64,000 nucleotides of DNA from Propionibacterium sp. (GTDB lineage: Bacteria > Actinomycetota > Actinomycetes > Propionibacteriales > Propionibacteriaceae): NCBI GenBank assembly GCA_012517405.1, contig JAAYVB010000004.1, positions 124,001 to 188,000 on the forward strand. Direction: 5' to 3'. The stretch's first letter is position 1. Each line of letters opens with the position of its first letter. The notes below the pieces were generated by a model. The model saw nothing but the letters and a program-made list of their open reading frames with translations, did no database searches and had not been told where the DNA came from. The position numbers and the translations under genes are program-made. Below are positions 1 to 64,000 of the stretch, in pieces.

Positions 1-236
1 ATCCGCCGGCCAATATCCAGCCGACCGTGCGCAACACCCTTCCGGTGGCCAGCCCCACGTCCGTAGCCCCGCAGCCGAGTGAGACGACCGAGCCGGAGGA
101 GACATCGGCCCCGGAGACCACCCGTCCCGTCGAGACCACCGAGACGACCGAACCGGGACGTCCGGAGACGACGGCTCCCGAGACGACCGAGGCCCCGGAG
201 CCGGAGGAACCGACCAGGACCGGGCGTTCTGGCTGA
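1..236 (+). CDS. C-terminal tail of a penicillin-binding-protein-like protein (partial)
   Basis: The reading frame enters from the left edge and ends at TGA 234-236. What is visible is a low-complexity tail made of Pro, Glu and Thr repeats (ETTEPEE, PETTAPETTEAPEPEE), as found on extracellular tails of cell-wall proteins. No catalytic domain lies inside the window. Actinobacterial bifunctional transglycosylase/transpeptidases of the PonA type often end this way and are often followed by a GT87 membrane protein, as here (Mycobacterium ponA1 next to Rv0051). The PonA assignment therefore rests on context and tail composition only. Confidence 0.5.
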   Translation, partial: PPANIQPTVRNTLPVASPTSVAPQPSETTEPEETSAPETTRPVETTETTEPGRPETTAPETTEAPEPEEPTRTGRSG

Positions 237-255
237 CGTGCGAGACAATGGCCGG

Positions 256-1743
256 GTGAGCGAACCGGTCGATTTCACTTACCGTGTGGGCGGGCCCCTG
301 GGGTCACGGGCCCGCAGGGTCGGCTTGTGGTTCAACCCGGCTTTCTTTGCGTTCACCGCGGCGACGCTGACCTGGTTGATCTTGGTCTGGCGTCAGGTGC
401 CGTGTCGTCCGCTGCCCGGTGATGCGTTCCCGAATCCCTTCCTACGGATGTGTTACAGCGACATCCCGATTCTCTATCTGAATCGCGATCTGAGTATTGG
501 GTCAGGGATATACACCGATATAGCGCTCGAGTATCCGGTGCTGACTGGCGGCTTTCTCGCTGTGACCAGGGCGATTACCGGCCTGCTCGGGGCGGTTATC
601 TCGCCGGAGGCGACCTTCGACGAGCAGCTGGCGGCCTCCCAGCTGTTCTTTCAAGTGAATGCGATCGCGCTGTTCGTCTGCTTCGTGGTCACCGTCTGGG
701 CGCATCTGAAGATGGGCCGCGACTCACCCCGGGTCGGTTACGCCGGCCCGGTGCGAGTCTGGGACGCGCTGCTCATCGCTGCATCGCCGATCGTCGCACT
801 GAACGGCCTGATCAACTGGGACATGTTCGCGGTCATGCTGACGTCGATCGGCCTGCTGATCTGGAGCCGCAAGTACCCCTTCATCGCCGGCGGCGTGCTC
901 GGCCTGGCGTTCGCGGCCAAGTTCTATCCCGTGCTGGTCTTGGTCGCGATCACCCTGATCTGCGTGCGATCGGGCCACTACCGGGCGCTGGCGCGCGCCT
1001 GGATCGGCGCCGTAGTCGCCTGGCTGGCGGTGAACGTGCCGGTGATGATCTTCGCCTGGCAGGGCTGGAGCAAGTTCTGGACGCTGAATGCGGACCGCGG
1101 CGCCGATCTCGGCTCCATCTGGTACGTGCTCACGATGGCCGGTCTCAAGCTTCCCGCGGTCTCGGCCATAGCCTTCGTCTGCATGGCGATCAGCGGCGCC
1201 GCGGTCTGCTGGCTGGTGCTCAGCGCACCCCGCCGGCCACGGCTGGCACAGGTCATCTTGCTGGTGATGCTGTGCTTCTTGATCTTCAACAAGGTCTACT
1301 CACCGCAGTATGCGCTCTGGTTGCTCCCGATCGTCGTGCTGGCCCGCCCCAAAGTCTTCGATGTGGCGATCTGGACGCTGGGTGAGGCGATCTACTACGC
1401 CGCGATCTGGGGATTCCTTGAGGGCGCGATCGGACTGGGCAGCCAGTGGGAATGGATGTACTGGATCGCGGTGATCATCCGGGTCGGCATCCAGCTGTGG
1501 TTCGCGATGCGGGTGATCGAGGACATCAGGTCTCCGTGGAACGACCCGGTGCGATTGCCGATGGTGGACGATCCGCTCGGCGGGGTGGTCAATCACGCCC
1601 CGGATGCGGCCTGGCTGGTGGCGATGCAGGATCGGGCCCGGAGGGCCGCCGAGGCCAGGCGGATGGCCGAGGACGACGAACTCGATCCCGTCGACGATTC
1701 TGCGAACGACACCGCTGCTGAGACTGCGGCGATCGTCCGGTGA
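256..1743 (+). CDS. GT87-like integral membrane glycosyltransferase
   Basis: This is a polytopic membrane protein of about 495 residues with roughly ten hydrophobic helices. It resembles the GT87 (DUF2029) family, which transfers mannose or arabinose from polyprenyl-phosphate donors at the outer face of the membrane. Supporting stretches are the NRDLSIGSGIYTDIALEYPVLTGGF loop region (only partly quoted by position, about residues 80-110), a loop holding INWDMFAV, and YSPQYALWLLP near the end. The C-terminus is a charged cytoplasmic tail. GTG at 256 was chosen; GTG at 238, overlapping the upstream stop, is an alternative. The next gene starts inside its stop codon, so the two are translationally coupled. 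Substrate unknown. Confidence 0.8.
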   Translation: MSEPVDFTYRVGGPLGSRARRVGLWFNPAFFAFTAATLTWLILVWRQVPCRPLPGDAFPNPFLRMCYSDIPILYLNRDLSIGSGIYTDIALEYPVLTGGFLAVTRAITGLLGAVISPEATFDEQLAASQLFFQVNAIALFVCFVVTVWAHLKMGRDSPRVGYAGPVRVWDALLIAASPIVALNGLINWDMFAVMLTSIGLLIWSRKYPFIAGGVLGLAFAAKFYPVLVLVAITLICVRSGHYRALARAWIGAVVAWLAVNVPVMIFAWQGWSKFWTLNADRGADLGSIWYVLTMAGLKLPAVSAIAFVCMAISGAAVCWLVLSAPRRPRLAQVILLVMLCFLIFNKVYSPQYALWLLPIVVLARPKVFDVAIWTLGEAIYYAAIWGFLEGAIGLGSQWEWMYWIAVIIRVGIQLWFAMRVIEDIRSPWNDPVRLPMVDDPLGGVVNHAPDAAWLVAMQDRARRAAEARRMAEDDELDPVDDSANDTAAETAAIVR

Positions 1744-2837
1744 CGCGAACCCATCGCCGGGGTGCGCGCCTGGTCATCATCACCTGGCTGGCTACCCGGG
1801 CCATGCTCCTGGGCGTGGCGGCCTACATCATGACCAGCACCGGCGCCTCGCTCGACCAGGTGTTGACCCGCTGGGACGTCGAGCACTACCTGACCATCGC
1901 GATCAATGGCTACCGTGACCCGCTCGATGTTGCCTTCTTTCCCGGCTTGCCGCTGCTGATGGCGGGTTTCGGCTCTCTCGGATTGCCGATCGTGATCTCC
2001 ACGGCGATCGCGGCGCAAGGCGCGTCCGCGCTGGCGGCGTGGGCATTGCACCGCATCGGCGGGGCGTCGATGGCCTGCTTGTGGCTGTTGGCCCCGATGA
2101 CGGTCTTCACCGCCGTGCCCTATACCGAGCCGTTCTTCTGTGCCGCGGCCTTCTGGGCGTGGGAACGCGGCCTCAACGGCCGTTGGCCCCAGGTCGCGGT
2201 ACTGGCCTCGGTTGCGTGCGCGCTGAGGATCTCGGGGCTTTTCCTCGTCGCTGCGCTGGGCATCATGGTGGTGACCCAGGCGTCGAAGCCGTTCGTGAGG
2301 AAATTGCGGGATTGCCTGTGGCTGTTGGTGCCGGCCGCTGTGCTGGGCGCCTATGCGCTCTTCTTGCATCAGCACACCGGCTCGTGGTCGGCCTGGTATT
2401 CGGCTCAGGGGCAGGGCTGGCAGCGTAACCTGTCGTGGCCTTGGGACGCGCTGAAGGCGACCTGGCCATTGACTGCTGAGTCGCACTGGCCCGACCGTCC
2501 CGAGGTGCCGGTGATGTTCCGCTTCGAGATCGTGTCAGTGGCGCTCGGCTATGTGGCCGCGCTGTGGTGCCTGATGAAGCGCCGCTGGGCCGAGTTCACC
2601 TGGGTGGCGGTCAATGTGATCGTGCTCAGCAGTTCCGGGTGGTTCATGTCGGTCAACCGAGCGGTGCTGCTGTGGTTCCCGCTGTTCGGACTGCTCGCGC
2701 TGGTACTACGCCGGCGCCCGAAGTCGTCCGGAGCGCGCGCGGCATGGAATGTCGTACGCGTCTTGCTGCTGGCCGCTGACCTTGCACTGATCTGCTGGTG
2801 GGCCTACCTGTTCGGGACCGGCGCCTGGGCGTCGTAA
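1740..2837 (+). CDS. PIG-V-like membrane mannosyltransferase
   Basis: A 365-residue polytopic membrane protein. Near the N-terminus it has RWDVEHYLTIAINGY followed by AFFPGLPLL. These match the RWD...Y..IA..GY and FFPLYP signatures of the PIG-V/GT76-like family, which uses dolichyl- or polyprenyl-phosphate mannose. The GTG start at 1740 overlaps the TGA of the GT87 gene by four bases (GTGA), indicating coupled translation and a shared role in envelope glycan or glycolipid synthesis. The acceptor cannot be told from sequence. The gene ends in TAA and is followed by about 240 bp of non-coding DNA that carries the next promoter. Confidence 0.75.
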   Translation: MTRTHRRGARLVIITWLATRAMLLGVAAYIMTSTGASLDQVLTRWDVEHYLTIAINGYRDPLDVAFFPGLPLLMAGFGSLGLPIVISTAIAAQGASALAAWALHRIGGASMACLWLLAPMTVFTAVPYTEPFFCAAAFWAWERGLNGRWPQVAVLASVACALRISGLFLVAALGIMVVTQASKPFVRKLRDCLWLLVPAAVLGAYALFLHQHTGSWSAWYSAQGQGWQRNLSWPWDALKATWPLTAESHWPDRPEVPVMFRFEIVSVALGYVAALWCLMKRRWAEFTWVAVNVIVLSSSGWFMSVNRAVLLWFPLFGLLALVLRRRPKSSGARAAWNVVRVLLLAADLALICWWAYLFGTGAWAS

Positions 2838-3013
2838 GGCATCGGGTGACGACGGTGCCACCGGTGCGCTGCTCGAATCGCGTCGCGCTGGGGAAAAATC
2901 TCGTCAGCCGTAGGCCCGGGTCGAGCGGGTGCGCCGCGCCGCATTCGCATCCGAGGCCATGGACGGCGTCCGCATCTGCGGCCGGGTGAGCGGTAAATGA
3001 CCTTGTCAGACGT

Positions 3014-3045
3014 TGAATTGGCATACTCAGTCAGGCTATCCTGAC
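3014..3045 (+). promoter_or_regulatory. Promoter with palindromic -10 region for the Mop gene
   Basis: TTGAAT (3014-3019) and TATCCT (3037-3042) are 17 bp apart, a reasonable sigma-70-type pair. An inverted repeat GTCAGG-CTAT-CCTGAC (3030-3045) overlaps the -10 box, as an operator would. A good Shine-Dalgarno (AGGAGG, about 3070-3075) precedes the ATG at 3079. Whether the molybdate regulator binds here is not known. The rest of 2838-3013 shows nothing recognisable. Confidence 0.5.
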
Positions 3046-3078
3046 CAAGTAGACAACGATCATCAATCAGGAGGAACC

Positions 3079-3291
3079 ATGCGGCTTTCCACTCGTAACC
3101 AGTTCAAGGGCAAGGTCACCGAGATCACCAGCGGTGAAGCGATGTCCATCGTCAAGATCGCGATCGACGGCACCGACCTGGTCGTCACCGCAGCCGTCAC
3201 CAAAGCCGCCGTGGACGACCTCGGGCTGGCAGTCGGTACGCCCGCCTACGCTCTGGTCAAGGCGACCGAGGTTCAGCTCGGAGTTGACTAG
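3079..3291 (+). CDS. Molbindin (Mop-type TOBE protein)
   Basis: This 70-residue protein is a single Mop/TOBE domain, beginning MRLSTRNQFKGKVTEI and containing the SGEAMSIVKI segment typical of molbindins. Molbindins oligomerise and bind several molybdate ions, acting as a cytoplasmic store or buffer. It converges on modC, separated by only ten bases, which places it in the molybdate block beside nifH. It has its own promoter with a palindrome across the -10 box. Length and sequence fit the family; only the physiological role (storage or sensing) is uncertain. Confidence 0.88.
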   Translation: MRLSTRNQFKGKVTEITSGEAMSIVKIAIDGTDLVVTAAVTKAAVDDLGLAVGTPAYALVKATEVQLGVD

Positions 3292-3301
3292 AACGCGATG
3301 T

Positions 3302-4372
3302 TCACAGCGGATATATGGTGACGGCCGCGGCTTTGACCGCATAGATCACGTCCCGGCCGGGGAACAGATCCAGCTCGGCGACTGAGTGCGGCGTCACATC
3401 CGCGGTGAGCAGATGACCATGGTGATCGTCGGCGCGGACGCGCACCAGATCTCCGAGCGGCTCGAGTTCTGCGAGGGTGACCGCGAAGCGGTTCCGTGGG
3501 CTGCCGTCGGGTGGCTCGACGTGGATTGACACCGAGCTCGGCGTGAACACCGCCGCGGCCGGCGAGCCGTCGTCCGGAGCGGCGCCGTTCCTGTTCGCGC
3601 CGGCCACCTGCAGATCGTCGGCGGCCACGACAGCACCCGCCGCGTAGTTGCCGCGAATCAGGTTGAGCCCGGCCAGCCGGGCAGTGAAACGGGTATGCGG
3701 GTGCTGCAGCACTTCCTCGGTGGGGCCGGACTCGGCGACTCTGCCGTGATCCAGGACGATGATTCGCTCCGACAACAGCAGTGCGTCCAGCAGGTCGTGG
3801 GTGACCAGCATGGTCGAATGCCCCACGAGCACCCGATCAAGCATCCGGCGCAGCAGTGGCGCGACCGAGACGTCCAGGGCTGCCATCGGCTCGTCGAGCA
3901 GCAGCAGCCGCGGCTCGGCCGCCAACGCCCGGGCGATTGCCACCCGCTGGGCCTGTCCGCCGGAAAGCTGGCCGGGACGTCGGTCGGCGAACTCGGCAGC
4001 GTCCACCTCATTGAGCCAGCGGGTGGCGCGCTGGGAGGCAGCAGCTCGAGAATCACCCTGGACGCGTGGTCCGAAGGCGACGTTGTCGGCCACGCTCAGA
4101 TGCGGAAACAGCAATGCGTCTTGGGCCAGCAGCGAGATTCCCCGGGCATGAGGCTGCATCCACCGGTGCCGACCGTGCCCCAGATCGAACAGCACGGTGT
4201 CGTCCAAGGTTGCCTTGCCGCTGTCGGGCCGCAAGGTGCCGGCCAAGATATTGAGCAGCGTCGACTTGCCCGATCCGTTGTGCCCGAGCACCGCCACCCT
4301 CTCGCCGGTGCCGACGTCGATCTCGACGTCGAAGTCACGCTGAGCCAGCTCCGCCCGCAGGTGCAAGCTCAT
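3302..4372 (-). CDS. modC: Molybdate ABC transporter ATP-binding protein ModC
   Basis: The 356-residue ATPase has the Walker [10 protein letters not shown] near residue 34, the signature [15 protein letters not shown], Walker B LLLLDEP, and an H-loop THD. A C-terminal TOBE-type region (about 270-356) is the usual molybdate-sensing extension of ModC. It energises high-affinity molybdate uptake with ModA and ModB. Its ATG overlaps the modB stop by four bases. The same frame stays open upstream of this ATG across modB, but that part is not protein-like. As last gene of regulator-modA-modB-modC, it supplies molybdenum, which the neighbouring nitrogenase genes would have required. Confidence 0.93.
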
Positions 4373-5199
4373 GCAATCGTCCTCTCCGAGATCTTGGCTG
4401 TGACCAGAGTCACCAGGACCGCGATGACGACCAACACCAACGAAAGTGCGATGGCCGCGTCCTGGTCGCTGACCGACTGCAGGTAGATCTCCAGCGGGAG
4501 CGTGCGAGTGATGCCCTGCATGCTGCCGGCGAAGGTGATCGTGGCACCGAATTCGCCCAGCGCCCGTGCGAAGGACAGCACCGCGGCTGACGCCAGCCCC
4601 GGCATGACCAGTGGAAGAGTGACCCGGCGCAGCACCGTGGACGGTTTGGCGCCCAGGGTTGCCGCGATCATCTCGTACCGCTGGCCGACGGTGCGCAGTG
4701 TGCCCTCCAGAGAGACCACCAGGAAGGGCATCGCAACGAAGGTCTGGGCCAAGATGACCGCGGTGGTACTGAAGGCGATCGAGATGCCGAAGAAGTTCAT
4801 CACCGGCGCCAGCAGGCCACGGCGTCCAAAGGTGAACAACAGTGCGATGCCTCCCACCACCGGCGGCAGCACCAACGGCAGTAGGACGATCGAGCGAACC
4901 AGCTGCTGACCGGGGAATCTCTCCCGGGCCAGCACCATCGACAGTGGCACACCCAAAAGCAGGCACAGCACGGTGGTCACCGAGGAGGTCTCCAGACTGA
5001 GTTTCAGCGCCGCCAGCGAAGACGGACTGGTGATGAGTTCCACGAACCTCGACCAGTCCAGCCGCAGTGCCATGGCCACCAGCGGCAATACCACCAGCAA
5101 GGCCCCGAGACAGGCCGGAAGGAACACCCACTTCGGTACCCCGGAGTAGATCGCCGGCTGGCGTACCGGGCGCTTTCGCCTGTCCGTTGCTGTCATCAC
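4369..5199 (-). CDS. modB: Molybdate ABC transporter permease ModB
   Basis: A 276-residue inner-membrane permease with about six hydrophobic helices. The cytoplasmic EAA loop typical of ModB/CysT-type permeases lies near [22 protein letters not shown]. It forms the transmembrane channel with ModC as ATPase and ModA as binding lipoprotein. The start overlaps nothing upstream, because a 66-bp spacer carrying a strong hairpin separates it from modA. The stop overlaps the modC start. The length is normal for the family. Confidence 0.92.
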
Positions 5200-5228
5200 A
5201 GTTCCCCAGATCGCACAATCATGAAGAT

Positions 5229-5252
5229 CGGGTGCCGCCGCAGCGGCACCCG
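5229..5252 (-). terminator. Intra-operon hairpin between modA and modB
   Basis: A perfect 10-bp inverted repeat (CGGGTGCCGC, loop CGCA, GCGGCACCCG) lies 13 bases past the modA stop and 30 bases before modB. There is no U-tract. Such hairpins after a binding-protein gene usually stabilise the upstream mRNA or partly attenuate transcription, giving more binding protein than permease. Confidence 0.6.
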
Positions 5253-5265
5253 ATTCGGTTCACTG

Positions 5266-6048
5266 CTATTTCGCTTCACCGAAGCCGGCCTCGGCGAACA
5301 CCTTCTGACCTTCCGGGCTGAGCACCAGATCGATCCACGCCTGGCCGAGCTCAGGCTGGGGGGCGGCCTTGAGCAGGACGATGGGGTTGTTGTTGACTGC
5401 CTCGCTCGACTCGGGGAAATCGATACCCTTGACAGCATCTCCAGCAGCAATGATGTCGGTCTTGTACACCAACCCCGCATCAGCCTCTCCGGTGCTCACC
5501 TTGGACAGCACATCAGTTACGGCCTGTTCCTCACTGACCGGGTGCAAGGTGATTCCGCTGGCCGCCTCGACCTTCTCGGTAGCCGCACCGCAGGGCACTG
5601 CCGGCGCACAGACCACCAGCTTCAGCCCTTCGGCTGCCAGGTCGGCGAAGGACGTGATGCCCGCCGGATTGTCCGGGGGAACGGCGATCGCCAGCTGGTT
5701 GGTCGCGAACACGATCGGGTCACCGTCGGCGAGCCCGGCATCGGTGACCACCTTCATCTGGGCATCGTTGGCGGACACGAACACGTCGGCCGTCGCGCCC
5801 TCATTCAGCTGGGTGGCCAGCGCCTGCGAACCGGCGAAGTTGAAGGTGATGGTCGTTCCGGGGTTCTCGGCCTCGAACGTCTGCTGGAGTTCAGTGAAAG
5901 TGCTCTGCATTGAAGCCGCTGCGAAGACAATGAGGGTCTTCTCCTCGACTGGGCTGCTCGTGCCCCCCGCGCTCTGGCCGGAACCGCAGCCGCTCAGCGC
6001 GACGGTGAGCAGGACGGCGGCGGCTGCCGCGATGGATCTGGTGTGCAT
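5266..6048 (-). CDS. modA: Molybdate-binding lipoprotein ModA
   Basis: This 260-residue protein starts with a lipoprotein signal (MHTRSIAAAAAVLLTVALSGC); the lipobox cysteine is about residue 21. The mature part has the ModA pattern: LIVFAAASM at the first strand, FNFAGSQALATQLNEGA, DVFVSAND, and the conserved GLVYKTD near the C-terminus. It captures molybdate or tungstate outside the membrane and delivers it to ModB. ATG 6048 was chosen because it gives the signal peptide; longer in-frame versions would bury it. It begins 11 bases after the regulator gene, so they form one operon. Confidence 0.93.
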   Translation of the reverse strand: MHTRSIAAAAAVLLTVALSGCGSGQSAGGTSSPVEEKTLIVFAAASMQSTFTELQQTFEAENPGTTITFNFAGSQALATQLNEGATADVFVSANDAQMKVVTDAGLADGDPIVFATNQLAIAVPPDNPAGITSFADLAAEGLKLVVCAPAVPCGAATEKVEAASGITLHPVSEEQAVTDVLSKVSTGEADAGLVYKTDIIAAGDAVKGIDFPESSEAVNNNPIVLLKAAPQPELGQAWIDLVLSPEGQKVFAEAGFGEAK

Positions 6049-6059
6049 GTTCTTGCCTT

Positions 6060-6464
6060 TCACGGTAGGGAGTGTGGAACTTCCACGATCACGGTGGTTG
6101 CCTTGACCACCGCTACCGCGATCGAGCCTGGTTCTAGGCCCAACTCGCGGACGCCTTCGGTACTCATCAGGGAAACCACGCGGAACGGCCCACATTGCAT
6201 CTCCACCTGGGACATGACCTTGTCGGAGTCGATCCGTGTGACCAGACCGACGAAGCGGTTGCGAGCTGACCTGCCCACTTCGGAGGGGTCGGGCATCGGA
6301 TTGGCCATCGACTGTGAGAACTCGGCGAGTACGCGGCCATCGATTACTTTTCGCCGGCTCTCGTCCACCTCGTGGGCAAGTGCCCCGGCATCTACCCAGC
6401 GTCGCACGGTGTCGTCACTCACTCCGAGGAAGACTGCCGCGTCACGAATCCGCAGTTTCGTCAT
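6060..6464 (-). CDS. HTH-TOBE molybdate-responsive regulator
   Basis: The 134-residue protein has two parts. Residues 1-50 form a MerR/excisionase-type helix-turn-helix (MTKLRIRDAAVFLGVSDDTV then RRWVDAGAL). Residues about 68-134 form one Mop/TOBE molybdate-binding domain (SARNRFVGLVTRI...). This architecture matches the TOBE-type regulators found at actinobacterial and clostridial mod loci and differs from E. coli ModE, whose HTH is LysR-like. As first gene of the mod operon, it probably senses molybdate and controls mod, and possibly the facing nif genes across the long intergenic region. The DNA target is unknown. Confidence 0.8.
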   Translation of the reverse strand: MTKLRIRDAAVFLGVSDDTVRRWVDAGALAHEVDESRRKVIDGRVLAEFSQSMANPMPDPSEVGRSARNRFVGLVTRIDSDKVMSQVEMQCGPFRVVSLMSTEGVRELGLEPGSIAVAVVKATTVIVEVPHSLP

Positions 6465-7984
<1,520 letters not shown>

Positions 7985-8012
7985 CCTCTCTACAGCCACC
8001 AGGAGCACGCCC

Positions 8013-11000
8013 ATGCACAAGCCATCAGTCGTGCCGGAGCCTCCGGCCGCAGCCCTCGCAGGGGTCGATCTTGCGGCAGTTGCGCGGATCGACCTCGCAA
8101 GCCCCGAAACCGGCCTCGCCATTCCGCCCAGCGGCCCCGACCCTGCCGGCCTCACTCGCGACCTCGTAAAGTCCTATCCGCCGAAGGTGCTGCGCAAGCG
8201 TGCCAAGCACATCCGGGTGAACAATCCTGAAGAGGTTCCCCCGATCGAGGCCAATGCCCGCTCGGTGCCCGGCATCATCACTCAGCGCGGCTGCTGCTAT
8301 GCGGGCTGCAAGGGTGTGGTGCTCGGCCCGATCACCGACATCGTCCACATCGTGCACGGCCCGGTCGGTTGCTCGTTCTACGCGTGGATGACGCGGCGCA
8401 ACCAGGCGGATGTGCCGGAGGGCGCGGCCAACTACCTGCCGTACGCGTTCACCACCGACATGAGCGAACACGAGATCATCTTCGGCGGCGAGAAGAAGCT
8501 GGCCCAGGCGATCCGAGAGGCCTACGACACGTTCCACCCGAAGGCGATCGCGGTCTTCTCCACCTGCCCGGTCGGCCTGATCGGTGACGACGTGCACGCC
8601 GTTGCCCGGGAGATGAAGGCAGAGCTCGGAATCAACGTGTTCGGCTTCTCCTGCGAGGGCTACAAAGGGGTCAGCCAGTCGGCCGGCCACCATATCGCCA
8701 ACAACGGATTGTTCACCAACGTCGTCGGCACCGAAGACCTCCCACCCGAGTTGAAGACCAATCCGTTCCGGGTGAATCTGCTGGGGGAGTACAACATCGG
8801 TGGTGACGCCTTCGAGATCGAGCGGATCCTGGCCCGCTGCGGTATCCAGCTGGTGTCGACCTTCAGCGGAAATGCCCAGTACTCCGAGATCGCTCGCTCG
8901 GCCGATGCCAACCTGAACCTCATTCAGTGCCATCGTTCGATCAACTACATGGCCGAGATGATGGAGTCCAAGTTCGGCATCCCGTGGATGAAGGTGAATA
9001 TCATCGGCGCGGAGGCCACCGCCAAGAGCCTGCGCAAGATCGCCCGCTACTTCGACGACCCGACACTCACCGCCCGCGTCGAGGTCGTGATCGCGGAGGA
9101 AATGGCCGCTGTCGAGCCGGTTCGCGCTGCGGTCCGCGCCAGGGTCAACGGACGTCCGGTCATGCTCTACGTCGGCGGGTCTCGTTCCCACCACTACCAG
9201 TCGCTGTTCTCCGACATCGGCATGCCGACGGTGGTGGCAGGCTACGAGTTCGCCCACCGCGACGACTACGAAGGTAGCAAGGTGATACCCAGCATCGTCA
9301 CCGATGCCGACTCCCGCAATATCGAAGAGCTCAATGTGGGGCCTGATCCGGTGGCTTACGCCCCGCGCAAGACGCCGGACGAGCTGGAGTCGCTCGCGCA
9401 GCGCGGTCTCAAGATGAGCAACTACGACGGCATGATGCCCGAGATGGCCGAAGGCGCGATGGTGGTCGACGACATCAGTCACGTCGAGCTCGAGCGCTTG
9501 ATCGAGGCCTATCAGCCGGCCCTGGTGTGCTCGGGCATCAAGGACAAGTACGTCATCGAGAAGATGGGCGTGCCCTGCAAGCAACTGCACAACTACGACA
9601 GCGGCGGTCCGACGATGGGTGGCACGTCTCGCGACCGCAAGGACATCTGGGGAAACGACGTCACTGAGCATTTCGACGCGAGTGGAAACAAGACGGGCGA
9701 GTCGCGCCGGCAGGCGGGTCTGTTTGGTGACTTCACGGCGCACTACGACTCCTCAGGGTCGAAGACGGGCGAGTCGCGTCAGCAGGCGGGTCTGTTTGGC
9801 GACTACACGGCGCACTACGACTCCTCAGGATCGAAGATAGGCGAGACACGCGATCGAAGCGGTCTGTTTGGTGACTATCAGGCCCATGAAGGACGCTGGC
9901 AGCCGATCGGGGGTCTCGAGCCCGGACACCCTTCAGCCTTCTCCGGCGGCTTTGCTTCGGATGTCGGCTACTCCGGCTACTCCGGCTACTCCGGCTACTC
10001 CGGCTACTCCGGCTACTCCGGCGGTGCGGGAAGGATCCACGAGCCGGGCCCGATCGACTCCTTTGTGGCGCTGCTGACTTATGGGATGGGCGGTTCGGCC
10101 GTTTTCCTCGTTCTTGCGGTGATCTACAGCGTCGCCAGCATCTGGCTACCCATTCCCGACGGGAACGTCGTTGGTCCCTGGATCCTGATCGTGGGAGGTG
10201 GGTTGGGGTGGGCTGTCGGCTTGGGCGCGGCGGTCTGGAGTGCCGTCACGAGCGCTAAGCCCTCCTCAGCAGCAGGCGGCGTCGTGACGATGGCTGTCGG
10301 ACTTGCCGCGAGTGCTGTGGCGGGCCTCGTCCCAGCGGCCATCGTGGCTGTGGCGGTGGTCGGCGGCCGTTTCTACGAGCGAAGGCAGTTCAACCCGACC
10401 ATGCAGTACCCGTTCATCGTCACGTTGGAGTCGACGGTGGTGCTTACCGCGGTACTCCTCAGCCTCGGCCTGATATCCGGGGTGGCCAAGGGGGCGCTCA
10501 AGTACAGAGGTACAGCTGCGCCGCGGGCAGCCGGGCGCCGGCTCGCAGCCGGGCTGCTCGCTACGGCAGCCGGTGTGTTGTTGGGTGCCGCCCTCAACGG
10601 CGTTCTTGCACTGCTGTGGCCCGGTGCGCTGCTACTCATGGCCCTGGCGGTGAGCCCGTCGCCCGCGGCGAAGCGCGTGCTCTGGGGGATGGTTGCGATG
10701 GCCGCGCTGGCGGTGCATCCTGCGTCGGGGCGGCTGGACTGGCTGCCTGCGCAGGCAGAGGGTCTCCTGATGGATCTGCGAGACCTGCTGCTTGGCAACA
10801 ACCTGGTGTTAGCCGCCAGTATCGGCGTTCTGGTGGCGATGCTACTCGGAGCCATCCTGACCGGGGTCGACGCACCTCGCTCGGCAGGGGCCTTGATGGG
10901 TGTGGCCGGTGTTCTTCCGCCGGTCCTGATCCTGTTGAAGACTCTTAACATCGACTCTGACCTGTTCCTGCGCTGGTCTCTGCCCCTGCTCCTCGCGTCG

Positions 11001-11075
11001 TCTGCGCTCATCGGCGTGTGGTCGTCGCGCCGACACGCCCGAGGGTCGGTGGAACCGGCTGCCGATCAAGGCTGA
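8013..11075 (+). CDS. NifD (C-terminally truncated) fused to repeat-containing polytopic membrane protein
   Basis: Residues 1-533 are nitrogenase MoFe-protein alpha chain. The P-cluster cysteines correspond to Cys94 (QRGCCYAG), Cys120 (HGPVGC) and Cys185 (STCPVG). The FeMo-cofactor ligands correspond to Cys306 (NLIQCHRS) and His526 (KQLHNYDSGGP). Normal NifD continues for another 40-50 residues (YAGF..., FYR/FARD...); here the sequence switches after GGP to TMGGTSRDRKDIWG. The second part, with a possible own start at ATG 9615 (Met535), has about three 24-residue repeats of the type GLFGDYTAHYDSSGSKTGES. A run of GYS triplets and about nine hydrophobic helices to residue 1020 follow. nifK, nifE, nifN and nifB are missing. 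The start ATG 8013 has AGGAG seven bases upstream and gives a 50-residue N-terminal extension. Either a genomic deletion or an assembly chimera joined two genes. Confidence 0.85.
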   Translation: MHKPSVVPEPPAAALAGVDLAAVARIDLASPETGLAIPPSGPDPAGLTRDLVKSYPPKVLRKRAKHIRVNNPEEVPPIEANARSVPGIITQRGCCYAGCKGVVLGPITDIVHIVHGPVGCSFYAWMTRRNQADVPEGAANYLPYAFTTDMSEHEIIFGGEKKLAQAIREAYDTFHPKAIAVFSTCPVGLIGDDVHAVAREMKAELGINVFGFSCEGYKGVSQSAGHHIANNGLFTNVVGTEDLPPELKTNPFRVNLLGEYNIGGDAFEIERILARCGIQLVSTFSGNAQYSEIARSADANLNLIQCHRSINYMAEMMESKFGIPWMKVNIIGAEATAKSLRKIARYFDDPTLTARVEVVIAEEMAAVEPVRAAVRARVNGRPVMLYVGGSRSHHYQSLFSDIGMPTVVAGYEFAHRDDYEGSKVIPSIVTDADSRNIEELNVGPDPVAYAPRKTPDELESLAQRGLKMSNYDGMMPEMAEGAMVVDDISHVELERLIEAYQPALVCSGIKDKYVIEKMGVPCKQLHNYDSGGPTMGGTSRDRKDIWGNDVTEHFDASGNKTGESRRQAGLFGDFTAHYDSSGSKTGESRQQAGLFGDYTAHYDSSGSKIGETRDRSGLFGDYQAHEGRWQPIGGLEPGHPSAFSGGFASDVGYSGYSGYSGYSGYSGYSGGAGRIHEPGPIDSFVALLTYGMGGSAVFLVLAVIYSVASIWLPIPDGNVVGPWILIVGGGLGWAVGLGAAVWSAVTSAKPSSAAGGVVTMAVGLAASAVAGLVPAAIVAVAVVGGRFYERRQFNPTMQYPFIVTLESTVVLTAVLLSLGLISGVAKGALKYRGTAAPRAAGRRLAAGLLATAAGVLLGAALNGVLALLWPGALLLMALAVSPSPAAKRVLWGMVAMAALAVHPASGRLDWLPAQAEGLLMDLRDLLLGNNLVLAASIGVLVAMLLGAILTGVDAPRSAGALMGVAGVLPPVLILLKTLNIDSDLFLRWSLPLLLASSALIGVWSSRRHARGSVEPAADQG
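9651..9892 (+). repeat. 72-bp tandem coding repeats
   Basis: About three and a half copies of a 72-bp (24-residue) unit, seen from the phase of GAGTCGCG-like segments at 9699, 9771 and 9843. Each unit encodes a variant of GESRQQAGLFGDYTAHYDSSGSK (listed here only as consensus landmarks: GE(S/T)R, GLFGD, HYDSSG). The copies are nearly identical at the DNA level between 9699 and 9842, so unit gain or loss is likely. Confidence 0.8.
9966..10019 (+). repeat. 9-bp minisatellite (six GGCTACTCC units)
   Basis: Six perfect tandem copies of GGCTACTCC encode Gly-Tyr-Ser repeats in the linker between the 24-residue repeats and the membrane helices. Nine-bp periodicity keeps the frame when copy number changes, so the tract may vary between strains. 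Confidence 0.95.
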
Positions 11076-12139
11076 GGGTTGATCGGCAGCACCGACTGGC
11101 CCTCCAGCAGGCTTCCCCGGATCCAGACCTGCTCTGTTGCGTGGCCCGGTTGGGTCATCGCATTGAGCATCACGCGCGCGGTCGCCTCGGCGATCTCGGC
11201 CAGCGGCTGCTGCATCGTCGTGAGCTTGGGCGACCAGTAGCGGGCGAGATCCAGCCCGTCGTAGCCGACGAGCGAGCAGTCCTCCGGGACCCGGAGGCCG
11301 GCCTCGCGCAGGGCGCCCGCCGCACCGATGGCGACCTCGTCGCACACCGCCACGAGGGCGGTGAAGTCGATCATGCCCTCCATCAGGCGGGTGGTGAGCG
11401 AGTCGAAGCCGTTCTCCAGCGTGTACAGCCGCTCGGGGACGGCCGCGCGGATGATGAGGCCCGGATCCTGCGGGATGCCTGCGTCGGCGAGCGCGTTGCG
11501 GTAGCCCGCGAGACGCTGCGCCCACGCGTGACCTGCGTCGTTCTCCGGACCCGCACCGACGAAGGCGATCCGACGGTGCCCGCGTTCGATCAGGTATCGC
11601 GTCAGGTCGGCGGCGCCGCGCTGGTCGTCCGCGGACACGAACGAGTGCATCGCGCCCGAACTGGAGTAGTCCGACGTCGTGCAGAACACCATCGGCACGT
11701 CGATCCGGGCGAGTCGACGGATCAGCGTCACCGACGCCTCCCTGTCGCGGTTGCCGTAGCGGCCGAGGAACACGACGCCCCGGTAGCGCTCGGCGAGCAC
11801 CACACGCTCGATCGTCGAGGCCTCGGCCTCGCTGTCGACGATGTGGGTGAGGTTGGTGGTGAACCCTGCCTTCGCGAACGCCGTCTCCAGCAGCTGGAGG
11901 ACGGAGATCAGGAGCCTGCCGGTCTCACCCTGGATGACCACGAGCACCGAGTTGGTCTCGGAGAGCTTCAGCGTCCGGGCGCTGGAGCTCGGCACGTAGC
12001 CGTGCTGCTCCGCCGCAGCCCGGATCCGTTCCTTGGTCTCCGGGCTGACGTCCTCACGGTCGTTCATGGCCCGGGAGACCGTCGAGACGGCGACGCCGCA
12101 GAGCTTGGCGAGCTCGCGGATCGTCACGCCTCCACTCAC
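11066..12139 (-). CDS. LacI-family transcriptional regulator
   Basis: The 357-residue repressor begins with a LacI DNA-binding domain: VTIRELAKLCGVAVSTVSRA and then MNDREDVSPET. Residues about 62-350 form a periplasmic-binding-protein-like sugar-sensing domain, with GAGPENDAGHAWAQRLAGY and CDEVAIGAAGALREAGLRVP as typical segments. Directly downstream on the same strand lie two permeases and a sugar-binding lipoprotein, and GH65 lies beyond, so it probably represses this oligosaccharide system. Candidate operators with GGAA/TTCC arms lie upstream of the binding-protein gene and of GH65. Its end overlaps the end of the NifD fusion gene by ten bases, tail to tail. Confidence 0.9.
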   Translation of the reverse strand: MSGGVTIRELAKLCGVAVSTVSRAMNDREDVSPETKERIRAAAEQHGYVPSSSARTLKLSETNSVLVVIQGETGRLLISVLQLLETAFAKAGFTTNLTHIVDSEAEASTIERVVLAERYRGVVFLGRYGNRDREASVTLIRRLARIDVPMVFCTTSDYSSSGAMHSFVSADDQRGAADLTRYLIERGHRRIAFVGAGPENDAGHAWAQRLAGYRNALADAGIPQDPGLIIRAAVPERLYTLENGFDSLTTRLMEGMIDFTALVAVCDEVAIGAAGALREAGLRVPEDCSLVGYDGLDLARYWSPKLTTMQQPLAEIAEATARVMLNAMTQPGHATEQVWIRGSLLEGQSVLPINPQP

Positions 12140-12146
12140 TGGCGGA

Positions 12147-12980
12147 TCACCCCTTCACGGCGCCTGCGACGACGCCCTTGATGATGTGCTTCTGACTGAA
12201 CAGGTAGAAGATGATCACTGGGATCATCGCCAGGACGAGGACGCCCATCATCGCGCCCATGTCCACGGTTCCGTACCCGCCTTTAAGGTACTGAACGGCG
12301 ATCGGCACCGTCTTGTACGTGCGCATGTCGAGGGTCAGGTAGGGCAGCAGGTAGTCGTTCCACAACCACATGACCTCGAGGATCGCGACCGTGATGACGG
12401 CGGGCTTCATGATCGGCAGCACGACGAGGAAGAAGGTGCGCACGGGACCGCAGCCGTCGATCGTCGCCGCCTCCTCGATCTCGGTCGGGATGCCCTTCAC
12501 GAAGCCCGTGAAGATGAACACCGCGAGTCCCGCGCCGAAGCCCAGGTACACGATCCACAGGCCGAACGGGTTGCCGAGGCCGAGGTAGTCGGTCAGCCAG
12601 GACAGCGTGAACATGACCATCTGGAAGGGGACCACCAGGTTGAACAGGAACACGATGTACAGCGACTTGGCGAACCTGTTATCGGTCCGCACGATCCACC
12701 ATGCGGTCATCGACGTGCAGAGCAGGATCAGGAAGGCAGATCCGATCGTGATGACCAGCGACCAGCCGAATGACGACAGGAAGTCCGTCTTCGCGATGCC
12801 GGTGATGTAGTTCTCGAGCCCGACGAAGGTCTCCGCGTTGGGCAGGGCGAACGGCTCCGAGGAGACGAAGACCTTGCCCTTGAAGGAGTTGATCAGCACG
12901 AGCAGGATCGGGAACAGGTAAGCGACCGCGACGATCGCGAAGATAACCGTCCAGAGCTTGGGGTGTCTCGGGTCTCGCAT
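12147..12980 (-). CDS. MalG-type sugar ABC transporter permease
   Basis: A 277-residue inner-membrane protein with six predicted helices. The MalG-type EAA loop sits at IEEAATIDGCGPVRTFFLVVLP (about residues 166-187). It pairs with the MalF-type permease encoded just upstream, one base away. The neighbouring lipoprotein delivers substrate. No ATPase gene is nearby, so the system probably uses a shared MsiK-type ATPase encoded elsewhere, as is common for this family in actinobacteria. The GH65 gene in the cluster suggests a maltose-like disaccharide or malto-oligosaccharide substrate. Confidence 0.9.
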   Translation of the reverse strand: MRDPRHPKLWTVIFAIVAVAYLFPILLVLINSFKGKVFVSSEPFALPNAETFVGLENYITGIAKTDFLSSFGWSLVITIGSAFLILLCTSMTAWWIVRTDNRFAKSLYIVFLFNLVVPFQMVMFTLSWLTDYLGLGNPFGLWIVYLGFGAGLAVFIFTGFVKGIPTEIEEAATIDGCGPVRTFFLVVLPIMKPAVITVAILEVMWLWNDYLLPYLTLDMRTYKTVPIAVQYLKGGYGTVDMGAMMGVLVLAMIPVIIFYLFSQKHIIKGVVAGAVKG

Positions 12981-12981
12981 G

Positions 12982-13818
12982 TCACGCCTCCTTCGAGCGG
13001 GCGAAGCGGTTCTGCAGCAGCGAGATCGCGGCGACGATGATGAGGAAGATGACGGCCTTGGCCTGGCCGACTCCCTCGAAGGCCGTGCGGCCGTAGAACG
13101 TGTTGTAGATGTTGAGGGCCAGCAGTTCCGACTGCCGCGACGGAGCCCCGTTGGTCAGCGCGAGGTTCTGGTCGAAGAGCTTGAAGCCGTTGGTGATCGT
13201 CAGGAAAGTGCACACCGTGATCGACGGCATGACCAGCGGGATGATCACGCTGCGCAGGGTCTGGCGCGGCGTCGCGCCGTCGACCTCCGCCGACTCGATC
13301 AGCTCGCCCGGGATGGACTGCAGGCCGGCGATGTAGATGACCATCATGTAGCCGATCTGCTGCCAGCACACCAGGATCACGAGGCCCCAGAAGCCGTAGG
13401 TCGCCGAGTAGGTGATCGAGCGGGCCCAGTGGCCGAGGATGCCGTTGAGGAGCAGCAGCCACACGTAGCCGAGCACGATGCCGCCGATGAGGTTCGGCAT
13501 GAAGAACACGGAGCGGTAGAGGTTCGAGCCCTTGAACTTCTTCACGAGCATGTACGCGACGGCGAAGGCGACCACGTTGATGATGACGGTCGTGACCAGC
13601 GCGAATGCCGCGGTGTACCAGAGGGAGTGCAGGAACGTGTCGTCACTGAGCAGCCGCGCGTAGTTGTCGAGGCCGACCCACCGGCTCTTCGTGACGGTCG
13701 TGAACTTCGTGAAGGACAGGTAGACGCCAAGCGCGAACGGCGCGACGAACCCGATGATGAAGGCGGCGATGGTCGGCCCGGTGAACAGCCACCACCAGCG
13801 CTTGAGCGATCTGTACAT
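12982..13818 (-). CDS. MalF-type sugar ABC transporter permease
   Basis: A 278-residue permease with about six helices. The EAA-type loop is ELIESAEVDGATPRQTLRSV, then IIPLVMPS. The N-terminus has WLFTGPTIAAFIIGFVAPF (first helix) and a typical YLSF motif. It forms a heterodimer with the MalG-type partner encoded next. About 110 bases separate it from the binding-protein gene upstream. That spacer contains nothing but a GC-rich stretch with GTGCGGGCGCACT/AGTGCGCCCGCAC arms (13841-13868), a strong hairpin that probably tunes expression after the binding protein. Confidence 0.9.
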   Translation of the reverse strand: MYRSLKRWWWLFTGPTIAAFIIGFVAPFALGVYLSFTKFTTVTKSRWVGLDNYARLLSDDTFLHSLWYTAAFALVTTVIINVVAFAVAYMLVKKFKGSNLYRSVFFMPNLIGGIVLGYVWLLLLNGILGHWARSITYSATYGFWGLVILVCWQQIGYMMVIYIAGLQSIPGELIESAEVDGATPRQTLRSVIIPLVMPSITVCTFLTITNGFKLFDQNLALTNGAPSRQSELLALNIYNTFYGRTAFEGVGQAKAVIFLIIVAAISLLQNRFARSKEA

Positions 13819-13840
13819 ATTTCTTCTCCTACTCGCGACG

Positions 13841-13868
13841 GTGCGGGCGCACTGTGAAGTGCGCCCGC
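13841..13868 (-). terminator. Hairpin between the sugar-binding-protein and permease genes
   Basis: GTGCGGGCGCACT and AGTGCGCCCGCAC face each other around a two-base centre, giving a 13-bp perfect stem. The hairpin follows the binding-protein gene (minus strand) and precedes the permeases. That is the usual place for an element that stabilises the upstream message and attenuates the downstream genes. Confidence 0.6.
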
Positions 13869-13929
13869 ACCGTCACACCGTTTCAGTTTGGGTCAGGGGC
13901 TCCGTCTCTCCGGCGGAGTCCCGTGGGGG

Positions 13930-15267
13930 TCAGCCCTGGTTGGAGAGCTCGACCTCGGTGGCCCAGTTGTCGACGAAGGCTGCCCGGACGGCGTCCCAGT
14001 CGCCGGTGCCCTGTGCGTAGGCCAGCATCGCCTGACCCAGCGTGTTCTTCCACTCCTCGGAAGGCATGGTGGTGAAGTTCCACGTCACGGCCGTCTTGCC
14101 GGCAGCAGTGTAGGCGGCGTCGGCCTGGACCAGCGGGTTGCTGGACTTGTAGTCGGCGAACGTCTTGAAGGGGGTCACGAAGCCCATGGTGTTGGTCAGG
14201 GTGTCGCGGCCGGTGTCGGAGGTGATGACCCAATTCAGGAAGTCCTTGGTGGCCTTCTGGTCGGCCTCGGATGCCTCGGAGTTGACGACCCAGTAGTTCT
14301 CGGAACCCGTGGTCAGGCCCTGGTTCTCCTCGCCGTCGGCGCCGATGTAGATCGGAAGCATGCCCATGTCGGCGTCGTCGACCTTCTGGTCCTTGATGTC
14401 GTTGTAGGCCCAGGTGCCGTTCTGGTAGAAGACGGCCTGACCGAGGGCGAACTCGGAGTTGGCGTCATCGATCGTCTTGCCCGACAGCAGCGAGGGCTCC
14501 GTGGTGGAGTTGTTGATGTACAGGTCGAAGATGTTCTTGAAGCCGTCGAGGTAGGTGCCCTTGATGGATGCGGGCTGCCCGACGATGCCGTCCGCCTTGT
14601 ACTCGTAGTACAGCGGGATGTTGGCGAGGTGGGTCTTGAAGCGCCAGTCGGACGAGGAGTCGAAGCCGGCGGAGGTGAAGGCGCCGTCGATGCCGAGGTC
14701 GTCCTTCTTGGCCTGGATGTCCTCGACGACCGACTTCAGCGTGTCGAAGCTGGTGATCTCGTCGGCGGAGGTGACCTTGGCGCCGTCGGTCTTGATGTAA
14801 TCCTCGAGGATCGCCTTGTTGTAGATGATGCTGTAGGTCTCCATGACGTACGGGATGGCGACGGGGTTGCCGTCGTCGTTCGTCAGGGCGATCGACTGGT
14901 CGTTGAGCTGCGCGTAGATCTCGGTGTCGCTGAGGTCGGCGGCGTAGTCCTTCCAGGTCTGCAGTCCGACGGGGCCATTGACCTGGAACAGGGTCGGGGC
15001 CTCGGACTTGGCCATCTCGGACTTCAGCGTGGTCTCGTAGGTGCCGGACGCCGCGGTCTGGACGTCGACCTGGACGCCGGTCTCCTCGGTGTACTGCTTG
15101 GCCAGAGCCACCCAGTCGTCGGCCTGCTCGGGCTTGAAGTTCAGGTAGTAGACCTTGCCGGTCGCGTCATCGCTGTCGTCGGTGGTACCGCTGCAGGCGG
15201 TCACACCGAAGAGCAGGGCACCTGCCATGAGGCCGGCCGCGAGCTTCGCTGTCTTGCGTGTTGCCAT
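13930..15267 (-). CDS. Extracellular sugar-binding lipoprotein (ABC transporter)
   Basis: This 445-residue protein has a lipoprotein signal peptide with the lipobox cysteine in FGVTAC near residue 25. The mature part is a family 1 (MalE-like) extracellular solute-binding protein, e.g. VYYLNFKPEQADDW at the first strand and an aromatic-rich segment (GTWAYND) of the sort that stacks on sugars. It captures an oligosaccharide for the MalF/MalG-type permeases. A candidate LacI operator lies 48-76 bases upstream of its start codon. The substrate is not defined by sequence; the GH65 neighbour favours alpha-linked glucosides. Confidence 0.9.
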   Translation of the reverse strand: MATRKTAKLAAGLMAGALLFGVTACSGTTDDSDDATGKVYYLNFKPEQADDWVALAKQYTEETGVQVDVQTAASGTYETTLKSEMAKSEAPTLFQVNGPVGLQTWKDYAADLSDTEIYAQLNDQSIALTNDDGNPVAIPYVMETYSIIYNKAILEDYIKTDGAKVTSADEITSFDTLKSVVEDIQAKKDDLGIDGAFTSAGFDSSSDWRFKTHLANIPLYYEYKADGIVGQPASIKGTYLDGFKNIFDLYINNSTTEPSLLSGKTIDDANSEFALGQAVFYQNGTWAYNDIKDQKVDDADMGMLPIYIGADGEENQGLTTGSENYWVVNSEASEADQKATKDFLNWVITSDTGRDTLTNTMGFVTPFKTFADYKSSNPLVQADAAYTAAGKTAVTWNFTTMPSEEWKNTLGQAMLAYAQGTGDWDAVRAAFVDNWATEVELSNQG

Positions 15268-15314
15268 AGTCCTGTTGCCTTCCTTGGAATGAGGACTCTG
15301 TGTCTCACGTGGTT

Positions 15315-15343
15315 GTTTCCGACGATATGCCGGAAACGATTCC
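15315..15343. promoter_or_regulatory. Candidate LacI-family operators upstream of the sugar-uptake operon
   Basis: Two overlapping inverted repeats: GTTTCCG (15315-15321) with CGGAAAC (15331-15337), and GGAA-ACGA-TTCC (15332-15343). LacI-family operators are typically A/T-rimmed palindromes with a central CG such as these. The related GGA...TTTCC site before the GH65 gene supports regulation of both units by the cluster's LacI protein. Confidence 0.5.
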
Positions 15344-15401
15344 GCTAAGCGTCACAGTACAGAACGGCAGGATGGCTCGCAAGAGGTGGGGTCGAATAAG
15401 G

Positions 15402-16022
15402 TCAGGAGGCCCGGTCGAGCAGAGGGCGGAACGCGCGCTCGATCAGCGGCGTCGAGGCGACCCAGGGGAGCGAGACGCCGAGCAGCAGGAGCACCGGAAG
15501 GCCTGCGGGCAGGTAGTACCCGGTGGCCACCACCAGGGCGATCATTCCGGCGTGGATCGCGAGCACCCCGAGGGCGAGGGGGAGGTTGCCGATCGCCAAG
15601 AGCCAGGCGTTCTTCAGATGCGCTCCCATCGTGTTCTCGAAGCGGGCGATCAGCGACCACAGGAACGGGAAGCCGAGCAGCAACACGGCGCTGACAAGCG
15701 CTTTCAGGACGACGAGCTCGTCGGCCTGCACGAAGATCCAGGCGGCGAGCAGCGCCAGGGTCACGGGTCCGACCACCGCCCAGGCGAGCGACGCGGTCCG
15801 GAAGTTGCGCCGGAACGAGGTCAGGAACATCCGCCAGACGGCGGTGCCCTCACCCTGGGCCATGCGGCGCGAGGTGTCGGCCAGCGCGGTGAGGCTGGCG
15901 CCCGCCGTGACCACGGGCAGCGCGCAGATGCATGCGAGCAAATTCAGGACGATCAGATCGCCGACGGCGCTGACCGCCCGCCACAGGGGGGCCTCGTACT
16001 GGAACAGCCGCACGCTGATCAC
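15402..16022 (-). CDS. YesL-family (DUF624) membrane protein
   Basis: A 206-residue protein with about five hydrophobic segments. The start region (DLIVLNLLACICALPVVTAGASLTAL, about residues 22-47) and the conserved FRRNFRTAS are typical of YesL/DUF624. Members are repeatedly found within oligosaccharide ABC-transport clusters, but their molecular role is not established. Here it stands between the binding-protein gene and GH65, with candidate LacI operators on both flanks, so it is very likely part of the same regulon. Confidence 0.85.
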   Translation of the reverse strand: MISVRLFQYEAPLWRAVSAVGDLIVLNLLACICALPVVTAGASLTALADTSRRMAQGEGTAVWRMFLTSFRRNFRTASLAWAVVGPVTLALLAAWIFVQADELVVLKALVSAVLLLGFPFLWSLIARFENTMGAHLKNAWLLAIGNLPLALGVLAIHAGMIALVVATGYYLPAGLPVLLLLGVSLPWVASTPLIERAFRPLLDRAS

Positions 16023-16105
16023 CTCGCTTCCGAAGACAAGACTACGTCGTCGCGCTCAGCTCACCCCGGGGGATGACTCTCAGAGCCCGGCAGGTTAAGG
16101 TGCTC

Positions 16106-16122
16106 CCGGATAAGTTTCCGGA
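16106..16122. promoter_or_regulatory. Candidate LacI-family operator upstream of GH65
   Basis: CCGGATAAGTTTCCGGA has inverted CCGGA...TCCGG arms and shares the GGA..(A/C)G.TTCC core with the site at 15332-15343. It lies between the divergent YesL-like and GH65 genes and would control one or both. Confidence 0.45.
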
Positions 16123-16178
16123 ATCAGGGAGGCCGTGTGCGCGTTACCGGTTCCGGGGCAGCAGAGAAAGCGACGAGC

Positions 16179-18431
16179 ATGATTGACCGAGTATTCGACG
16201 TCGAACCGACGGCCCTCACGACCCGCGTCCTCCACCGCGACAAGCTCCGGCTGATCGAGTCCCTGACCTCGATCGGCAACGGGCACATGGGCATGCGCGG
16301 GAACTTCGAGGAGGGCTACTCAGGGGATCACCACCTGGGCACTTACCTGGCCGGCGTCTGGTACCCCGACCGCACCCGGGTCGGCTGGTGGAAGAACGGC
16401 TACCCGGAGTACTTCGGCAAGGCCATCAACGCACTGAACTTCGCGGCCGTCGACGTCCTGATCGACGAGGCTCCCGTCGACCTCGCGACCATGGAGCCGA
16501 CCGACTTCCGGATCCGCCTCGACCTCCGCAACGGGCTCCTGACAAGGTCGTTCGAGCTCGCCGCTGCCGGGTCGACGTTCCGGATCAGCTTCGAGAAGTT
16601 CCTCTCGGTAGTCGAGGTCGAGACCTGCTGGCAGCGCGTCGTCGTCGAGTGCCTAACCGGCGGCGCGAACGTCGAGCTGCGGCCCCGGATCGAGCGCGAC
16701 GTGCACAACCAGGACTCCAATTACGGCGAGCAGTTCTGGGAGGAGACCGGGCGCCGCGTCGGCGAGCAGCCGGCACTTTCCACCAGGACGGTCCCGAACT
16801 CCTTCGGCGTGCCGCAGTTCACCGTCACGGCGGTCAGCCGGGTGGCGGCCGACGTGAAGGTCGAGCCGCTCGAGCTCCCCACGTCGGTCGGCGTGAGCGT
16901 CGCCTCGGGGCTCGAGGCCGGGCAGCGGCTCGAGATCGTGCGCACCACTGCGGTCCTGACCTCGCGCGACCACGAAGCGGACACGCACGAGGCTGTCGCC
17001 GATGCGCTGCTGGAGCGCCTCTCCGCCGAGAGCTTCGACGAGCATCTGGCCCGCCACACCGCGGCCTGGGAGGCCCGCTGGGCGACCGCGGCAGTCACGG
17101 TCGTCGGCGACGACGAGGCGCAGCAGGGCATCGCGTTCAACCTGTTCCAGCTGTTCTCGACCTACTACGGTCACGACTACCGCCTCAACATCGGCCCCAA
17201 GGGTTTCACCGGCGAGAAGTACGGGGGCGCGACGTACTGGGACACCGAGGCCTACCTGGTGCCGCTGTACCTCGCGGTCGCGGACCCCGAGGTCACCAAG
17301 GCGCTGCTCCGCTACCGCCACGAGCAGCTGCCCCAGGCGCAGCACAACGCCCGCCAGCAGGGACTGGCCGGCGCGCTGTACCCGATGGTGACCTTCAACG
17401 GCATCGAGTGTCACAACGAGTGGGAGATCACCTTCGAGGAGATCCACCGCAACGGCGCCATCGCGTTCGCGATCCACAACTACGCCAACTACACCGGAGA
17501 CCGCAGCTACCTCGAGGGCGACGGCGCCGACGTGCTGGTGGAGATCAGCCGCTTCTGGGCGGACCGGGTGCACTTCTCGAAGCGTCGCGGCCAGTGGATG
17601 CTGCACGGCGTCACGGGCCCGAACGAGTACGAGAACAACATCAACAACAACTTCTACACGAACTACCTCGCCGCCTGGACGCTGCGCTCGACCGCGGAAC
17701 TGGTCGCGGCCGGCCACGGGCCGGAGGTCGCGCCAGAGGAGGTCGCGCGGTGGCGCGAGATCGCCGACGGGATGTACTTCCCGACCGACGACGAGCTCGG
17801 CATCTTCGTGCAGCACGACACGTTCCTGGACAAGGACCTCACGCCCGTGGCGGAGCTGCGGCCCGAGGACCGTCCGCTGAACCAGAACTGGTCGTGGGAC
17901 CGGATCCTGCGCTCCTGCTACATCAAGCAGGCCGACGTGCTCCAGGGCATGTACCTGTTCGAAGATGACTTCACCGCCGACCAGCTGCGCCGCAACTTCG
18001 CGTTCTACGAGCCGCTCACGGTGCACGAGTCGTCGCTGTCGGCCAGCGTGCACTCGGTCCTCGCCTCGTCGATCGGCGAGCGGGAGAAGGCCGTCGAGCT
18101 GTACCAGCGCACGGCTCGCCTCGACCTCGACAACTACAACGCCGACACTGAGGACGGCCTGCACATCACGTCGATGAGCGGTGCGTGGCTCGCGATCGTG
18201 CAGGGCTTCGCCGGGATGCGCGTGCGCGACGGGCAGCTGTCGTTCGCGCCGTACTGCCCTGACGGCTGGGAGTCGTACTCGTTCAGCCTGGAGTTCCGCG
18301 GCCGCACCGTCGGTCTGACGATGCGGCCGGGCGAGGCGGCGGTGCAGCTCCGGGCCGGGGATCCGCTCACCGTCGCCGTCGCGGGGGAGCCGTACGAGCT
18401 GTCGGACCGGATCGTCGTCCCGCTGTCCTGA
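16179..18431 (+). CDS. GH65 glycoside phosphorylase, probably maltose phosphorylase
   Basis: The 750-residue cytoplasmic enzyme should split an alpha-glucosyl disaccharide with phosphate to beta-glucose-1-phosphate and glucose. The GH65 catalytic Glu is Glu483 in TGPNEYENNINNNFYTNY. HNEWEITFEEIHRNGAIAFA and YWDTEAYLVP match maltose phosphorylases particularly well, although kojibiose, nigerose or trehalose specificity cannot be excluded. ATG 16179 gives the usual N-terminus (MIDRVFDVEP). GTG 16137, four bases after AGGGAGG, is a real alternative adding 14 residues. No beta-phosphoglucomutase gene is in the window. A hairpin follows the stop. Confidence 0.88.
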   Translation: MIDRVFDVEPTALTTRVLHRDKLRLIESLTSIGNGHMGMRGNFEEGYSGDHHLGTYLAGVWYPDRTRVGWWKNGYPEYFGKAINALNFAAVDVLIDEAPVDLATMEPTDFRIRLDLRNGLLTRSFELAAAGSTFRISFEKFLSVVEVETCWQRVVVECLTGGANVELRPRIERDVHNQDSNYGEQFWEETGRRVGEQPALSTRTVPNSFGVPQFTVTAVSRVAADVKVEPLELPTSVGVSVASGLEAGQRLEIVRTTAVLTSRDHEADTHEAVADALLERLSAESFDEHLARHTAAWEARWATAAVTVVGDDEAQQGIAFNLFQLFSTYYGHDYRLNIGPKGFTGEKYGGATYWDTEAYLVPLYLAVADPEVTKALLRYRHEQLPQAQHNARQQGLAGALYPMVTFNGIECHNEWEITFEEIHRNGAIAFAIHNYANYTGDRSYLEGDGADVLVEISRFWADRVHFSKRRGQWMLHGVTGPNEYENNINNNFYTNYLAAWTLRSTAELVAAGHGPEVAPEEVARWREIADGMYFPTDDELGIFVQHDTFLDKDLTPVAELRPEDRPLNQNWSWDRILRSCYIKQADVLQGMYLFEDDFTADQLRRNFAFYEPLTVHESSLSASVHSVLASSIGEREKAVELYQRTARLDLDNYNADTEDGLHITSMSGAWLAIVQGFAGMRVRDGQLSFAPYCPDGWESYSFSLEFRGRTVGLTMRPGEAAVQLRAGDPLTVAVAGEPYELSDRIVVPLS

Positions 18432-18520
18432 GCCGGAGTCGCGGTCGAGCGCCGCTCGCTGGTGGCCTGAAGCGCTACATCGCGCCGGGCATCCTGATCC
18501 CGGCAGTCACGCCAACCCCG

Positions 18521-18556
18521 TCGCCTCGTCAAGCTGTAGTCAGCCTGACGAGGCGA
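18521..18556 (+). terminator. Hairpin downstream of GH65
   Basis: TCGCCTCGTCA (18521-18531) and TGACGAGGCGA (18546-18556) form a perfect 11-bp stem with a 14-base loop, 90 bases after the GH65 stop. There is no U-run, as usual for actinobacterial terminators. Confidence 0.55.
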
Positions 18557-19009
18557 TGACGGTCTTCGCCGCACCCCAGCCGCCCACTTCCGGCCCAGGT
18601 GTACGACTGCGCCTCCGCACCGGGGCTGGTGTCCGCAGGCACCTGCGAGGAGAAAACCTCAGTCTTCAGCGAGTACGTCAATGAGTGGGGCCCGAAGAAG
18701 GTCCGTGGCCGCGTTTCGGGCAGAGAGGGCGGCCCCGCCCAGAATGACGAGGACCCAGACCAATCGCATGCGCTCTCGGTCCACACCGCGATTCCCAGCA
18801 GCGAGAGCCAATAGAAGCCGCAGGTGCTCTCGATGATCGGTACTCAGGCGCTGGCCCGAGTTGGCTCGCCCAGACCGATAGCGCTTCGTCAGCCCTGCGT
18901 CTGTGCGCGGCGCGATCGGTGGCCGTTGACGGGATGCTCCTTCGAACGATCGTCCGGTCTCAGGGACGAAGCCCTCCTGCACGGACCAGGAGCGAACGTT
19001 TGGCAGAAA
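18557..19009. other. Non-coding stretch with no recognisable gene
   Basis: No convincing gene was found in about 450 bp. A minus-strand frame reads a short hydrophobic run (RLVWVLVILGGAAL, about 18700-18770) before its stop at 18659, which may be a decayed membrane-protein fragment. Composition is ordinary high-GC. It separates the sugar cluster from the persulfide operon and could be an old junction. Confidence 0.4.
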
Positions 19010-19025
19010 ATACCCCCAGGGGTAT
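19010..19025. promoter_or_regulatory. CstR/CsoR-type operator
   Basis: ATACCCC-CA-GGGGTAT is a perfect 7+7 palindrome with a G/C block flanked by A/T, the form known for CstR and related CsoR-family repressors. It lies 12 bases before the GTG of the truncated thioredoxin, where a bound repressor would block the promoter. The CstR-type repressor gene is in the same operon, implying autoregulation. Confidence 0.8.
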
Positions 19026-19036
19026 AGTTCCGAGGC

Positions 19037-19198
19037 GTGGGCATACGCAAGATCAGTGAGGCGACGCTGAGCGAGACGGCGGCGAGCCGCGACGTCGTCT
19101 TGGTGGATTTCTGGGCGCAGTGGTGCGCTCCTTGCCGAGGCTTCGCCCCCATCTTTGAAGAACAGGCTGACGCCACAGATCGAAAGGTAGCGCGATGA
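19037..19198 (+). pseudogene. Truncated thioredoxin (N-terminal half)
   Basis: The 53-residue reading frame begins [20 protein letters not shown] and has the thioredoxin core [23 protein letters not shown], including the redox motif WCAPC at residues 29-33. A normal thioredoxin needs about 50 more residues, with the cis-proline loop (IPT) and the last two strands; these are absent in all three frames downstream. The stop overlaps the next ATG (ATGA), so translation of the reductase is coupled to it. It follows directly on the CstR-type operator. It is either a degraded gene retained as a leader for the operon or a minimal CxxC peptide; activity as a thioredoxin is unlikely. Confidence 0.75.
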
Positions 19199-20883
19199 GA
19201 ATAGTCGTAGTCGGCGGTGTGGCCGGCGGTATGAGTTGCGCAGCACGCGCCCGTCGTCTGGATGAAGACGCACAGATCGTTGTCTTGGAGGCCGGCGAAC
19301 ATGTGTCGTTCGCCAATTGCGGTCTGCCCTACTATGTCGGCGGCGAGATCGATGACCAGCAACGCCTGTTGGTGCAAACCCCAGCATCGCTACGCGCGTC
19401 GCTGAATCTGGATGTGCGCACTCGAAGTGAGGTCATCGGGCTCGACACCGCACGACATAGCGTGAGCGTGCGATCGGCGGGCGCCACTACCCAGCTCACC
19501 TACGATGCGCTCGTCCTCGCGCCTGGTGCCGTTGCGCTGCGACCGCCGATCGACGGCCTCGATTCACCGAGAGTCCGCACCCTGCGAACCGTGGACGACG
19601 CGATCGATCTGCAGGCCATCGTGAGCGGCGGCGCTCGTCACGGGGTGGTCTTGGGTGCAGGATTCATTGGACTCGAGGCGGCCGAAGCCTTGGCGCGACA
19701 GGGTCTCGATGTCACCGTCGTCGAACTCGCCGAGCACGTGCTGCCTCCGTTGGAGACTGAGACCGCCCACTATGTGACCGCAGAGCTTCGTCGTTTGGGT
19801 GTCACAGTGCGGGCAGGGATAGGTGCTACGAGGGTCGAACACAACCAGGCCCGCGACACGGTTGTGCTCACCGATGGCACGCGTTTGCCGGCAGATGTCG
19901 TGGTCGCCTCGCTCGGTGTTCGGCCCGATACCGAGGTATTCGAGACTGCAGGTATCAGCTGTGAGCGCGGCGCCATCGTCGTCGACGAGCACGGACGCAC
20001 ATCGATTCCGGATGTGTGGGCAGTGGGTGATGCCGTGGTGAGCATCGATGCTGTCACCGGTGCCCGCCGCCCGGTTGCGCTGGCAGGCCCAGCTAACCGG
20101 GCCGGTCGACAGGTCGCCGACGACATCATCCGTCCCACCGGCGCGCGAGCGATTCCCGCGGCGGTGGGCACCGCGATCGTTCGGGTGGGCGAACTTACCG
20201 CCGCCATGACCGGTGCAAACAGAAAGTCCCTCGATGATGCGGGAATCGATTACCAGACGCTTCATCTGCACCCCAATCAACACGCAGGATACTTCCCTGG
20301 AGCAGTGCCGGTGCACCTGGTGGTGCACATGGCCGCATCCGATGGACGACTACTCGGCGCTCAAGCCGTGGGCAGTGATGGCGTCGACAAACGTATCGAC
20401 GTGCTTGCCACCGCGATTCGAGCCGGACTACGTGTTCCCGATCTGATCGATCTTGATTTGGCCTACTCGCCGCCCTACGGACAGGCAAAAGACGCCATCA
20501 ACCTGGTGGGCATGGTCGGTGCCAATCTGCTCGATGGCACGCTTCGGCTGTGGTATGCCCAAGACCGTGATGAGGTGGCCGAGACCGCCTTGATCTTGGA
20601 TGTTCGCAGCCCGGCCGAGTTCAGCACGGGGCACCTCCCCGGCGCGTTGAATATCGCGCACACTCAGCTTCGTGAACGGCTCGATGAGGTACGCGCCGCG
20701 GCAGCCGGTCGTCCGGTGCGGGTGCTGTGTGCCTCTGGTGTGCGGTCGGCCATTGCACATCGCATCTTGGCCCAATCAGGCTTCGACTCGGCATCGTTGT
20801 CCGGAGGCATGAGCAGCCTACGTTCTGTACTCGGCGATGCGGCCAGCGACGTGTTGGTGGGCGGAGGTGCCGGCCATGAGTAA
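19195..20883 (+). CDS. CoA-disulfide reductase with C-terminal rhodanese domain
   Basis: The 562-residue flavoprotein has an N-terminal FAD motif ([16 protein letters not shown]) and the single active cysteine Cys42 in [13 protein letters not shown], characteristic of CoA-disulfide/persulfide reductases and related Nox/Npsr enzymes. It also has a second Rossmann motif ([13 protein letters not shown]) and GDA for FAD. Residues about 465-555 form a rhodanese domain with active Cys512 (CASGVRS). This CoADR-Rhd architecture reduces CoA-persulfide or polysulfide using NAD(P)H. The ATG overlaps the thioredoxin fragment and the stop overlaps the repressor gene. Regulation by persulfide is implied by the CstR-type site and repressor. 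Confidence 0.9.
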
Positions 20884-21151
20884 CTCGGCAGATCCGGCGG
20901 CGCAGCGGCGCGTTCTCAATCGTCTCAATCGTGCTCGCGGTCAACTCAACGCGGTCATCGCGACCGTCGAGGCGGGTGGATCGTGCCGCGACGTGGTCAC
21001 TCAGCTGGCCGCAGTCTCGTCTGCATTAGATCGCGCGGGATTCGTAATCATCTCCTCCGCGATGAAGGACTGCCTTGTAGATCCCGACTCCGATGACTCC
21101 GATGGCCTTTCCATCGATGAACTCGAAAAGCTGTTCCTCACTCTCTCCTAA
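20876..21151 (+). CDS. CstR-type (CsoR family, DUF156) persulfide-sensing repressor
   Basis: A 91-residue all-helical repressor of the CsoR/RcnR family. Cysteines are Cys37 (GGSCRDVV) and Cys66 (SAMKDCLVD), 29 residues apart, the same spacing as the reactive pair of CstR (Cys31/Cys60). The copper-ligand His that lies four residues before the second Cys in CsoR is replaced by Ala here. It should therefore form di-, tri- or tetrasulfide bridges in response to persulfides rather than bind Cu(I). GGAGG precedes ATG 20876, which overlaps the end of the reductase gene. The probable target is the palindrome at 19010-19025. Confidence 0.87.
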   Translation: MSNSADPAAQRRVLNRLNRARGQLNAVIATVEAGGSCRDVVTQLAAVSSALDRAGFVIISSAMKDCLVDPDSDDSDGLSIDELEKLFLTLS

Positions 21152-21167
21152 AGAAGGAAGCCACATC

Positions 21168-21344
21168 ATGTGCCGAGCGGTTACCTGTAAGACCTGCGGA
21201 AAGACCACCTGGGCCGGTTGCGGCCAACATATTGACGACGTCAAACGATCCGTGCCCGCCGGTCAGTGGTGTGCCGGTCATCAGGGGCAAAACGAAAGCC
21301 CGTCGTCCAGCGCAAACATCTTCTCTCGACTCTTCAGGCATTGA
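21168..21344 (+). CDS. Small CxxC zinc-ribbon-like protein
   Basis: The 58-residue protein starts MCRAVTCKTCGKTTWAGCGQ and has five cysteines in the first 40 residues (C2, C7, C10, C18, C35), with CKTC and CGQH as probable metal ligands. Similar tiny proteins are widespread in actinobacteria without known function, often near redox genes. AAGAAGGAAG gives a good Shine-Dalgarno, and the gene is only 16 bases after the repressor, so it belongs to the persulfide operon. The C-terminal 20 residues are serine-rich and probably disordered. Confidence 0.8.
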   Translation: MCRAVTCKTCGKTTWAGCGQHIDDVKRSVPAGQWCAGHQGQNESPSSSANIFSRLFRH

Positions 21345-21451
21345 TACCGTTTGCGAGGAGTCAGCGGACGATTCAGATGATGTGACCGCCGCCGCTTTCG
21401 ACCGCAGCGTCGTACGTGGCGGAGATAGCCCAGTACTGGCTTCCCGAAGAT

Positions 21452-22270
21452 CTAGAGAACCCCGTAGTGGGTGACCGACTCAGAAGCCTGCGCAATCGCA
21501 TTCCGAAGCGCCGCGGTGAAGTCGATTCCGCTGGCGAGTTGGGCGATCAGCGAGCCGTGCAGCACATCGCCGGCCCCGGTGGTGTCGATCGCCTCGACCT
21601 GCGGAACGGGAAAGATGCCCAGTTGCTCGCCGATCATCGCCTGCACGGGCTCTGCGCCGCAGCTGCGTGCCAACCGTGGGATTCCGAAGCCGGCGAGATC
21701 GTCCAAGGCTCGATCCGGTGTGCTGCCGGGAAGCGCGAAATCAGCCGACACGACGGCCACATCGAGCAGCGGCAGCAGCAGCTCCAGGCCCGGCTTCCAG
21801 GAGCCGCCATCGAGCACCTGGATCGGTGCCGGGTTCTGGGCCAGCAGCAGCGAGGCGTCCAACAGATGCCCATCATGCAACACGACATCGACATCTTTGA
21901 GCACCTCGGCGCCCGGTGACCCAGCGGACTCAAGTGCGGCCGCGTTGCGTGAGACCACCGCGCGGCTGCCGTCGGGGGTGATGAAGATCGTTGACACCGG
22001 CAATTGGCAGTCGGGCGGCGCGATGTCGATGATCTCGATGCCGTCGAGTCGCTCGCGGGCGAGCGTGGCCAGCGAAGAATCGCCGAGCGCGGTCACCAGG
22101 CGCACCTGGCAGCCCTCCCGGTGAGCCACCCGCGCCGCGTTGGCGGCAGGCCCGCCCACATCCAGCCAGGCCCGGTCAGCAGTGATCTTGCTGTCCGCAG
22201 CGGGCAGCGCGTCCACCACCTGAGCGATATCGATGGTAGTCAGTCCGACGCACACGATCACAGGGGCCAT
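21452..22270 (-). CDS. PfkB-family carbohydrate kinase
   Basis: A 272-residue ribokinase-like protein. It has an N-terminal GLTTIDIAQVVDALPAADSK segment, the GGPAANAA glycine-rich motif, and the C-terminal PfkB signature DTTGAGDVLHGSLIA with the catalytic Asp. It should phosphorylate a sugar, nucleoside or similar alcohol with ATP; the substrate is not evident. It is shorter than most family members (about 300 residues). It stands 22 bases after the TetR gene on the same strand (TetR upstream), so both may be one transcript. Confidence 0.85.
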   Translation of the reverse strand: MAPVIVCVGLTTIDIAQVVDALPAADSKITADRAWLDVGGPAANAARVAHREGCQVRLVTALGDSSLATLARERLDGIEIIDIAPPDCQLPVSTIFITPDGSRAVVSRNAAALESAGSPGAEVLKDVDVVLHDGHLLDASLLLAQNPAPIQVLDGGSWKPGLELLLPLLDVAVVSADFALPGSTPDRALDDLAGFGIPRLARSCGAEPVQAMIGEQLGIFPVPQVEAIDTTGAGDVLHGSLIAQLASGIDFTAALRNAIAQASESVTHYGVL

Positions 22271-22292
22271 GCGGCCATCGTAGGAGATCGGC

Positions 22293-22931
22293 TCAGCGGC
22301 GGCCGAACTTGCCGTGCCGACTCGCCTCGGAACGGCCCTCGTCGGCCGGACCCAGCAGCGCGTTCACGGCGGCGCCGGCAACCTCGGCGCGGTCGGCCTC
22401 CGGACAGCCGCGCTCGATCCAGACCCGGCAGGCCGCGTCGACGAACCCCAGGAAACCCTGAAGTGCATACTCGCTGACCGATTGCGGGGCCGCGATCGCG
22501 CGCAGCGCCGCCAGCCGCTGATCGCGGATTTCGGCGCGCACCGGCAGTGCCTCGGCCGGGTCGTTGCTGCCGGTGAGGATCGCGGTCGCCCACGCAGGTG
22601 TGCGCTCGGCCAGAGCGTCCAGGTAGACCTCCACAGCGGTGGTCAGCTGTCCACGAGTCGAAGGCTTGGGCACCAATGCGGCGACCGCTGCTCGGCGGCG
22701 ATTCTCGATGGCCTGCAGACTGGTGCGCAGCACCTCGGCATACAGGGCCGGCTTGGAGCCGAAATAGCGGTAGAGCAGCGCTTCGGACGCCTGCGCCTGC
22801 CGGGCGACCTCGGCCATCGAGACCTGTTCATAGGGTTCGGACGCGAAGGCCTCGGCGGCAGCGGTCAGGATGTCGCTCTGGCGGGTCGCAGGATCAAGAC
22901 GGCGGCGCGGGTGGCGATCTGTCCTGCTCAT
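22293..22931 (-). CDS. TetR-family regulator
   Basis: The 212-residue protein has an N-terminal TetR HTH: RQSDILTAAAEAFASEPYEQ, then VSMAEVARQAQASEALLYRYF, at about residues 18-58. The remainder is a ligand-binding helical domain. It is divergent from the GH13 gene, with a perfect palindrome in the shared intergenic region that is likely its operator. The ligand is unknown. Confidence 0.9.
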   Translation of the reverse strand: MSRTDRHPRRRLDPATRQSDILTAAAEAFASEPYEQVSMAEVARQAQASEALLYRYFGSKPALYAEVLRTSLQAIENRRRAAVAALVPKPSTRGQLTTAVEVYLDALAERTPAWATAILTGSNDPAEALPVRAEIRDQRLAALRAIAAPQSVSEYALQGFLGFVDAACRVWIERGCPEADRAEVAGAAVNALLGPADEGRSEASRHGKFGRR

Positions 22932-22948
22932 GGCGACATCGTAGGCTT

Positions 22949-22965
22949 AAGTGAGCTAATCTCAC
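22949..22965. promoter_or_regulatory. Palindrome in the TetR/GH13 divergent promoter region
   Basis: AGTGAG-CTAAT-CTCACT is a perfect 6+6 inverted repeat 18 bases upstream of the TetR start and about 55 upstream of the GH13 start. Position and symmetry fit a TetR operator for autoregulation and control of the amylase-family gene. Confidence 0.6.
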
Positions 22966-23020
22966 TAGAAGGACGCGCGGCGACACGGCAGCCCGTGCGT
23001 GACCTGCGAGGAGGCGCACC

Positions 23021-24268
23021 ATGACCGCACCCGGCTGGACGGATACCGCTGTTTGGTATGCCGTCTATCCACTCGGGATGACCGGCGCATTGCACCCTAC
23101 TGACCCGTCCGAGGGTCATCGGCTGATCCGCGTGGAGGGCTGGCTCGACCACCTGGTGAGCCTGGGCTGCAACGGTCTGCTGCTGGGCCCGATCTTCACT
23201 TCGCGCTCGCACGGCTACGACACTCTCGACTACTTCAGCATCGATCCGCGGCTGGGCGACGATGCCGACTTCGATTCGCTGGTCGCGGCCTGCCATGCCC
23301 GAGGCATCAGAATCCTGCTGGACGGCGTGTTCAACCACGTCAGCCAGGACTTCCCAGCGCTGCAATCAGCGCTCGCCTCACCCGATGCCCCGACTGCCGA
23401 CTGGTTCTACATCGACTATTCGACCAACCCGCCGACCCGGTTGAACTTCGAGGGCAGCGACGATCTCGTCCGGCTCAATCACTCCAGCCCGGGGGTGGTG
23501 AAACTGGTCGGCGATGTGATGCGTCACTGGCTGGCGCGCGGTGTCGACGGCTGGCGGTTGGACGCCGCCTATGCGGTCGAGCCGCACTTCTGGGCGACCG
23601 TGCTGCCCGACGTGCGCGCGCAGTACCCGGACGCGCTGTTCACCGGAGAAGTGATCCACTCCGATCTGGACCGCCTCAAGGCGTCGACCCTCGAGTCGGT
23701 GACGGCCTACGAACTGTGGAAAGCCATCTGGAGCAGCCTCAACGACGCCAACTTCTTCGAGCTCGACTGGACGTTGACCAGGCATGATGAGCTGCTGGAT
23801 TTGACTCGTCCGCTGACCTTCATCGGCAACCACGACGTCACTCGCATCACGACGCTGGTCGGGCCGCAGGGCGCGGTGCTGGCGATGGCCGTGCTGTGCA
23901 CGGTCGGGGGGATGCCCTCGGTCTATTACGGTGACGAGGGCGGTCTCGAGGGGACGAAGTACGAGCGGCCGGGCGGCGATGACGAGATCCGCCCCGAACT
24001 GCCCGCCAGCGCTGACCGGTGGCGGGCGCCGCTGCCGTGGCTGCTGGACGAATACCGCGCGTTGATCGCGCTGCGCCGACGCAACCCATGGCTGGTGAAT
24101 GCCCGCCACAAGATGACCGAGCTGACCAACCAGCGACTGGTCTACCGCAGCCGGGCCGGAGACGATTGGCTGCAGGTCGACCTCGACCTCGAGGCCGGAT
24201 GCAGTGTCGTCATCAGCGGTCCACAGGGCGAAAGCTACCGATACGAGAGTCCCCGGCGGCCCGACTGA
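23021..24268 (+). CDS. GH13 alpha-amylase-family glycosidase (cyclomaltodextrinase/neopullulanase-like)
   Basis: The 415-residue intracellular enzyme (no signal peptide) is one GH13 catalytic barrel. The nucleophile is Asp181 (DGWRLDAAY), the acid/base Glu210 (FTGEVIH) and the third acid Asp272 (FIGNHDVTR). GVFNH and TSRSHGYDTLDYFSIDPRLG are conserved substrate-side segments that also occur in small cyclomaltodextrinases and neopullulanases. It probably hydrolyses alpha-1,4-glucans or oligosaccharides. It is compact, lacking an N-terminal domain, and only a short C-terminal beta region is visible. A separate CBM48 protein is encoded nearby. Confidence 0.85.
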   Translation: MTAPGWTDTAVWYAVYPLGMTGALHPTDPSEGHRLIRVEGWLDHLVSLGCNGLLLGPIFTSRSHGYDTLDYFSIDPRLGDDADFDSLVAACHARGIRILLDGVFNHVSQDFPALQSALASPDAPTADWFYIDYSTNPPTRLNFEGSDDLVRLNHSSPGVVKLVGDVMRHWLARGVDGWRLDAAYAVEPHFWATVLPDVRAQYPDALFTGEVIHSDLDRLKASTLESVTAYELWKAIWSSLNDANFFELDWTLTRHDELLDLTRPLTFIGNHDVTRITTLVGPQGAVLAMAVLCTVGGMPSVYYGDEGGLEGTKYERPGGDDEIRPELPASADRWRAPLPWLLDEYRALIALRRRNPWLVNARHKMTELTNQRLVYRSRAGDDWLQVDLDLEAGCSVVISGPQGESYRYESPRRPD

Positions 24269-24289
24269 GGGCCGAGCGCCCGGCCGTTC

Positions 24290-24586
24290 TCAGTGCAGCC
24301 GCTGCACGACGATGTCGTCGTAGTCGGGCGCATGAAGTGAGATGAACGATGCGGTGAACGGGCACAGCGGCACCACCCTGCGTCCGTTGGCGCGCACGTC
24401 ATCGAGCGCCCAGCGGGTGAGCCGGTCGGCCAGCTTGCGGCCGCGATGCTGCGGGGGTGTGCCGGTATGGGTGAACGTCATCACGTCGCCGTCGATCGTG
24501 TAGTCGATCTGGCTCACCAGTTCGCCGTCTTCCAGTGCCTCATAGCGGAATCCCGCCTTGTTGTCACGGAACTCCAGATTGGCCAT
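24290..24586 (-). CDS. GNAT-family (YjdJ/NATD1-type) acetyltransferase-like protein
   Basis: The 98-residue protein is a minimal GNAT fold of the YjdJ type: an EALEDGELVSQIDYTIDG sheet, FTHTGTPPQHRGRKLADRLT with the acetyl-CoA loop (QHRGRKLA), and VPLCPFTASFI near the end, where the cysteine is conserved in this family. The substrate is unknown. It converges on GH13, with 21 bases between stops. Confidence 0.85.
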   Translation of the reverse strand: MANLEFRDNKAGFRYEALEDGELVSQIDYTIDGDVMTFTHTGTPPQHRGRKLADRLTRWALDDVRANGRRVVPLCPFTASFISLHAPDYDDIVVQRLH

Positions 24587-24613
24587 GATCGGTCGTCCTC
24601 TCTCAGTTGTGGA

Positions 24614-24889
24614 TCAAATGTAGATCATGCAACCCTCATGATCGAGTCTGTCCGCGTCCGGGTCATCGAACCAGGTGCCGTCTCGACCTAGGTAGCGGAA
24701 ACGAACGACGGCTCCCGTTGAGAAGAGCACCGTGGTGCTCAAGGTGCCGTCGGGGCGGTTGATCATCGGATGCCGGTGCGGCTGCCACTGGTTGAAATTA
24801 CCCACCACGCTCACCGGGGCGAACGGGTGATTCTTCGGCAGGAGAAATGTCACGGCGACTGCCTCTTTGCGGGGCTGCCTGCGAATCAC
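24614..24889 (-). CDS. Stand-alone CBM48 (glycogen-binding-like) domain protein
   Basis: A 91-residue protein that is only an isoamylase N-terminal/AMPK-glycogen-binding-type domain: VTFLLPKNHPFAPVSVVGNF, NQWQPHRHPM, and RFRYLGRDGTWFDDPDADR. CBM48 normally precedes GH13 domains of branching and debranching enzymes. Free-standing versions are known in actinobacteria but uncharacterised. It may help a partner such as the nearby GH13 enzyme bind glucan. The gene ends 27 bases before the acetyltransferase start, on the same strand. Confidence 0.85.
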   Translation of the reverse strand: MIRRQPRKEAVAVTFLLPKNHPFAPVSVVGNFNQWQPHRHPMINRPDGTLSTTVLFSTGAVVRFRYLGRDGTWFDDPDADRLDHEGCMIYI

Positions 24890-25025
24890 CTTTGTACTCC
24901 ACCTTTGCTCTGGCTCGGTAGATCAAAACGTTATGCGACGCAGGGATTACGCCGAAAGGCGCTCCGCTTGGTGAGACAAATGATCATGCGTCGGCGCCGT
25001 AATGAAGATCAGGGCGGAACGAAGA

Positions 25026-26210
25026 TCAGGCCATCTGGGCTCGAAGATAGCGCCCGAAGTGCGGCACCGTGAATGCGACCTGGCCGCGCTCGCAGGCGTA
25101 GACGAGCCCCTTCTTCAGCAGGGCATCGCGGGCGGGGGACAGGGACTGCGGGGTTCGGTCGAGCTTCTCGGCGACAGCGCTGGTGGCGACCCCCTCGGTC
25201 GAACTGTCGGGGTCGGCGAGTTCGGCGATCGCCCGCAGGTATTCGCGCTCGGCCGGGGTCGCCCGCTCGTAGCGGCTGCCGAAGAAGCCGACCGCCAATT
25301 CGGCCTCGGCCTCGGGCGTCGCGACCGCGATATCGTCGGCCGTGATCGGTGAGGCCGGGGCGAGATCCCAGACGACCTTGCCGTAGGCCTGAATGAAGTA
25401 GGGATAACCGCTGGTCACCTGGTACATCGCCGCCAGCGCGCCCTCGTCGAAGCTCGCGTCTTCTTCCTCGGCGGGGGCCTGCAGTGCGAGATCGGCGGCC
25501 GCCCGGTCGAGGCGGTCGATGCGCAGATAGCGGAAGAGCCGCTCGGAATAGCTCTTGGACGCGCTGAGCGCCGTCGGCAGATGCGGCAGCCCCGCCCCGA
25601 CGATGATCAGCGGCAGCCCCAGCTGGCTGATCTCGTGGCAGGCTGCGCACAGCGCCGACAGGTCGTCGGCCCTCAGGTCCTGCATCTCGTCGATGCAGAC
25701 CGCCACGCCCACGCCCTTGTCGGCGGCCAGGCCTCCGACGTCGGTGAACAGCTCGACGAGGTCGATCTCGATGTCTCCCGAATCCGCGCGGCCGGGGGTC
25801 GGGGGTACCTGGATGCCGGGGTTCCAGCGCTCGGCCAGTTTGGCGCGGGGGCCCGCGTCGCGTTCGATGAACGAACGGATCGTGCCCAGCGTCGTGTTCG
25901 CGTCCGGATGAGCCAGCTCGCGCACCGCGGTGTGCAGGGCGGCCCCCATCGGACGCCGGATTCCCTGATCAGGACGCGCCTCGAATTTGCCGGTGCCCCA
26001 GCCCGAGCGCACCGCAGCCGATCTCAGCGCATTCAGCAGCACCGTCTTGCCGACCCCGCGCAGGCCGGTGAGGATCACCGACCGTTCGGGTCGGCCGCGT
26101 GCGATTCGTTCGAGCACGACATCGAAGGCGTGCAACTGCTCGTCGCGTCCGGCGAGTTCGGGGGGACGCTGACCGGCGCCAGGGGCGTAGGGGTTGCGGA
26201 TCGGGTCCAT
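25026..26210 (-). CDS. AAA ATPase (ORC/Cdc6-like, archaeal-ATPase type)
   Basis: The 394-residue protein has Walker A GLRGVGKT (residues 49-56), Walker B VAVCIDEMQDL (about 165-175), and a sensor region LIIVGAGLPHL. A C-terminal winged-helix-like segment (VAEKLDRTPQSLSPARDAL) follows. NPYAPGAGQRPPELAGRDEQ at the start is typical of a widespread actinobacterial ATPase family with no defined role. It is monocistronic on the minus strand, with an unusual pair of inverted repeats upstream. Confidence 0.85.
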   Translation of the reverse strand: MDPIRNPYAPGAGQRPPELAGRDEQLHAFDVVLERIARGRPERSVILTGLRGVGKTVLLNALRSAAVRSGWGTGKFEARPDQGIRRPMGAALHTAVRELAHPDANTTLGTIRSFIERDAGPRAKLAERWNPGIQVPPTPGRADSGDIEIDLVELFTDVGGLAADKGVGVAVCIDEMQDLRADDLSALCAACHEISQLGLPLIIVGAGLPHLPTALSASKSYSERLFRYLRIDRLDRAAADLALQAPAEEEDASFDEGALAAMYQVTSGYPYFIQAYGKVVWDLAPASPITADDIAVATPEAEAELAVGFFGSRYERATPAEREYLRAIAELADPDSSTEGVATSAVAEKLDRTPQSLSPARDALLKKGLVYACERGQVAFTVPHFGRYLRAQMA

Positions 26211-26226
26211 GCGAGGACTCTATTCG

Positions 26227-26332
26227 GCTGTCTAGTGCTGATGGAAGAGGCGCGCATATCCGGATCGAAAAGTTCATTCCTCGATCCTGCGATTGCTTCA
26301 TCTAGGTCACTCTAGAATCAGCGCTAGACAGC
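26227..26332. promoter_or_regulatory. Spaced 15-bp inverted repeats with CTAG cluster upstream of the AAA ATPase
   Basis: GCTGTCTAGTGCTGA (26227-26241) and TCAGCGCTAGACAGC (26318-26332) are reverse complements with one mismatch, separated by 76 bp. The first copy is 17 bases upstream of the ATPase start. Four CTAG tetranucleotides, rare in most bacterial genomes, occur within about 100 bp. The arrangement would suit two operator half-sites bridged by DNA looping. Confidence 0.6.
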
Positions 26333-26348
26333 TATATAGTCTCCTCGT

Positions 26349-28595
26349 TCAGCGGGTCTTCTTGCGGCGTGGCCCGGGCTGATCGCTGACCGCCTGCAGC
26401 ACGCGCTGGAGCTGCATCCACCACTGCTTCTTCGGACGGCGGTGGCGCACGTCCATGTCGTCCATCATGTGCGACATCGGTGAGGTGGTGATCTTGGAGA
26501 ACTGCAGGCCCACGTACCAGCCGTCCGGCTCGCCCGCCTCGAGCGCTTGGGCCATCCGTCGTAGGCCGGTGCTGACCACCCGCGCCGCCAGCAGGCGGTC
26601 CGCCGGCGTCGGCTCCCCGCCCTGCTGGAGGTGACCGATGATGTGGGTGCGGACGTCGTAGTTGCCGTTGCTGGCCCCCTCGAGCATCTGGCCCATGAAC
26701 TCGGTGGTGTACGAATCGGACGCTTCCTCGTTGCGGATGGCCAAGAAGAGCCGTCGTCCGGCGGCGAAGCTGCGCTGCAGCCAGGCCACGTCGTAGGCCA
26801 GCTCACCCAGTTCGACGCCTTCCTCGTTCAGGTAGACGCGCTCTGCGCCGCCGGCGATTCCGCTCATCAGCGCCAGGAATCCGCAGTAGCGGCCCATCGT
26901 CTCCACCACGAAACAACGGGTGGTCGCCGCACCGCTCATCTTGATCATGTCGATCGAGGCAACGTCGACGTTGAGTGCCGTGTCTGCGCCCACGGCCAGC
27001 TCGGTGCCCGGGAGGTTGTTGTCGATGGACGCCGGCACCGCCACGATCGGAATCCGGAAAGCGGGGTAGCGCGATCGTTCCGAATGCAGCAGATAGGCGG
27101 CCTGGTAGGCATTCCACCCGCCGATCACCAGCAGTCCGTCGACCCGGAGTTCTTCCAGCGAACGGCTGAGCTTGTACAGGTCTTCGGGGGTCGGTACCGC
27201 CCGGCGTAGCCCGAGTTCGGCGCCCCCCGAACCGATCCAGCCCTCCACGTCGTCCCAGCCCAGATCGCGGGCATCGCCCTTGCGCAAGCCCTCGAAGCCG
27301 TTGCGGATGCCCACCATCGCGAAACCCCGCGAGATGCCGAGCCGCACCGCGATCGAGGCAGCGGTGTTCATGCCCGGGGCGAGCCCACCGGCATGGATGA
27401 TCGCGATGCGCTTGGCCCCGTCGGGCGCCACGAAGCGGGCGGGCTTGGTCAGCTCGCTGAAGATGGCGTCGAGTTCGTTGAACGACGGGCCACGCGCGTC
27501 CATCGCCCCGATGTAGTCGCCGGACGCAATCAGGTCGGGAACCCGCTGAGTTGCCTGCACCGCGCCCGCCAACGGCAACCGGACGACATCGTTGCCCAGC
27601 ATGCCGATCACCTTGGCTTCGCCGGGAACCGAGGGGTTCAGCAGTTCCTTGACGGCCTCGTAACCCAGCCAGGTCGACGCCCAGCGGTCGTAGGCGCTGG
27701 GCGTGCCGCCGCGCTGCACATGTCCGAGGATGGTGGTGCGGGTCGCCTCGTGCAGGTGGTCCTCGATGACCTGCCGCACGTACTCGCTGCGAATCGGATT
27801 GCCCGCCCGGTCGGTGGCGCCTTCGGCCACCACCACGATCGAATCGCGCCGCCCGCGGGCCCGCGCGGTGCGCAGGATCTGGCACATGTCGTCTTCCCAG
27901 CCCTCAGCCGGCGGATTCTCGGGAATCAGCACATAGTCGCAACCGCCCGCGATTGCCGCAGCCAACGCCAGATAGCCGCAGTGGCGCCCCATCACCTCGA
28001 GCACGAAGCTGCGCTGGTGACTGGCCGCGGTGCTGCTGAGCGCGTCGATGGCGTCCATGATGCGATGCAAGGCGGTATCGGATCCGATGGTGGAATCGAC
28101 TCCGACCAGGTCGTTGTCGATCGATCCGACCAGCCCGGCGATGATCAGATTCGTGTGCTGGGCGGCCAGGTCGGCGCTGATGTCGCCGTTGGCGACCAAT
28201 TCGTCGAGCAGGCCGGGCCACTCCTGACGCAAGGTGTCGAGGCCGGTCAGGCTGCCGTCGCCGCCGATCACCACCAGCCGGTCGATGCCGCGTTCGATCA
28301 GGTTGCGGGTGGCCTTCAGGCGTCCCTCGCGGGTGCGGAACTCCTTGCTGCGGAAGGTCCCGATGACGGTGCCACCGCGAGCGAGGATCGAACCGACGTC
28401 GTCCCAGCCGAACGGCCGGATGCCGTCCCCGCCGTCGATCATGCCCTGGTAGCCCTCGAAGATGGCGAAGACCTCGGCTCCCCGATGGATGGCGGTGCGC
28501 ACGACTGCGCGCACGGCCGCGTTCATACCTTGGGCATCTCCGCCGCTGGTGAGAACTCCGATTCTGATTGGCTGTGCCGGTGCTTGCTCGTTCAT
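26349..28595 (-). CDS. Eukaryote-type tandem-domain 6-phosphofructokinase
   Basis: The 748-residue protein consists of two PFK domains in tandem, about twice the normal bacterial length. The N-half (about 10-400) is catalytic: GGDGS at 111-115, GSIDND at 157-162, SHQRSFVLEVMGRHCGYLAL, and LGHVQRGGTPSAYDR. These are close to animal muscle PFK. The C-half (about 402-720) has degenerate motifs: GGWNAYQ in place of GGDGS, and SIDNNLPG. As in eukaryotes it may be a regulatory half, although one catalytic-type Asp persists in SIDNN. The reaction is ATP-dependent fructose-6-phosphate phosphorylation in glycolysis. ATG 28595 fits the domain start; upstream in-frame ATG 28685 adds a non-conserved stretch. 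Confidence 0.88.
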   Translation of the reverse strand: MNEQAPAQPIRIGVLTSGGDAQGMNAAVRAVVRTAIHRGAEVFAIFEGYQGMIDGGDGIRPFGWDDVGSILARGGTVIGTFRSKEFRTREGRLKATRNLIERGIDRLVVIGGDGSLTGLDTLRQEWPGLLDELVANGDISADLAAQHTNLIIAGLVGSIDNDLVGVDSTIGSDTALHRIMDAIDALSSTAASHQRSFVLEVMGRHCGYLALAAAIAGGCDYVLIPENPPAEGWEDDMCQILRTARARGRRDSIVVVAEGATDRAGNPIRSEYVRQVIEDHLHEATRTTILGHVQRGGTPSAYDRWASTWLGYEAVKELLNPSVPGEAKVIGMLGNDVVRLPLAGAVQATQRVPDLIASGDYIGAMDARGPSFNELDAIFSELTKPARFVAPDGAKRIAIIHAGGLAPGMNTAASIAVRLGISRGFAMVGIRNGFEGLRKGDARDLGWDDVEGWIGSGGAELGLRRAVPTPEDLYKLSRSLEELRVDGLLVIGGWNAYQAAYLLHSERSRYPAFRIPIVAVPASIDNNLPGTELAVGADTALNVDVASIDMIKMSGAATTRCFVVETMGRYCGFLALMSGIAGGAERVYLNEEGVELGELAYDVAWLQRSFAAGRRLFLAIRNEEASDSYTTEFMGQMLEGASNGNYDVRTHIIGHLQQGGEPTPADRLLAARVVSTGLRRMAQALEAGEPDGWYVGLQFSKITTSPMSHMMDDMDVRHRRPKKQWWMQLQRVLQAVSDQPGPRRKKTR

Positions 28596-28674
28596 GTCAT
28601 TCCTCGCGACGGGCCCTGGCGAACTTGGTTTCAGCCTAGAGCGCGGACGAACGGGTGGTCCACGATCCTGGCAA

Positions 28675-28698
28675 CTGCCCGCCACTACCTGCGGGCAG
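28675..28698 (-). terminator. Hairpin downstream of ilvE
   Basis: CTGCCCGC (28675-28682) and GCGGGCAG (28691-28698) form a perfect 8-bp stem with an 8-base loop, 13 bases after the ilvE stop on the minus strand. A short pyrimidine-rich stretch follows; there is no clear U-tract. Confidence 0.5.
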
Positions 28699-28710
28699 CC
28701 GGTACTAGGG

Positions 28711-29787
28711 TCAGCCGACCCGGCGCATCCAGTCGTGGCTATCCGGCTCGGTACCGAACTGGATACCGGTCAGATGCGCCCGCAACTCCAGGGTCTTGGC
28801 GCCCGGGGTGCCGTCACCGACGGTCAGGTCGATCTCGGGCGACTTGATACCGACGACCGGGCTCACCACTGCCGCGGTGCCGCAGGCGAGTGCCTCGGTG
28901 ATGCGTCCGGACGTGATGCCCTCGCACAACTCGGCGAAGGCCAGGGGACGCTCGACCGGGCGCAGGCCATGGCTGTCGGCCAGCTTCAGCAGGCTGTCGC
29001 GGGTGATGCCGGCGAGGATCCGGCCGTTCAGATCGGGGGTGACCAGTTCGCCCGATTCGGTGATGACCAGGAAGTTCATCGTGCCGCCCTCCTCGACCCA
29101 GCTGCGCGTGGCGGAGTCGAGCCACAGCACCTGGGTGCAGCCGTTGCGGTGCGCTTCGGCTTCGGCGATCATGGACGCGCCGTAGTTGCCGCCGCACTTG
29201 GCGTCCCCGGTGCCACCGGCCATCGAGCGGCTGTAGGTGGGGCTGACCCACAGCGTCAGCGGCTGCGGGTAGAACGGCATCACCGGCATGCCCAGGCAGA
29301 TGTAGGTGTAGTAGTCGGACGCCTTCACGCCGATCTGTATCTCGGAGGCGAACATGAACGGCCGCAGGTACAGGCTCTGTTCCCCCTCGGCCTGGGGAAC
29401 CCAGTCGAGGTTCAGCTGGACGACTTTGGTGACCGATTCGATGAAGTCCTCGGTCGGCAATGCCGGCATCTGCATGCGGGCGGCCGAATGCGCGAAGCGG
29501 GCAGCGTTCTTCTCCGGACGGAACATCCAGACCGAATCGTCCGCGTGGCGGTAGGCCTTGAGGCCTTCGAAGATCTGCTGTCCGTAGTGCAGCCCGGAGA
29601 CCGCCGGATGCAGCGAGAGCGGGCCGGTGGCCAGCAGCGCCTTGTCGTGCCAGCCGTCGGCGGCACTCCAGGTCGCCTGGGCCATGTGATCGACGAAATA
29701 ACGCCCGAATCCGGGATCCTGGAGAGCAACGGCGATATCGGTTGCGCTGGCACGGGGGACGGTCGGATCAACGGCGAATGCGGACAT
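28711..29787 (-). CDS. ilvE: Branched-chain-amino-acid aminotransferase
   Basis: The 358-residue class IV PLP enzyme has the IlvE landmarks: GLHYGQQIFEGLKAYRHADD, SLYLRPFMFA, KCGGNYGAS (with the PLP Lys in the K-C-G-G-N-Y motif) and ILAGITRDSLLKLA. It interconverts leucine, isoleucine and valine with their 2-oxo acids using glutamate. Length is normal for the long bacterial type. It is transcribed toward pfk, with a hairpin between them. One copy of the 87-bp inverted-repeat element lies upstream. Confidence 0.95.
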   Translation of the reverse strand: MSAFAVDPTVPRASATDIAVALQDPGFGRYFVDHMAQATWSAADGWHDKALLATGPLSLHPAVSGLHYGQQIFEGLKAYRHADDSVWMFRPEKNAARFAHSAARMQMPALPTEDFIESVTKVVQLNLDWVPQAEGEQSLYLRPFMFASEIQIGVKASDYYTYICLGMPVMPFYPQPLTLWVSPTYSRSMAGGTGDAKCGGNYGASMIAEAEAHRNGCTQVLWLDSATRSWVEEGGTMNFLVITESGELVTPDLNGRILAGITRDSLLKLADSHGLRPVERPLAFAELCEGITSGRITEALACGTAAVVSPVVGIKSPEIDLTVGDGTPGAKTLELRAHLTGIQFGTEPDSHDWMRRVG

Positions 29788-29837
29788 GGAGCCGAGTTTA
29801 GTGCCCGCCGCCCGCGATGGTTTCGCGAGGTCACGCC

Positions 29838-29924
29838 GTGCCTGATCTTCTTCAGTTCGGCCATTGGATCGATCCAGATGCCAGATTCCGGGCAGAAACG
29901 CCTCAGGTGAAGAAGATGAGGCAC
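29838..29924. repeat. 87-bp inverted-repeat element, copy A
   Basis: The ends GTGCCTGATCTTCTTCA (29838-29854) and TGAAGAAGATGAGGCAC (29908-29924) are reverse complements with one mismatch. The interior contains TGGATCGATCCA and matches the reverse complement of copy B at 40252-40338, so the two copies are in opposite orientation. It lies in the intergenic space between ilvE (start 29787) and the end of the flavoprotein gene (29927). Confidence 0.85.
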
Positions 29925-29926
29925 GC

Positions 29927-31333
29927 CTACAGGCCGGCGTCCTCGACGCTGTGCAACTGACGCCCCGCTTCGGAGATCGACCCGGACAGTGAGGGGAAGA
30001 CGGTGAACGCCCGCGCGGCCTGATCGACGGTCAATCGTGCCGACACGCACAACGACAGCGAGTAGATCAGCTCACTCGCACCGGGCGCGACGACAACTCC
30101 GCCGACGATGATTCCGGTGGTCGGGAGGCAGAAGAGCTTGACGAAACCGTCGTAGTGGCCCTGCATCTTCGCCCGGGCGTTGCCGGCCAGTGGCAACGTG
30201 ACGCGACGCACCGCGAGCCGGCCGGAGTCGATCTGCTGCTGGGTGATGCCCACGGTGGCGATCTCCGGTGCGGTGAAGACATTGGAAGCGATCGAGCGCA
30301 GATCGAGGGGCTGCACCGCATCGCCGAGGGCATGCCACATGGCGATGCGACCTTGCATGGCGGCCACCGAGGCGAGCGGAAAAACCCCCGTGCAGTCGCC
30401 GGCCGCATAGACCCCCCGCGCGGTGGTGCGCGACATCCGGTCGACCTCGATGTGACCGCTGGGCTTCAGACTCACCCCGTGTTCGGCGAGCCCGAGATCG
30501 TCGGTGTTCGGGATGGAGCCGACCGCCATCAGCAGATGACTGCCCTCGACGGTTCGCCCATCGGCCAGGGTCAGGATCACCCGCTCGCCCTCACGGCGTG
30601 CCGACTGGGCTCGTGAGCGCGACATGATGGTCATCCCGGAGCTCTCGAAGACCTCCTGGATGACCTTCGCCGCGTCCGGGTCCTCGCTGGGCAGCACCTG
30701 ATCGCGCGACGACACCAGCACGACGTCGACACCGAGCTGGTTGTAGGCTCCCGCGAACTCGGCCCCGGTAACACCCGAACCGACCACGATCAGGCGTTCG
30801 GGCAGTTCGGTCAGGTTGTAGAGCTGCTTCCAGGTCAGGATCCGCTCGCCGTCGGGTTTGGCCTCGGCCAGCTCGCGGGGGCGCGTGCCCACCGAAATCA
30901 GGGTGATGTCGCTCGGCAGCTGTTCGTCGCCGGACGATGTCGCGGCCAGCACCCGGTCGGTGCCGAGCAGGCGGCCTCGTCCGTGAATCAACCGGACGCC
31001 CTGACGCGTCAGCGATTCGGCGATGTCGTGGCTCTGCGCCGCCGCCAGGCCGAGCAGCCGCTCGTTGATTCCGGCCAGATCGACCCGGACGGCCTGCCGC
31101 AGTTCGCTCAACGATGGATCGGCCGGCACCAGACCGAGTTCGCGGCTGTGCCGCACCCGCGTCATCACCTCGGCCGTGGCGATCAGCGACTTGGAGGGCA
31201 CCACATCGGTCAGCACCGCCGAGCCGCCCATGCCTTCGTCCTCGATGAGGGTCACCGAGCCGCCGAGTTGAGCTGCCACCATGGCCGCCTCGTACCCGCC
31301 CGGTCCGCCACCAATGATCACCACGTTCGCCAT
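29927..31333 (-). CDS. LpdA-like NAD(P)H:quinone/dye oxidoreductase flavoprotein
   Basis: The 468-residue protein of the lipoamide-dehydrogenase superfamily has N-terminal FAD motif VVIIGGGPGGYEAAMVAAQLG, NAD motif VVGSGVTGAEFAGAYNQLG, GDCTG for FAD, and a C-terminal dimerisation domain. Where active disulfide reductases have CxxxxC, it reads GMGGSAVLTDVVPSKS, with no cysteines. That matches mycobacterial LpdA (Rv3303c), a quinone reductase, rather than a dihydrolipoamide dehydrogenase. The frame stays open far upstream across nadE, but ATG 31333 is the true start. It follows nadE by 23 bases. Confidence 0.87.
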   Translation of the reverse strand: MANVVIIGGGPGGYEAAMVAAQLGGSVTLIEDEGMGGSAVLTDVVPSKSLIATAEVMTRVRHSRELGLVPADPSLSELRQAVRVDLAGINERLLGLAAAQSHDIAESLTRQGVRLIHGRGRLLGTDRVLAATSSGDEQLPSDITLISVGTRPRELAEAKPDGERILTWKQLYNLTELPERLIVVGSGVTGAEFAGAYNQLGVDVVLVSSRDQVLPSEDPDAAKVIQEVFESSGMTIMSRSRAQSARREGERVILTLADGRTVEGSHLLMAVGSIPNTDDLGLAEHGVSLKPSGHIEVDRMSRTTARGVYAAGDCTGVFPLASVAAMQGRIAMWHALGDAVQPLDLRSIASNVFTAPEIATVGITQQQIDSGRLAVRRVTLPLAGNARAKMQGHYDGFVKLFCLPTTGIIVGGVVVAPGASELIYSLSLCVSARLTVDQAARAFTVFPSLSGSISEAGRQLHSVEDAGL

Positions 31334-31356
31334 GGCACCCATTGTGGCGGTCGAGC

Positions 31357-33423
31357 TCACTGCTGGCCGGGAATACGCTCCATGTCGGCCAGCCAGAGCC
31401 TGGACGACGCGTCCGAGGGCATCCGCCAGTCGCCGCGCGGCGACAGTGATCCGCCGGCCACCACCTTCGGACCGTTCGGCAATGCCGACCGCTTGAACTG
31501 GTTGGCGAAGAACCGCCTGCCGTAAACCGCCAGCCAGCGTTTGATCGTCGGCAGATCGTAGGCGACCCGCTCGTCGGCGGGGTAGCCCTGCGGCCACTGG
31601 CCGGCCTGTTCGTCCGCCCAGGCGTGCTCGGCGAGATAGGCGATCCTGCTCGGCCGCATGCCGTGACGCAGCGTCCAGTAGAGGAAGAAGTCGTGCAGGT
31701 TGTAGGGGCCGATCGTGTCCTGGGTGCTCTGCGGCTTCGCGTCGTCGAAGGTGGGCACCAGCTCGGGGGAGATCTCGGTATTGAGGATCGACTGCAGCAC
31801 GTCGTTGACCCGGGCACTGAACTCGCCATTGCTGATCACCCAGCGGATCAGATGCTGGATCAGGGTCTTCGGCACCCCGGAGTTCACGCCGTAGTGGTTC
31901 ATCTGGTCGCCGACCCCGTACGTGCACCAGCCCAGGGCGAGTTCGGACAGGTCGCCGGTACCCAGCACGATGCCGGCGCGCTGGTTGGCGATGCGGAAGA
32001 GGAAATCGGTGCGCAGCCCTGCCTGCACGTTCTCGTAGGTCACGTCGTAGACGTCGCCCGGATGCCCGATATCGCGCAGCATCTGCTCGGCGGCCGGACG
32101 GATATCCAGGGTCTCGAAGGTGCAGCCCAGGGCGGTGGCCAACTCCGTCGCATTGTTGCGGGTGTGATCGGAGGTGGCGAAGCCGGGCATGGTGAATGCG
32201 AGAATGTCCGATCGCGGACGCCCGAGTTCGTCCATCGCGCGGGCCGCCACCAGCAGCGCGTGGGTCGAATCCAGACCCCCGGACACGCCGATGACGACCT
32301 TCGGCTCGCCGATCGAGCGCAGCCGTTGCTTCAGCCCGAACACCTGGATGCTGTATGCCTCGTAGCAGTCCTGGGCCAGCCGGCTGGGATCGTCGGGGAC
32401 GAACGGGAAGCGGTCGACCTGGCGACGCAGACCGATGTCGCCGTGCGGCGGGTCGAGGGTGAAATCGACGATCGGGCCACTGTCGGCGTCCAGGAATCGT
32501 TCGGCGCAGTCGTTGAAGCTGTTCTGCCGCATCCGCTCCTGGCGCAGCAGGTCGAGGTCGATGTCGGTGATGCACCACGACGAATCCGCCGGGAAGCGCT
32601 CGGTCGAGGCCAGCAGAGCCCCGTTCTCGTGGATCGATGTCTGGCCGTCCCACGACAGATCGGTGGACGATTCGCCCGGCCCGCCCGCCGCATAGACGTA
32701 GGCCGCCAGATCGCGGGCCGACGCGCTGCGGCAGAGCAGCTCGCGGTCGTCGGCGCGTCCGACCGTGATGGGGGAGCCCGAGATATTCACCAGTACCGTG
32801 GCGCCGCGCATGGCGGCCAGCGTGCTCGGTGGCAGCGGCACCCACATGTCTTCGCAGATCTCGACCGAGAAGCAGAAATCGGGCAGATCGACGGCCCGGA
32901 AGACGATGCCCGCGCCGAAGGGCACGGCGTCGGCGTCCTTGACCCCCGCCAAGGCGATCAGCGGCTTGTCGTCCGACCACCGCGGTGCCTCGGCGAAATG
33001 CCGCTTCTCGTAGAACTCCCGGTAGTTGGGCAGGTAGCTCTTCGGCACCACGCCCAGCACGCGTCCGCGATGCAGCACGACAGCGCAGTTGTAGAGCCGG
33101 TTGCCGTTGCGCAGCGGAGCTCCCACCACGATCGCCGGCAACAGATCGGCGGTGGCTGCGCGTAGCGTCTCGATCGCCGCCAGCGTGGCGTTCAGCACGA
33201 CGTCGTTGAGCAGCAGATCGTCGATCGCGTAGCCGGTCAGGCACAGCTCGGGGAAGACCGCCAGGGCAGCACCCTCGGCGTCCAGCGTGCGGGCGATGCC
33301 GATGATGGTGGCCGCGTTGTCGGGCGGGATCGCGATCGACGTGCGGTTGCTGCAGGCGGCGATCCGGACGAAGCCCTGATCATAAATCGAGCGGAAGTTC
33401 ACCCCAGTGAGCCTAGTAGACAT
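31357..33423 (-). CDS. nadE: Glutamine-dependent NAD(+) synthase
   Basis: The 688-residue protein is the two-domain NAD synthetase. The N-terminal glutaminase/nitrilase domain has the Glu-Lys-Cys triad in VFPELCLTGY, KSYLPNY and VEICEDMW. The C-terminal amidotransferase-linked ATP pyrophosphatase domain has SGGLDST (about residue 365). It converts deamido-NAD and glutamine to NAD. ATG 33423 was chosen over 33489 because it gives the usual N-terminus (MSTRLTGVNFRSIYDQGFVR). Divergent from the YbjQ-like gene across 52 bp. Confidence 0.95.
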   Translation of the reverse strand: MSTRLTGVNFRSIYDQGFVRIAACSNRTSIAIPPDNAATIIGIARTLDAEGAALAVFPELCLTGYAIDDLLLNDVVLNATLAAIETLRAATADLLPAIVVGAPLRNGNRLYNCAVVLHRGRVLGVVPKSYLPNYREFYEKRHFAEAPRWSDDKPLIALAGVKDADAVPFGAGIVFRAVDLPDFCFSVEICEDMWVPLPPSTLAAMRGATVLVNISGSPITVGRADDRELLCRSASARDLAAYVYAAGGPGESSTDLSWDGQTSIHENGALLASTERFPADSSWCITDIDLDLLRQERMRQNSFNDCAERFLDADSGPIVDFTLDPPHGDIGLRRQVDRFPFVPDDPSRLAQDCYEAYSIQVFGLKQRLRSIGEPKVVIGVSGGLDSTHALLVAARAMDELGRPRSDILAFTMPGFATSDHTRNNATELATALGCTFETLDIRPAAEQMLRDIGHPGDVYDVTYENVQAGLRTDFLFRIANQRAGIVLGTGDLSELALGWCTYGVGDQMNHYGVNSGVPKTLIQHLIRWVISNGEFSARVNDVLQSILNTEISPELVPTFDDAKPQSTQDTIGPYNLHDFFLYWTLRHGMRPSRIAYLAEHAWADEQAGQWPQGYPADERVAYDLPTIKRWLAVYGRRFFANQFKRSALPNGPKVVAGGSLSPRGDWRMPSDASSRLWLADMERIPGQQ

Positions 33424-33475
33424 GGTGGTTTGGTCTCCGACGACTCGGGCACCGCGGATCACTAGTCTTGGTGCC

Positions 33476-33979
33476 ATGTTGGTGGTCACGATAAGCCAGA
33501 TCCCGGGTTACCGGATCGAGGCGGTACTGGGTGAGGTCTTCGGCGTGGGGAGCCAGCAGCAGGGGCGTCCCAACATGGGGCAGGCCGAGATGGTCTATCT
33601 CGCTCGCGAGCAGGCGGTACGGATGATGGTTCAGCAGGCCCAGCAGCGTGCCGCGAATGCCGTCATCGGCCACTCGATCGACGTCTTCCACTCCGACAGG
33701 TTCGGCGCCGGGGTCACCGCGATCGGCACCGCTGTCCAGGTGGTGCCCGTCGGCGAGGGAGAGCAAGGTGCCACTCCGCAGTCGATTCAGGACGCGAAGA
33801 CTCCCGACGAACAGCTCCCGCCGCCGGTTTCCGGTCCGATGGGTCAGCAGCCCGGTCAACCACAGGCCTACCCCAGCCAGCAGGGCTACCCGTCCCAGTC
33901 CGGACCAAGCTATGCCCAGCCTGGCCAGCCTGCACAGCAGGGCTGGGGCCCGCAGTACCCGCAGGGATACGGACGCTGA
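33476..33979 (+). CDS. YbjQ/DUF74-domain protein with Gln/Pro-rich tail
   Basis: Residues 1-95 form a YbjQ-type domain (MLVVTISQIPGYRIEAVLGE, and AVIGHSIDVFHSDRFGAGVTAIGTAVQV). The last 70 residues are low-complexity Pro, Gln, Gly and Tyr (QGYPSQSGPSYAQPGQPAQQ), probably disordered. YbjQ forms a pentameric shell-like oligomer and has been suggested to bind metals; the role is not established. The tail is an addition to the core family. ATG 33476 faces nadE. Confidence 0.82.
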   Translation: MLVVTISQIPGYRIEAVLGEVFGVGSQQQGRPNMGQAEMVYLAREQAVRMMVQQAQQRAANAVIGHSIDVFHSDRFGAGVTAIGTAVQVVPVGEGEQGATPQSIQDAKTPDEQLPPPVSGPMGQQPGQPQAYPSQQGYPSQSGPSYAQPGQPAQQGWGPQYPQGYGR

Positions 33980-33992
33980 CCCCAGCTCGAAC

Positions 33993-34865
33993 TCAGATGA
34001 TCGAGATCGTCTGGCTGATCAGGTGCCGGCCATCCGGCTCCACGTTGACCGACTGATCGCGGACGTTGACCGCCTCGGCGCAGACGAACTCCTGCCAGTC
34101 GTCATTGCCCAGATCGGGGGTGGCCGCGGCCTTGGCGATCCAGGGATTCCAGATCACCGATTGGGCAGATCCGACCTTCTCGATCAGCAGCGTCCGGTTC
34201 CATTCATCGTCGATGATCCGCAGGGTTTCACGCGATTCGTAGATGCGGTCGGTTTCGCCTTCGAAGCTCACGGCGCCTTGCTGAGTGGCGCAGCCGTCGG
34301 TCAGCCGGTCGCTGTAGGCGGCGCCGTCCAAGCCCTCGATTCGGGTCTTGTGGATGTCGCCGACCGCGAAGTAGCTGTGCAGGCCGTCCTCGAAGAACAG
34401 CTCGGAGTCGCCGGCGAAGACCACGAGCTGCACGATCAGGGTCTTGCCCATCGAAATGTGCAATTCGAGCCGGTAATCGCGAGGCAGGTCCGGTGCCAGC
34501 CCGGGGTCGACCGCAGCGCCGTCGAGGCCGAGGACGATGTTGGCCGTTCCCGCGGGACTGACCTTCGCGCGCAGCAGATTCCAGGTGGATACCCGCGCAA
34601 TTCCGTGCATGGGCGTGTGCTGGCCGTCGTCGCCGGCGCCGAACCATGGCCACAACAACGGGATGCCGCCTCGAATCGCCTTGCCCGGTTCCAGGATCGC
34701 CTGGTCGCTCAGCCACAACACCGGATGCTGACCGGCCGGTGTCCATGCGGCGATGTGTGCACCGTTGAAATAGATGACGCCAGTGGCTGCGGGGGTATCA
34801 ACCTTGATACCGGCGAGCGGGGCGTCGAGGAGCGTGATGCCCTCGGGAAGCTCGATGTCCGTCAT
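33993..34865 (-). CDS. YeaD-type D-hexose-6-phosphate mutarotase (aldose-1-epimerase family)
   Basis: A 290-residue galactose-mutarotase-fold protein. It has GVIYFNGAHIAAWTPAGQHPVLW, AIRGGIPLLWPWFG, and MHGIARVSTW with the catalytic His region. LFFEDGLHSYF also matches, as does WNPWIAKAA. Members equilibrate the anomers of glucose-6-phosphate. It converges on the YbjQ-like gene and is monocistronic. Confidence 0.87.
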   Translation of the reverse strand: MTDIELPEGITLLDAPLAGIKVDTPAATGVIYFNGAHIAAWTPAGQHPVLWLSDQAILEPGKAIRGGIPLLWPWFGAGDDGQHTPMHGIARVSTWNLLRAKVSPAGTANIVLGLDGAAVDPGLAPDLPRDYRLELHISMGKTLIVQLVVFAGDSELFFEDGLHSYFAVGDIHKTRIEGLDGAAYSDRLTDGCATQQGAVSFEGETDRIYESRETLRIIDDEWNRTLLIEKVGSAQSVIWNPWIAKAAATPDLGNDDWQEFVCAEAVNVRDQSVNVEPDGRHLISQTISII

Positions 34866-34994
34866 GTATCCATAACCTACGTGCCCCGGCGGCGTTCGTC
34901 ATCCGAAGTTGCCAGTTTCCGGGGTGTCGTTCGGCTGACCACGAGCTTCGCCGACGGTGCAGGAGCTACCTGATGAGCACATGAGACGTTCACG

Positions 34995-35011
34995 CTCAAT
35001 TCATGATTGAG
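34995..35011. promoter_or_regulatory. Palindrome over the start of the MshA-like gene
   Basis: CTCAAT-TCATG-ATTGAG is a perfect inverted repeat ending at the candidate TTG start. It shares TCAAT...ATTGA arms with the repeat upstream of the peptide gene at 37695-37716, which hints at a common regulator. No clear -10/-35 was identified. Confidence 0.4.
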
Positions 35012-36257
35012 TGTGCAGGTGACCAGCGCTGATCTGATAGAGCCTGCCGCCAGATCTTTGCGTGTGGTGATGGTCTCGATGCATACCTCACCCACGGCGT
35101 CCCCAGGATCGGCGGATGCGGGCGGGATGAACGTGGTGGCGCTCAATTCCGCCCTGGCGCTGGCCGAGCGCGGACATCGCGTCGACCTACTGACCCGGCG
35201 CGACGATCCGGCTGCGCCCTTCGTGGTCGAACTGTCCCCGGGAGTGCGGCTGTTCAATCTGGACGCGGGACCTGCCGAGCCGGTCGCGAAGAGCGAGCAG
35301 GAGGTCTTGATCGAGCCGTTCAGTCAGGCGCTGGCTCGTTGGTGGCGTTCGGAGGGTGCCGACGTCGATATCGTCCATTCGCATCACTGGTTCTCCGGGG
35401 TGGCGGCGCTGCCGATCGCCCGCGCCGCCGGGGTGCCGCATCTGCAGAGCTATCACTCGGTGGCGGCACCGGCCGGTGCCCCGCTCGACGACGGCGAACA
35501 GCCCGAATCATCCGGACGCAATGCCGGCGAGCGCTTGGTCGCCGAGCAGTCGGACGGGATCATCGCGGTCAGCCAGGCCGAGAAGGCGACCGTCGTCGAA
35601 CGCCTGGGGGCCGCCCCCGAATGCGTGCGGGTGGTGCACCCGGGGGTGAACGTCGATCAGTTCCGGCCGCTTCGTCCCGGCGAACCGCATTGGGCCTGGG
35701 ACGGCTGTTACCTCCTGTTCGCCGCGCGACTTCAGCCGCTGAAGGCACCCGATCTGGCAGTGCGGATGCTCGCGGCGATGCCGGCCGGCGAGCGTCCACG
35801 ACTGGTGATCGCCGGAGAGACGTCGGCCGATTTCTCGTGGTACACCCAGGAACTGCGCGATCTGGTCGACTCGCTGGGGCTGACCGATGAGGTGACCTAT
35901 CTCGGCTCGCAGGACCGCGACGAGCTGGCCGCCATGATGCGCGGTGCCTGCGCGCTGCTGAACCCCAGTCGTTCCGAGACCTACGGTCTGATCAATCTGG
36001 AGGCATCGGCTTCGGGCGTCCCGGTGGTAGCCAGCCGAAATGGGGGCATGCCGGAGTCGGTGATCGACGACGTGACCGGATTGCTGCTCGACAGCCGCGA
36101 TCCCGAGGTGTGGGCCGAGGCGGTGAGCAGGTTCACCCATGAACCCGAGTACCGTGCCGCGTTCGGGCGGGCCGGTCGCGAGTTCGCGCTGACCCGCGCC
36201 TGGCCGGTCGTGGCCAAAGAATTGGAGACCATCTACCTTCAGGAGGTGGCGCCATGA
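35007..36257 (+). CDS. MshA-like GT4 glycosyltransferase
   Basis: The 416-residue protein is a two-domain GT-B glycosyltransferase. The N-terminus (VMVSMHTSPTASPGSADAGG then MNV) is the MshA hallmark: the SxHTSPxxxPGxxDxGGMNV loop. VHSHHWFSG and LLNPSRSETYGLINLEASAS (the E-x7-E region) are also conserved. MshA joins UDP-GlcNAc to inositol-3-phosphate in mycothiol synthesis. The sequence beyond these motifs is divergent, so another acceptor is possible. A TTG start at 35007 is used; GTG 35013 or 35019 are alternatives, and none has a good ribosome site. Translationally coupled with the next gene. Confidence 0.8.
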   Translation: MSVQVTSADLIEPAARSLRVVMVSMHTSPTASPGSADAGGMNVVALNSALALAERGHRVDLLTRRDDPAAPFVVELSPGVRLFNLDAGPAEPVAKSEQEVLIEPFSQALARWWRSEGADVDIVHSHHWFSGVAALPIARAAGVPHLQSYHSVAAPAGAPLDDGEQPESSGRNAGERLVAEQSDGIIAVSQAEKATVVERLGAAPECVRVVHPGVNVDQFRPLRPGEPHWAWDGCYLLFAARLQPLKAPDLAVRMLAAMPAGERPRLVIAGETSADFSWYTQELRDLVDSLGLTDEVTYLGSQDRDELAAMMRGACALLNPSRSETYGLINLEASASGVPVVASRNGGMPESVIDDVTGLLLDSRDPEVWAEAVSRFTHEPEYRAAFGRAGREFALTRAWPVVAKELETIYLQEVAP

Positions 36258-37033
36258 GGACGCCACTCGATGTGCTTGCCGGCGCTGCCGAATCCGACTC
36301 AATAGTTCCGCTGTTCGTGCACGCCCATCCCGACGACGAGACCGTGCAGACCGGCTCCCTGCTGGCGTGGCTGGCGGCCCAGGGGCTGCCGGTGAGCGTG
36401 CTGACCTGCACCCGGGGCGAGCAGGGCGAAATCGTTTCGGGGGTGCTGCCCGCATCGACTACGGCAGATGAGTTGGTCCGGGTGCGCGAGGCAGAACTGG
36501 CGCACGCGATCGAGACGCTCGGAGTGGCTGCGTCCTACTTTTTGGGGACGCCACCTGCCAGGGCCGCCGGGCTCGGACGACGGGACTACCACGATTCGGG
36601 GATGCGCTGGGTGGCCGAAGGCCTGGCCGGGCCCGCCGATATCGACGATCCGGACACCTTCACCGCGTCCCGCCTGGACGACGAGGTCGCCGACCTGCTG
36701 GCGCTGATCGATCGGGTCCGGCCGACGGTCGTCGTGGGCTATGACCGGCTGGGCAGCTACGGGCATCCCGATCATGTTCGGGCTCACGAACTCGCGGCTG
36801 TTGCTGCTGAGGCCGCCGGCCTGCCGCTTGTCGAGGTGGCCTCGGATCCCGACACCGACGGGTTCGAGTGGTTCGATCTGTCCGATCGCAAGCAGACGGT
36901 GATCCAGGCGTTGCGCTGCTACGCCACCCAGCTGACCGTGGTCGATGCCCACATCGTCCATGTCGGCGGTCAGCATCAGGCCCTGCCCCTGAGGGCCGGG
37001 CTGCGAGTGAAGGCGGATAGGGTCATCCCGTGA
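36254..37033 (+). CDS. MshB-like PIG-L deacetylase
   Basis: The 259-residue zinc amidase of the LmbE/PIG-L family has the first metal motif VHAHPDDE (His25, Asp27, Asp28) and the second ligand in GHPDH (about residue 170). RDYHDSGM resembles MshB (GRWRDSGM). MshB removes acetate from GlcNAc-inositol, step two of mycothiol synthesis, so it is a logical partner for the MshA-like gene. ATG 36254 overlaps the upstream TGA and its TGA overlaps the response-regulator ATG, so the three proteins are co-translated. A general sugar deacetylase role cannot be excluded. Confidence 0.82.
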   Translation: MRTPLDVLAGAAESDSIVPLFVHAHPDDETVQTGSLLAWLAAQGLPVSVLTCTRGEQGEIVSGVLPASTTADELVRVREAELAHAIETLGVAASYFLGTPPARAAGLGRRDYHDSGMRWVAEGLAGPADIDDPDTFTASRLDDEVADLLALIDRVRPTVVVGYDRLGSYGHPDHVRAHELAAVAAEAAGLPLVEVASDPDTDGFEWFDLSDRKQTVIQALRCYATQLTVVDAHIVHVGGQHQALPLRAGLRVKADRVIP

Positions 37034-37716
37034 GGATGATCGGCGAGCCCGATCAGGGCACGATCCGGGTGCTCCTCGTCGAGGACGAGGCGCTCGCGCA
37101 GCGCGCCATCGCCGCCTATCTGGCCGTGGCCGACGGCATTCAGCTGGTGGGTGTGGCCAATGACGGCCTGGAGGCGATCCAGCTGGCCACCGAAGTGGCT
37201 GCCGATGTCGCTATCGTCGACATCCACATGCCCCGGCTGAACGGCATCGAGACGACCCGGCGGCTGACCCGCAGCCCGTTCAACCTCAAGGTGCTCTGCT
37301 TCACCGCGCTGGCCAGCGATGAACTCCTGATCGACGCGTTGTCTGCCGGTGCGTCCGGCTTCCTGCTCAAATCGGACAGCCCCGAACTCATCCAGCATGG
37401 GGTGCGCAGCGCGCATTCCGGTGACGCGCTGATCTCTCCGCAACTGGTCTGCCAGGTACTAGCCCGCGTGCAGACCCGGACGCAGCCCCCGGCCGACCTT
37501 TCGGCGACCGAGGTCGACCTCGTCCGGCTGATCGGCTACGGACTGACGAACGCCCAGATCGGTACCCGGCTGGGCTACTCCATCAGCACCGTGAAGACCT
37601 ACGTGAGCCGCCTGCTGACGCGGCTCGACAGGCGTAATCGTGCCGAGATCGCGACCCTGGCCTACGAATGGGGACTCGTCGACGAGCGCAAGGGTCAATC
37701 AACCAAAGTTGATTGA
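37030..37716 (+). CDS. NarL/LuxR-type response regulator
   Basis: A 228-residue protein. The receiver domain (12-130) has the acidic pair Glu18/Asp19, phospho-acceptor Asp64 (VDIHMP), switch Thr in CFTALAS and Lys in LLKSDSP. The C-terminal LuxR HTH (about 155-215) reads LSATEVDLVRLIGYGLTNAQ, IGTRLGYSISTVKTYVSRLL. Start overlaps the deacetylase gene. The kinase is 240 bp downstream, with a short peptide gene between. A perfect inverted repeat spans its stop codon and could be its own binding site for the peptide promoter. Confidence 0.92.
   Translation: MRMIGEPDQGTIRVLLVEDEALAQRAIAAYLAVADGIQLVGVANDGLEAIQLATEVAADVAIVDIHMPRLNGIETTRRLTRSPFNLKVLCFTALASDELLIDALSAGASGFLLKSDSPELIQHGVRSAHSGDALISPQLVCQVLARVQTRTQPPADLSATEVDLVRLIGYGLTNAQIGTRLGYSISTVKTYVSRLLTRLDRRNRAEIATLAYEWGLVDERKGQSTKVD
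37695..37716. promoter_or_regulatory. Inverted repeat upstream of the peptide gene
   Basis: TCAATCAAC (37695-37703) and GTTGATTGA (37708-37716) are perfect reverse complements around CAAA. It covers the end of the response-regulator gene, 72 bases before the peptide ATG. The AT-rich sequence in a GC-rich region fits a response-regulator operator, or a weak terminator hairpin. Confidence 0.5.
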
Positions 37717-37787
37717 GCCGGTGTGCGTTCCTGTGAAGGCCGTGCCGCGGGTTAGCCTGTAGCCAACCATCGCGGGAAGGAGTTGCC

Positions 37788-37910
37788 ATGAGCGCACCGA
37801 TCACTGTGTCCGCAATCGCCAAGTATGCGGCGATCGCCGGATTGGTCATCACGAACTTCAGCAGCGGAGAGGCCTGGTACTGCCAGGTCTTCTTCTGGGT
37901 ATGCCGCTAA
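37788..37910 (+). CDS. Unrecognised 40-residue two-cysteine peptide, candidate signal
   Basis: The short gene has a strong Shine-Dalgarno (AAGGAG six bases before the ATG) and encodes MSAPITVSAIAKYAAIAGLV followed by a Gly/Ser turn (TNFSSGEA) and the aromatic end WYCQVFFWVCR. Two cysteines (residues 32 and 39) flank a six-residue hydrophobic loop, allowing a disulfide- or thioether-bridged octapeptide ring. Residues 8-22 could form an amphipathic or membrane helix. It stands between a response regulator and a multi-TM histidine kinase on the same strand, the layout of peptide-pheromone systems. No modification or export gene is adjacent. I do not recognise the family; coding is inferred from the ribosome site and position. 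Confidence 0.6.
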   Translation: MSAPITVSAIAKYAAIAGLVITNFSSGEAWYCQVFFWVCR

Positions 37911-37953
37911 CCAGCTCGCTGGCCTCCCACAGATTCGGGGGCTCTACCGATTC

Positions 37954-39150
37954 TTGCAGTCCGGATGGGTGGAGTTGTCGCTGGCACTGCTGGCGGTCGG
38001 CATCGGCATCTCCAGTCCCCCGGAAACAGCGTTGACCTGGCTGACGCTGGCGGTGTTCGGCGTCGGTGCGGCCGTTTCGGGGATCGCAGTCCTGCTCGGT
38101 ACGGCGTTGGTCTGCGTCGGCTTGCTCATCTCGCTCACGTTGCCGCCCGACCAGGTTTCGGCCGCCGGGCTGGCGCTGTTCGTGCCGATCATTGCGGCTG
38201 TGCGGCTCTGGTCTCGGTATGCCATCGCGATCACTCTCGTCCTGGTCGGTCTCGGCTTCTACACGATGTTCGTCCACGCGACCGGTGATCGTCCGCTCAC
38301 GCTTGCCATCGTCGCGATCTTCCCGACCCTCCTGGCGCTGAGCCTGGGCGCGGGCCTGGTGATACGGTCGTCGCGCCAACAGCTGGAGAACGAGCGGCAG
38401 CGAGCGGACGAGCGGTTGGCCGAGCTGCGCCTGGAACTCGCCCGCGAACTGCACGACAACGCTGTTCACAAGATCTCGCAGGCCGCCATGCTCGCGCACA
38501 TGGCGGCTCTGCACCCTGATACCCCGCCCGAGCTGAGCCGGGAATTCACCGAGATCGCGACCTCTTGTAATGACGCGGCCCACGAGCTGCGCCTGCTGCT
38601 GACCGGTTTGCGCCAGGACAATCCCAGCCTCAGCGACGGCCAACCGCAGATCATCGACGCAGACGCATTGATCGCGCTCGTCGAAGGTCAGGCCGACCGG
38701 CTGGCCGCCCTCGGTTTCACCGTCACCCACGATCTCAACATCAATGCGCCGACGAGCCTGCAATGCCGCACGCTCGCCGCGATCAGCGTCGAAGCCGTCA
38801 ACAACATCATCCAGCACGCGCCGGCGAGGAGCGACTGCAGCATCCGGGTTGTGCAGCAGGGCTCCACGGTGGTGGCCGAGTTCACCAACCACACCCGTAG
38901 CGCCAGGCAAGCGGCCACTCGGCCGTCGTTCGGCCTGCTCGGCATCGAGGAGCGCGCCAGGGCGGCGGGCGGGTACATCACGATCAGCAAACCGCCGGGT
39001 TATTGGCGGCTGGAGGTCACGCTGCCCTCGCTGCCGTCGGTGGTCGATGCCGAACCTCGCTCTCAGAGCCCCGCAGCATCACCGACCTTTCCGCCGGAGC
39101 AGGGGAAACCGTCATTGACCGACGCGAGACCGACCGACTACCGGATCTGA
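37954..39150 (+). CDS. Multi-TM HisKA_3-type sensor histidine kinase
   Basis: About 398 residues. The N-terminal 130 residues are six hydrophobic helices with little extracellular sequence, suggesting sensing within or at the membrane. The dimerisation domain has the phospho-acceptor His167 (ARELHDNAVHKISQ). The HATPase domain has VEAVNNIIQHA (N box) and FGLLGIEERARAAGG (G box). It is the HisKA_3 partner expected for a NarL-type regulator. The frame opens back to 37825 across the peptide gene, but the first reasonable start after the peptide is TTG 37954 (or GTG 37969). The C-terminal 45 residues are disordered. Confidence 0.88.
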   Translation: MQSGWVELSLALLAVGIGISSPPETALTWLTLAVFGVGAAVSGIAVLLGTALVCVGLLISLTLPPDQVSAAGLALFVPIIAAVRLWSRYAIAITLVLVGLGFYTMFVHATGDRPLTLAIVAIFPTLLALSLGAGLVIRSSRQQLENERQRADERLAELRLELARELHDNAVHKISQAAMLAHMAALHPDTPPELSREFTEIATSCNDAAHELRLLLTGLRQDNPSLSDGQPQIIDADALIALVEGQADRLAALGFTVTHDLNINAPTSLQCRTLAAISVEAVNNIIQHAPARSDCSIRVVQQGSTVVAEFTNHTRSARQAATRPSFGLLGIEERARAAGGYITISKPPGYWRLEVTLPSLPSVVDAEPRSQSPAASPTFPPEQGKPSLTDARPTDYRI

Positions 39151-39185
39151 GGCCCCGGATTTGAGGCACGGCATCTGAGGCACCC
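39144..39185. repeat. Three imperfect 14-bp tandem repeats
   Basis: GATCTGAGG, GATTTGAGG and CATCTGAGG recur at 39144, 39158 and 39172 with similar flanks, across the stop of the kinase gene and up to the end of prs. Minor, probably without function beyond possible transcript-end structure. Confidence 0.6.
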
Positions 39186-39187
39186 GG

Positions 39188-40168
39188 TCAGAACAGCCCC
39201 GCGGGAGCGGTGGGGGGAGCGTAGACGGGATCGACGCCCTGGAAGAGCTTGCTGACTGAGCGTCCCTGATGGATGCGTCCGATCGCTTCAGCGAAAAGCG
39301 GAGCGACACTGATCGTGGTCAGTTCGGGCCAGCCGGTCGGCGGCGGCACGGTGTCGGTGGCGACCACATTGTCGATGAACTCGTTGGTGCGCAGCCGCTC
39401 GACGGCGCGTCCGGCGAACAGCCCATGGGTGCAGGCAACCGTCACCGACAGAACGCCGAAGTCCCGGAGCCGTTGGGTGATCTCGAGGATCGACCCGCCG
39501 GTGGCGATCTCGTCGTCCAGCACGATCGCGTGCCGCCCGGTGACATCGCCGACGATCGAATCGACCACCACTCTGTCATCTGCCAATCGCCGCTTGCTGC
39601 CGGCGGCGACCGGCAGCCCGAGTAGCCGGGCGAACTGGGTGGCGTTCTTCGCGTTGCCCAGGTCGGGGCTGACGACTACGCCATTGCTCAGATCGGTGGC
39701 GCGGAAATGGTCCGCCAGCACCCCGAGCGCAGTCAGCTGATCGACCGGACAGCTGAAGAAGCCCTGCACCTGCGGCGAGTGCAACTGCATCGTCAGCACT
39801 CTCGAAACCCCCGCAGTGACCAAGAGATCGGCGACCAGGCGCCCGCCCAGCGATATGCGGGAGGCGTCCTTCTTGTCCGAACGCGCGTAGGAGTAGTGCG
39901 GAATCACAGCGGTGATCTGGGCTGCGGATGCTCCGCGGGCCGCATCGATCATCAGCAGCAACTCCATCAGGTGTTCCTGAGTTCGCGGAACCAGCGGCTG
40001 GATGATGTAAACGTCGCGCTGCCGGACATTGGTCAGCAACTGGGCCTGCAGGCAGTCATTGCTGAACCGGCTGAGGCGCACCGGCGACACCCTGGTGCCC
40101 AGGTGTTCACAGATCTGATTGGCGAACGTTTGGTGCGCCGATCCGGAGAAGATGACGATGTCCTTCAC
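39188..40168 (-). CDS. prs: Ribose-phosphate pyrophosphokinase (PRPP synthetase)
   Basis: The 326-residue protein shows the PRPP synthetase pattern: IFSGSAHQTFANQICEHLGT at the N-terminus, the catalytic flexible loop in PHYSYARSDKKD, and the PRPP-binding VVLDDEIATGGSI. It makes PRPP from ribose-5-phosphate and ATP for nucleotide, NAD, His and Trp synthesis. The sequence departs from the canonical type (YARSDKK in place of YARQDRK; SIxVAPLFAEAI near the end), so it may be a secondary isoform. It ends tail to tail with the histidine kinase. Confidence 0.88.
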   Translation of the reverse strand: MKDIVIFSGSAHQTFANQICEHLGTRVSPVRLSRFSNDCLQAQLLTNVRQRDVYIIQPLVPRTQEHLMELLLMIDAARGASAAQITAVIPHYSYARSDKKDASRISLGGRLVADLLVTAGVSRVLTMQLHSPQVQGFFSCPVDQLTALGVLADHFRATDLSNGVVVSPDLGNAKNATQFARLLGLPVAAGSKRRLADDRVVVDSIVGDVTGRHAIVLDDEIATGGSILEITQRLRDFGVLSVTVACTHGLFAGRAVERLRTNEFIDNVVATDTVPPPTGWPELTTISVAPLFAEAIGRIHQGRSVSKLFQGVDPVYAPPTAPAGLF

Positions 40169-40251
40169 GCGGTGAGATCCCTTCGAGCCTCGCGTTGCTG
40201 ACCTTCTCAGCCTAGTGGGTGCGGCCCGGGTTGAGGGCCGGTCGCGCGTCA

Positions 40252-40338
40252 GTGCCTGATCTTCTTCAGTTGGCGCCCGAAGTCGCCGAAACGGCCATTT
40301 GGATCGATCCAGCCGGCGAAGTGAAGAAGATCAGGCAC
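40252..40338. repeat. 87-bp inverted-repeat element, copy B
   Basis: The ends GTGCCTGATCTTCTTCA (40252-40268) and TGAAGAAGATCAGGCAC (40322-40338) are a perfect 17-bp inverted repeat around a 53-bp interior. The interior contains TGGATCGATCCA. Same length as copy A (29838-29924) and opposite orientation. It lies between prs and the acyl-CoA ligase gene, ending 58 bases before the ligase ATG. Confidence 0.88.
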
Positions 40339-40396
40339 GCCCGTGGTGTCCGTTGTCCTCGGTCATGTGGCTGGCTGCTGTGAAAGAATTCAACAC

Positions 40397-42130
40397 ATGG
40401 CCACCGATCCGAATCAGACCCAAGCCGACCTGCCGCCGTGGCGTCGGACCCTCGACGACGGTTCCCCCTACTGGACGAAGCACTACCAGCCGGGCGTACC
40501 CGCCGAGATCGAGTTGCCCACCAAGCCGCTGACCACATTGCTGGAGACCGCGGTGCGAGAAGGCGGCTCGCACGTGGCCACGGATTTCTTCGGTGCCGAG
40601 ATGACCTATCGGCAGCTGGGGGACCGGGTGGCGCGGGCTGCCGAAGGGTTGCGCCGGCTCGGCGTGCGGGCCGGTGATCGGGTGGCGCTGTTGCTACCGA
40701 ACTGTCCTCAGCATCTGATCGCCTTCTATGCCGTGCTCCGGCTGGGTGCGGTGGTCATCGAACACAATCCGTTGTACACGGCGCCCGAGCTGGAGCGGCT
40801 CTTCGAAGACCACGGGGCACGGGTGGCCATCTGCCTGGATTCGGCGATCCACACCCTCGACGAGCTGCCCACGTACGCGCGGCCGGCCACCGTGGTCTCG
40901 GTGAACCTGATCAAGGCGCTGCCAAAGAGGCTGCAGCTGGCGCTGGGGCTGCCGGTTCCGGCGCTCAAGAAGAAGCGCGCTGCCTTGTCGAGCGGCACCA
41001 AGGGGACCATCAGTTGGGAGAAGCTGATCAAGCACCGCCCGCTCAGCCGCCGCTTCCCGCGTCCGGATGTGCATGATCTGGCCGTCATCCAGTACACCTC
41101 GGGCACCACCGGCAGCGCCAAGGGTGCCATGCTCACGCACTTCAATCTCTATTCGAACGCCCGGCAGGGCGAGGCGTGGATGCTCGGAGCCGAGCCGCGA
41201 CGCGAAACCAGCTACGCGGTGCTGCCGATGTTCCATGCTTTCGGCGTCACCATGCACACCACCTTCGGCGTGCTCAAGCAGTCCCGTCAGGTGCTGTTCC
41301 CCAAACCCGACACCGCGATGATCCTGGACGCCTGGCACAAGCACCCAGCGAGCATCTACTGCGTTGTGCCGATTCTGTACCAACGCACCGCAGAAGGCGC
41401 CCGGGATCGCGGCCAGTCGCTGGCGAGTGCCCGCTGGTGCATCTCCGGTGCGATGGCGCTGCCCGAGGAGACCCGCGAGCTGTGGGAATCGGTGTCCAGT
41501 GGGCTGCTGGTCGAGGGCTACGGGCTCACCGAGGCATCCCCGGTGGCGCTCGGCAACCCGTTCTTCCCGACCAGGGTGTCCGGGACGATCGGTGTCCCGT
41601 TCCCGTCGACCCTGATGAAGGTCGTCGAGGTGGACGATCCGTCGCGCGAGGTCGGTGTCGATGAGCCCGGAGAACTGCTGATCAAGGGCCCCCAGGTCTT
41701 CCAGGGATATTGGCGCGATCCGGAGACGACATCGGACACCCTGGTGGATGGCTGGTTGCGCACCGGCGACGTGGTCACCGTCGACAACGAGGGCTTCACC
41801 ACGATCGTCGACCGCAAGAAAGAGATCATCATCACCGGCGGATTCAACGTCAGCCCCAGCGAGGTCGAGCAGGTGCTCAAACAGCACGAGGGGATCGACG
41901 ATGTCGCGGTGGTGGGGCTACCCACCGAGCGCGGGGACGAGGAAGTCGTCGCTGCGGTCGTCCCGGCTGAAGGTTTCGAGCTGAACGACGACGAACTGCG
42001 CACCTGGGCGAAACAGAGCCTGGCCGCCTACAAGGTGCCCCGGCACTTCATCAAGGTGGACGAGCTGCCCCGCTCGCTGCTGGGCAAGGTGCTCCGTGGT
42101 GAGGTGCGCAAGCAGATCGCACACAAGTGA
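40397..42130 (+). CDS. Long-chain fatty-acid-CoA ligase (AMP-forming)
   Basis: The 577-residue adenylate-forming enzyme has YTSGTTGSAKGAMLTH (ATP/AMP signature), GYGLTEASP, and the C-terminal hinge DRKKEIIITGGFNVSPSEVE with GKVLRGEVRK carrying the catalytic Lys. It activates a fatty acid to acyl-CoA through acyl-AMP. ATG 40397 was preferred to 40343, which lies at the repeat edge. Its stop overlaps the GTG of the next flavoprotein gene, implying joint function in lipid or steroid-like substrate metabolism. Confidence 0.92.
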   Translation: MATDPNQTQADLPPWRRTLDDGSPYWTKHYQPGVPAEIELPTKPLTTLLETAVREGGSHVATDFFGAEMTYRQLGDRVARAAEGLRRLGVRAGDRVALLLPNCPQHLIAFYAVLRLGAVVIEHNPLYTAPELERLFEDHGARVAICLDSAIHTLDELPTYARPATVVSVNLIKALPKRLQLALGLPVPALKKKRAALSSGTKGTISWEKLIKHRPLSRRFPRPDVHDLAVIQYTSGTTGSAKGAMLTHFNLYSNARQGEAWMLGAEPRRETSYAVLPMFHAFGVTMHTTFGVLKQSRQVLFPKPDTAMILDAWHKHPASIYCVVPILYQRTAEGARDRGQSLASARWCISGAMALPEETRELWESVSSGLLVEGYGLTEASPVALGNPFFPTRVSGTIGVPFPSTLMKVVEVDDPSREVGVDEPGELLIKGPQVFQGYWRDPETTSDTLVDGWLRTGDVVTVDNEGFTTIVDRKKEIIITGGFNVSPSEVEQVLKQHEGIDDVAVVGLPTERGDEEVVAAVVPAEGFELNDDELRTWAKQSLAAYKVPRHFIKVDELPRSLLGKVLRGEVRKQIAHK

Positions 42131-43815
42131 CCCGGCCGGGTCGTTCGGGCAGCGGAGGCGATTCACAGCGATTGCCAGTGCCGGTAACGGACCGCCCGGC
42201 GGCCGACCTGATGACCGACGTGGTCATCGTCGGCAGTACCCCCGGGGCGCTGTGTGCGGCCATCGCCTGCCGTCGGGCGGGTCTGGAGGTGCTGGTCGCC
42301 GAGCCCTCCGGCCAACTCGGCGGCATCGCCGCGACGCGGGGTGGGCGGCTGTGGCTGCCCGGCCGCGACGGCCCGACAGCCGATGACTACGCGTCGGCCC
42401 GCGATTATTTCGACCGCGTGGTGGGCGACTTCGAGCCATGCAGCAGTGCTCCCCGCCGGCATGCCTTCCTGACCGGCACGGCCGGGTTGGCGAGCTGGCT
42501 GGCTTCGCTGGGCGTCGATCTGGAACCGGATTCCGCCGGCGATGCCTACCCCGATATTCCGGGGGCGCTGGCGAGCGGCCGGGTGCTGAGGCCGGCGCTG
42601 GTGGAGACCACGGCGATCGGCCGGCTCGTGGAGTTCTTGCCGGCCGGCGGCGGCTCCGGCACCGACGGCGTTCTCGACAAGCTCGAACACGGCGCGCGCC
42701 GGGTGGGCGAATTCGCCCTGGGGCGCCGCTGGGGCGGCGGTGCGGTGGCGCTGGAGTCGGCGCTGCTGGCGGTCTGTCAGCGGCTGCAGGTGAACATCTG
42801 GTGGCAGGCTCCGGTGCGCCGGCTGGTGGTGGCCTCCACTGGTAACGACTTCGAGACGGCCGAGCGGGTCGCTGGTGTCGTCGTCGACCGAGGGGGCCGC
42901 ACGGTGCGGGTGCTGGCCGGTCGCGGGGTGGTTCTCGCCGAGGGTGGCTTCGAAGCCGATGCCGCGCTGCGCCGCGAGTTCCTGCCGAGGCCCTCTCGTC
43001 CGGATTGGACGATCGGCCTGCCATCCCGGGCCGGCGCCGACCAACTGGAATGGGCCGGCGAGCTCGGGCTCGGGCTGGCCGGGATGGGCTATGCCTGGTG
43101 GCGTCCTGGCTTGTGGGCCCCGGGTGTCCCGGTTCAGGACGCCGGACGCTCGCTGGCCGTGCCGCACGGCTTCGTCGTCGACTCGACCGGGCGCCGGTTC
43201 GTCAACGAAGCGTGCGCCGGAGTGGACTTTTGCCGCGCGCTGTATGCCAGATTCAACGATCTGGGGCCGCAGATGAGCGCCTGGCTGATCGTCGATTCCG
43301 ACCACCGCAGGCGCTACCCACTCGGTGACGTCGAGCCGGGGCGCCTGCCACGAGCAGCCGAGAAGTCGGGATTCGTGACCACGGCGAGCACCCTGCCCGA
43401 ACTGGCCTGGAAGATCAAGGTCGACGCGTCCGGGCTGCAGGCGACGGCCGGGCGGTTCGAGCGGCATGCCGCCGACGGCAACGACGAGGATTTTCAGCGC
43501 GGCGCGGGCACCGCCGATCGGGCCCGCGGCGACCGCAAGGCGCGTCCCAACCCCTGCCTGGGTGCGGTGTCCAAGCCGCCCTTCTACGCGGTTCGGGTGG
43601 TGCCGGCCGATCTGGGTACCAAGGGTGGTCTGCTGACCGACGAATTCAGCCGGGTATTGCGGGCCGATGGCGGGCCGATGCCTGGGCTGTGGGCGATCGG
43701 ATCCGCGGCGTCCTCGGTGACCGGCCCGGCCGATCCTGCCCCGGGGGTCGGGCTCGCCGAAGCGATGGTGGCCGGGCGCGCGGCCGCGGCGTCCATCGCG
43801 GCGTCTGCCTGGTGA
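42127..43815 (+). CDS. FAD-dependent oxidoreductase (FAD_binding_2; KstD/fumarate-reductase-like)
   Basis: This 562-residue flavoprotein has a Rossmann start DVVIVGSTPGALCAAIACRRAG; the usual GxGxxG reads GSTPGA. GLWAIGSAASSVTGPADPAPG with GLAEAMVAGRAAA near the end is the FAD-binding closure of the 3-ketosteroid dehydrogenase/fumarate reductase flavoprotein family. The substrate is unknown. GTG 42127 overlaps the ligase stop (GTGA); ATG 42211, which removes 28 disordered residues, is equally plausible. Confidence 0.8.
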   Translation: MTRPGRSGSGGDSQRLPVPVTDRPAADLMTDVVIVGSTPGALCAAIACRRAGLEVLVAEPSGQLGGIAATRGGRLWLPGRDGPTADDYASARDYFDRVVGDFEPCSSAPRRHAFLTGTAGLASWLASLGVDLEPDSAGDAYPDIPGALASGRVLRPALVETTAIGRLVEFLPAGGGSGTDGVLDKLEHGARRVGEFALGRRWGGGAVALESALLAVCQRLQVNIWWQAPVRRLVVASTGNDFETAERVAGVVVDRGGRTVRVLAGRGVVLAEGGFEADAALRREFLPRPSRPDWTIGLPSRAGADQLEWAGELGLGLAGMGYAWWRPGLWAPGVPVQDAGRSLAVPHGFVVDSTGRRFVNEACAGVDFCRALYARFNDLGPQMSAWLIVDSDHRRRYPLGDVEPGRLPRAAEKSGFVTTASTLPELAWKIKVDASGLQATAGRFERHAADGNDEDFQRGAGTADRARGDRKARPNPCLGAVSKPPFYAVRVVPADLGTKGGLLTDEFSRVLRADGGPMPGLWAIGSAASSVTGPADPAPGVGLAEAMVAGRAAAASIAASAW

Positions 43816-43849
43816 GGCCGAGGGATTGAACCGATCCGGCGTCCGGGGG

Positions 43850-44428
43850 TCAGCCTTGCGGCGTCTCCTCCGGAAGCCGCAGTAGGGCGACCGCCTGCTT
43901 CAGGTAGACCCGCTCGTCGAAGCCCTCCACGAGGACCCGCTGCGACGCGTAACCCAAAGTCAGCCCGACGAGCAGTTGGCTGTAGCCCTCGATCCGGGCG
44001 GCCGGAACGTCGTTCAGCCGCGCCCAGGCCTGCATGGTTTCCTCGACCGAATCGCGCAGCATCGAGAACTCGGCCCGCAGCCGGCGGCCCAGCGCGTCGT
44101 CGGTGATCGCACCCGCGCCGAGCTGGGCCAGCAATTCGCCCAGCTCGGGGGCCAGTTCGAGGGCGCTCATCGCATACGAAGCCAGCTGGGCGGGCGAGGC
44201 CGGGCGGTCCAGGTATTCCTTCAGAGCCGCCAGCGGAATGGAGATCGCGGACCGCGCCACCTCGACGACGACCGCATTCTTTCCGCTGAAGTGATGGTAG
44301 ATCGCCCCCGCCGAGGTGCCGGACGCCGCAACCAGCTGCGCCACCGAGGTGCCCTGCACGCCATGCTGACGGATCAACATGGCAGCGGCCTCGATGATGG
44401 CGTTCCTGCTGGTCGATTTCTCGTTCAC
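43850..44428 (-). CDS. TetR-family regulator
   Basis: The 192-residue protein has the TetR HTH at residues 8-50 (RNAIIEAAAMLIRQHGVQGT, SVAQLVAASGTSAGAIYHHF) and a C-terminal ligand domain of the TetR_C_11/LmrA type. It is divergent from the giant activase/dehydratase gene. Two matching palindromes in the shared 212-bp region are its likely operators. The inducer may be a CoA ester or fatty acid, judging by neighbours; this is inference. Confidence 0.9.
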   Translation of the reverse strand: MNEKSTSRNAIIEAAAMLIRQHGVQGTSVAQLVAASGTSAGAIYHHFSGKNAVVVEVARSAISIPLAALKEYLDRPASPAQLASYAMSALELAPELGELLAQLGAGAITDDALGRRLRAEFSMLRDSVEETMQAWARLNDVPAARIEGYSQLLVGLTLGYASQRVLVEGFDERVYLKQAVALLRLPEETPQG

Positions 44429-44561
44429 AGATCAACCTTAAGCTCGCCGCACCCGTTGCACGGCAGGCGTGGCCACACCCACCGGTAGTCGCACCGGGTC
44501 CAGGACCGCGCCAGCCGGTATTGAACTTTCAACTAAGGACGCACTAGGGCATTCGGATTGG

Positions 44562-44575
44562 AGAACGATCGTTCT
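44562..44575. promoter_or_regulatory. TetR-type operator 1 before the activase/dehydratase gene
   Basis: AGAACGATCGTTCT is a perfect 14-bp palindrome. It shares the AGAA-N6-TTCT pattern with the site at 44600-44613, 38 bp away, and stands between the divergent TetR gene and the large dehydratase-type gene. Confidence 0.65.
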
Positions 44576-44597
44576 GTGGGTTACCGTGAATACACGA

Positions 44598-44615
44598 ACA
44601 GAATGAGCGTTCTGT
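44598..44615. promoter_or_regulatory. TetR-type operator 2 before the activase/dehydratase gene
   Basis: ACAGAA-TGAGCG-TTCTGT is an inverted repeat whose core AGAATGAGCGTTCT matches site 1 in 12 of 14 positions. It lies 26-43 bases before ATG 44641, so a bound repressor would block initiation. Confidence 0.65.
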
Positions 44616-44640
44616 CACATCCAGGCTCATGAAGGACGAC

Positions 44641-47600
44641 ATGACCACCACACTGTCTCTGGGACTCGATGTAGGTTCGACCACGGTCAAAGCAGTGGTG
44701 ACCGATGGCAACCGGATCTTGTTCAGCGATTACCGTCGCCATAATGCCGATGTGCGTGGCGAGCTGGCCAAGTTGCTGCGTGACATCGAGAAGCAGTTCC
44801 CGACCGACACCGTCTGCGTGGCGATGACCGGCTCGGGTGGGTTGGGTGTCGCCAAGGCGATGGGTGTCCAGTTCGTCCAGGAGGTGATTGCCTCCACGGC
44901 GGCGATCGAGCGGCTCAACCCCGATGTCGATGTGATGATCGAACTCGGCGGCGAGGACGCCAAGATCACCTACCTGCACCCGGTGCCCGAACAGCGCATG
45001 AACGGCACCTGCGCCGGCGGTACCGGCGCCTTCATCGACCAGATGGCCACGCTGCTCAAAGTGGACGCCACCGGCCTCAACGATCTGGCCGCCGACTACG
45101 AGAATCTGTATCCGATCGCGTCGCGCTGCGGTGTCTTCGCGAAGACCGATGTGCAGCCGCTGCTCAATCAGGGCGCGGCGCATTCCGATATCGCGGCGTC
45201 GGTCTTCCAGGCTGTTGCCACGCAGACCGTCGCCGGTCTGGCCTGCGGACGCCCGATCCGCGGCAAGGTCATTTTCCTCGGCGGCCCGCTGCACTTCCTG
45301 CCCGAGTTGCGGGCGGCCTTCGTCCGCGCCCTGACCGACAATGTGGACGAGTTCGTCAACCCCGACAACGGCCAGCTCTACGTGGCCCTCGGCGCGGCTT
45401 TCAGCGCTCAGGGCCCGGCCCTGAGCCTGCCCCATCTGGCCAACGAACTCGCCAATGCCAACCAGATCGTGATGACCACCCGGACCATGCGTCCGCTGTT
45501 CTTGAACGAGCAGGAGAAGCAGGAGTTCCGGGAACGGCACGCCAAGGCCGACGTCCCGCAGGGCAGCCTCGACGGGGTCACCGGGCCGGTCTGGCTGGGC
45601 ATCGATGCCGGTTCGACCACCATCAAGTCGGTCGTGCTGGACGCCGAGGGCACCATCGTCCATTCGACTTACGACTCCAATCAGGGAGATCCGGTCAAGG
45701 CCGCCGTCGCCATCGCGAAGGACGTCATCGCGGCTCTCCCGCACGGTGCCTTCATCGGGCGCGCCTGCGTCACCGGCTACGGAGAAGACCTGGTCAAGGC
45801 CGCATTGCACGCCGATGAGGGCGAGATCGAGACGATGGCGCACTACCGTGCGGCGTCCGCGGTCTGCCCGGGAGTGACCAGCCTGCTCGACATCGGCGGC
45901 CAGGACATGAAGTTCATCAAGATCCGCAACGAAGCGGTCGACTCGATCTCGGTCAACGAGGCCTGCTCGGCCGGGTGCGGCTCGTTCTTGCAGACCTTCG
46001 CCGAGACCATGAATACCGATGTCCGCAACTTCGCGAGGGTCGGCCTGGAGTCATCGGCGCCGGTCGACCTGGGCAGCCGTTGCACCGTCTTCATGAATTC
46101 CTCGGTCAAGCAGGCCCAGAAGGAAGGCGCCTCGATCGGCGATATCTCCGCCGGACTGAGCTACTCGGTCGTCCGCAACGCCTTGTACAAGGTGATGAAG
46201 ATGCGTGACAGCTCCGAGCTCGGTGACAAGGTGGTGGCCCAGGGCGGCACGTTCCTGAACGATGCGGTGCTGAGGGCGTTCGAACTGCAGACCGGTATCG
46301 AGGTCGTGCGTCCCAACATTTCGGGTCTGATGGGTGCCTACGGTGCGGCGCTGACCGCCCGGATGCATTACGAGCCGGGCGCGGTCTCGGCGATGATGGA
46401 ACGCAACCTGGACGGTTTCACCGTCACCAGTGCGCAGCGCACCTGCCAGCTCTGCCAGAACCACTGCAAGCTGACCATCACCAATTTCGACGACGGAGCC
46501 CGGCATGTCTCGGGCAACCGCTGCGAGCGCGGCGCCTCGCTGGATGCCAAGCCCAAGAAGTCGGAGATCCCGAACCTGTACGACTACAAGTACAAGCGGG
46601 TCTTCGGCTACCGCCGGCTGACCGACGCCAAGGCGACCCGCGGGGAGATCGGCATTCCCCGTGCGCTGGGCATCTACGAGGACTACCCGCTGTGGTTCAC
46701 GATCCTCACCGAACTCGGCTTCAAGGTCGTCATCTCGGGACGCAGCAGTCACGATCTGTTCCAGACCGGCATGGAATCGATCCCCTCCGAGAACGTCTGC
46801 TATCCGGCCAAGATCGCTCACGGCCACATCGAATGGCTGCTCGACAAGGGCATCAAGACGATCTTCATGCCGTGCGTCAACTACGAGCGCAAGCAGTTCG
46901 ACGAAGCCGACAACAACTACAACTGCCCGATCGTGGCGTTCTACCCGCAGGTGCTGGAGAAGAACGTCGAGCGGTTGCGGGATCCGGACGTCAGGTTCCT
47001 CGACCCCTTCATCAACCTGAACAACCCGGAGAAGCTGGCCGAACGCATCGTCGACATCTTCGCCGACTGGAATGTCAGCCTGGCCGAGGCCAAGGGTGCG
47101 GTGGCGGCCGGCTATGCCGAACTCGATCAGGTGCACGCCGACATCAGGGCCGAGGGCGATCGGGCCCTGCAATACATGCGTGAGAAGGGCATCCGCGGCA
47201 TCGTGCTGGCCGGTCGGCCGTATCACATCGATCCCGAGATCAACCATGGCGTCCCCGAGATGATCACCACGCTGGGCATGGCGGTGCTCAGCGAGGATGC
47301 GCTGACCAACGGCATGACGACTTCGCGGATGGAGCGTCCGCTACGGGTCCGCGACCAGTGGACCTACCACACCAGGCTCTACGAGGCCGCCGCGCAGGTG
47401 GGGACCGAACCCGATCTCAACATCGTGCAGCTCAACAGCTTCGGCTGCGGCGTGGACGCAGTCACCACCGACCAGGTGCAGGAGATCTTGGAGAAGGTCG
47501 GCGATGTCTACACCGTGCTGAAGATCGACGAGGTCTCCAACCTGGGCGCCGCCAAGATCCGGCTGCGTTCGCTGCAGGCGGCGACCAAGGAGCGCCCGGC

Positions 47601-49029
47601 GTTCGATCCCAGCACCGAGATCGACACCACCGGCCCGAACCCCGTCTACGGACTGGCCGAGCGCGAGACGCACACCGTCTACGTGCCGCAGATGGCGCCG
47701 ATTCACTTCCGGATGCTGGAGACTGTCTTGAGGCGCTCGGGCATCAAGGCCGAAGTGCTGGAGCATGCGTCGGTCGAAGATGTCGAGTGCGGCCTGCGCC
47801 ATGTCAACAACGATGCTTGCTACCCGGCGATCATGGTGATCGGCCAGCTCATCAACAAGTTCGTCCAGGGCGGGGCCGATCCCGACAACTCGACGGTGGC
47901 GATCACCCAGACCGGTGGCATGTGCCGCGCGACGAACTATCTCGGCCTGCTGCGTAAGGGCCTGAAGGATGCCGGCTACCCGCAGGTGCCGGTGCTCGCG
48001 GTGAGTGCCCAGGGACTCGAATCGAACCCCGGCTTCAAGTTGAGTGCGGCCATGGTGCACCGCAGCATCGAGGCACTGGTGCTCGGTGATCTGTTGCAGA
48101 TCGTGCTGCTGCGGGTGCGTCCCTATGAGCGTGATGAGGGTTCGGCGATGGCGCTCTACCGTCGCTGGGACGCCATCACCCGGGAGTTCTTCGACAACGG
48201 CGGCTGGTCGCCGACGCTACGGCGCCGCATCGGTTTCACCTGGCTTATCAACCAGATCGTCCGGGAGTTCGACAAACTGCCGCTGCTCAACATTCCGCGC
48301 AAGCCACGGGTGGGCGTGGTCGGCGAGATCCTGGTGAAGTTCCAGCCGGACGCAAACAACGATGCGGTGCGGGTGATCGAGGAGGAGGGCTGCGAGGCGG
48401 TACTGCCCGGCTTGGCCGCGTTCTTCCTGCAGGGCATGTACACCTCCGACTACAAGTGGGACACCTTCGGCATCGGCACCATGAAGGGCCGGATGGGTAA
48501 CAGGTTCGGGGTCTGGGCGATCGAGCAGTACGAACGCCGCATGCACAAGGCGCTGGCCGCGACGAACGGCAAGTTCGATGTGCCGGAGTCCATCGAGCAG
48601 CTGGCCGAGAAGGCGAAGACCGTGATCTCGCTCGGCACCCAGGCCGGCGAGGGCTGGTTGCTGGTCGGCGAGATGATCGAGCTGATCCAGCACGGGACGC
48701 CGAACATCATCTGCGCTCAGCCGTTCGCCTGCCTGCCGAACCACGTTGTCGGACGCGGAATCTTCGCCGAACTGCGGCGTCAGTACCCGAGCGCCAACGT
48801 CGTGTCGATCGACTACGATCCGGGCGCCTCCGAGGTCAACCAGCTGAACCGCATCAAGCTGATGGTCGCCACCGCGCACAAGAACGCCGGCACGCTGAGC
48901 ACCTGGACGGATGCGGATTCCGAGTTCGAGCCGACCGGCCGTGAGGTCAAGACCGTGCAGAAGCTGGTGGGCGCCGGCACTGGTGGGTCCGGGCCGATTC
49001 CGCTGGGCATCACGCCCGTCCTGCGCTGA
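44641..49029 (+). CDS. Giant acyl-CoA dehydratase activase / 2-hydroxyacyl-CoA-dehydratase-type protein
   Basis: The 1462-residue single chain has two BadF/BcrA-type ASKHA activase domains: GLDVGSTT near residue 10 with ELGGEDAK and CAGGTGAF, and GIDAGSTT near residue 322 with DIGGQDMK and CSAGCGSF. A Cys-rich link (TCQLCQNHCKL, about 600) and DUF2229-like and HgdB-like regions follow to the C-terminus. In two-component systems the activase injects one electron from its [4Fe-4S] cluster, with ATP, into a dehydratase carrying Fe-S clusters. Here activator and acceptor are fused. Similar large fused proteins exist in clostridia and some actinobacteria but have no proven substrate. ATG 44641 has AAGGA upstream; ATG 44629 is an alternative. 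Under TetR-type operators. Confidence 0.85.
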   Translation: MTTTLSLGLDVGSTTVKAVVTDGNRILFSDYRRHNADVRGELAKLLRDIEKQFPTDTVCVAMTGSGGLGVAKAMGVQFVQEVIASTAAIERLNPDVDVMIELGGEDAKITYLHPVPEQRMNGTCAGGTGAFIDQMATLLKVDATGLNDLAADYENLYPIASRCGVFAKTDVQPLLNQGAAHSDIAASVFQAVATQTVAGLACGRPIRGKVIFLGGPLHFLPELRAAFVRALTDNVDEFVNPDNGQLYVALGAAFSAQGPALSLPHLANELANANQIVMTTRTMRPLFLNEQEKQEFRERHAKADVPQGSLDGVTGPVWLGIDAGSTTIKSVVLDAEGTIVHSTYDSNQGDPVKAAVAIAKDVIAALPHGAFIGRACVTGYGEDLVKAALHADEGEIETMAHYRAASAVCPGVTSLLDIGGQDMKFIKIRNEAVDSISVNEACSAGCGSFLQTFAETMNTDVRNFARVGLESSAPVDLGSRCTVFMNSSVKQAQKEGASIGDISAGLSYSVVRNALYKVMKMRDSSELGDKVVAQGGTFLNDAVLRAFELQTGIEVVRPNISGLMGAYGAALTARMHYEPGAVSAMMERNLDGFTVTSAQRTCQLCQNHCKLTITNFDDGARHVSGNRCERGASLDAKPKKSEIPNLYDYKYKRVFGYRRLTDAKATRGEIGIPRALGIYEDYPLWFTILTELGFKVVISGRSSHDLFQTGMESIPSENVCYPAKIAHGHIEWLLDKGIKTIFMPCVNYERKQFDEADNNYNCPIVAFYPQVLEKNVERLRDPDVRFLDPFINLNNPEKLAERIVDIFADWNVSLAEAKGAVAAGYAELDQVHADIRAEGDRALQYMREKGIRGIVLAGRPYHIDPEINHGVPEMITTLGMAVLSEDALTNGMTTSRMERPLRVRDQWTYHTRLYEAAAQVGTEPDLNIVQLNSFGCGVDAVTTDQVQEILEKVGDVYTVLKIDEVSNLGAAKIRLRSLQAATKERPAFDPSTEIDTTGPNPVYGLAERETHTVYVPQMAPIHFRMLETVLRRSGIKAEVLEHASVEDVECGLRHVNNDACYPAIMVIGQLINKFVQGGADPDNSTVAITQTGGMCRATNYLGLLRKGLKDAGYPQVPVLAVSAQGLESNPGFKLSAAMVHRSIEALVLGDLLQIVLLRVRPYERDEGSAMALYRRWDAITREFFDNGGWSPTLRRRIGFTWLINQIVREFDKLPLLNIPRKPRVGVVGEILVKFQPDANNDAVRVIEEEGCEAVLPGLAAFFLQGMYTSDYKWDTFGIGTMKGRMGNRFGVWAIEQYERRMHKALAATNGKFDVPESIEQLAEKAKTVISLGTQAGEGWLLVGEMIELIQHGTPNIICAQPFACLPNHVVGRGIFAELRRQYPSANVVSIDYDPGASEVNQLNRIKLMVATAHKNAGTLSTWTDADSEFEPTGREVKTVQKLVGAGTGGSGPIPLGITPVLR

Positions 49030-50359
49030 CGTCGCACGGCTGGGGTGCGGGTATGAGTATCTGGGTGGTTCCGGATGGGGTGACTTCGTAGCGGTAGCCG
49101 TGGGGTGAGGTCCAGCGGAATACACCGGAGGTGGGTTGTTCGAGTTTCCATCTGCCGTGGGTTTTCGCTCGGTGCGTCTTGCGGGATAGCGGTCCGAGGT
49201 TGTCGAGGCGGGTTTGGCCGGGTAAGCCGTCGACATAAGGGATGGTGTGATCCATGTCGCAGCGGCTGGCTTTGCGGGTGCCCCATGGGAACACGTCGAC
49301 GGGGTTGCGCTGTTCGACGGCGAACCGCATCCGGGTAGGGGTTTCGTAGGCGTCGGCTGGTGCCATCTGGGTGGGGTCGATGACCGGTCGGATGATCACT
49401 TTCGAACCGGCGAGAAATCGCGGTAGCTGGTTGGTGAGGATCGGACCCCAGTCCTCTACCCTGGCTACCCCAGTCGCCGGGCCACGATCTATGGCAGACA
49501 GCGCAGGATCGGCAGCCGAGATATGCACCACGAGTGTGTGGATCGGTCGATCGGTGTGGCCTGCTCCCTTTCGGGTGGGGGTGTCTGTGGGGATGTCGTG
49601 GATTCTGCGGTAGGCGTCGCGGACCAGCATCCCGAAGGCGGCGGCCCGCCGACGATCCAGATCGGCACCGGCGAACACCTCGGGTTTGGTGGGTAGGGTC
49701 TTGGCGAGCTGGCTGAGCACATGGTCGAACATGATCCCGTCCACTGGGTTGACCAGACCCCAGAAACTGACGTGGCCGTCTTCGATCCGGGAAACCCGAA
49801 CATGACGGGCCTGACGCCGCGCCTCGGCACGGCGGCAGGCAAGCTCAGTGTCGGCGGCCACGATCTGGCCGGGCAGCGCTTTCATGAGCCGGGGGAATGG
49901 CAGCTTGCCCACCCCGGTGCTCATGGCGCGATCGACCGTCAAGGCGGCTTCACTGGACAGATGCGAGCATGCGGCACAGATCTTGGTCGCCTGCCACACC
50001 CGGATCTTGCCCGCCAGAATTGCTTTCCACAACAGCGGATGCCGATGCCGCAGATCTAGTGCGCCACCGATCCGGCAGATCGCCGACTGGGGCGAAATAC
50101 CCAGCAGCCCGCCGATCTCCAGCCCCAGGAATTCGCCGACCTCGGGAGTGCCATCATGGCCGGGCCGCATCAGTGCTTCGATACCTTCACCTACCGCGGT
50201 CGGGTCGATCTGCCACAGATCAGCGGCATGGGTGATCGCCACGAGTTCGGCGACCTCGGCAGCAACCAGCTGCCGGTGCGCGTGATTCAACGCATCGAAC
50301 GCTTCACTGCTGGTCTTCGGGTCGACCAGCAGCGAAGGGACGCGGGTGAGATCCTCCAT
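49010..50359 (-). CDS. DUF222/HNH endonuclease-domain protein (13E12-like)
   Basis: The 449-residue protein has an N-terminal DUF222 region (HAHRQLVAAEVAELVAITHA...) and a C-terminal HNH nuclease motif: CDMDHTIPYVDG, then NLGPLSRKTHRAKTHG. This is the 13E12 repeat-type family, abundant in actinobacteria, of unclear function. A perfect LexA box 14 bases upstream of its start indicates induction by DNA damage, as known for mycobacterial 13E12 members. The stop region overlaps the end of the giant dehydratase gene by 20 bases. Confidence 0.9.
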   Translation of the reverse strand: MEDLTRVPSLLVDPKTSSEAFDALNHAHRQLVAAEVAELVAITHAADLWQIDPTAVGEGIEALMRPGHDGTPEVGEFLGLEIGGLLGISPQSAICRIGGALDLRHRHPLLWKAILAGKIRVWQATKICAACSHLSSEAALTVDRAMSTGVGKLPFPRLMKALPGQIVAADTELACRRAEARRQARHVRVSRIEDGHVSFWGLVNPVDGIMFDHVLSQLAKTLPTKPEVFAGADLDRRRAAAFGMLVRDAYRRIHDIPTDTPTRKGAGHTDRPIHTLVVHISAADPALSAIDRGPATGVARVEDWGPILTNQLPRFLAGSKVIIRPVIDPTQMAPADAYETPTRMRFAVEQRNPVDVFPWGTRKASRCDMDHTIPYVDGLPGQTRLDNLGPLSRKTHRAKTHGRWKLEQPTSGVFRWTSPHGYRYEVTPSGTTQILIPAPQPCDVSAGRA

Positions 50360-50372
50360 AACTAAAGTTTAC

Positions 50373-50388
50373 TCGAACATACGTTCGA
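50373..50388. promoter_or_regulatory. LexA (SOS) box
   Basis: TCGAACATACGTTCGA matches the actinobacterial LexA consensus TCGAAC-N4-GTTCGA perfectly. It lies 14 bases upstream of the DUF222/HNH start and 55 bases before no other start, since the next gene on that side ends here. Confidence 0.9.
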
Positions 50389-50428
50389 ATATGAGGCTTT
50401 CGCGACATATCCTCAGGGAATCTCCGCC

Positions 50429-52579
50429 TCAGCTACCGGCGGCGAGTGGTTCTGCCCGCCGGGGCACGTAGTTGGTGGTCTGCACGGCGGTATCCAAGAA
50501 GCCCCTTCGAGCACGATATCCGGGCTCGGCGGTCTGATCGTTGGCCGCAACAAGCGGATTCAGCATCAGCGACAGCTGTTCTGATCTCGACAGACGCTCG
50601 AGCACCTGTTCGGACGAACCGTCCACTTCACCGACGAGCGGGGACATCACGAAGCAGTCCTCGTCGCCGTCGTCGACGATGGCGTGGATGCTCAGTTCCC
50701 TGGTGATGGCCTGCTTGATCCACCAGGAGGCGTAGGTGGAAAACTTGAATCCCCTGCGGTAGTCGAACTTCTCGACCGCACGAATGAGCCCGAGATTGCC
50801 TTCCTGGATCACGTCGATGAGGTCAAGACCCTGCTCCGTGTAGCGTTTGGCGATCGAAACGACCAAGCGCAGATTGCTGGTGATCATCAGCTCTCGTGCT
50901 TGTGCGCCCTGGTGGGCGATGCGTTCCAGCACAGCCCGGGGAAAGCGGACATCGCCCACCTGCAAGAGGTGCTGAGCGTACAGCCCCGACTCGATCTCGC
51001 GGCCCAGCCGGACCTCGTCCTCAGCCTCCAGCAACCGATACCGTGCGATGGCTAGCAGGTAGTCGCGGACGATGTCGTCGCTGAGTGGCATGAACCACGA
51101 GTCCGCCGGACCCGCATCGGGCGGAGCCTGTCCCGGTCTCGTTCTACCGCGCCGCCGGGCAACAGCGCCCGGCGCGCTGGTCGCAGCATCCGAGCTGTCC
51201 TCGCGCGGACTGCTGACGATCTGCGGCTGGCCGGGATCGCCGGTCGCCAGAAACTCCAGGAGCCGCGGCACCTCGCTGGCGAGCTCAAGATCGAAGGACT
51301 CCGTCGCAGTGGCCGCCGGCCTCGCGATCTCGTAGAAATCGGGAAGATGATCTTGAGTGAAGGGGTCTTCCACCGTCTGCTTGGCGTAGAGGACGACGAA
51401 CCGCGCCTCCTTGCCCGGCTTGCGACGAAGGACGCGTCCCAGCCGTTGGATCATCTGACGGCGGCTGCGGTTGGTGGCCAGGACGATGCCCAGATCGGCC
51501 TCCGGCACGTCGACGCCCTCGTCCAGCACCCTTGGCGCTGAGATGGCCTGGAGTGATCTGTCACGAAAAAGATCGAGTCGGGCTTCGCGCTGGTCGTTGG
51601 ACATCTCGGAGTGGATCGCCGCCGCGGTGCAGCCGGTGGTCTCGAGCACTTCGGCGACCTGGCGGCTGGCCTCCACGGTCTGGGTGAAGACGATGGTCCC
51701 GGATGATTCATGAATGCTCGGCGTGAGGGCCGCGAGAGCCAGGAGTTTCATCCGGGTGCCCGCAAGCAACTTCCGGCGGTCGGAGAACCGGGCCATGTAG
51801 TGCCGGGCCAGACCGCCGCCGCCGTCGAGTGTGTGGTCCTCGGCGAGCAGCGATACCGCCTTGAGGAATTCACCGATCGGCTCTGCGGGAACGCCGTAGT
51901 GCTTGATCAGCCTGTGTCGCGCCTTGTACAGGTCCTCTTCGATCTCTGCATAGCGAGCCCGCTCGGTATCTTCCAGCGGCACGGCCGCGAAGGCCATCCG
52001 GAACGGCGCGATGAGCTGGTCGCGGGCCGCCCGCGGGTAGTCCAGATCGAAGCAGATGTCACCGAAATAGCTCCGCAGAATGCGATCGCCGTCATCATCG
52101 CGGGCGACAGTCGCCGAGAGTCCGAGCCGCCGCGGGTACTCGGGACGCAGCGCGAGGGCGAATGCCTGCGCGCCGTAGCGGTGGCATTCATCGGCGACCA
52201 GGAGCCCTTCTTCGCCCCGCATGAGCGCGGGCTTGCGGTACGCCGACTGCACTGTCATGACGAGCACCTGCCAGGCCAGAGGACTCCGGATGTCATCGCT
52301 GACGCGCGCACCGGGCAACAGATCCCTCAGGGTGGCCAGCCATTGCTGCACCAGAACAAGGCTGGGGACGATCACCACCGCGCGCATGCCGTCGTCCAGC
52401 GCCTCGGCGACCGCCGCTGCACCGACTCGGGTCTTTCCCGCTCCGGTCACGGCTTGCACCATGCCTGACCGGTTCTGCCGCCGCCAGGCACCGAGGGCTT
52501 CGCGCTGCCAGTCGTACAGCGAGATCTCCGCGCGTGCCGGCCCGGCAGGTTGCAGCACGCCGCCTGCGATGCGAAGCAC
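50429..52579 (-). CDS. SF2 helicase fused to a partial sigma-70 factor (regions 1.2-2.4)
   Basis: A single 716-residue frame. Residues about 18-400 are an SF2 DEAD/DEAH helicase: Walker A VTGAGKT (44-50), DECH (130-133), SAT (155-157), QRLGRVLRR (378-386). Residues about 445-495 are a Pro/Arg-rich linker. Residues 500-630 match the primary sigma factor core: region 1.2 ([19 protein letters not shown]), 2.1 ([12 protein letters not shown]), 2.2 ([20 protein letters not shown]), 2.3 ([11 protein letters not shown]) and 2.4 (IKQAITRE). Gln623 and Thr626 correspond to the -10-reading residues of sigma-70. Regions 3 and 4 are absent; the last 85 residues are unlike any sigma segment. It may bind RNA polymerase core through region 2 and bring a helicase or translocase to it. 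Divergent from the next gene. Confidence 0.85.
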
Positions 52580-52733
52580 TTCGTGACCCCCCGACTCTGG
52601 GTTCTGCGACCTTGGTTCTGGGGCATCACGTTAGCCCGCATCCCTGACGTTTTCCGCAGTGCAGCCGGTGGCGAACGGCGATCCGGGCGGCCGTGGCTGG
52701 GTACAGTCAAAGTATCAACTACAAGGAGGAGCC

Positions 52734-53822
52734 ATGACCGACTGGGCGGGGGACGCGAAGAACGCTTCGACCGACGGAGAGTTCGTGCGCGATGCCAGGT
52801 ACATCAGCGACCGAATCGTTGCCTCGATACCCGCCGGATCCGGCCCGCAGCCGATGCCGGGCACCGATGGCCGGGTGGGTGAACTGCTGTGGCCGGCCGA
52901 GCCCGGACGCTATCGGCTGATGGCTGCTCGCGCCTGCCCGTGGGCGCACCGGGCGGTCATCGTCCGCCGTCTGATGGGCCTGGAGGACGCCTTCTCGCTC
53001 AGCCTCGCCGCGCCCACCCACGACGTCCGATCCTGGAACTACGCCGGCGTCTACCCCGATGGTCTCGACCCCGTCCTCAAGATTCCGCGCCTGCAGGACG
53101 CCTACTTCGCCCGTATCCCCGACTACCCGCGCGGCATCACCGTGCCCGCGATGGCCGAAATCGTCTCAGGCAAGATCGTCACCAACGACTTCGATCAGAT
53201 GACCATCGACTTCATCCGCGAATGGGGCGCCTACCAGCGGGCCGGCGCCCCCGATCTGTATCCCGACGAGCTGGTCGACGAGATCGAATCAGTCAACGAA
53301 CTGATCTACCCGAAGATCAACAACGGCGTCTACAAGTGTGGTTTCGCGGGCAGCCAGGAGGCCTATGACAAGGCCTATCGCGAGCTCTGGGAGGCCCTGG
53401 ACCTTGTCACCGGCAGACTGTCCGAGCGGCGTTACCTGGTCAGTGATCACCTCACGCTGGCCGATATCCGCCTGTTCACCACGCTGGTGCGTTTCGACCC
53501 GGTCTACCACGGCCACTTCAAGTGCAACCGCTCCAAGATCACCGAGATCCCGGTGCTGTGGGGCTACCTACGCGATCTCTTCCAGACCCCGGGCTTCGGT
53601 GACACCGTCGACTTCGTCCAGATCAAGCAGCACTACTACATCGTCCACACCGACATCAATCCGACCAAGATCGTGCCGCTGGGTCCCGATCTGTCGGGTC
53701 TGCTCACCCCGCATGGACGAGAAGCGCTCGGCGGCACACCCTTCGGGGACGGCACCGCTCCCGGCCCGGTACGCCCGGACGAGCAGCCGACCGCCGGGCA
53801 CAATCCGCTGTACCCCGCCTGA
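52734..53822 (+). CDS. ECM4/YqjG-type glutathionyl-hydroquinone-reductase-like protein
   Basis: The 362-residue protein has the hallmark ACPWAHRAVIVRRLMGL (active Cys in CPWAHR), FQTPGF and YYIVHTDINPTKIVPLGP at the C-terminus, all typical of the xi-class GST family that reduces S-glutathionyl- or mycothiolyl-hydroquinones. In mycothiol-making actinobacteria the thiol partner is likely mycothiol. AAGGAGGA precedes ATG 52734. About 150 bp lie between it and the divergent helicase-sigma gene. Confidence 0.9.
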   Translation: MTDWAGDAKNASTDGEFVRDARYISDRIVASIPAGSGPQPMPGTDGRVGELLWPAEPGRYRLMAARACPWAHRAVIVRRLMGLEDAFSLSLAAPTHDVRSWNYAGVYPDGLDPVLKIPRLQDAYFARIPDYPRGITVPAMAEIVSGKIVTNDFDQMTIDFIREWGAYQRAGAPDLYPDELVDEIESVNELIYPKINNGVYKCGFAGSQEAYDKAYRELWEALDLVTGRLSERRYLVSDHLTLADIRLFTTLVRFDPVYHGHFKCNRSKITEIPVLWGYLRDLFQTPGFGDTVDFVQIKQHYYIVHTDINPTKIVPLGPDLSGLLTPHGREALGGTPFGDGTAPGPVRPDEQPTAGHNPLYPA

Positions 53823-53841
53823 GCGGGCCGGCCGCGACCTG

Positions 53842-54147
53842 TCAGCCGAACAGCGCGTCACCGCTCTGGTTGTCCAGTCCCGGATGGCCGTCGAAGCGCA
53901 CGACGCCCACGGCGACAGTAGCGGGGACGGCGGCTTTGATCTGGGCGGTTCCGTTGATGCCGAACCCACCGCACAATTCGATGGCTGCAATCCCCTGCGA
54001 CACCAGGTCCTGCGCGGCGGCCACCGAGTCGGCGTAGTTCTGCGCACCGACCACCGTCAGATCGACCCCCGGCGTCGAGACCGTCTGCCGATCGGTCTGC
54101 CAGTTGGCGCCGGGAGCAAGGAAGATGAATGCAGCCTTCAGTTTCAT
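53842..54147 (-). CDS. DUF6506-type small protein
   Basis: The 101-residue protein (MKLKAAFIFLAPGANWQTDR, QTVSTPGVDLTVVGAQNYAD, and IAAIELCGGFG) resembles a small alpha/beta family of unknown function found in actinobacteria and firmicutes. GGAGAGG gives a good ribosome site seven bases before ATG 54147. It converges on the reductase gene. No catalytic motif is evident beyond the conserved ELCGGFG. Confidence 0.72.
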   Translation of the reverse strand: MKLKAAFIFLAPGANWQTDRQTVSTPGVDLTVVGAQNYADSVAAAQDLVSQGIAAIELCGGFGINGTAQIKAAVPATVAVGVVRFDGHPGLDNQSGDALFG

Positions 54148-54360
54148 GACCTCTCCTTTGAAGTCGCCCACGCGTCCGGTCGCGTACGCATCAATCAGTA
54201 CACCAGATCTCGCCTACCCCCGCGGAGGATCATGACTGTTCGGGCGACCCGGGCGACTCGAAGACGAAGGTCGTGAAGAACTGGCAGATCTGAGCTAAGG
54301 TCATGAACCTATGTCGCTTCCCAATGTGCTGACCATGCTCCCCGCAACCGCAGTGCATTC

Positions 54361-56118
54361 ATGAGCGGCGCAGCCTTCGACCGGCTCTCGCCGGCCTTCC
54401 CGCAACGCGCTCCGTGGGGTACGTCCGCGCGGCTGCGTGCCTGGCAGGCCGCGGCGCTGCAGATCTATCGCGACCGCGATCCCCGCGACTTCCTGGCTGT
54501 GGCCACACCGGGAGCAGGCAAGACGACCTTCGCGCTGCGCGTCGCCGCGGAACTGCTCAACGCCAAGACCGTCAGCCGGATCATCGTCGTCGTGCCGACC
54601 GAGCACCTGAAGACCCAATGGGCGGACGCAGCCGCCAAGGTGGGTATTCAGCTCGATCCGTCGGGCACCGGCACCCGCCGTGGGCGCTCGCGCGAGTTCG
54701 ATGGTGTCGCGGTCACCTACGCAGGCGTGGCCGTGCGCGCCTGGCACTACGAGGCGGTGACGCTGGCCACCCCCACGCTGGTGATCTTCGACGAGATTCA
54801 CCACGCGGGTGATTCGCGCAGCTGGGGCGATGCGATCCGGGACGCGTTCGGGCATGCCACCCGCAGGCTGGCGCTCACCGGAACCCCCTTCCGCAGCGAC
54901 GAGACCCCGATCCCCTTCGTCAGCTACGACGAGCAGCCGGACGGCTCGCTGATCAGCCGGGCCGACTATGTCTATGGCTACGCCGAGGCCTTGCGAGACC
55001 ATGTCGTGCGTCCGATCGTCTTCATGAACTACGGCGGACCGATGCGCTGGCGCACCACCAGCGGCGATGAGATCGCGGCCAACCTCGGTGAGGTGATGAC
55101 CAAGGATCTCACCTCCCAGGCGTGGCGCACCGCCTTGGACCCGAAGGGCGAGTGGATCGGCTCGGTGCTGCGTGCTGCGGACCGCCGGCTGAGCGAGGTG
55201 CGCCGCCACCTGCCGGACGCCGGAGGCCTGGTGATCGCCGCGAACCAGCGGACCGCAAGGGCATATGCCCGTCTGCTGGAGCAGATCTGCGACGTGAAGC
55301 CGACCCTGGTGTTGTCGGACGATGCCAGCTCGTCGGGCAAGATCGAGCAGTTCGCCGGTGACGAGTCACGGTGGATGGTCGCGGTGCGGATGGTCTCCGA
55401 GGGCGTCGACGTGCCGCGGTTGGCGGTCGGGGTCTACGCGACCTCCACGTCGACCCCGTTGTTCTTCGCGCAGGCGGTCGGGCGCTTCGTCCGGGCCCGC
55501 CGGCGCGGTGAGCTGGCCACCGTCTTCCTGCCGACCGTACCGATCATCCTGGCCCACGCCGCCTCCATCGAGCGTCAGCGCGATCATGTGCTGGGTCGCC
55601 CCAAACACCAAGACGCGGTCGACATCTGGGCCGAGACCGAAGCCCTGATGGAGCGGGCGAACAAGCAGGAGCAGGCATCCGACGATCTGCTCAACGAGTA
55701 CGAGGCGGTCTCATCGGAGGCGATCTTCGATCACGTTCTGTTCGACTCCCAGGCCTACGGCATGCATGCCGCCCCGACAAGCGACGACGAGGCGGACTAT
55801 CTGGGTCTACCCGGCTTGCTGGAGCCGGATCAGGTGGCTCACCTGCTCGAGGAGCGGCAGCGCCGGCAGACCGTACGGCATGAGCGGACGATGCGCCGGG
55901 ACAAGGTGCCGCCCGAACAGGCGCTGCACCGCCAGCTCGCCGACAAACGCAAGGAACTCAACTCACTGGTCGCCCAGTACGCGAGGCTCAAGGGCACTCC
56001 GCATTCGCATGTGCACGCGGGGCTTCGCCGTGAATGCGGCGGTCCGCCGCTCGGCCAGGCCAGCTTGGACCAGGTGGATGCCCGGATCCGCACCATCAAA
56101 CGTTGGCTCGGCCGCTGA
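54361..56118 (+). CDS. DEAD/DEAH box SF2 helicase
   Basis: The 585-residue helicase has Walker A TPGAGKTTF (about 49-57), DEIHH (motif II), LTGTPFR (motif III), SEGVDVPRL and QAVGRFVRAR (motif VI). The last 130 residues are helical, with a GTPHSHVHAGLRRECG segment typical of this actinobacterial helicase family. The role is unknown, probably nucleic-acid repair or RNA processing. It is distinct from the sigma-fused helicase 2 kb away. No operon partner. Confidence 0.9.
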   Translation: MSGAAFDRLSPAFPQRAPWGTSARLRAWQAAALQIYRDRDPRDFLAVATPGAGKTTFALRVAAELLNAKTVSRIIVVVPTEHLKTQWADAAAKVGIQLDPSGTGTRRGRSREFDGVAVTYAGVAVRAWHYEAVTLATPTLVIFDEIHHAGDSRSWGDAIRDAFGHATRRLALTGTPFRSDETPIPFVSYDEQPDGSLISRADYVYGYAEALRDHVVRPIVFMNYGGPMRWRTTSGDEIAANLGEVMTKDLTSQAWRTALDPKGEWIGSVLRAADRRLSEVRRHLPDAGGLVIAANQRTARAYARLLEQICDVKPTLVLSDDASSSGKIEQFAGDESRWMVAVRMVSEGVDVPRLAVGVYATSTSTPLFFAQAVGRFVRARRRGELATVFLPTVPIILAHAASIERQRDHVLGRPKHQDAVDIWAETEALMERANKQEQASDDLLNEYEAVSSEAIFDHVLFDSQAYGMHAAPTSDDEADYLGLPGLLEPDQVAHLLEERQRRQTVRHERTMRRDKVPPEQALHRQLADKRKELNSLVAQYARLKGTPHSHVHAGLRRECGGPPLGQASLDQVDARIRTIKRWLGR

Positions 56119-56123
56119 GCGCC

Positions 56124-56858
56124 CTATTCGGCGGCACGGCGGGCCCGGCGGGGCGGCTCCTGGACCTCGAACTCGGGCTCGTCCCACAAGGACGCATCGG
56201 CCGCGGTGCCCCGGCGCGGCTGCGGCCAAGCACCCCGCGGACGCAGTTGATCGGCACCCTCGGTCGGATCGAAGAAGACCTCGGGTTCGGGTTCGGGCTC
56301 CGGTTCGCCGGCCGGCTGCGCCGCGGCAGGAGGCTGGACGGCGAACAGCCCGCGATCGTGCAGGTCGGTGTCTCGCACGAACGCCACCAGGGCCGCCACC
56401 AGTCCCACGAAGCCGGCGCACAGCATCGCGACGCGTGCCGCGCTGCGCACCCCGGTGAGCATGTCGAACAGCGCGAATCCGGTAGCCGTACCGAAAGCGG
56501 CGATCACCACCAGATCGACCCACGGCCACCTGCTGATCATCGCGGTCCGGCGTCCACTGCCGAAGATCAGAGCCCGCAGATGCCAGATCAGCAGGCTCCC
56601 GCCCAGGGCAATCGCCGTTACGGTGACTGCAGACGCCGCGTCCAGCTTGGCCGCCAGTGACAGCCCGGCCACCAGCAGCACCAGTGCCGAGACCAGCAGT
56701 GCGACCAGGAGGATCAGCGTGATGGTCAGGGAAGGTGGGGGCCCGTAGTCCTCGAGCACGACCACGGGCTCGGATTCGGCCTCAGGCACGGCCGCTTGAT
56801 CGACCGTGTCGTAGCCGGCCGCCTCATCAATTGAGGGGGTCGCAGGTTCTTCGCTCAC
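56124..56858 (-). CDS. Four-helix membrane protein of unknown function
   Basis: The 244-residue protein has an acidic N-terminus (about 55 residues), four or five hydrophobic helices (LTITLILLVALLVSALVLLV, VTVTAIALGGSLLIWHLRAL, WVDLVVIAAFGTATGFALF, VAMLCAGFVGLVAALVAFV) and a Pro/Glu-rich cytoplasmic tail (EPEPEPEPEVF). I do not recognise the family. GTG 56858 preceded by GGGAGGA is the likely start. It follows the DUF4352 gene by 66 bases on the same strand and ends tail to tail with the helicase. Confidence 0.7.
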   Translation of the reverse strand: MSEEPATPSIDEAAGYDTVDQAAVPEAESEPVVVLEDYGPPPSLTITLILLVALLVSALVLLVAGLSLAAKLDAASAVTVTAIALGGSLLIWHLRALIFGSGRRTAMISRWPWVDLVVIAAFGTATGFALFDMLTGVRSAARVAMLCAGFVGLVAALVAFVRDTDLHDRGLFAVQPPAAAQPAGEPEPEPEPEVFFDPTEGADQLRPRGAWPQPRRGTAADASLWDEPEFEVQEPPRRARRAAE

Positions 56859-56924
56859 TGGGGTCCTCCCTTGCCTGAGATTCATGGTAGTTGAGCGAAC
56901 CGCAGGCAAGCCGGAACGGCGCTA

Positions 56925-58190
56925 TCAAGCAGGAATAGTCACAGATCCCAACTCGTCGAAGCCATCGCCGACCTGCAGCGTCATCTCGTCGGCAGGCACC
57001 ACGAAGTAGATCCAGCCCGATACCTGATCGCCCTCGACGACCTCGGCGCAGCCCAATTCGGGACGATAGGTGACCTCGGGGCCGACAAAGTCGTACTCGT
57101 ACTCGGTGCCCTTGGCGTCAATCACGGTGAAATCCATCGGGCAGACATGGATGGTGCCCTCCGCGGTGCTGATCCGCCCCTTGACGCCGAGCATCTGCGC
57201 CCCGGTGTCTCCGGTGAACCAGGCAGCCCCCACCACGGTGATCTGGCCCTTGCCCGAGTAGCTGTCCACATCGAACGACCGGTTCAACTCGATCGGTGGC
57301 GTGACCGGATCGACCGGTCCATCGCCGGGGATGGACACCCGAGTGGCCTGCTCCTCGAAGCTCTCGAAGACGAACGTCATGTCGGCCCTCGGCGCTTCGA
57401 AGATCACCCAGCCGGTCATCGTCTCGTTTTCGGCCAGATAGCCGATCTCGAACTGGGGGTACTCGTCCTCGATCCGGGAGTTGTAGCCGAAGGTGTAGCG
57501 TCCGCCGTCGGCATCGGCGAGGTATGCACCCACCGGGCTGTAGCGCACGGTGCCCGCCACCGATTCGAACTGCACCTGCACCGCCAGGTACGAATAGCCC
57601 GCGGGTATCTGGCGTCCGGCGATCGGGTCCACCCACTGCGCGTCCAGCACGGTGATCAGGCCGATGCCGTCGGGGTCGAGGAACTCGGCGGTCTCACCCA
57701 TCTGCACGGTGGGCGCCATCCCGGCACGCGGATCAGTACCGTTCCGGGTGACCTGCCACGGCGGATTGCGGGTGCTCTGCTGGTGCGGAATCGCAGGTGT
57801 TGCGGTGGTCGTCGGGTCGTTCGTCCGGGTGGTCTGCGCGCTGGTCGCCGGCGCCGGAATCTGGACAGGGGCAGGGTCGCGGCCGGCCACGAACCAGACG
57901 GTTGCCAACACCAGGGCGAGCGCGATCGCACCGACCACCGGCCAGCCGCCGAGTTTCGCGCGTTGCCCGCCTTCGGGGATGCCGACCTGGGGTCGGGCAG
58001 CGGTGTCGGGACGATAGGGCGTGCCAGTTGCCGGATACCGTTGTGCCGCGCCCGGGTACTGGGGGGACGGCGAGGCGTCGCCGGGTGTGTCCTGGCCAGG
58101 CTGCCAGCCCTGCATCGGCCGATATCCGGCCGGTGGCGCAAAGTCCGGACCGGCGTGCTCGTGTGGTCCCTGCCCGGTCTGCTCGTCCAT
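56925..58190 (-). CDS. Membrane-anchored protein with two DUF4352-like domains
   Basis: The 421-residue protein has a Pro/Gln-rich cytoplasmic N-terminus (about 85 residues), one membrane helix (WPVVGAIALALVLATVWFVA), and a Thr-rich linker. Two extracellular immunoglobulin-like domains of the DUF4352 type follow (YSYLAVQVQFESVAGTVRYS and GWVIFEAPRADMTFVFE; then GWIYFVVPADEMTLQVGDGF). Such domains occur in surface proteins and telokin-like modules with unknown ligands. Probably cell-envelope associated. Confidence 0.75.
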   Translation of the reverse strand: MDEQTGQGPHEHAGPDFAPPAGYRPMQGWQPGQDTPGDASPSPQYPGAAQRYPATGTPYRPDTAARPQVGIPEGGQRAKLGGWPVVGAIALALVLATVWFVAGRDPAPVQIPAPATSAQTTRTNDPTTTATPAIPHQQSTRNPPWQVTRNGTDPRAGMAPTVQMGETAEFLDPDGIGLITVLDAQWVDPIAGRQIPAGYSYLAVQVQFESVAGTVRYSPVGAYLADADGGRYTFGYNSRIEDEYPQFEIGYLAENETMTGWVIFEAPRADMTFVFESFEEQATRVSIPGDGPVDPVTPPIELNRSFDVDSYSGKGQITVVGAAWFTGDTGAQMLGVKGRISTAEGTIHVCPMDFTVIDAKGTEYEYDFVGPEVTYRPELGCAEVVEGDQVSGWIYFVVPADEMTLQVGDGFDELGSVTIPA

Positions 58191-58266
58191 CGGCCCTCCC
58201 TACTTTGCCCCTGAATGTAACGCAGACCAGTTCGGCAACCCTCATCGACTCGATCACACTGGAGGA

Positions 58267-58656
58267 ATGAATGTCATCTTGCGCGTCATCGCGACCGCCA
58301 TCGCCGTGTGGGTCGCGGCGCTGCTGCTACCGGGAATCTCGGTGCAGACCCAGGACGACACGGGCTCGGCGGCAGTCACGTTTCTCCTGATCGCAGTCGT
58401 CATCGGACTGGTGAACACGATCGTCAAACCCATCGCCCAGGTATTGAGCGGCTGCTTCATCATCCTTACCTTCGGGCTGTTCCTGCTGGTGGTGAATGCC
58501 GCCATGTTGATGCTGAGCTCGTGGTTGTGCGCCCAGCTGGGCGTCGGTTTCGCGGTGGACGGTTGGGGAACCGCACTGATCGGATCGATCATCGTCAGCG
58601 TCATCAGCGGTCTCATCAACGGCATCACCGGCGCCGGCAAGCAGAACGGCCGATAG
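58267..58656 (+). CDS. Phage-holin-superfamily-IV (DUF360-type) membrane protein
   Basis: The 129-residue protein has four hydrophobic helices and the PIAQVLSGCFIILTFGLFLL region typical of the mycobacteriophage-holin IV family, which is chromosomal and not phage-bound in most actinobacteria. It may act in membrane homeostasis; the function is unproven. GGAGG is immediately before the ATG (58261-58265), unusually close, so the start might be slightly downstream. The glnS start follows 24 bases after its stop. Confidence 0.8.
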   Translation: MNVILRVIATAIAVWVAALLLPGISVQTQDDTGSAAVTFLLIAVVIGLVNTIVKPIAQVLSGCFIILTFGLFLLVVNAAMLMLSSWLCAQLGVGFAVDGWGTALIGSIIVSVISGLINGITGAGKQNGR

Positions 58657-58680
58657 CTCCAGCCGATAGGATTCCTCAGT

Positions 58681-60378
58681 ATGAGTGAGTCTGTGTCCAC
58701 AACCCCCGTGTCCTCGTCCTCGGGAGCCAACGATTTCATCAGCGACATCATTCGCGCTGACAACGAACAGGGCACCTATTCCGGACGAGTGCAGACCCGC
58801 TTCCCACCCGAGCCGAACGGCCAGCTGCACATCGGGCATGCCAAGGCCATCACGGTCGATTTCGATTCGGCGCAGAACTACGGCGGAATCTGCAATCTGC
58901 GATTCGACGACACCAATCCCGATACCGAGGAAACCGAGTTCGTCGACGCGATCATCGCCGACCTGCGCTGGCTGGGCTTCGAGCCTGCGAACGTCTTCTA
59001 CGCCTCCGACTACTTCGAGCAGCTCTACGAATGGGCCGAGTACCTGATCGGCAAGGGGCTGGCCTATGTCGACGAACAGGACGGCGAGACGATCTCCGCG
59101 CAGCGCGGCGGCTACGGCAAACCCGGCATCGACTCACCCTTCCGTGACCGTCCGATCGAGGAGAACCTCGACCAGTTCCGCCGCATGCGGGCCGGCGAAT
59201 ACGCCGACGGCTCACGGGTGCTGCGCGCCAAGATCGACATGAACGACGAGAATATGCAGCTGCGTGATCCGGTGCTCTATCGCATCCGCCGCGGTCACCA
59301 TCACCGCACCCACGACGCCTGGGTGATCTACCCGACCTACGACTGGGCGCACGGTCAGTCGGACGCGATCGAGGGTGTGACCCACTCGCTGTGCACGCTG
59401 GAGTTCGTCAGTCATCGTCCGCTCTACGACTGGTGCCTGGAGCAGCTGCCGCTGCCTTACGAGAAGCCCAAGCAGATCGAGTTCGCCCGCCTGGAACTGA
59501 CTCACACGGTGACGTCGAAGCGCCGGCTGGCGAAACTGGTCACCGAAGGCATCCTGGACGGCTGGGACGATCCGCGGATGCCGACCCTGGCGGGCTTGCG
59601 CAAGCGCGGCTACCCGGCCTCGGCGATCGTCGCCTTCTGCCGCGACATGGGAGTGTCGAAGACCAACGCCCGGCATGCCATCGAGGAACTGGAAAGCTAT
59701 GTGCGCCGCGATCTCAACAAGATCGCCCAGCGCCGCATGGCGGTGCTGCACCCGATCAAGCTGACCATCACCAATTGGCCGGCCGGCCAAGTCGACTACT
59801 TCGATGTCATGAACAATCCGGAGCACGCCGACGACGGCACCCGCAAGGTCGCCTTTACCGGCGAGCTGTACATCGAGGCCGAGGATTTCGCCGAAGTGCC
59901 ACCGCCGAAGTTCTACCGGCTCTCGATCGGACGCGAGGTGCGCCTGCGTGGCGCCTACTTCGTGACCGCCACCGACGTGGTGACCGACGACCAGGGCAAC
60001 GTGGTCGAGGTGCTGGCTACCTATGATCCGGCCAGCCAGGGCGGCAACTCACCCGACGGACGCAAGGTCAAGTCGACGATCCACTGGGTTTCACGGCCGC
60101 ATGCCGTCGAGGCGTCCGTGGCCCTCTATGACCGGCTGTTCACCACGGCTAATCCCGGTGAGGCCACCGGCGAGCCATTGGACGACCTGAACCCGGCCTC
60201 ACGCGTGCTGCTGAACGGATGCCAGGTCGAGGCCGCGCTGACCGAGACCGCGCCGGGCGAGGTCGTCCAGTTCGAGCGGCTGGGCTATTTCGCCGCCGAT
60301 CCGGATCGTCCGATGCACTTCCACCGCACGGTGGGTCTGCGCGATGAGTGGGCGGCCATCCAGAAACGTCGGCGCTGA
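58681..60378 (+). CDS. glnS: Glutaminyl-tRNA synthetase
   Basis: The 565-residue class I enzyme has PPEPNGQLHIGHAK (HIGH at 50-53) and VTSKRRL (KMSKS equivalent, about residue 280), with YPTYDWAHGQSDAIEGVTHS between, a GlnRS/GluRS discriminating region. The C-terminal anticodon-binding beta-barrels are complete. It charges tRNA-Gln directly. Many actinobacteria lack GlnRS and use GatCAB instead, so this gene was probably acquired from the gamma-proteobacterial/deinococcal lineage of GlnRS. Confidence 0.95.
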   Translation: MSESVSTTPVSSSSGANDFISDIIRADNEQGTYSGRVQTRFPPEPNGQLHIGHAKAITVDFDSAQNYGGICNLRFDDTNPDTEETEFVDAIIADLRWLGFEPANVFYASDYFEQLYEWAEYLIGKGLAYVDEQDGETISAQRGGYGKPGIDSPFRDRPIEENLDQFRRMRAGEYADGSRVLRAKIDMNDENMQLRDPVLYRIRRGHHHRTHDAWVIYPTYDWAHGQSDAIEGVTHSLCTLEFVSHRPLYDWCLEQLPLPYEKPKQIEFARLELTHTVTSKRRLAKLVTEGILDGWDDPRMPTLAGLRKRGYPASAIVAFCRDMGVSKTNARHAIEELESYVRRDLNKIAQRRMAVLHPIKLTITNWPAGQVDYFDVMNNPEHADDGTRKVAFTGELYIEAEDFAEVPPPKFYRLSIGREVRLRGAYFVTATDVVTDDQGNVVEVLATYDPASQGGNSPDGRKVKSTIHWVSRPHAVEASVALYDRLFTTANPGEATGEPLDDLNPASRVLLNGCQVEAALTETAPGEVVQFERLGYFAADPDRPMHFHRTVGLRDEWAAIQKRRR

Positions 60379-60405
60379 CCGCTTGCGGGCGCCTACGATC
60401 GGGGT

Positions 60406-61299
60406 ATGGCGACGATTGCAGTGAGCGGGTCATCCGGGCTCATCGGTAGCGCGCTGGTGACGCTGTTGCGGGACGAGGGTCACGACGTGCTGCGGTTGGT
60501 GCGCCAGGCTGCTGTTGAACTCGACGAGGTGGGCTGGGACCCGGCTCGTGGCGAGATCAATCTGCCCGCCTGTTCGGGGGTGGACGCCTTCGTCAATCTC
60601 TCCGGCGCACCGCTGGCCCGCCGGTGGACCGATCGCTATCGCGAGGAGCTGGTGTCCAGTCGGCTCAACGCCACCCGGTTGCTCGCCCGCTGTGCCGTCG
60701 AGCTCGGGCCGCAGGTCACCCTCATCAACGCGTCCGCTGTCGGGTTCTACGGCGATCGTGGTCGCGAGCCGCTCACCGAGGACAGCCCGCCCGGCACGGG
60801 TTTCCTCGCCGACCTCGTCCAGAAATGGGAAGCCGCCACGGATTCGGCCCGAGATGCCGGAAGCAGAGTCGTGCTGGTGCGTACCGGCTTGGTGATGTCC
60901 AATCGCGGTGGCGCGCTCGGCCCGGTGATGCCGATGCTGCGTGCCGGGCTGGGCGGACCGCTGGGCACCGGCGAGCAGATCTGGCCATGGATCAGTCTGC
61001 GTGACGAGGTGCGTGCGATCGCCTGGCTGATCGACAGCGAGATCTCCGGACCGGTCAACCTGGCATCGCCTGCCACCACCACGAACGGAGAGTTGATCAG
61101 GGCCATTGCCGACGGCTTGGGACGCCCGGCCCGGCTGCGCGTGCCCACCGCAGCGCTTCGGCTGGCCATGGGTGACTTGGCCACCGACATCGTTGCGAGC
61201 CAGAATGAGATTCCGAAGGTGCTGCTGGAGGGCGGTTTCACGTTCAAGCAGGGCACCCTCGACGAGTTGGTCACCTGGCTGGTGGCGGAGGAGGACTGA
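60406..61299 (+). CDS. TIGR01777-type SDR epimerase
   Basis: The 297-residue extended SDR has AVSGSSGLIGSALVTLL (NAD motif), NLSGAPLARRWTDRYREEL, and SAVGFYGDRG with PPGTGFLADLVQKWE, which define the YfcH/TIGR01777 family. The C-terminus has DUF1731 features (LPTAALRLAMGDLA). The substrate is unknown. The stop is one base before the RidA-like gene, so the two are co-transcribed. Confidence 0.9.
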   Translation: MATIAVSGSSGLIGSALVTLLRDEGHDVLRLVRQAAVELDEVGWDPARGEINLPACSGVDAFVNLSGAPLARRWTDRYREELVSSRLNATRLLARCAVELGPQVTLINASAVGFYGDRGREPLTEDSPPGTGFLADLVQKWEAATDSARDAGSRVVLVRTGLVMSNRGGALGPVMPMLRAGLGGPLGTGEQIWPWISLRDEVRAIAWLIDSEISGPVNLASPATTTNGELIRAIADGLGRPARLRVPTAALRLAMGDLATDIVASQNEIPKVLLEGGFTFKQGTLDELVTWLVAEED

Positions 61300-61300
61300 G

Positions 61301-61753
61301 ATGGCCGTGCAGCGCATCAATCCGGCGTCCCTCGAGCAGTCGCCGTATTACTCGCAGGCCACCTTGGTGCCGCCGGGCGCTTCGATGCTCTACATCGGCG
61401 GCCAGAACGCGGTGACCGCTGCCGGCGCCTGGATCGGGCTCGGCGACGAGGCGGCCCAGACCGCCCAGGCCATGAAGAACGTGATGGCCTGCCTGGAGGC
61501 TGTCGGTGCCGGCGTAGCCGATCTGGTGAGTCTGGAGATCAAGGTGGTCGAGGGGGTCGATCTGGCGCTGTGCCAGCGAGCTGCCTCCGGCTATCTGGAT
61601 CTGAACTCGCTGCCCCTGATCAGTGTGTCGATCGTCGGGCAGCTGGCTCGCCGGGGTGCCCTGGTCGAGATCTCGGCTGTCGCCGCGGTGATCGACCCCT
61701 CCGACGCTGCCTGGTTGGGACGCGGCACAGCCGACGATTCCGCGATGTTGTAG
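61301..61753 (+). CDS. RidA-family (YjgF/UK114) protein
   Basis: The 150-residue protein fits the RidA fold: YYSQATLVPPGASMLYIGGQ, ALEISAVAAVIDPS region, and the helix ATAQAMKNVMACLEAVGAGV (approximate). The substrate-binding Arg of deaminating RidA is present as LARRGALVEI. It would hydrolyse reactive enamines/imines formed by PLP enzymes, or has another role in divergent subfamilies. One base after the epimerase. Confidence 0.85.
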   Translation: MAVQRINPASLEQSPYYSQATLVPPGASMLYIGGQNAVTAAGAWIGLGDEAAQTAQAMKNVMACLEAVGAGVADLVSLEIKVVEGVDLALCQRAASGYLDLNSLPLISVSIVGQLARRGALVEISAVAAVIDPSDAAWLGRGTADDSAML

Positions 61754-61951
61754 CTCTGCAGTCGCTAATCCCGGGCTGACTAGGGGATATTCGCCAACCG
61801 CAGGGTATGCGTCTCCTAATCTGGTAAACTATCACTACCGGCCTGCGGGACCAAAGGACGGCCCCGCTCTCACCACGAGTTCACAGCTCGCGGTGGTGCG
61901 AGTTGCGGCTTGCGGGTTTTGGCGGCGAGAAAACGTTGCGAGGGTAATTCA
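61754..61951 (+). promoter_or_regulatory. Promoter and leader region of carD
   Basis: TAAACT (61825-61830) is a likely -10 box; no clear -35 was found. The leader holds CACCAC...GTGGTG arms (61871-61876 and 61893-61898) and reads into a GC-rich hairpin. ATG 61952 is preceded by GAGGG (about 61940). Confidence 0.4.
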
Positions 61952-62482
61952 ATGAAGTTTCATGTTGGTCAGACCGTGATTCATCCCCACCACGGTCCAG
62001 CCATGGTGGCCAAGGTCATGACCCGCACGGTCCGTGGTGAACGGGTCGATTACGCCGAACTCGAGGTCGTCAGCAGCAAGCTGATGGTCAGCATTCCCGT
62101 CAGCAAGGCCGACGAGATCGGCATCCGTGACGTAGCGGGTGTCCGCGAACTCGACCGGCTGGCCGAGGTGCTCAGCGGTCCCACCGTCGGTGAAGAGCCC
62201 CAGTGGTCGCGTCGCTACAAGGCCAATCGCGCGTCGATCGCCACCGGCGATCCGCTGCAGCTGGCCGCTGTCGTGCGAGATCTGGTACGCCGTCGTGAGC
62301 GTGGTTCGCTCTCGCTCGGCGAGAAGGATCTGCTCAAGGAAGCGTCGGCGCCGCTGCTGGCCGAGATCGCGCTGGCAATCGGCGTCTCCGAGGACAATGC
62401 CCGCGAGGTCATGCAATCGATGATTCTCGAGGAGTCACGGGCTGCTCTCGATGCGCTCGACGAGCGCGCCGAAGCCGTCTGA
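61952..62482 (+). CDS. carD: CarD-family transcriptional regulator
   Basis: The 176-residue protein has the RNA-polymerase-interacting Tudor-like domain (MKFHVGQTVIHPHHGPAMVA, YAELEVVSSKLMVSIPVSKAD) and a C-terminal helical DNA-binding domain (about 75-165, with WSRRYKANRASIATGDPLQL). CarD binds the RNA polymerase beta subunit and stabilises open complexes at housekeeping promoters. In actinobacteria it is usually essential. The next gene, MarP-like, follows after 98 bases. Confidence 0.95.
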   Translation: MKFHVGQTVIHPHHGPAMVAKVMTRTVRGERVDYAELEVVSSKLMVSIPVSKADEIGIRDVAGVRELDRLAEVLSGPTVGEEPQWSRRYKANRASIATGDPLQLAAVVRDLVRRRERGSLSLGEKDLLKEASAPLLAEIALAIGVSEDNAREVMQSMILEESRAALDALDERAEAV

Positions 62483-62580
62483 TCGTTCACTTTCAAGTTC
62501 TCTGAACGCATCGTCCCCCTCCCCCGGGTTGGCTCGCACAGTTTGAGCGGGCAATCTTGAATCCGGAGTGAGGGGGCGAC

Positions 62581-63774
62581 GTGCAACTGGCGACCATCAT
62601 CGATCTGCTGGTGCTGATCGCGATCATCGGCCGGGCCGTGGCCGGTTTCCGCACCGGGCTGCTGGCCGGAGCGCTGGGCCTGGCCGGTATCGTCGGCGGC
62701 GCGCTGGCCGGCATCTGGGCGGGTCCCCGGCTCGTCGAATTCTTCCCGCTCCTGGACGCCAGCCGCCTGGCCCGGACCCTCACGCTGGTCTGTGTCGTCG
62801 TGGCATTGAGCATCGTCGGAGATCTGCTGGCGCAACTGATCGTGAACCGAATCCGGCGTGGCAAGAAGCCGCACGGATTCGATGCCGTGCTCGGCGGGCT
62901 GACCTCGGCCGTTGCGGCCGCCTTTCTCTGCTGGTTCGTGATGGCGGCAGTGCGTCCTTTCGCGCCTGCTGCGCTGGGTACCGGAATCGAGAACTCGCTG
63001 TCGTATCAGGTGCTGAACGAGGCAGTTCCGGAGCAGTTCGATCGGCTTCCCGGACAGGCGGCCGACCTGCTCATCACCGAACTGCCGAAGGTCTTCGGTG
63101 GTGACGAACCGACCCTGCCGATTCCCGAACCCGACAGCGATGCGCTCGACAGTCCCGGCGTTGCGGCCGCGGCGTCCAGCATCGTCCAGGTCTATTCGGA
63201 CGCCCCGAATTGCCGCAGCGACTCGGCCGGCAGCGGCTGGGTGGTCGCGGCCCAGCGCGTCGTCACCAACGCCCACGTGGTAGCCGGCGCCTCCGCGGTG
63301 ACCGTCTCGGTCGGCGGCACCGGCCCGCAACTGGACGCCCGGGTGGTCGCGTTCGACGAAGACCTCGACCTGGCCATCTTGGATGTTGCCGATCTCGGCG
63401 CGCCCCCGTTGACCCGGGCCACCGACAACCAGTCATCCGGTGCCGACGCCGTGGTCGCCGGATTCCCGTACGGCGGGCCCTACCATCTCAGTGCCTCCCG
63501 CATTCGCGGCACGATCATCGAGAACAACACTGACCTGTACGGAGGACCGGGCGTCGCGCGCGAGGTCTACGCCATCCGCGGAGTAGTGCGTCCGGGCAAT
63601 TCGGGAGGCCCGTTGCTCACTGCGGACGGACGCGTGGCGGGCACCGTTTTCGCGATGTCTACCGTGGACGCCCAGACCGGCTATGTGCTCACCGATGCCG
63701 CGACGTCGGCCTATCTCGATGCGGCTTCGGCTTACAGCGAACTGGTGACCCCGGGCAGCTGCATGGTCGGCTGA
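62581..63774 (+). CDS. MarP-type membrane-anchored serine protease
   Basis: The 397-residue protein has four N-terminal membrane helices (CvpA-like, about 1-125) and a periplasmic trypsin-like domain. The catalytic triad is His232 (TNAHVVAG), Asp263 (EDLDLAIL) and Ser341 (RPGNSGGPL). Two cysteines (Cys211 and Cys394) match the regulatory disulfide of mycobacterial MarP. MarP supports intrabacterial pH maintenance and acid resistance. A GTG start at 62581 is preceded by a GAGTGAGGGGG ribosome site. Confidence 0.9.
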   Translation: MQLATIIDLLVLIAIIGRAVAGFRTGLLAGALGLAGIVGGALAGIWAGPRLVEFFPLLDASRLARTLTLVCVVVALSIVGDLLAQLIVNRIRRGKKPHGFDAVLGGLTSAVAAAFLCWFVMAAVRPFAPAALGTGIENSLSYQVLNEAVPEQFDRLPGQAADLLITELPKVFGGDEPTLPIPEPDSDALDSPGVAAAASSIVQVYSDAPNCRSDSAGSGWVVAAQRVVTNAHVVAGASAVTVSVGGTGPQLDARVVAFDEDLDLAILDVADLGAPPLTRATDNQSSGADAVVAGFPYGGPYHLSASRIRGTIIENNTDLYGGPGVAREVYAIRGVVRPGNSGGPLLTADGRVAGTVFAMSTVDAQTGYVLTDAATSAYLDAASAYSELVTPGSCMVG

Positions 63775-63922
63775 GCCTCCGATTCGACTGGTGAACTGCC
63801 TTGTCAGGGCAAGAGTCGTGGGAGCCTCGCGCCGAAACGCGATGACCGGCCGAGCGAATAACGCAATCTCATTGTCGGGAAAGTCTTGAGCAGGCAGACC
63901 CCGGCCAGAGACAATATGACCC
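63775..63922 (+). promoter_or_regulatory. Intergenic region before the partial flavoprotein
   Basis: About 150 bp without a gene. GCGCCGAAACGC suggests a short imperfect palindrome (about 63828-63840), and AATAACGCAATCTCAT is mildly AT-rich. No firm promoter was assigned. Confidence 0.3.
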
Positions 63923-64000
63923 ATGGGCGAATCGCGCGTGGTGATCATCGGTGGAGGATTCGCGGGGCTGACGGCCGCGCACGAGCTGACCAAGGCGGGC
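63923..64000 (+). CDS. FAD-dependent oxidoreductase, probably type II NADH dehydrogenase (partial)
   Basis: The gene runs off the right edge. The first 26 residues (MGESRVVIIGGGFAGLTAAH and on) are a GxGxxG FAD-binding Rossmann start, very like the N-terminus of type II NADH:quinone oxidoreductases (Ndh). Other flavoproteins share this motif, so the assignment is provisional. Confidence 0.6.
   Translation, partial: MGESRVVIIGGGFAGLTAAHELTKAG

Follow-up and report, generated by a model that had tools for sequence, protein, structure and literature searches.

The locus raises the question of what a 40-codon gene is doing between the genes of a NarL-type response regulator and a HisKA_3 sensor kinase, and whether its product could be a pheromone. 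It lies in a 64,000-nt stretch of a Propionibacterium sp. genome of 3.17 Mb (the window; positions 124,001 to 188,000 of contig JAAYVB010000004.1), and the three genes follow one another on the forward strand in the order regulator, short gene, kinase. We consider it likely, with a probability of roughly 0.72 and no experiment in support, that this is an autoinducing peptide-pheromone system built on a cysteine-pair ring, without a dedicated maturation enzyme, and with bacteriocin-type targets in some lineages.

The regulator (37030..37716, forward strand) matched Pfam Response_reg (7.8e-22) and GerE (9.1e-10) and was 74% identical to its counterpart in G006, the genome of a second species of the genus. 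Downstream of it, a Shine-Dalgarno sequence AAGGAG (37777..37782, forward) sits 5 nt upstream of the ATG of a 40-residue peptide precursor with a cysteine pair, MSAPITVSAIAKYAAIAGLVITNFSSGEAWYCQVFFWVCR (37788..37910, forward), a predicted pheromone; an earlier note, made from the sequence alone, had placed a short gene with a strong Shine-Dalgarno sequence between the genes of a NarL-type regulator and of a HisKA_3 kinase, and this claim held. That note had also read the tail WYCQVFFWVCR as an eight-residue ring between C32 and C39. The spacing held, as six residues lie between the cysteines (eight counting both), giving the predicted ring CQVFFWVC (37881..37904, forward), whose disulfide is inferred. 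A promoter-like element GGTTAGCCTGTAG (37750..37762, forward) resembles GGCTAACCTGTAG in G006, the two lying 38 and 42 nt, respectively, upstream of the ATG; its function is inferred. The leader of the window peptide is not a textbook signal peptide and has no clear peptidase site; the best 19-residue hydropathy was 1.70 for this leader and 1.98 for that of G006.

The kinase (37954..39150, forward) scored 40.2 bits against Pfam HisKA_3 (E-value 5.2e-10) vs a cut-off of 24. Its AlphaFold2 model (mean pLDDT 81) showed six membrane helices with short loops followed by the kinase core, in agreement with the earlier claim of six helices and almost no extracellular domain. Structural matches to the model had a bacteriophytochrome at rank 1 and DesK among the best solved structures; with a DesK-like cytoplasmic fold and a HisKA_3 score over the cut-off, the protein meets the criterion for membership among the HisKA_3 kinases. 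The start of the gene is uncertain. The ATG at 37825 that had been listed for it failed, as this codon falls within the peptide gene and the kinase probably does not begin there; the kinase reading frame stays open back into the peptide gene. Since another genome of the same species (G002) has one extra G in the run at 37937-37941, the start is probably downstream of this run, e.g., the TTG at 37954. By Pfam, the two upstream neighbours are a glycosyltransferase and a PIG-L deacetylase, and the two downstream ones are a ribose-phosphate pyrophosphokinase and an AMP-binding enzyme. None of these is a gene for maturation or export, and none lies between the three genes either, so the statement that no such gene is adjacent also held.

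The 40-residue ORF is more than a chance reading frame. Three of the eight genomes of the genus have the peptide: the window's own, a species twin whose gene is identical across the 123 nt, and G006, whose peptide shares 55% identity (E-value 4.6e-9); the remaining five had no kinase-profile match at E<=1e-40. The window and G006 peptide genes differ by 15.5 synonymous and 25.5 non-synonymous changes over 39 codons (pN/pS = 0.47), and the conservation of reading frame, whose absence the earlier note had named as a refutation, was met for this pair. Homologues at the same position, which it had likewise proposed to look for, were found, with similar genes at the matching place in most related loci. 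Short peptide queries failed as the sole search: with the peptide alone, 42 of 197 genomes matched at E<=1, and beyond the three known genomes (E<=4.6e-9) every match was 0.13 or weaker, although one weak match (L020, in G171) turned out to be genuine. None of the 43 peptides (of 64 collected) that we compared with Pfam and NCBIfam passed a curated cut-off, the best family matches having E-values of 0.011 (Pfam) and 0.02 (NCBIfam), with a single member for each family.

A profile of 19 kinases, searched against 198 genomes of the Propionibacteriaceae, defined a core set: 20 genomes had a core kinase at E<=1e-87, and the next match came only at 2e-60. An intact short gene with a terminal cysteine pair precedes the kinase in 16 of these 20 loci, 15 of them found as ORFs led by a Shine-Dalgarno sequence in a strict scan and one (L247) by looser scans; the scan criteria were relaxed after first results, and one locus (L231) is a duplicate of the window species. 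Two more loci (L240 and L244) carry recognisable peptide tails that require a frameshift. The other two (G183 and G074) have no peptide gene despite having kinase and regulator, the outcome that the earlier note had named as refuting its proposal; in G183 the operator-like site described below is also absent, and in G074 a bacteriocin gene occupies the place of the peptide gene. Members of the core set include Arachnia, Tessaracoccus sp. OH4464_COT-324, Micropruina glycogenica, and [Pseudopropionibacterium] massiliense. In a tree of 106 rows, the core kinases grouped into a single clade (SH-aLRT 100); their neighbourhoods vary from genus to genus. No core-type kinase was found outside the family in 391 genomes of the order, the 43 genomes that matched at E<=1e-45 all being family members.

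More distant kinases of the family are also accompanied by such genes. At least 48 of 72 have a precursor whose tail is the same, located before the kinase or divergent from it and with CDLFPWWPGC as the typical ring, and nearly all of these precursors carry a Sec-like signal; at the other 24 no peptide was found by these scans. The 48 comprise 24 credible cases among 25 loci listed for the 72, three from other scans, and 21 of the remaining 45 under looser criteria. They include L202, L210, and L056; L220 was listed by the peptide scan and dropped as unconvincing, L188 resembled a member and was left out, and profile matches at L175, L182, and L183 were not added. Other forward matches (L058, L179, L196, L199, L215, and L221) look spurious and were not counted. 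Control sets of kinases from other actinobacterial families gave one forward and one reverse match in 73, one in 72, and one in 71, and two of these four matches were actual family members (L074, the reverse match of the set of 73, and L087, in the set of 72).

In the tail motif, proline stands at +4 from the first cysteine in 14 of the 16 core peptides and 41 of 47 others (one of the 48 fitted no single spacing and is left out of the signature counts); the window peptide has phenylalanine there. The spacing between the cysteines is six residues in 13 of the 16 core peptides and eight in 35 of the 47 others. In an alignment of 43 peptides (A2) the only invariant columns were those of the window's C32 and C39, the residues whose invariance the earlier note had proposed to test, and this is partly by construction because most of the aligned peptides were found with a cysteine-pair pattern.

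These precursors bear on a rival explanation in which a membrane-bound small protein tunes the kinase of its own cell by helix-helix contact and carries no intercellular message. In its favour, the window and G006 leaders are hydrophobic and show no clear cleavage site, the helices of the kinase model are joined by short loops only, and a precedent is reported in ScrA acting on SaeS (PMC12239555). However, conservation falls on the C-terminal ring and not on the helix, and many distant members consist of a Sec-like signal, then a spacer, then the ring, so we regard this explanation as unlikely. The earlier note had left a choice between export by the peptide's own helix and action inside the membrane. 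The Sec-like signals of the relatives favour export over action solely inside the membrane; this is an inference, as neither export nor sensing outside the cell has been shown.

The kinase association also held when kinases were ignored. A profile of 18 distant peptides (A3), run on the 198 genomes with a threshold of E<=0.003, matched 44 times in 36 genomes, and a kinase of this radiation was present at 29 of the 30 loci examined. Of these 30, 18 were the profile's own members, and the remaining 14 of the 44 matches lay outside the kinase check. With own members excluded the kinase was present at 11 of 12 loci, and at six of seven where it had previously been unexamined, two of the loci being near-identical. 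Control loci had a kinase in 1/27, 0/15, and 0/15 cases, the single case being the true member L020. We thus have a real, conserved, unannotated peptide family that is tied to kinases. Another rival, in which the short ORF serves as a leader or occurs by chance and affects only translation of the kinase, can draw on the fact that it ends just upstream of the kinase gene and could couple translation. It is all but excluded by the amino-acid-level conservation between the window and G006, by the occurrence of the same tail in genes that run on the strand opposite to the kinase, and by a peptide-tail profile that finds kinases.

A Sec-type profile run on 394 genomes of the class matched 16 genomes at E<=0.01, which is roughly chance level, and none of 15 of these matches lay beside such a kinase (0/15, in sampled genomes only). 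The other match, inside the window's own genome, was genuine. This second unit (C40:73875-73931, E-value 0.0086) is ~88 kb from the window locus and outside the window. Its precursor, a 72-residue ORF with a Sec-like start and the C-terminus LCRLFPWLPACRNV, adjoins a convergent NarL-type regulator and a weak HisKA_3 kinase (E-value 0.0017, below the cut-off), and a neighbouring 301-residue protein has a twin-arginine-like segment and a cysteine-rich C-terminus. A possible likeness to halocin C8-type bacteriocins was not recovered by Pfam or NCBIfam.

Operator-like sites were found at many of the core loci, where the regions upstream of the peptide genes share the motif AAAGTTGAY. In the window, the predicted operator CAATCAAC-CAAA-GTTGATTG (37696..37715, no strand assigned) is a perfect dyad overlapping the regulator's last codons; it is the sole match in the window at three or fewer mismatches, and 9 of 100 shuffles also contain one. 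The 8-mer AAAGTTGA is present in 8 of 17 upstream regions, and no 8-mer exceeded 5 in 100 shuffles or 6 in 200 sets of random stretches (15 loci). A matrix of 12 sites scored 16 or more at the expected place in 14 of the 20 core loci, with matches outside the training set at L237, L238, and L245, the last before a bacteriocin; leave-one-out scores ranged from 10.0 to 24.2, and a control of 627 kb contained three sites of 16 or more. Six of the 20 core loci had no strong site at the expected place: none was found in G006, L234, L244, L246, or L247, and likewise none in L239, which is without a peptide. G006 carries another dyad, ATCGAT-CTAA-ATCGAT, instead of AAAGTTGA. Activation of the precursor gene by the regulator is inferred from the operator-like site upstream of the peptide gene; there are no binding data, and the G006 dyad differs.

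Any targets in the window species are also a matter of inference. Our regulon prediction for the window's genome scored only the 15 sites that differ from a 12-mer at no more than one position; one exact site was the window locus, and two others reached 16 bits or more. One of these (L265) is in what we take to be a glycosyltransferase-like gene and the other (L261) between what we take to be rplL-like and rpoB-like genes, and both were rejected as unconvincing. Apart from the peptide gene, this limited operator-site scan gave no convincing target in the window's genome.

Elsewhere in the family, bacteriocins do neighbour the core loci. Those over the PF11758 cut-off (aureocin A53-type) occur in five of the 198 genomes, and in four of them (G045, G074, G089, and G106) the gene is within ~3.3 kb of the core kinase, three times within 0.6 kb; in the fifth (G055) it is not near a core kinase, and G184 has a weaker relative. 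The window's genome has no aureocin-type bacteriocin at E<=0.05, and no bacteriocin was found near the window locus. The neighbours of the bacteriocin include bPH_2 proteins in L241, L242, L243, and L245 and ordinary ABC ATPases in L241, L243, and L245 (those of the G089 bacteriocin were left out of these counts). In L233 and L238 the core kinase is followed by a small membrane ORF, an ABC ATPase, and a large membrane protein; no small membrane ORF of the L238 type was found in the window's genome. At distant loci, operator-like sites precede an ABC ATPase gene (L201) and NRPS condensation-domain genes (L220 and L229). ABC-ATPase-like ORFs are present in 14 of 19 core stretches, being absent from those of the window, G006, G002, L234 (a short stretch), and L246, and two tested 532-residue ABC ORFs were of the soluble ABC-F type (two ABC domains and an ABC_tran_Xtn linker). 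There is no single exporter common to all core loci, though ABC genes are frequent nearby.

These neighbours suggest a further rival, in which the peptide itself has antimicrobial activity and its detection by the kinase turns on production or immunity. Supporting this are the aureocin-type bacteriocins, ABC ATPases, and NRPS genes beside some loci and the bacteriocin gene found in G074 where the peptide gene would be. Against it, 22 of the 47 distant rings have Asp or Glu directly after the first cysteine, unlike cationic bacteriocins; four core loci hold the peptide plus a separate bacteriocin (L063, L241, and L243) or a weaker relative (L242); and no gene for immunity or export is common to all core loci. 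We consider this explanation very unlikely.

In the pheromone reading that we prefer, the N-terminal helix would bring the 40-residue precursor to the membrane with its C-terminus outside, and the two cysteines would close an eight-residue hydrophobic ring, probably through a disulfide. The six-helix kinase would sense the ring, either free or still anchored, and phosphorylate the NarL-type regulator, which would bind the AAAGTTGAY dyad that precedes the peptide gene and so provide positive feedback; in some relatives it may also bind upstream of bacteriocin, ABC-transporter, or NRPS genes. Processing of the precursor and binding of the ligand remain inferred. As members of the peptide family accompany related kinases in genomes across a single bacterial family, the peptide probably carries a signal between cells. 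The proposal of a pheromone-type system is in this way supported by the relatives, and no experiment shows signalling. A bolder reading, to which we lean by a small margin, is that the Propionibacteriaceae share a signalling language of ring pheromones with two cysteines, for which no enzyme dedicated to modification or export is required. Each precursor would be paired with its own HisKA_3 kinase, the switch would have been rewired in different lineages to bacteriocins of the leaderless type, to ABC transporters, and to NRPS genes, and the window's genome would hold two units. Most known peptide pheromones that are sensed by kinases come from Firmicutes. If the pheromone reading is true, the Propionibacteriaceae, including species of Arachnia, Tessaracoccus, and Micropruina, would have a general peptide signalling system, with a pheromone ring built by two cysteines alone; there would also be a short synthetic inducer to try, and a way to reach silent bacteriocins and further products.

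As its ribosomal precursor gene goes together with kinase and regulator genes, the locus meets the gene-content criterion for a three-component pheromone system; export of the peptide, its sensing from outside, and activation of the precursor gene are inferred. We found no description of this system in the open-access literature searched, which did not cover most subscription papers and preprints. In ComQXPA of Bacillus subtilis a peptide gene lies beside a polytopic PF07730 (HisKA_3) kinase and a LuxR/GerE-type regulator (PMC4008528); the window meets this criterion with its multi-helix HisKA_3 kinase and GerE regulator, and its peptide also has a tryptophan near the C-terminus. However, there is no ComQ-like isoprenyl transferase beside the window genes (Pfam, four neighbours) or, in a crude ORF comparison, among the families recurring in at least three of 19 core stretches; the window-type tail has a cysteine pair and not a prenylated tryptophan; and the order here is regulator-peptide-kinase, in a unit found here only in Propionibacteriaceae. 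The agr and Fsr systems resemble the window system in having a small ring with hydrophobic residues, a membrane kinase, and autoinduction. They differ in that no AgrB-like protease lies beside the window genes or recurs in the core loci, that there are two invariant cysteines here vs a thiolactone or lactone from one Cys or Ser, and that the kinase and regulator here are of the HisKA_3 and NarL types. The three-component systems of class II bacteriocins (BlpC, plantaricin) likewise have an inducer peptide, kinase, and regulator adjoining bacteriocin genes, and in L063, L241, and L242 an operator-like site separates the bacteriocin gene from the peptide gene, but by sequence there is no double-glycine leader here, nor is there one exporter gene in all loci. 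The kinase class of those systems also differs from the HisKA_3 kinase here. For leaderless bacteriocins, a 2018 review saw no common regulatory mechanism and named LnqR for lacticin Q (PMC6131525). Our loci are similar to those of aureocin A53 and lacticin Q in having PF11758 bacteriocins at four core loci, bPH_2 proteins at three of these plus a fifth locus with a weaker relative, and ABC ATPases near three; the difference is that here a peptide-kinase unit adjoins the bacteriocins.

In the species twin of the window's genome (G002), the kinase gene of the corresponding locus, L231, was seen to be split by a ~1.3-kb insertion coding for a transposase-like protein, which we take to be ISAs1-like; as the gene is interrupted, this one strain may be deaf to the peptide signal. 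The regions upstream of the kinase at two core loci, L240 and L244, each hold a peptide gene whose likely start and tail lie in differing frames, and either decay or an assembly error could account for this.

Just past the kinase in two other core loci, we noted a small membrane ORF containing SSPLGSLxKTKFDT (L233, 4942-5274, minus strand; L238, 2862-3077, plus strand), followed in both by an ABC ATPase and a 530-residue membrane protein. Pfam gave no match for either small ORF, nor for the large membrane protein of L238. At L229 and L220, loci of more distant family kinases, an operator-like site (a predicted regulator target) lies in the stretch that separates the kinase from a gene with an NRPS condensation domain.

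Outside the window, the same contig carries another Cys-pair peptide unit with a regulator and a kinase (~71.96-75.38 kb; L289:5960-9380). Adjoining it is a 301-residue protein that has a twin-Arg-like segment and is rich in Cys at its C-terminus. Within the window, Pfam identified, among the genes flanking the main locus (35007-37033 and 39188-40168), a glycosyltransferase and a PIG-L-type deacetylase, which resemble the mycothiol genes mshA and mshB, together with a ribose-phosphate pyrophosphokinase.
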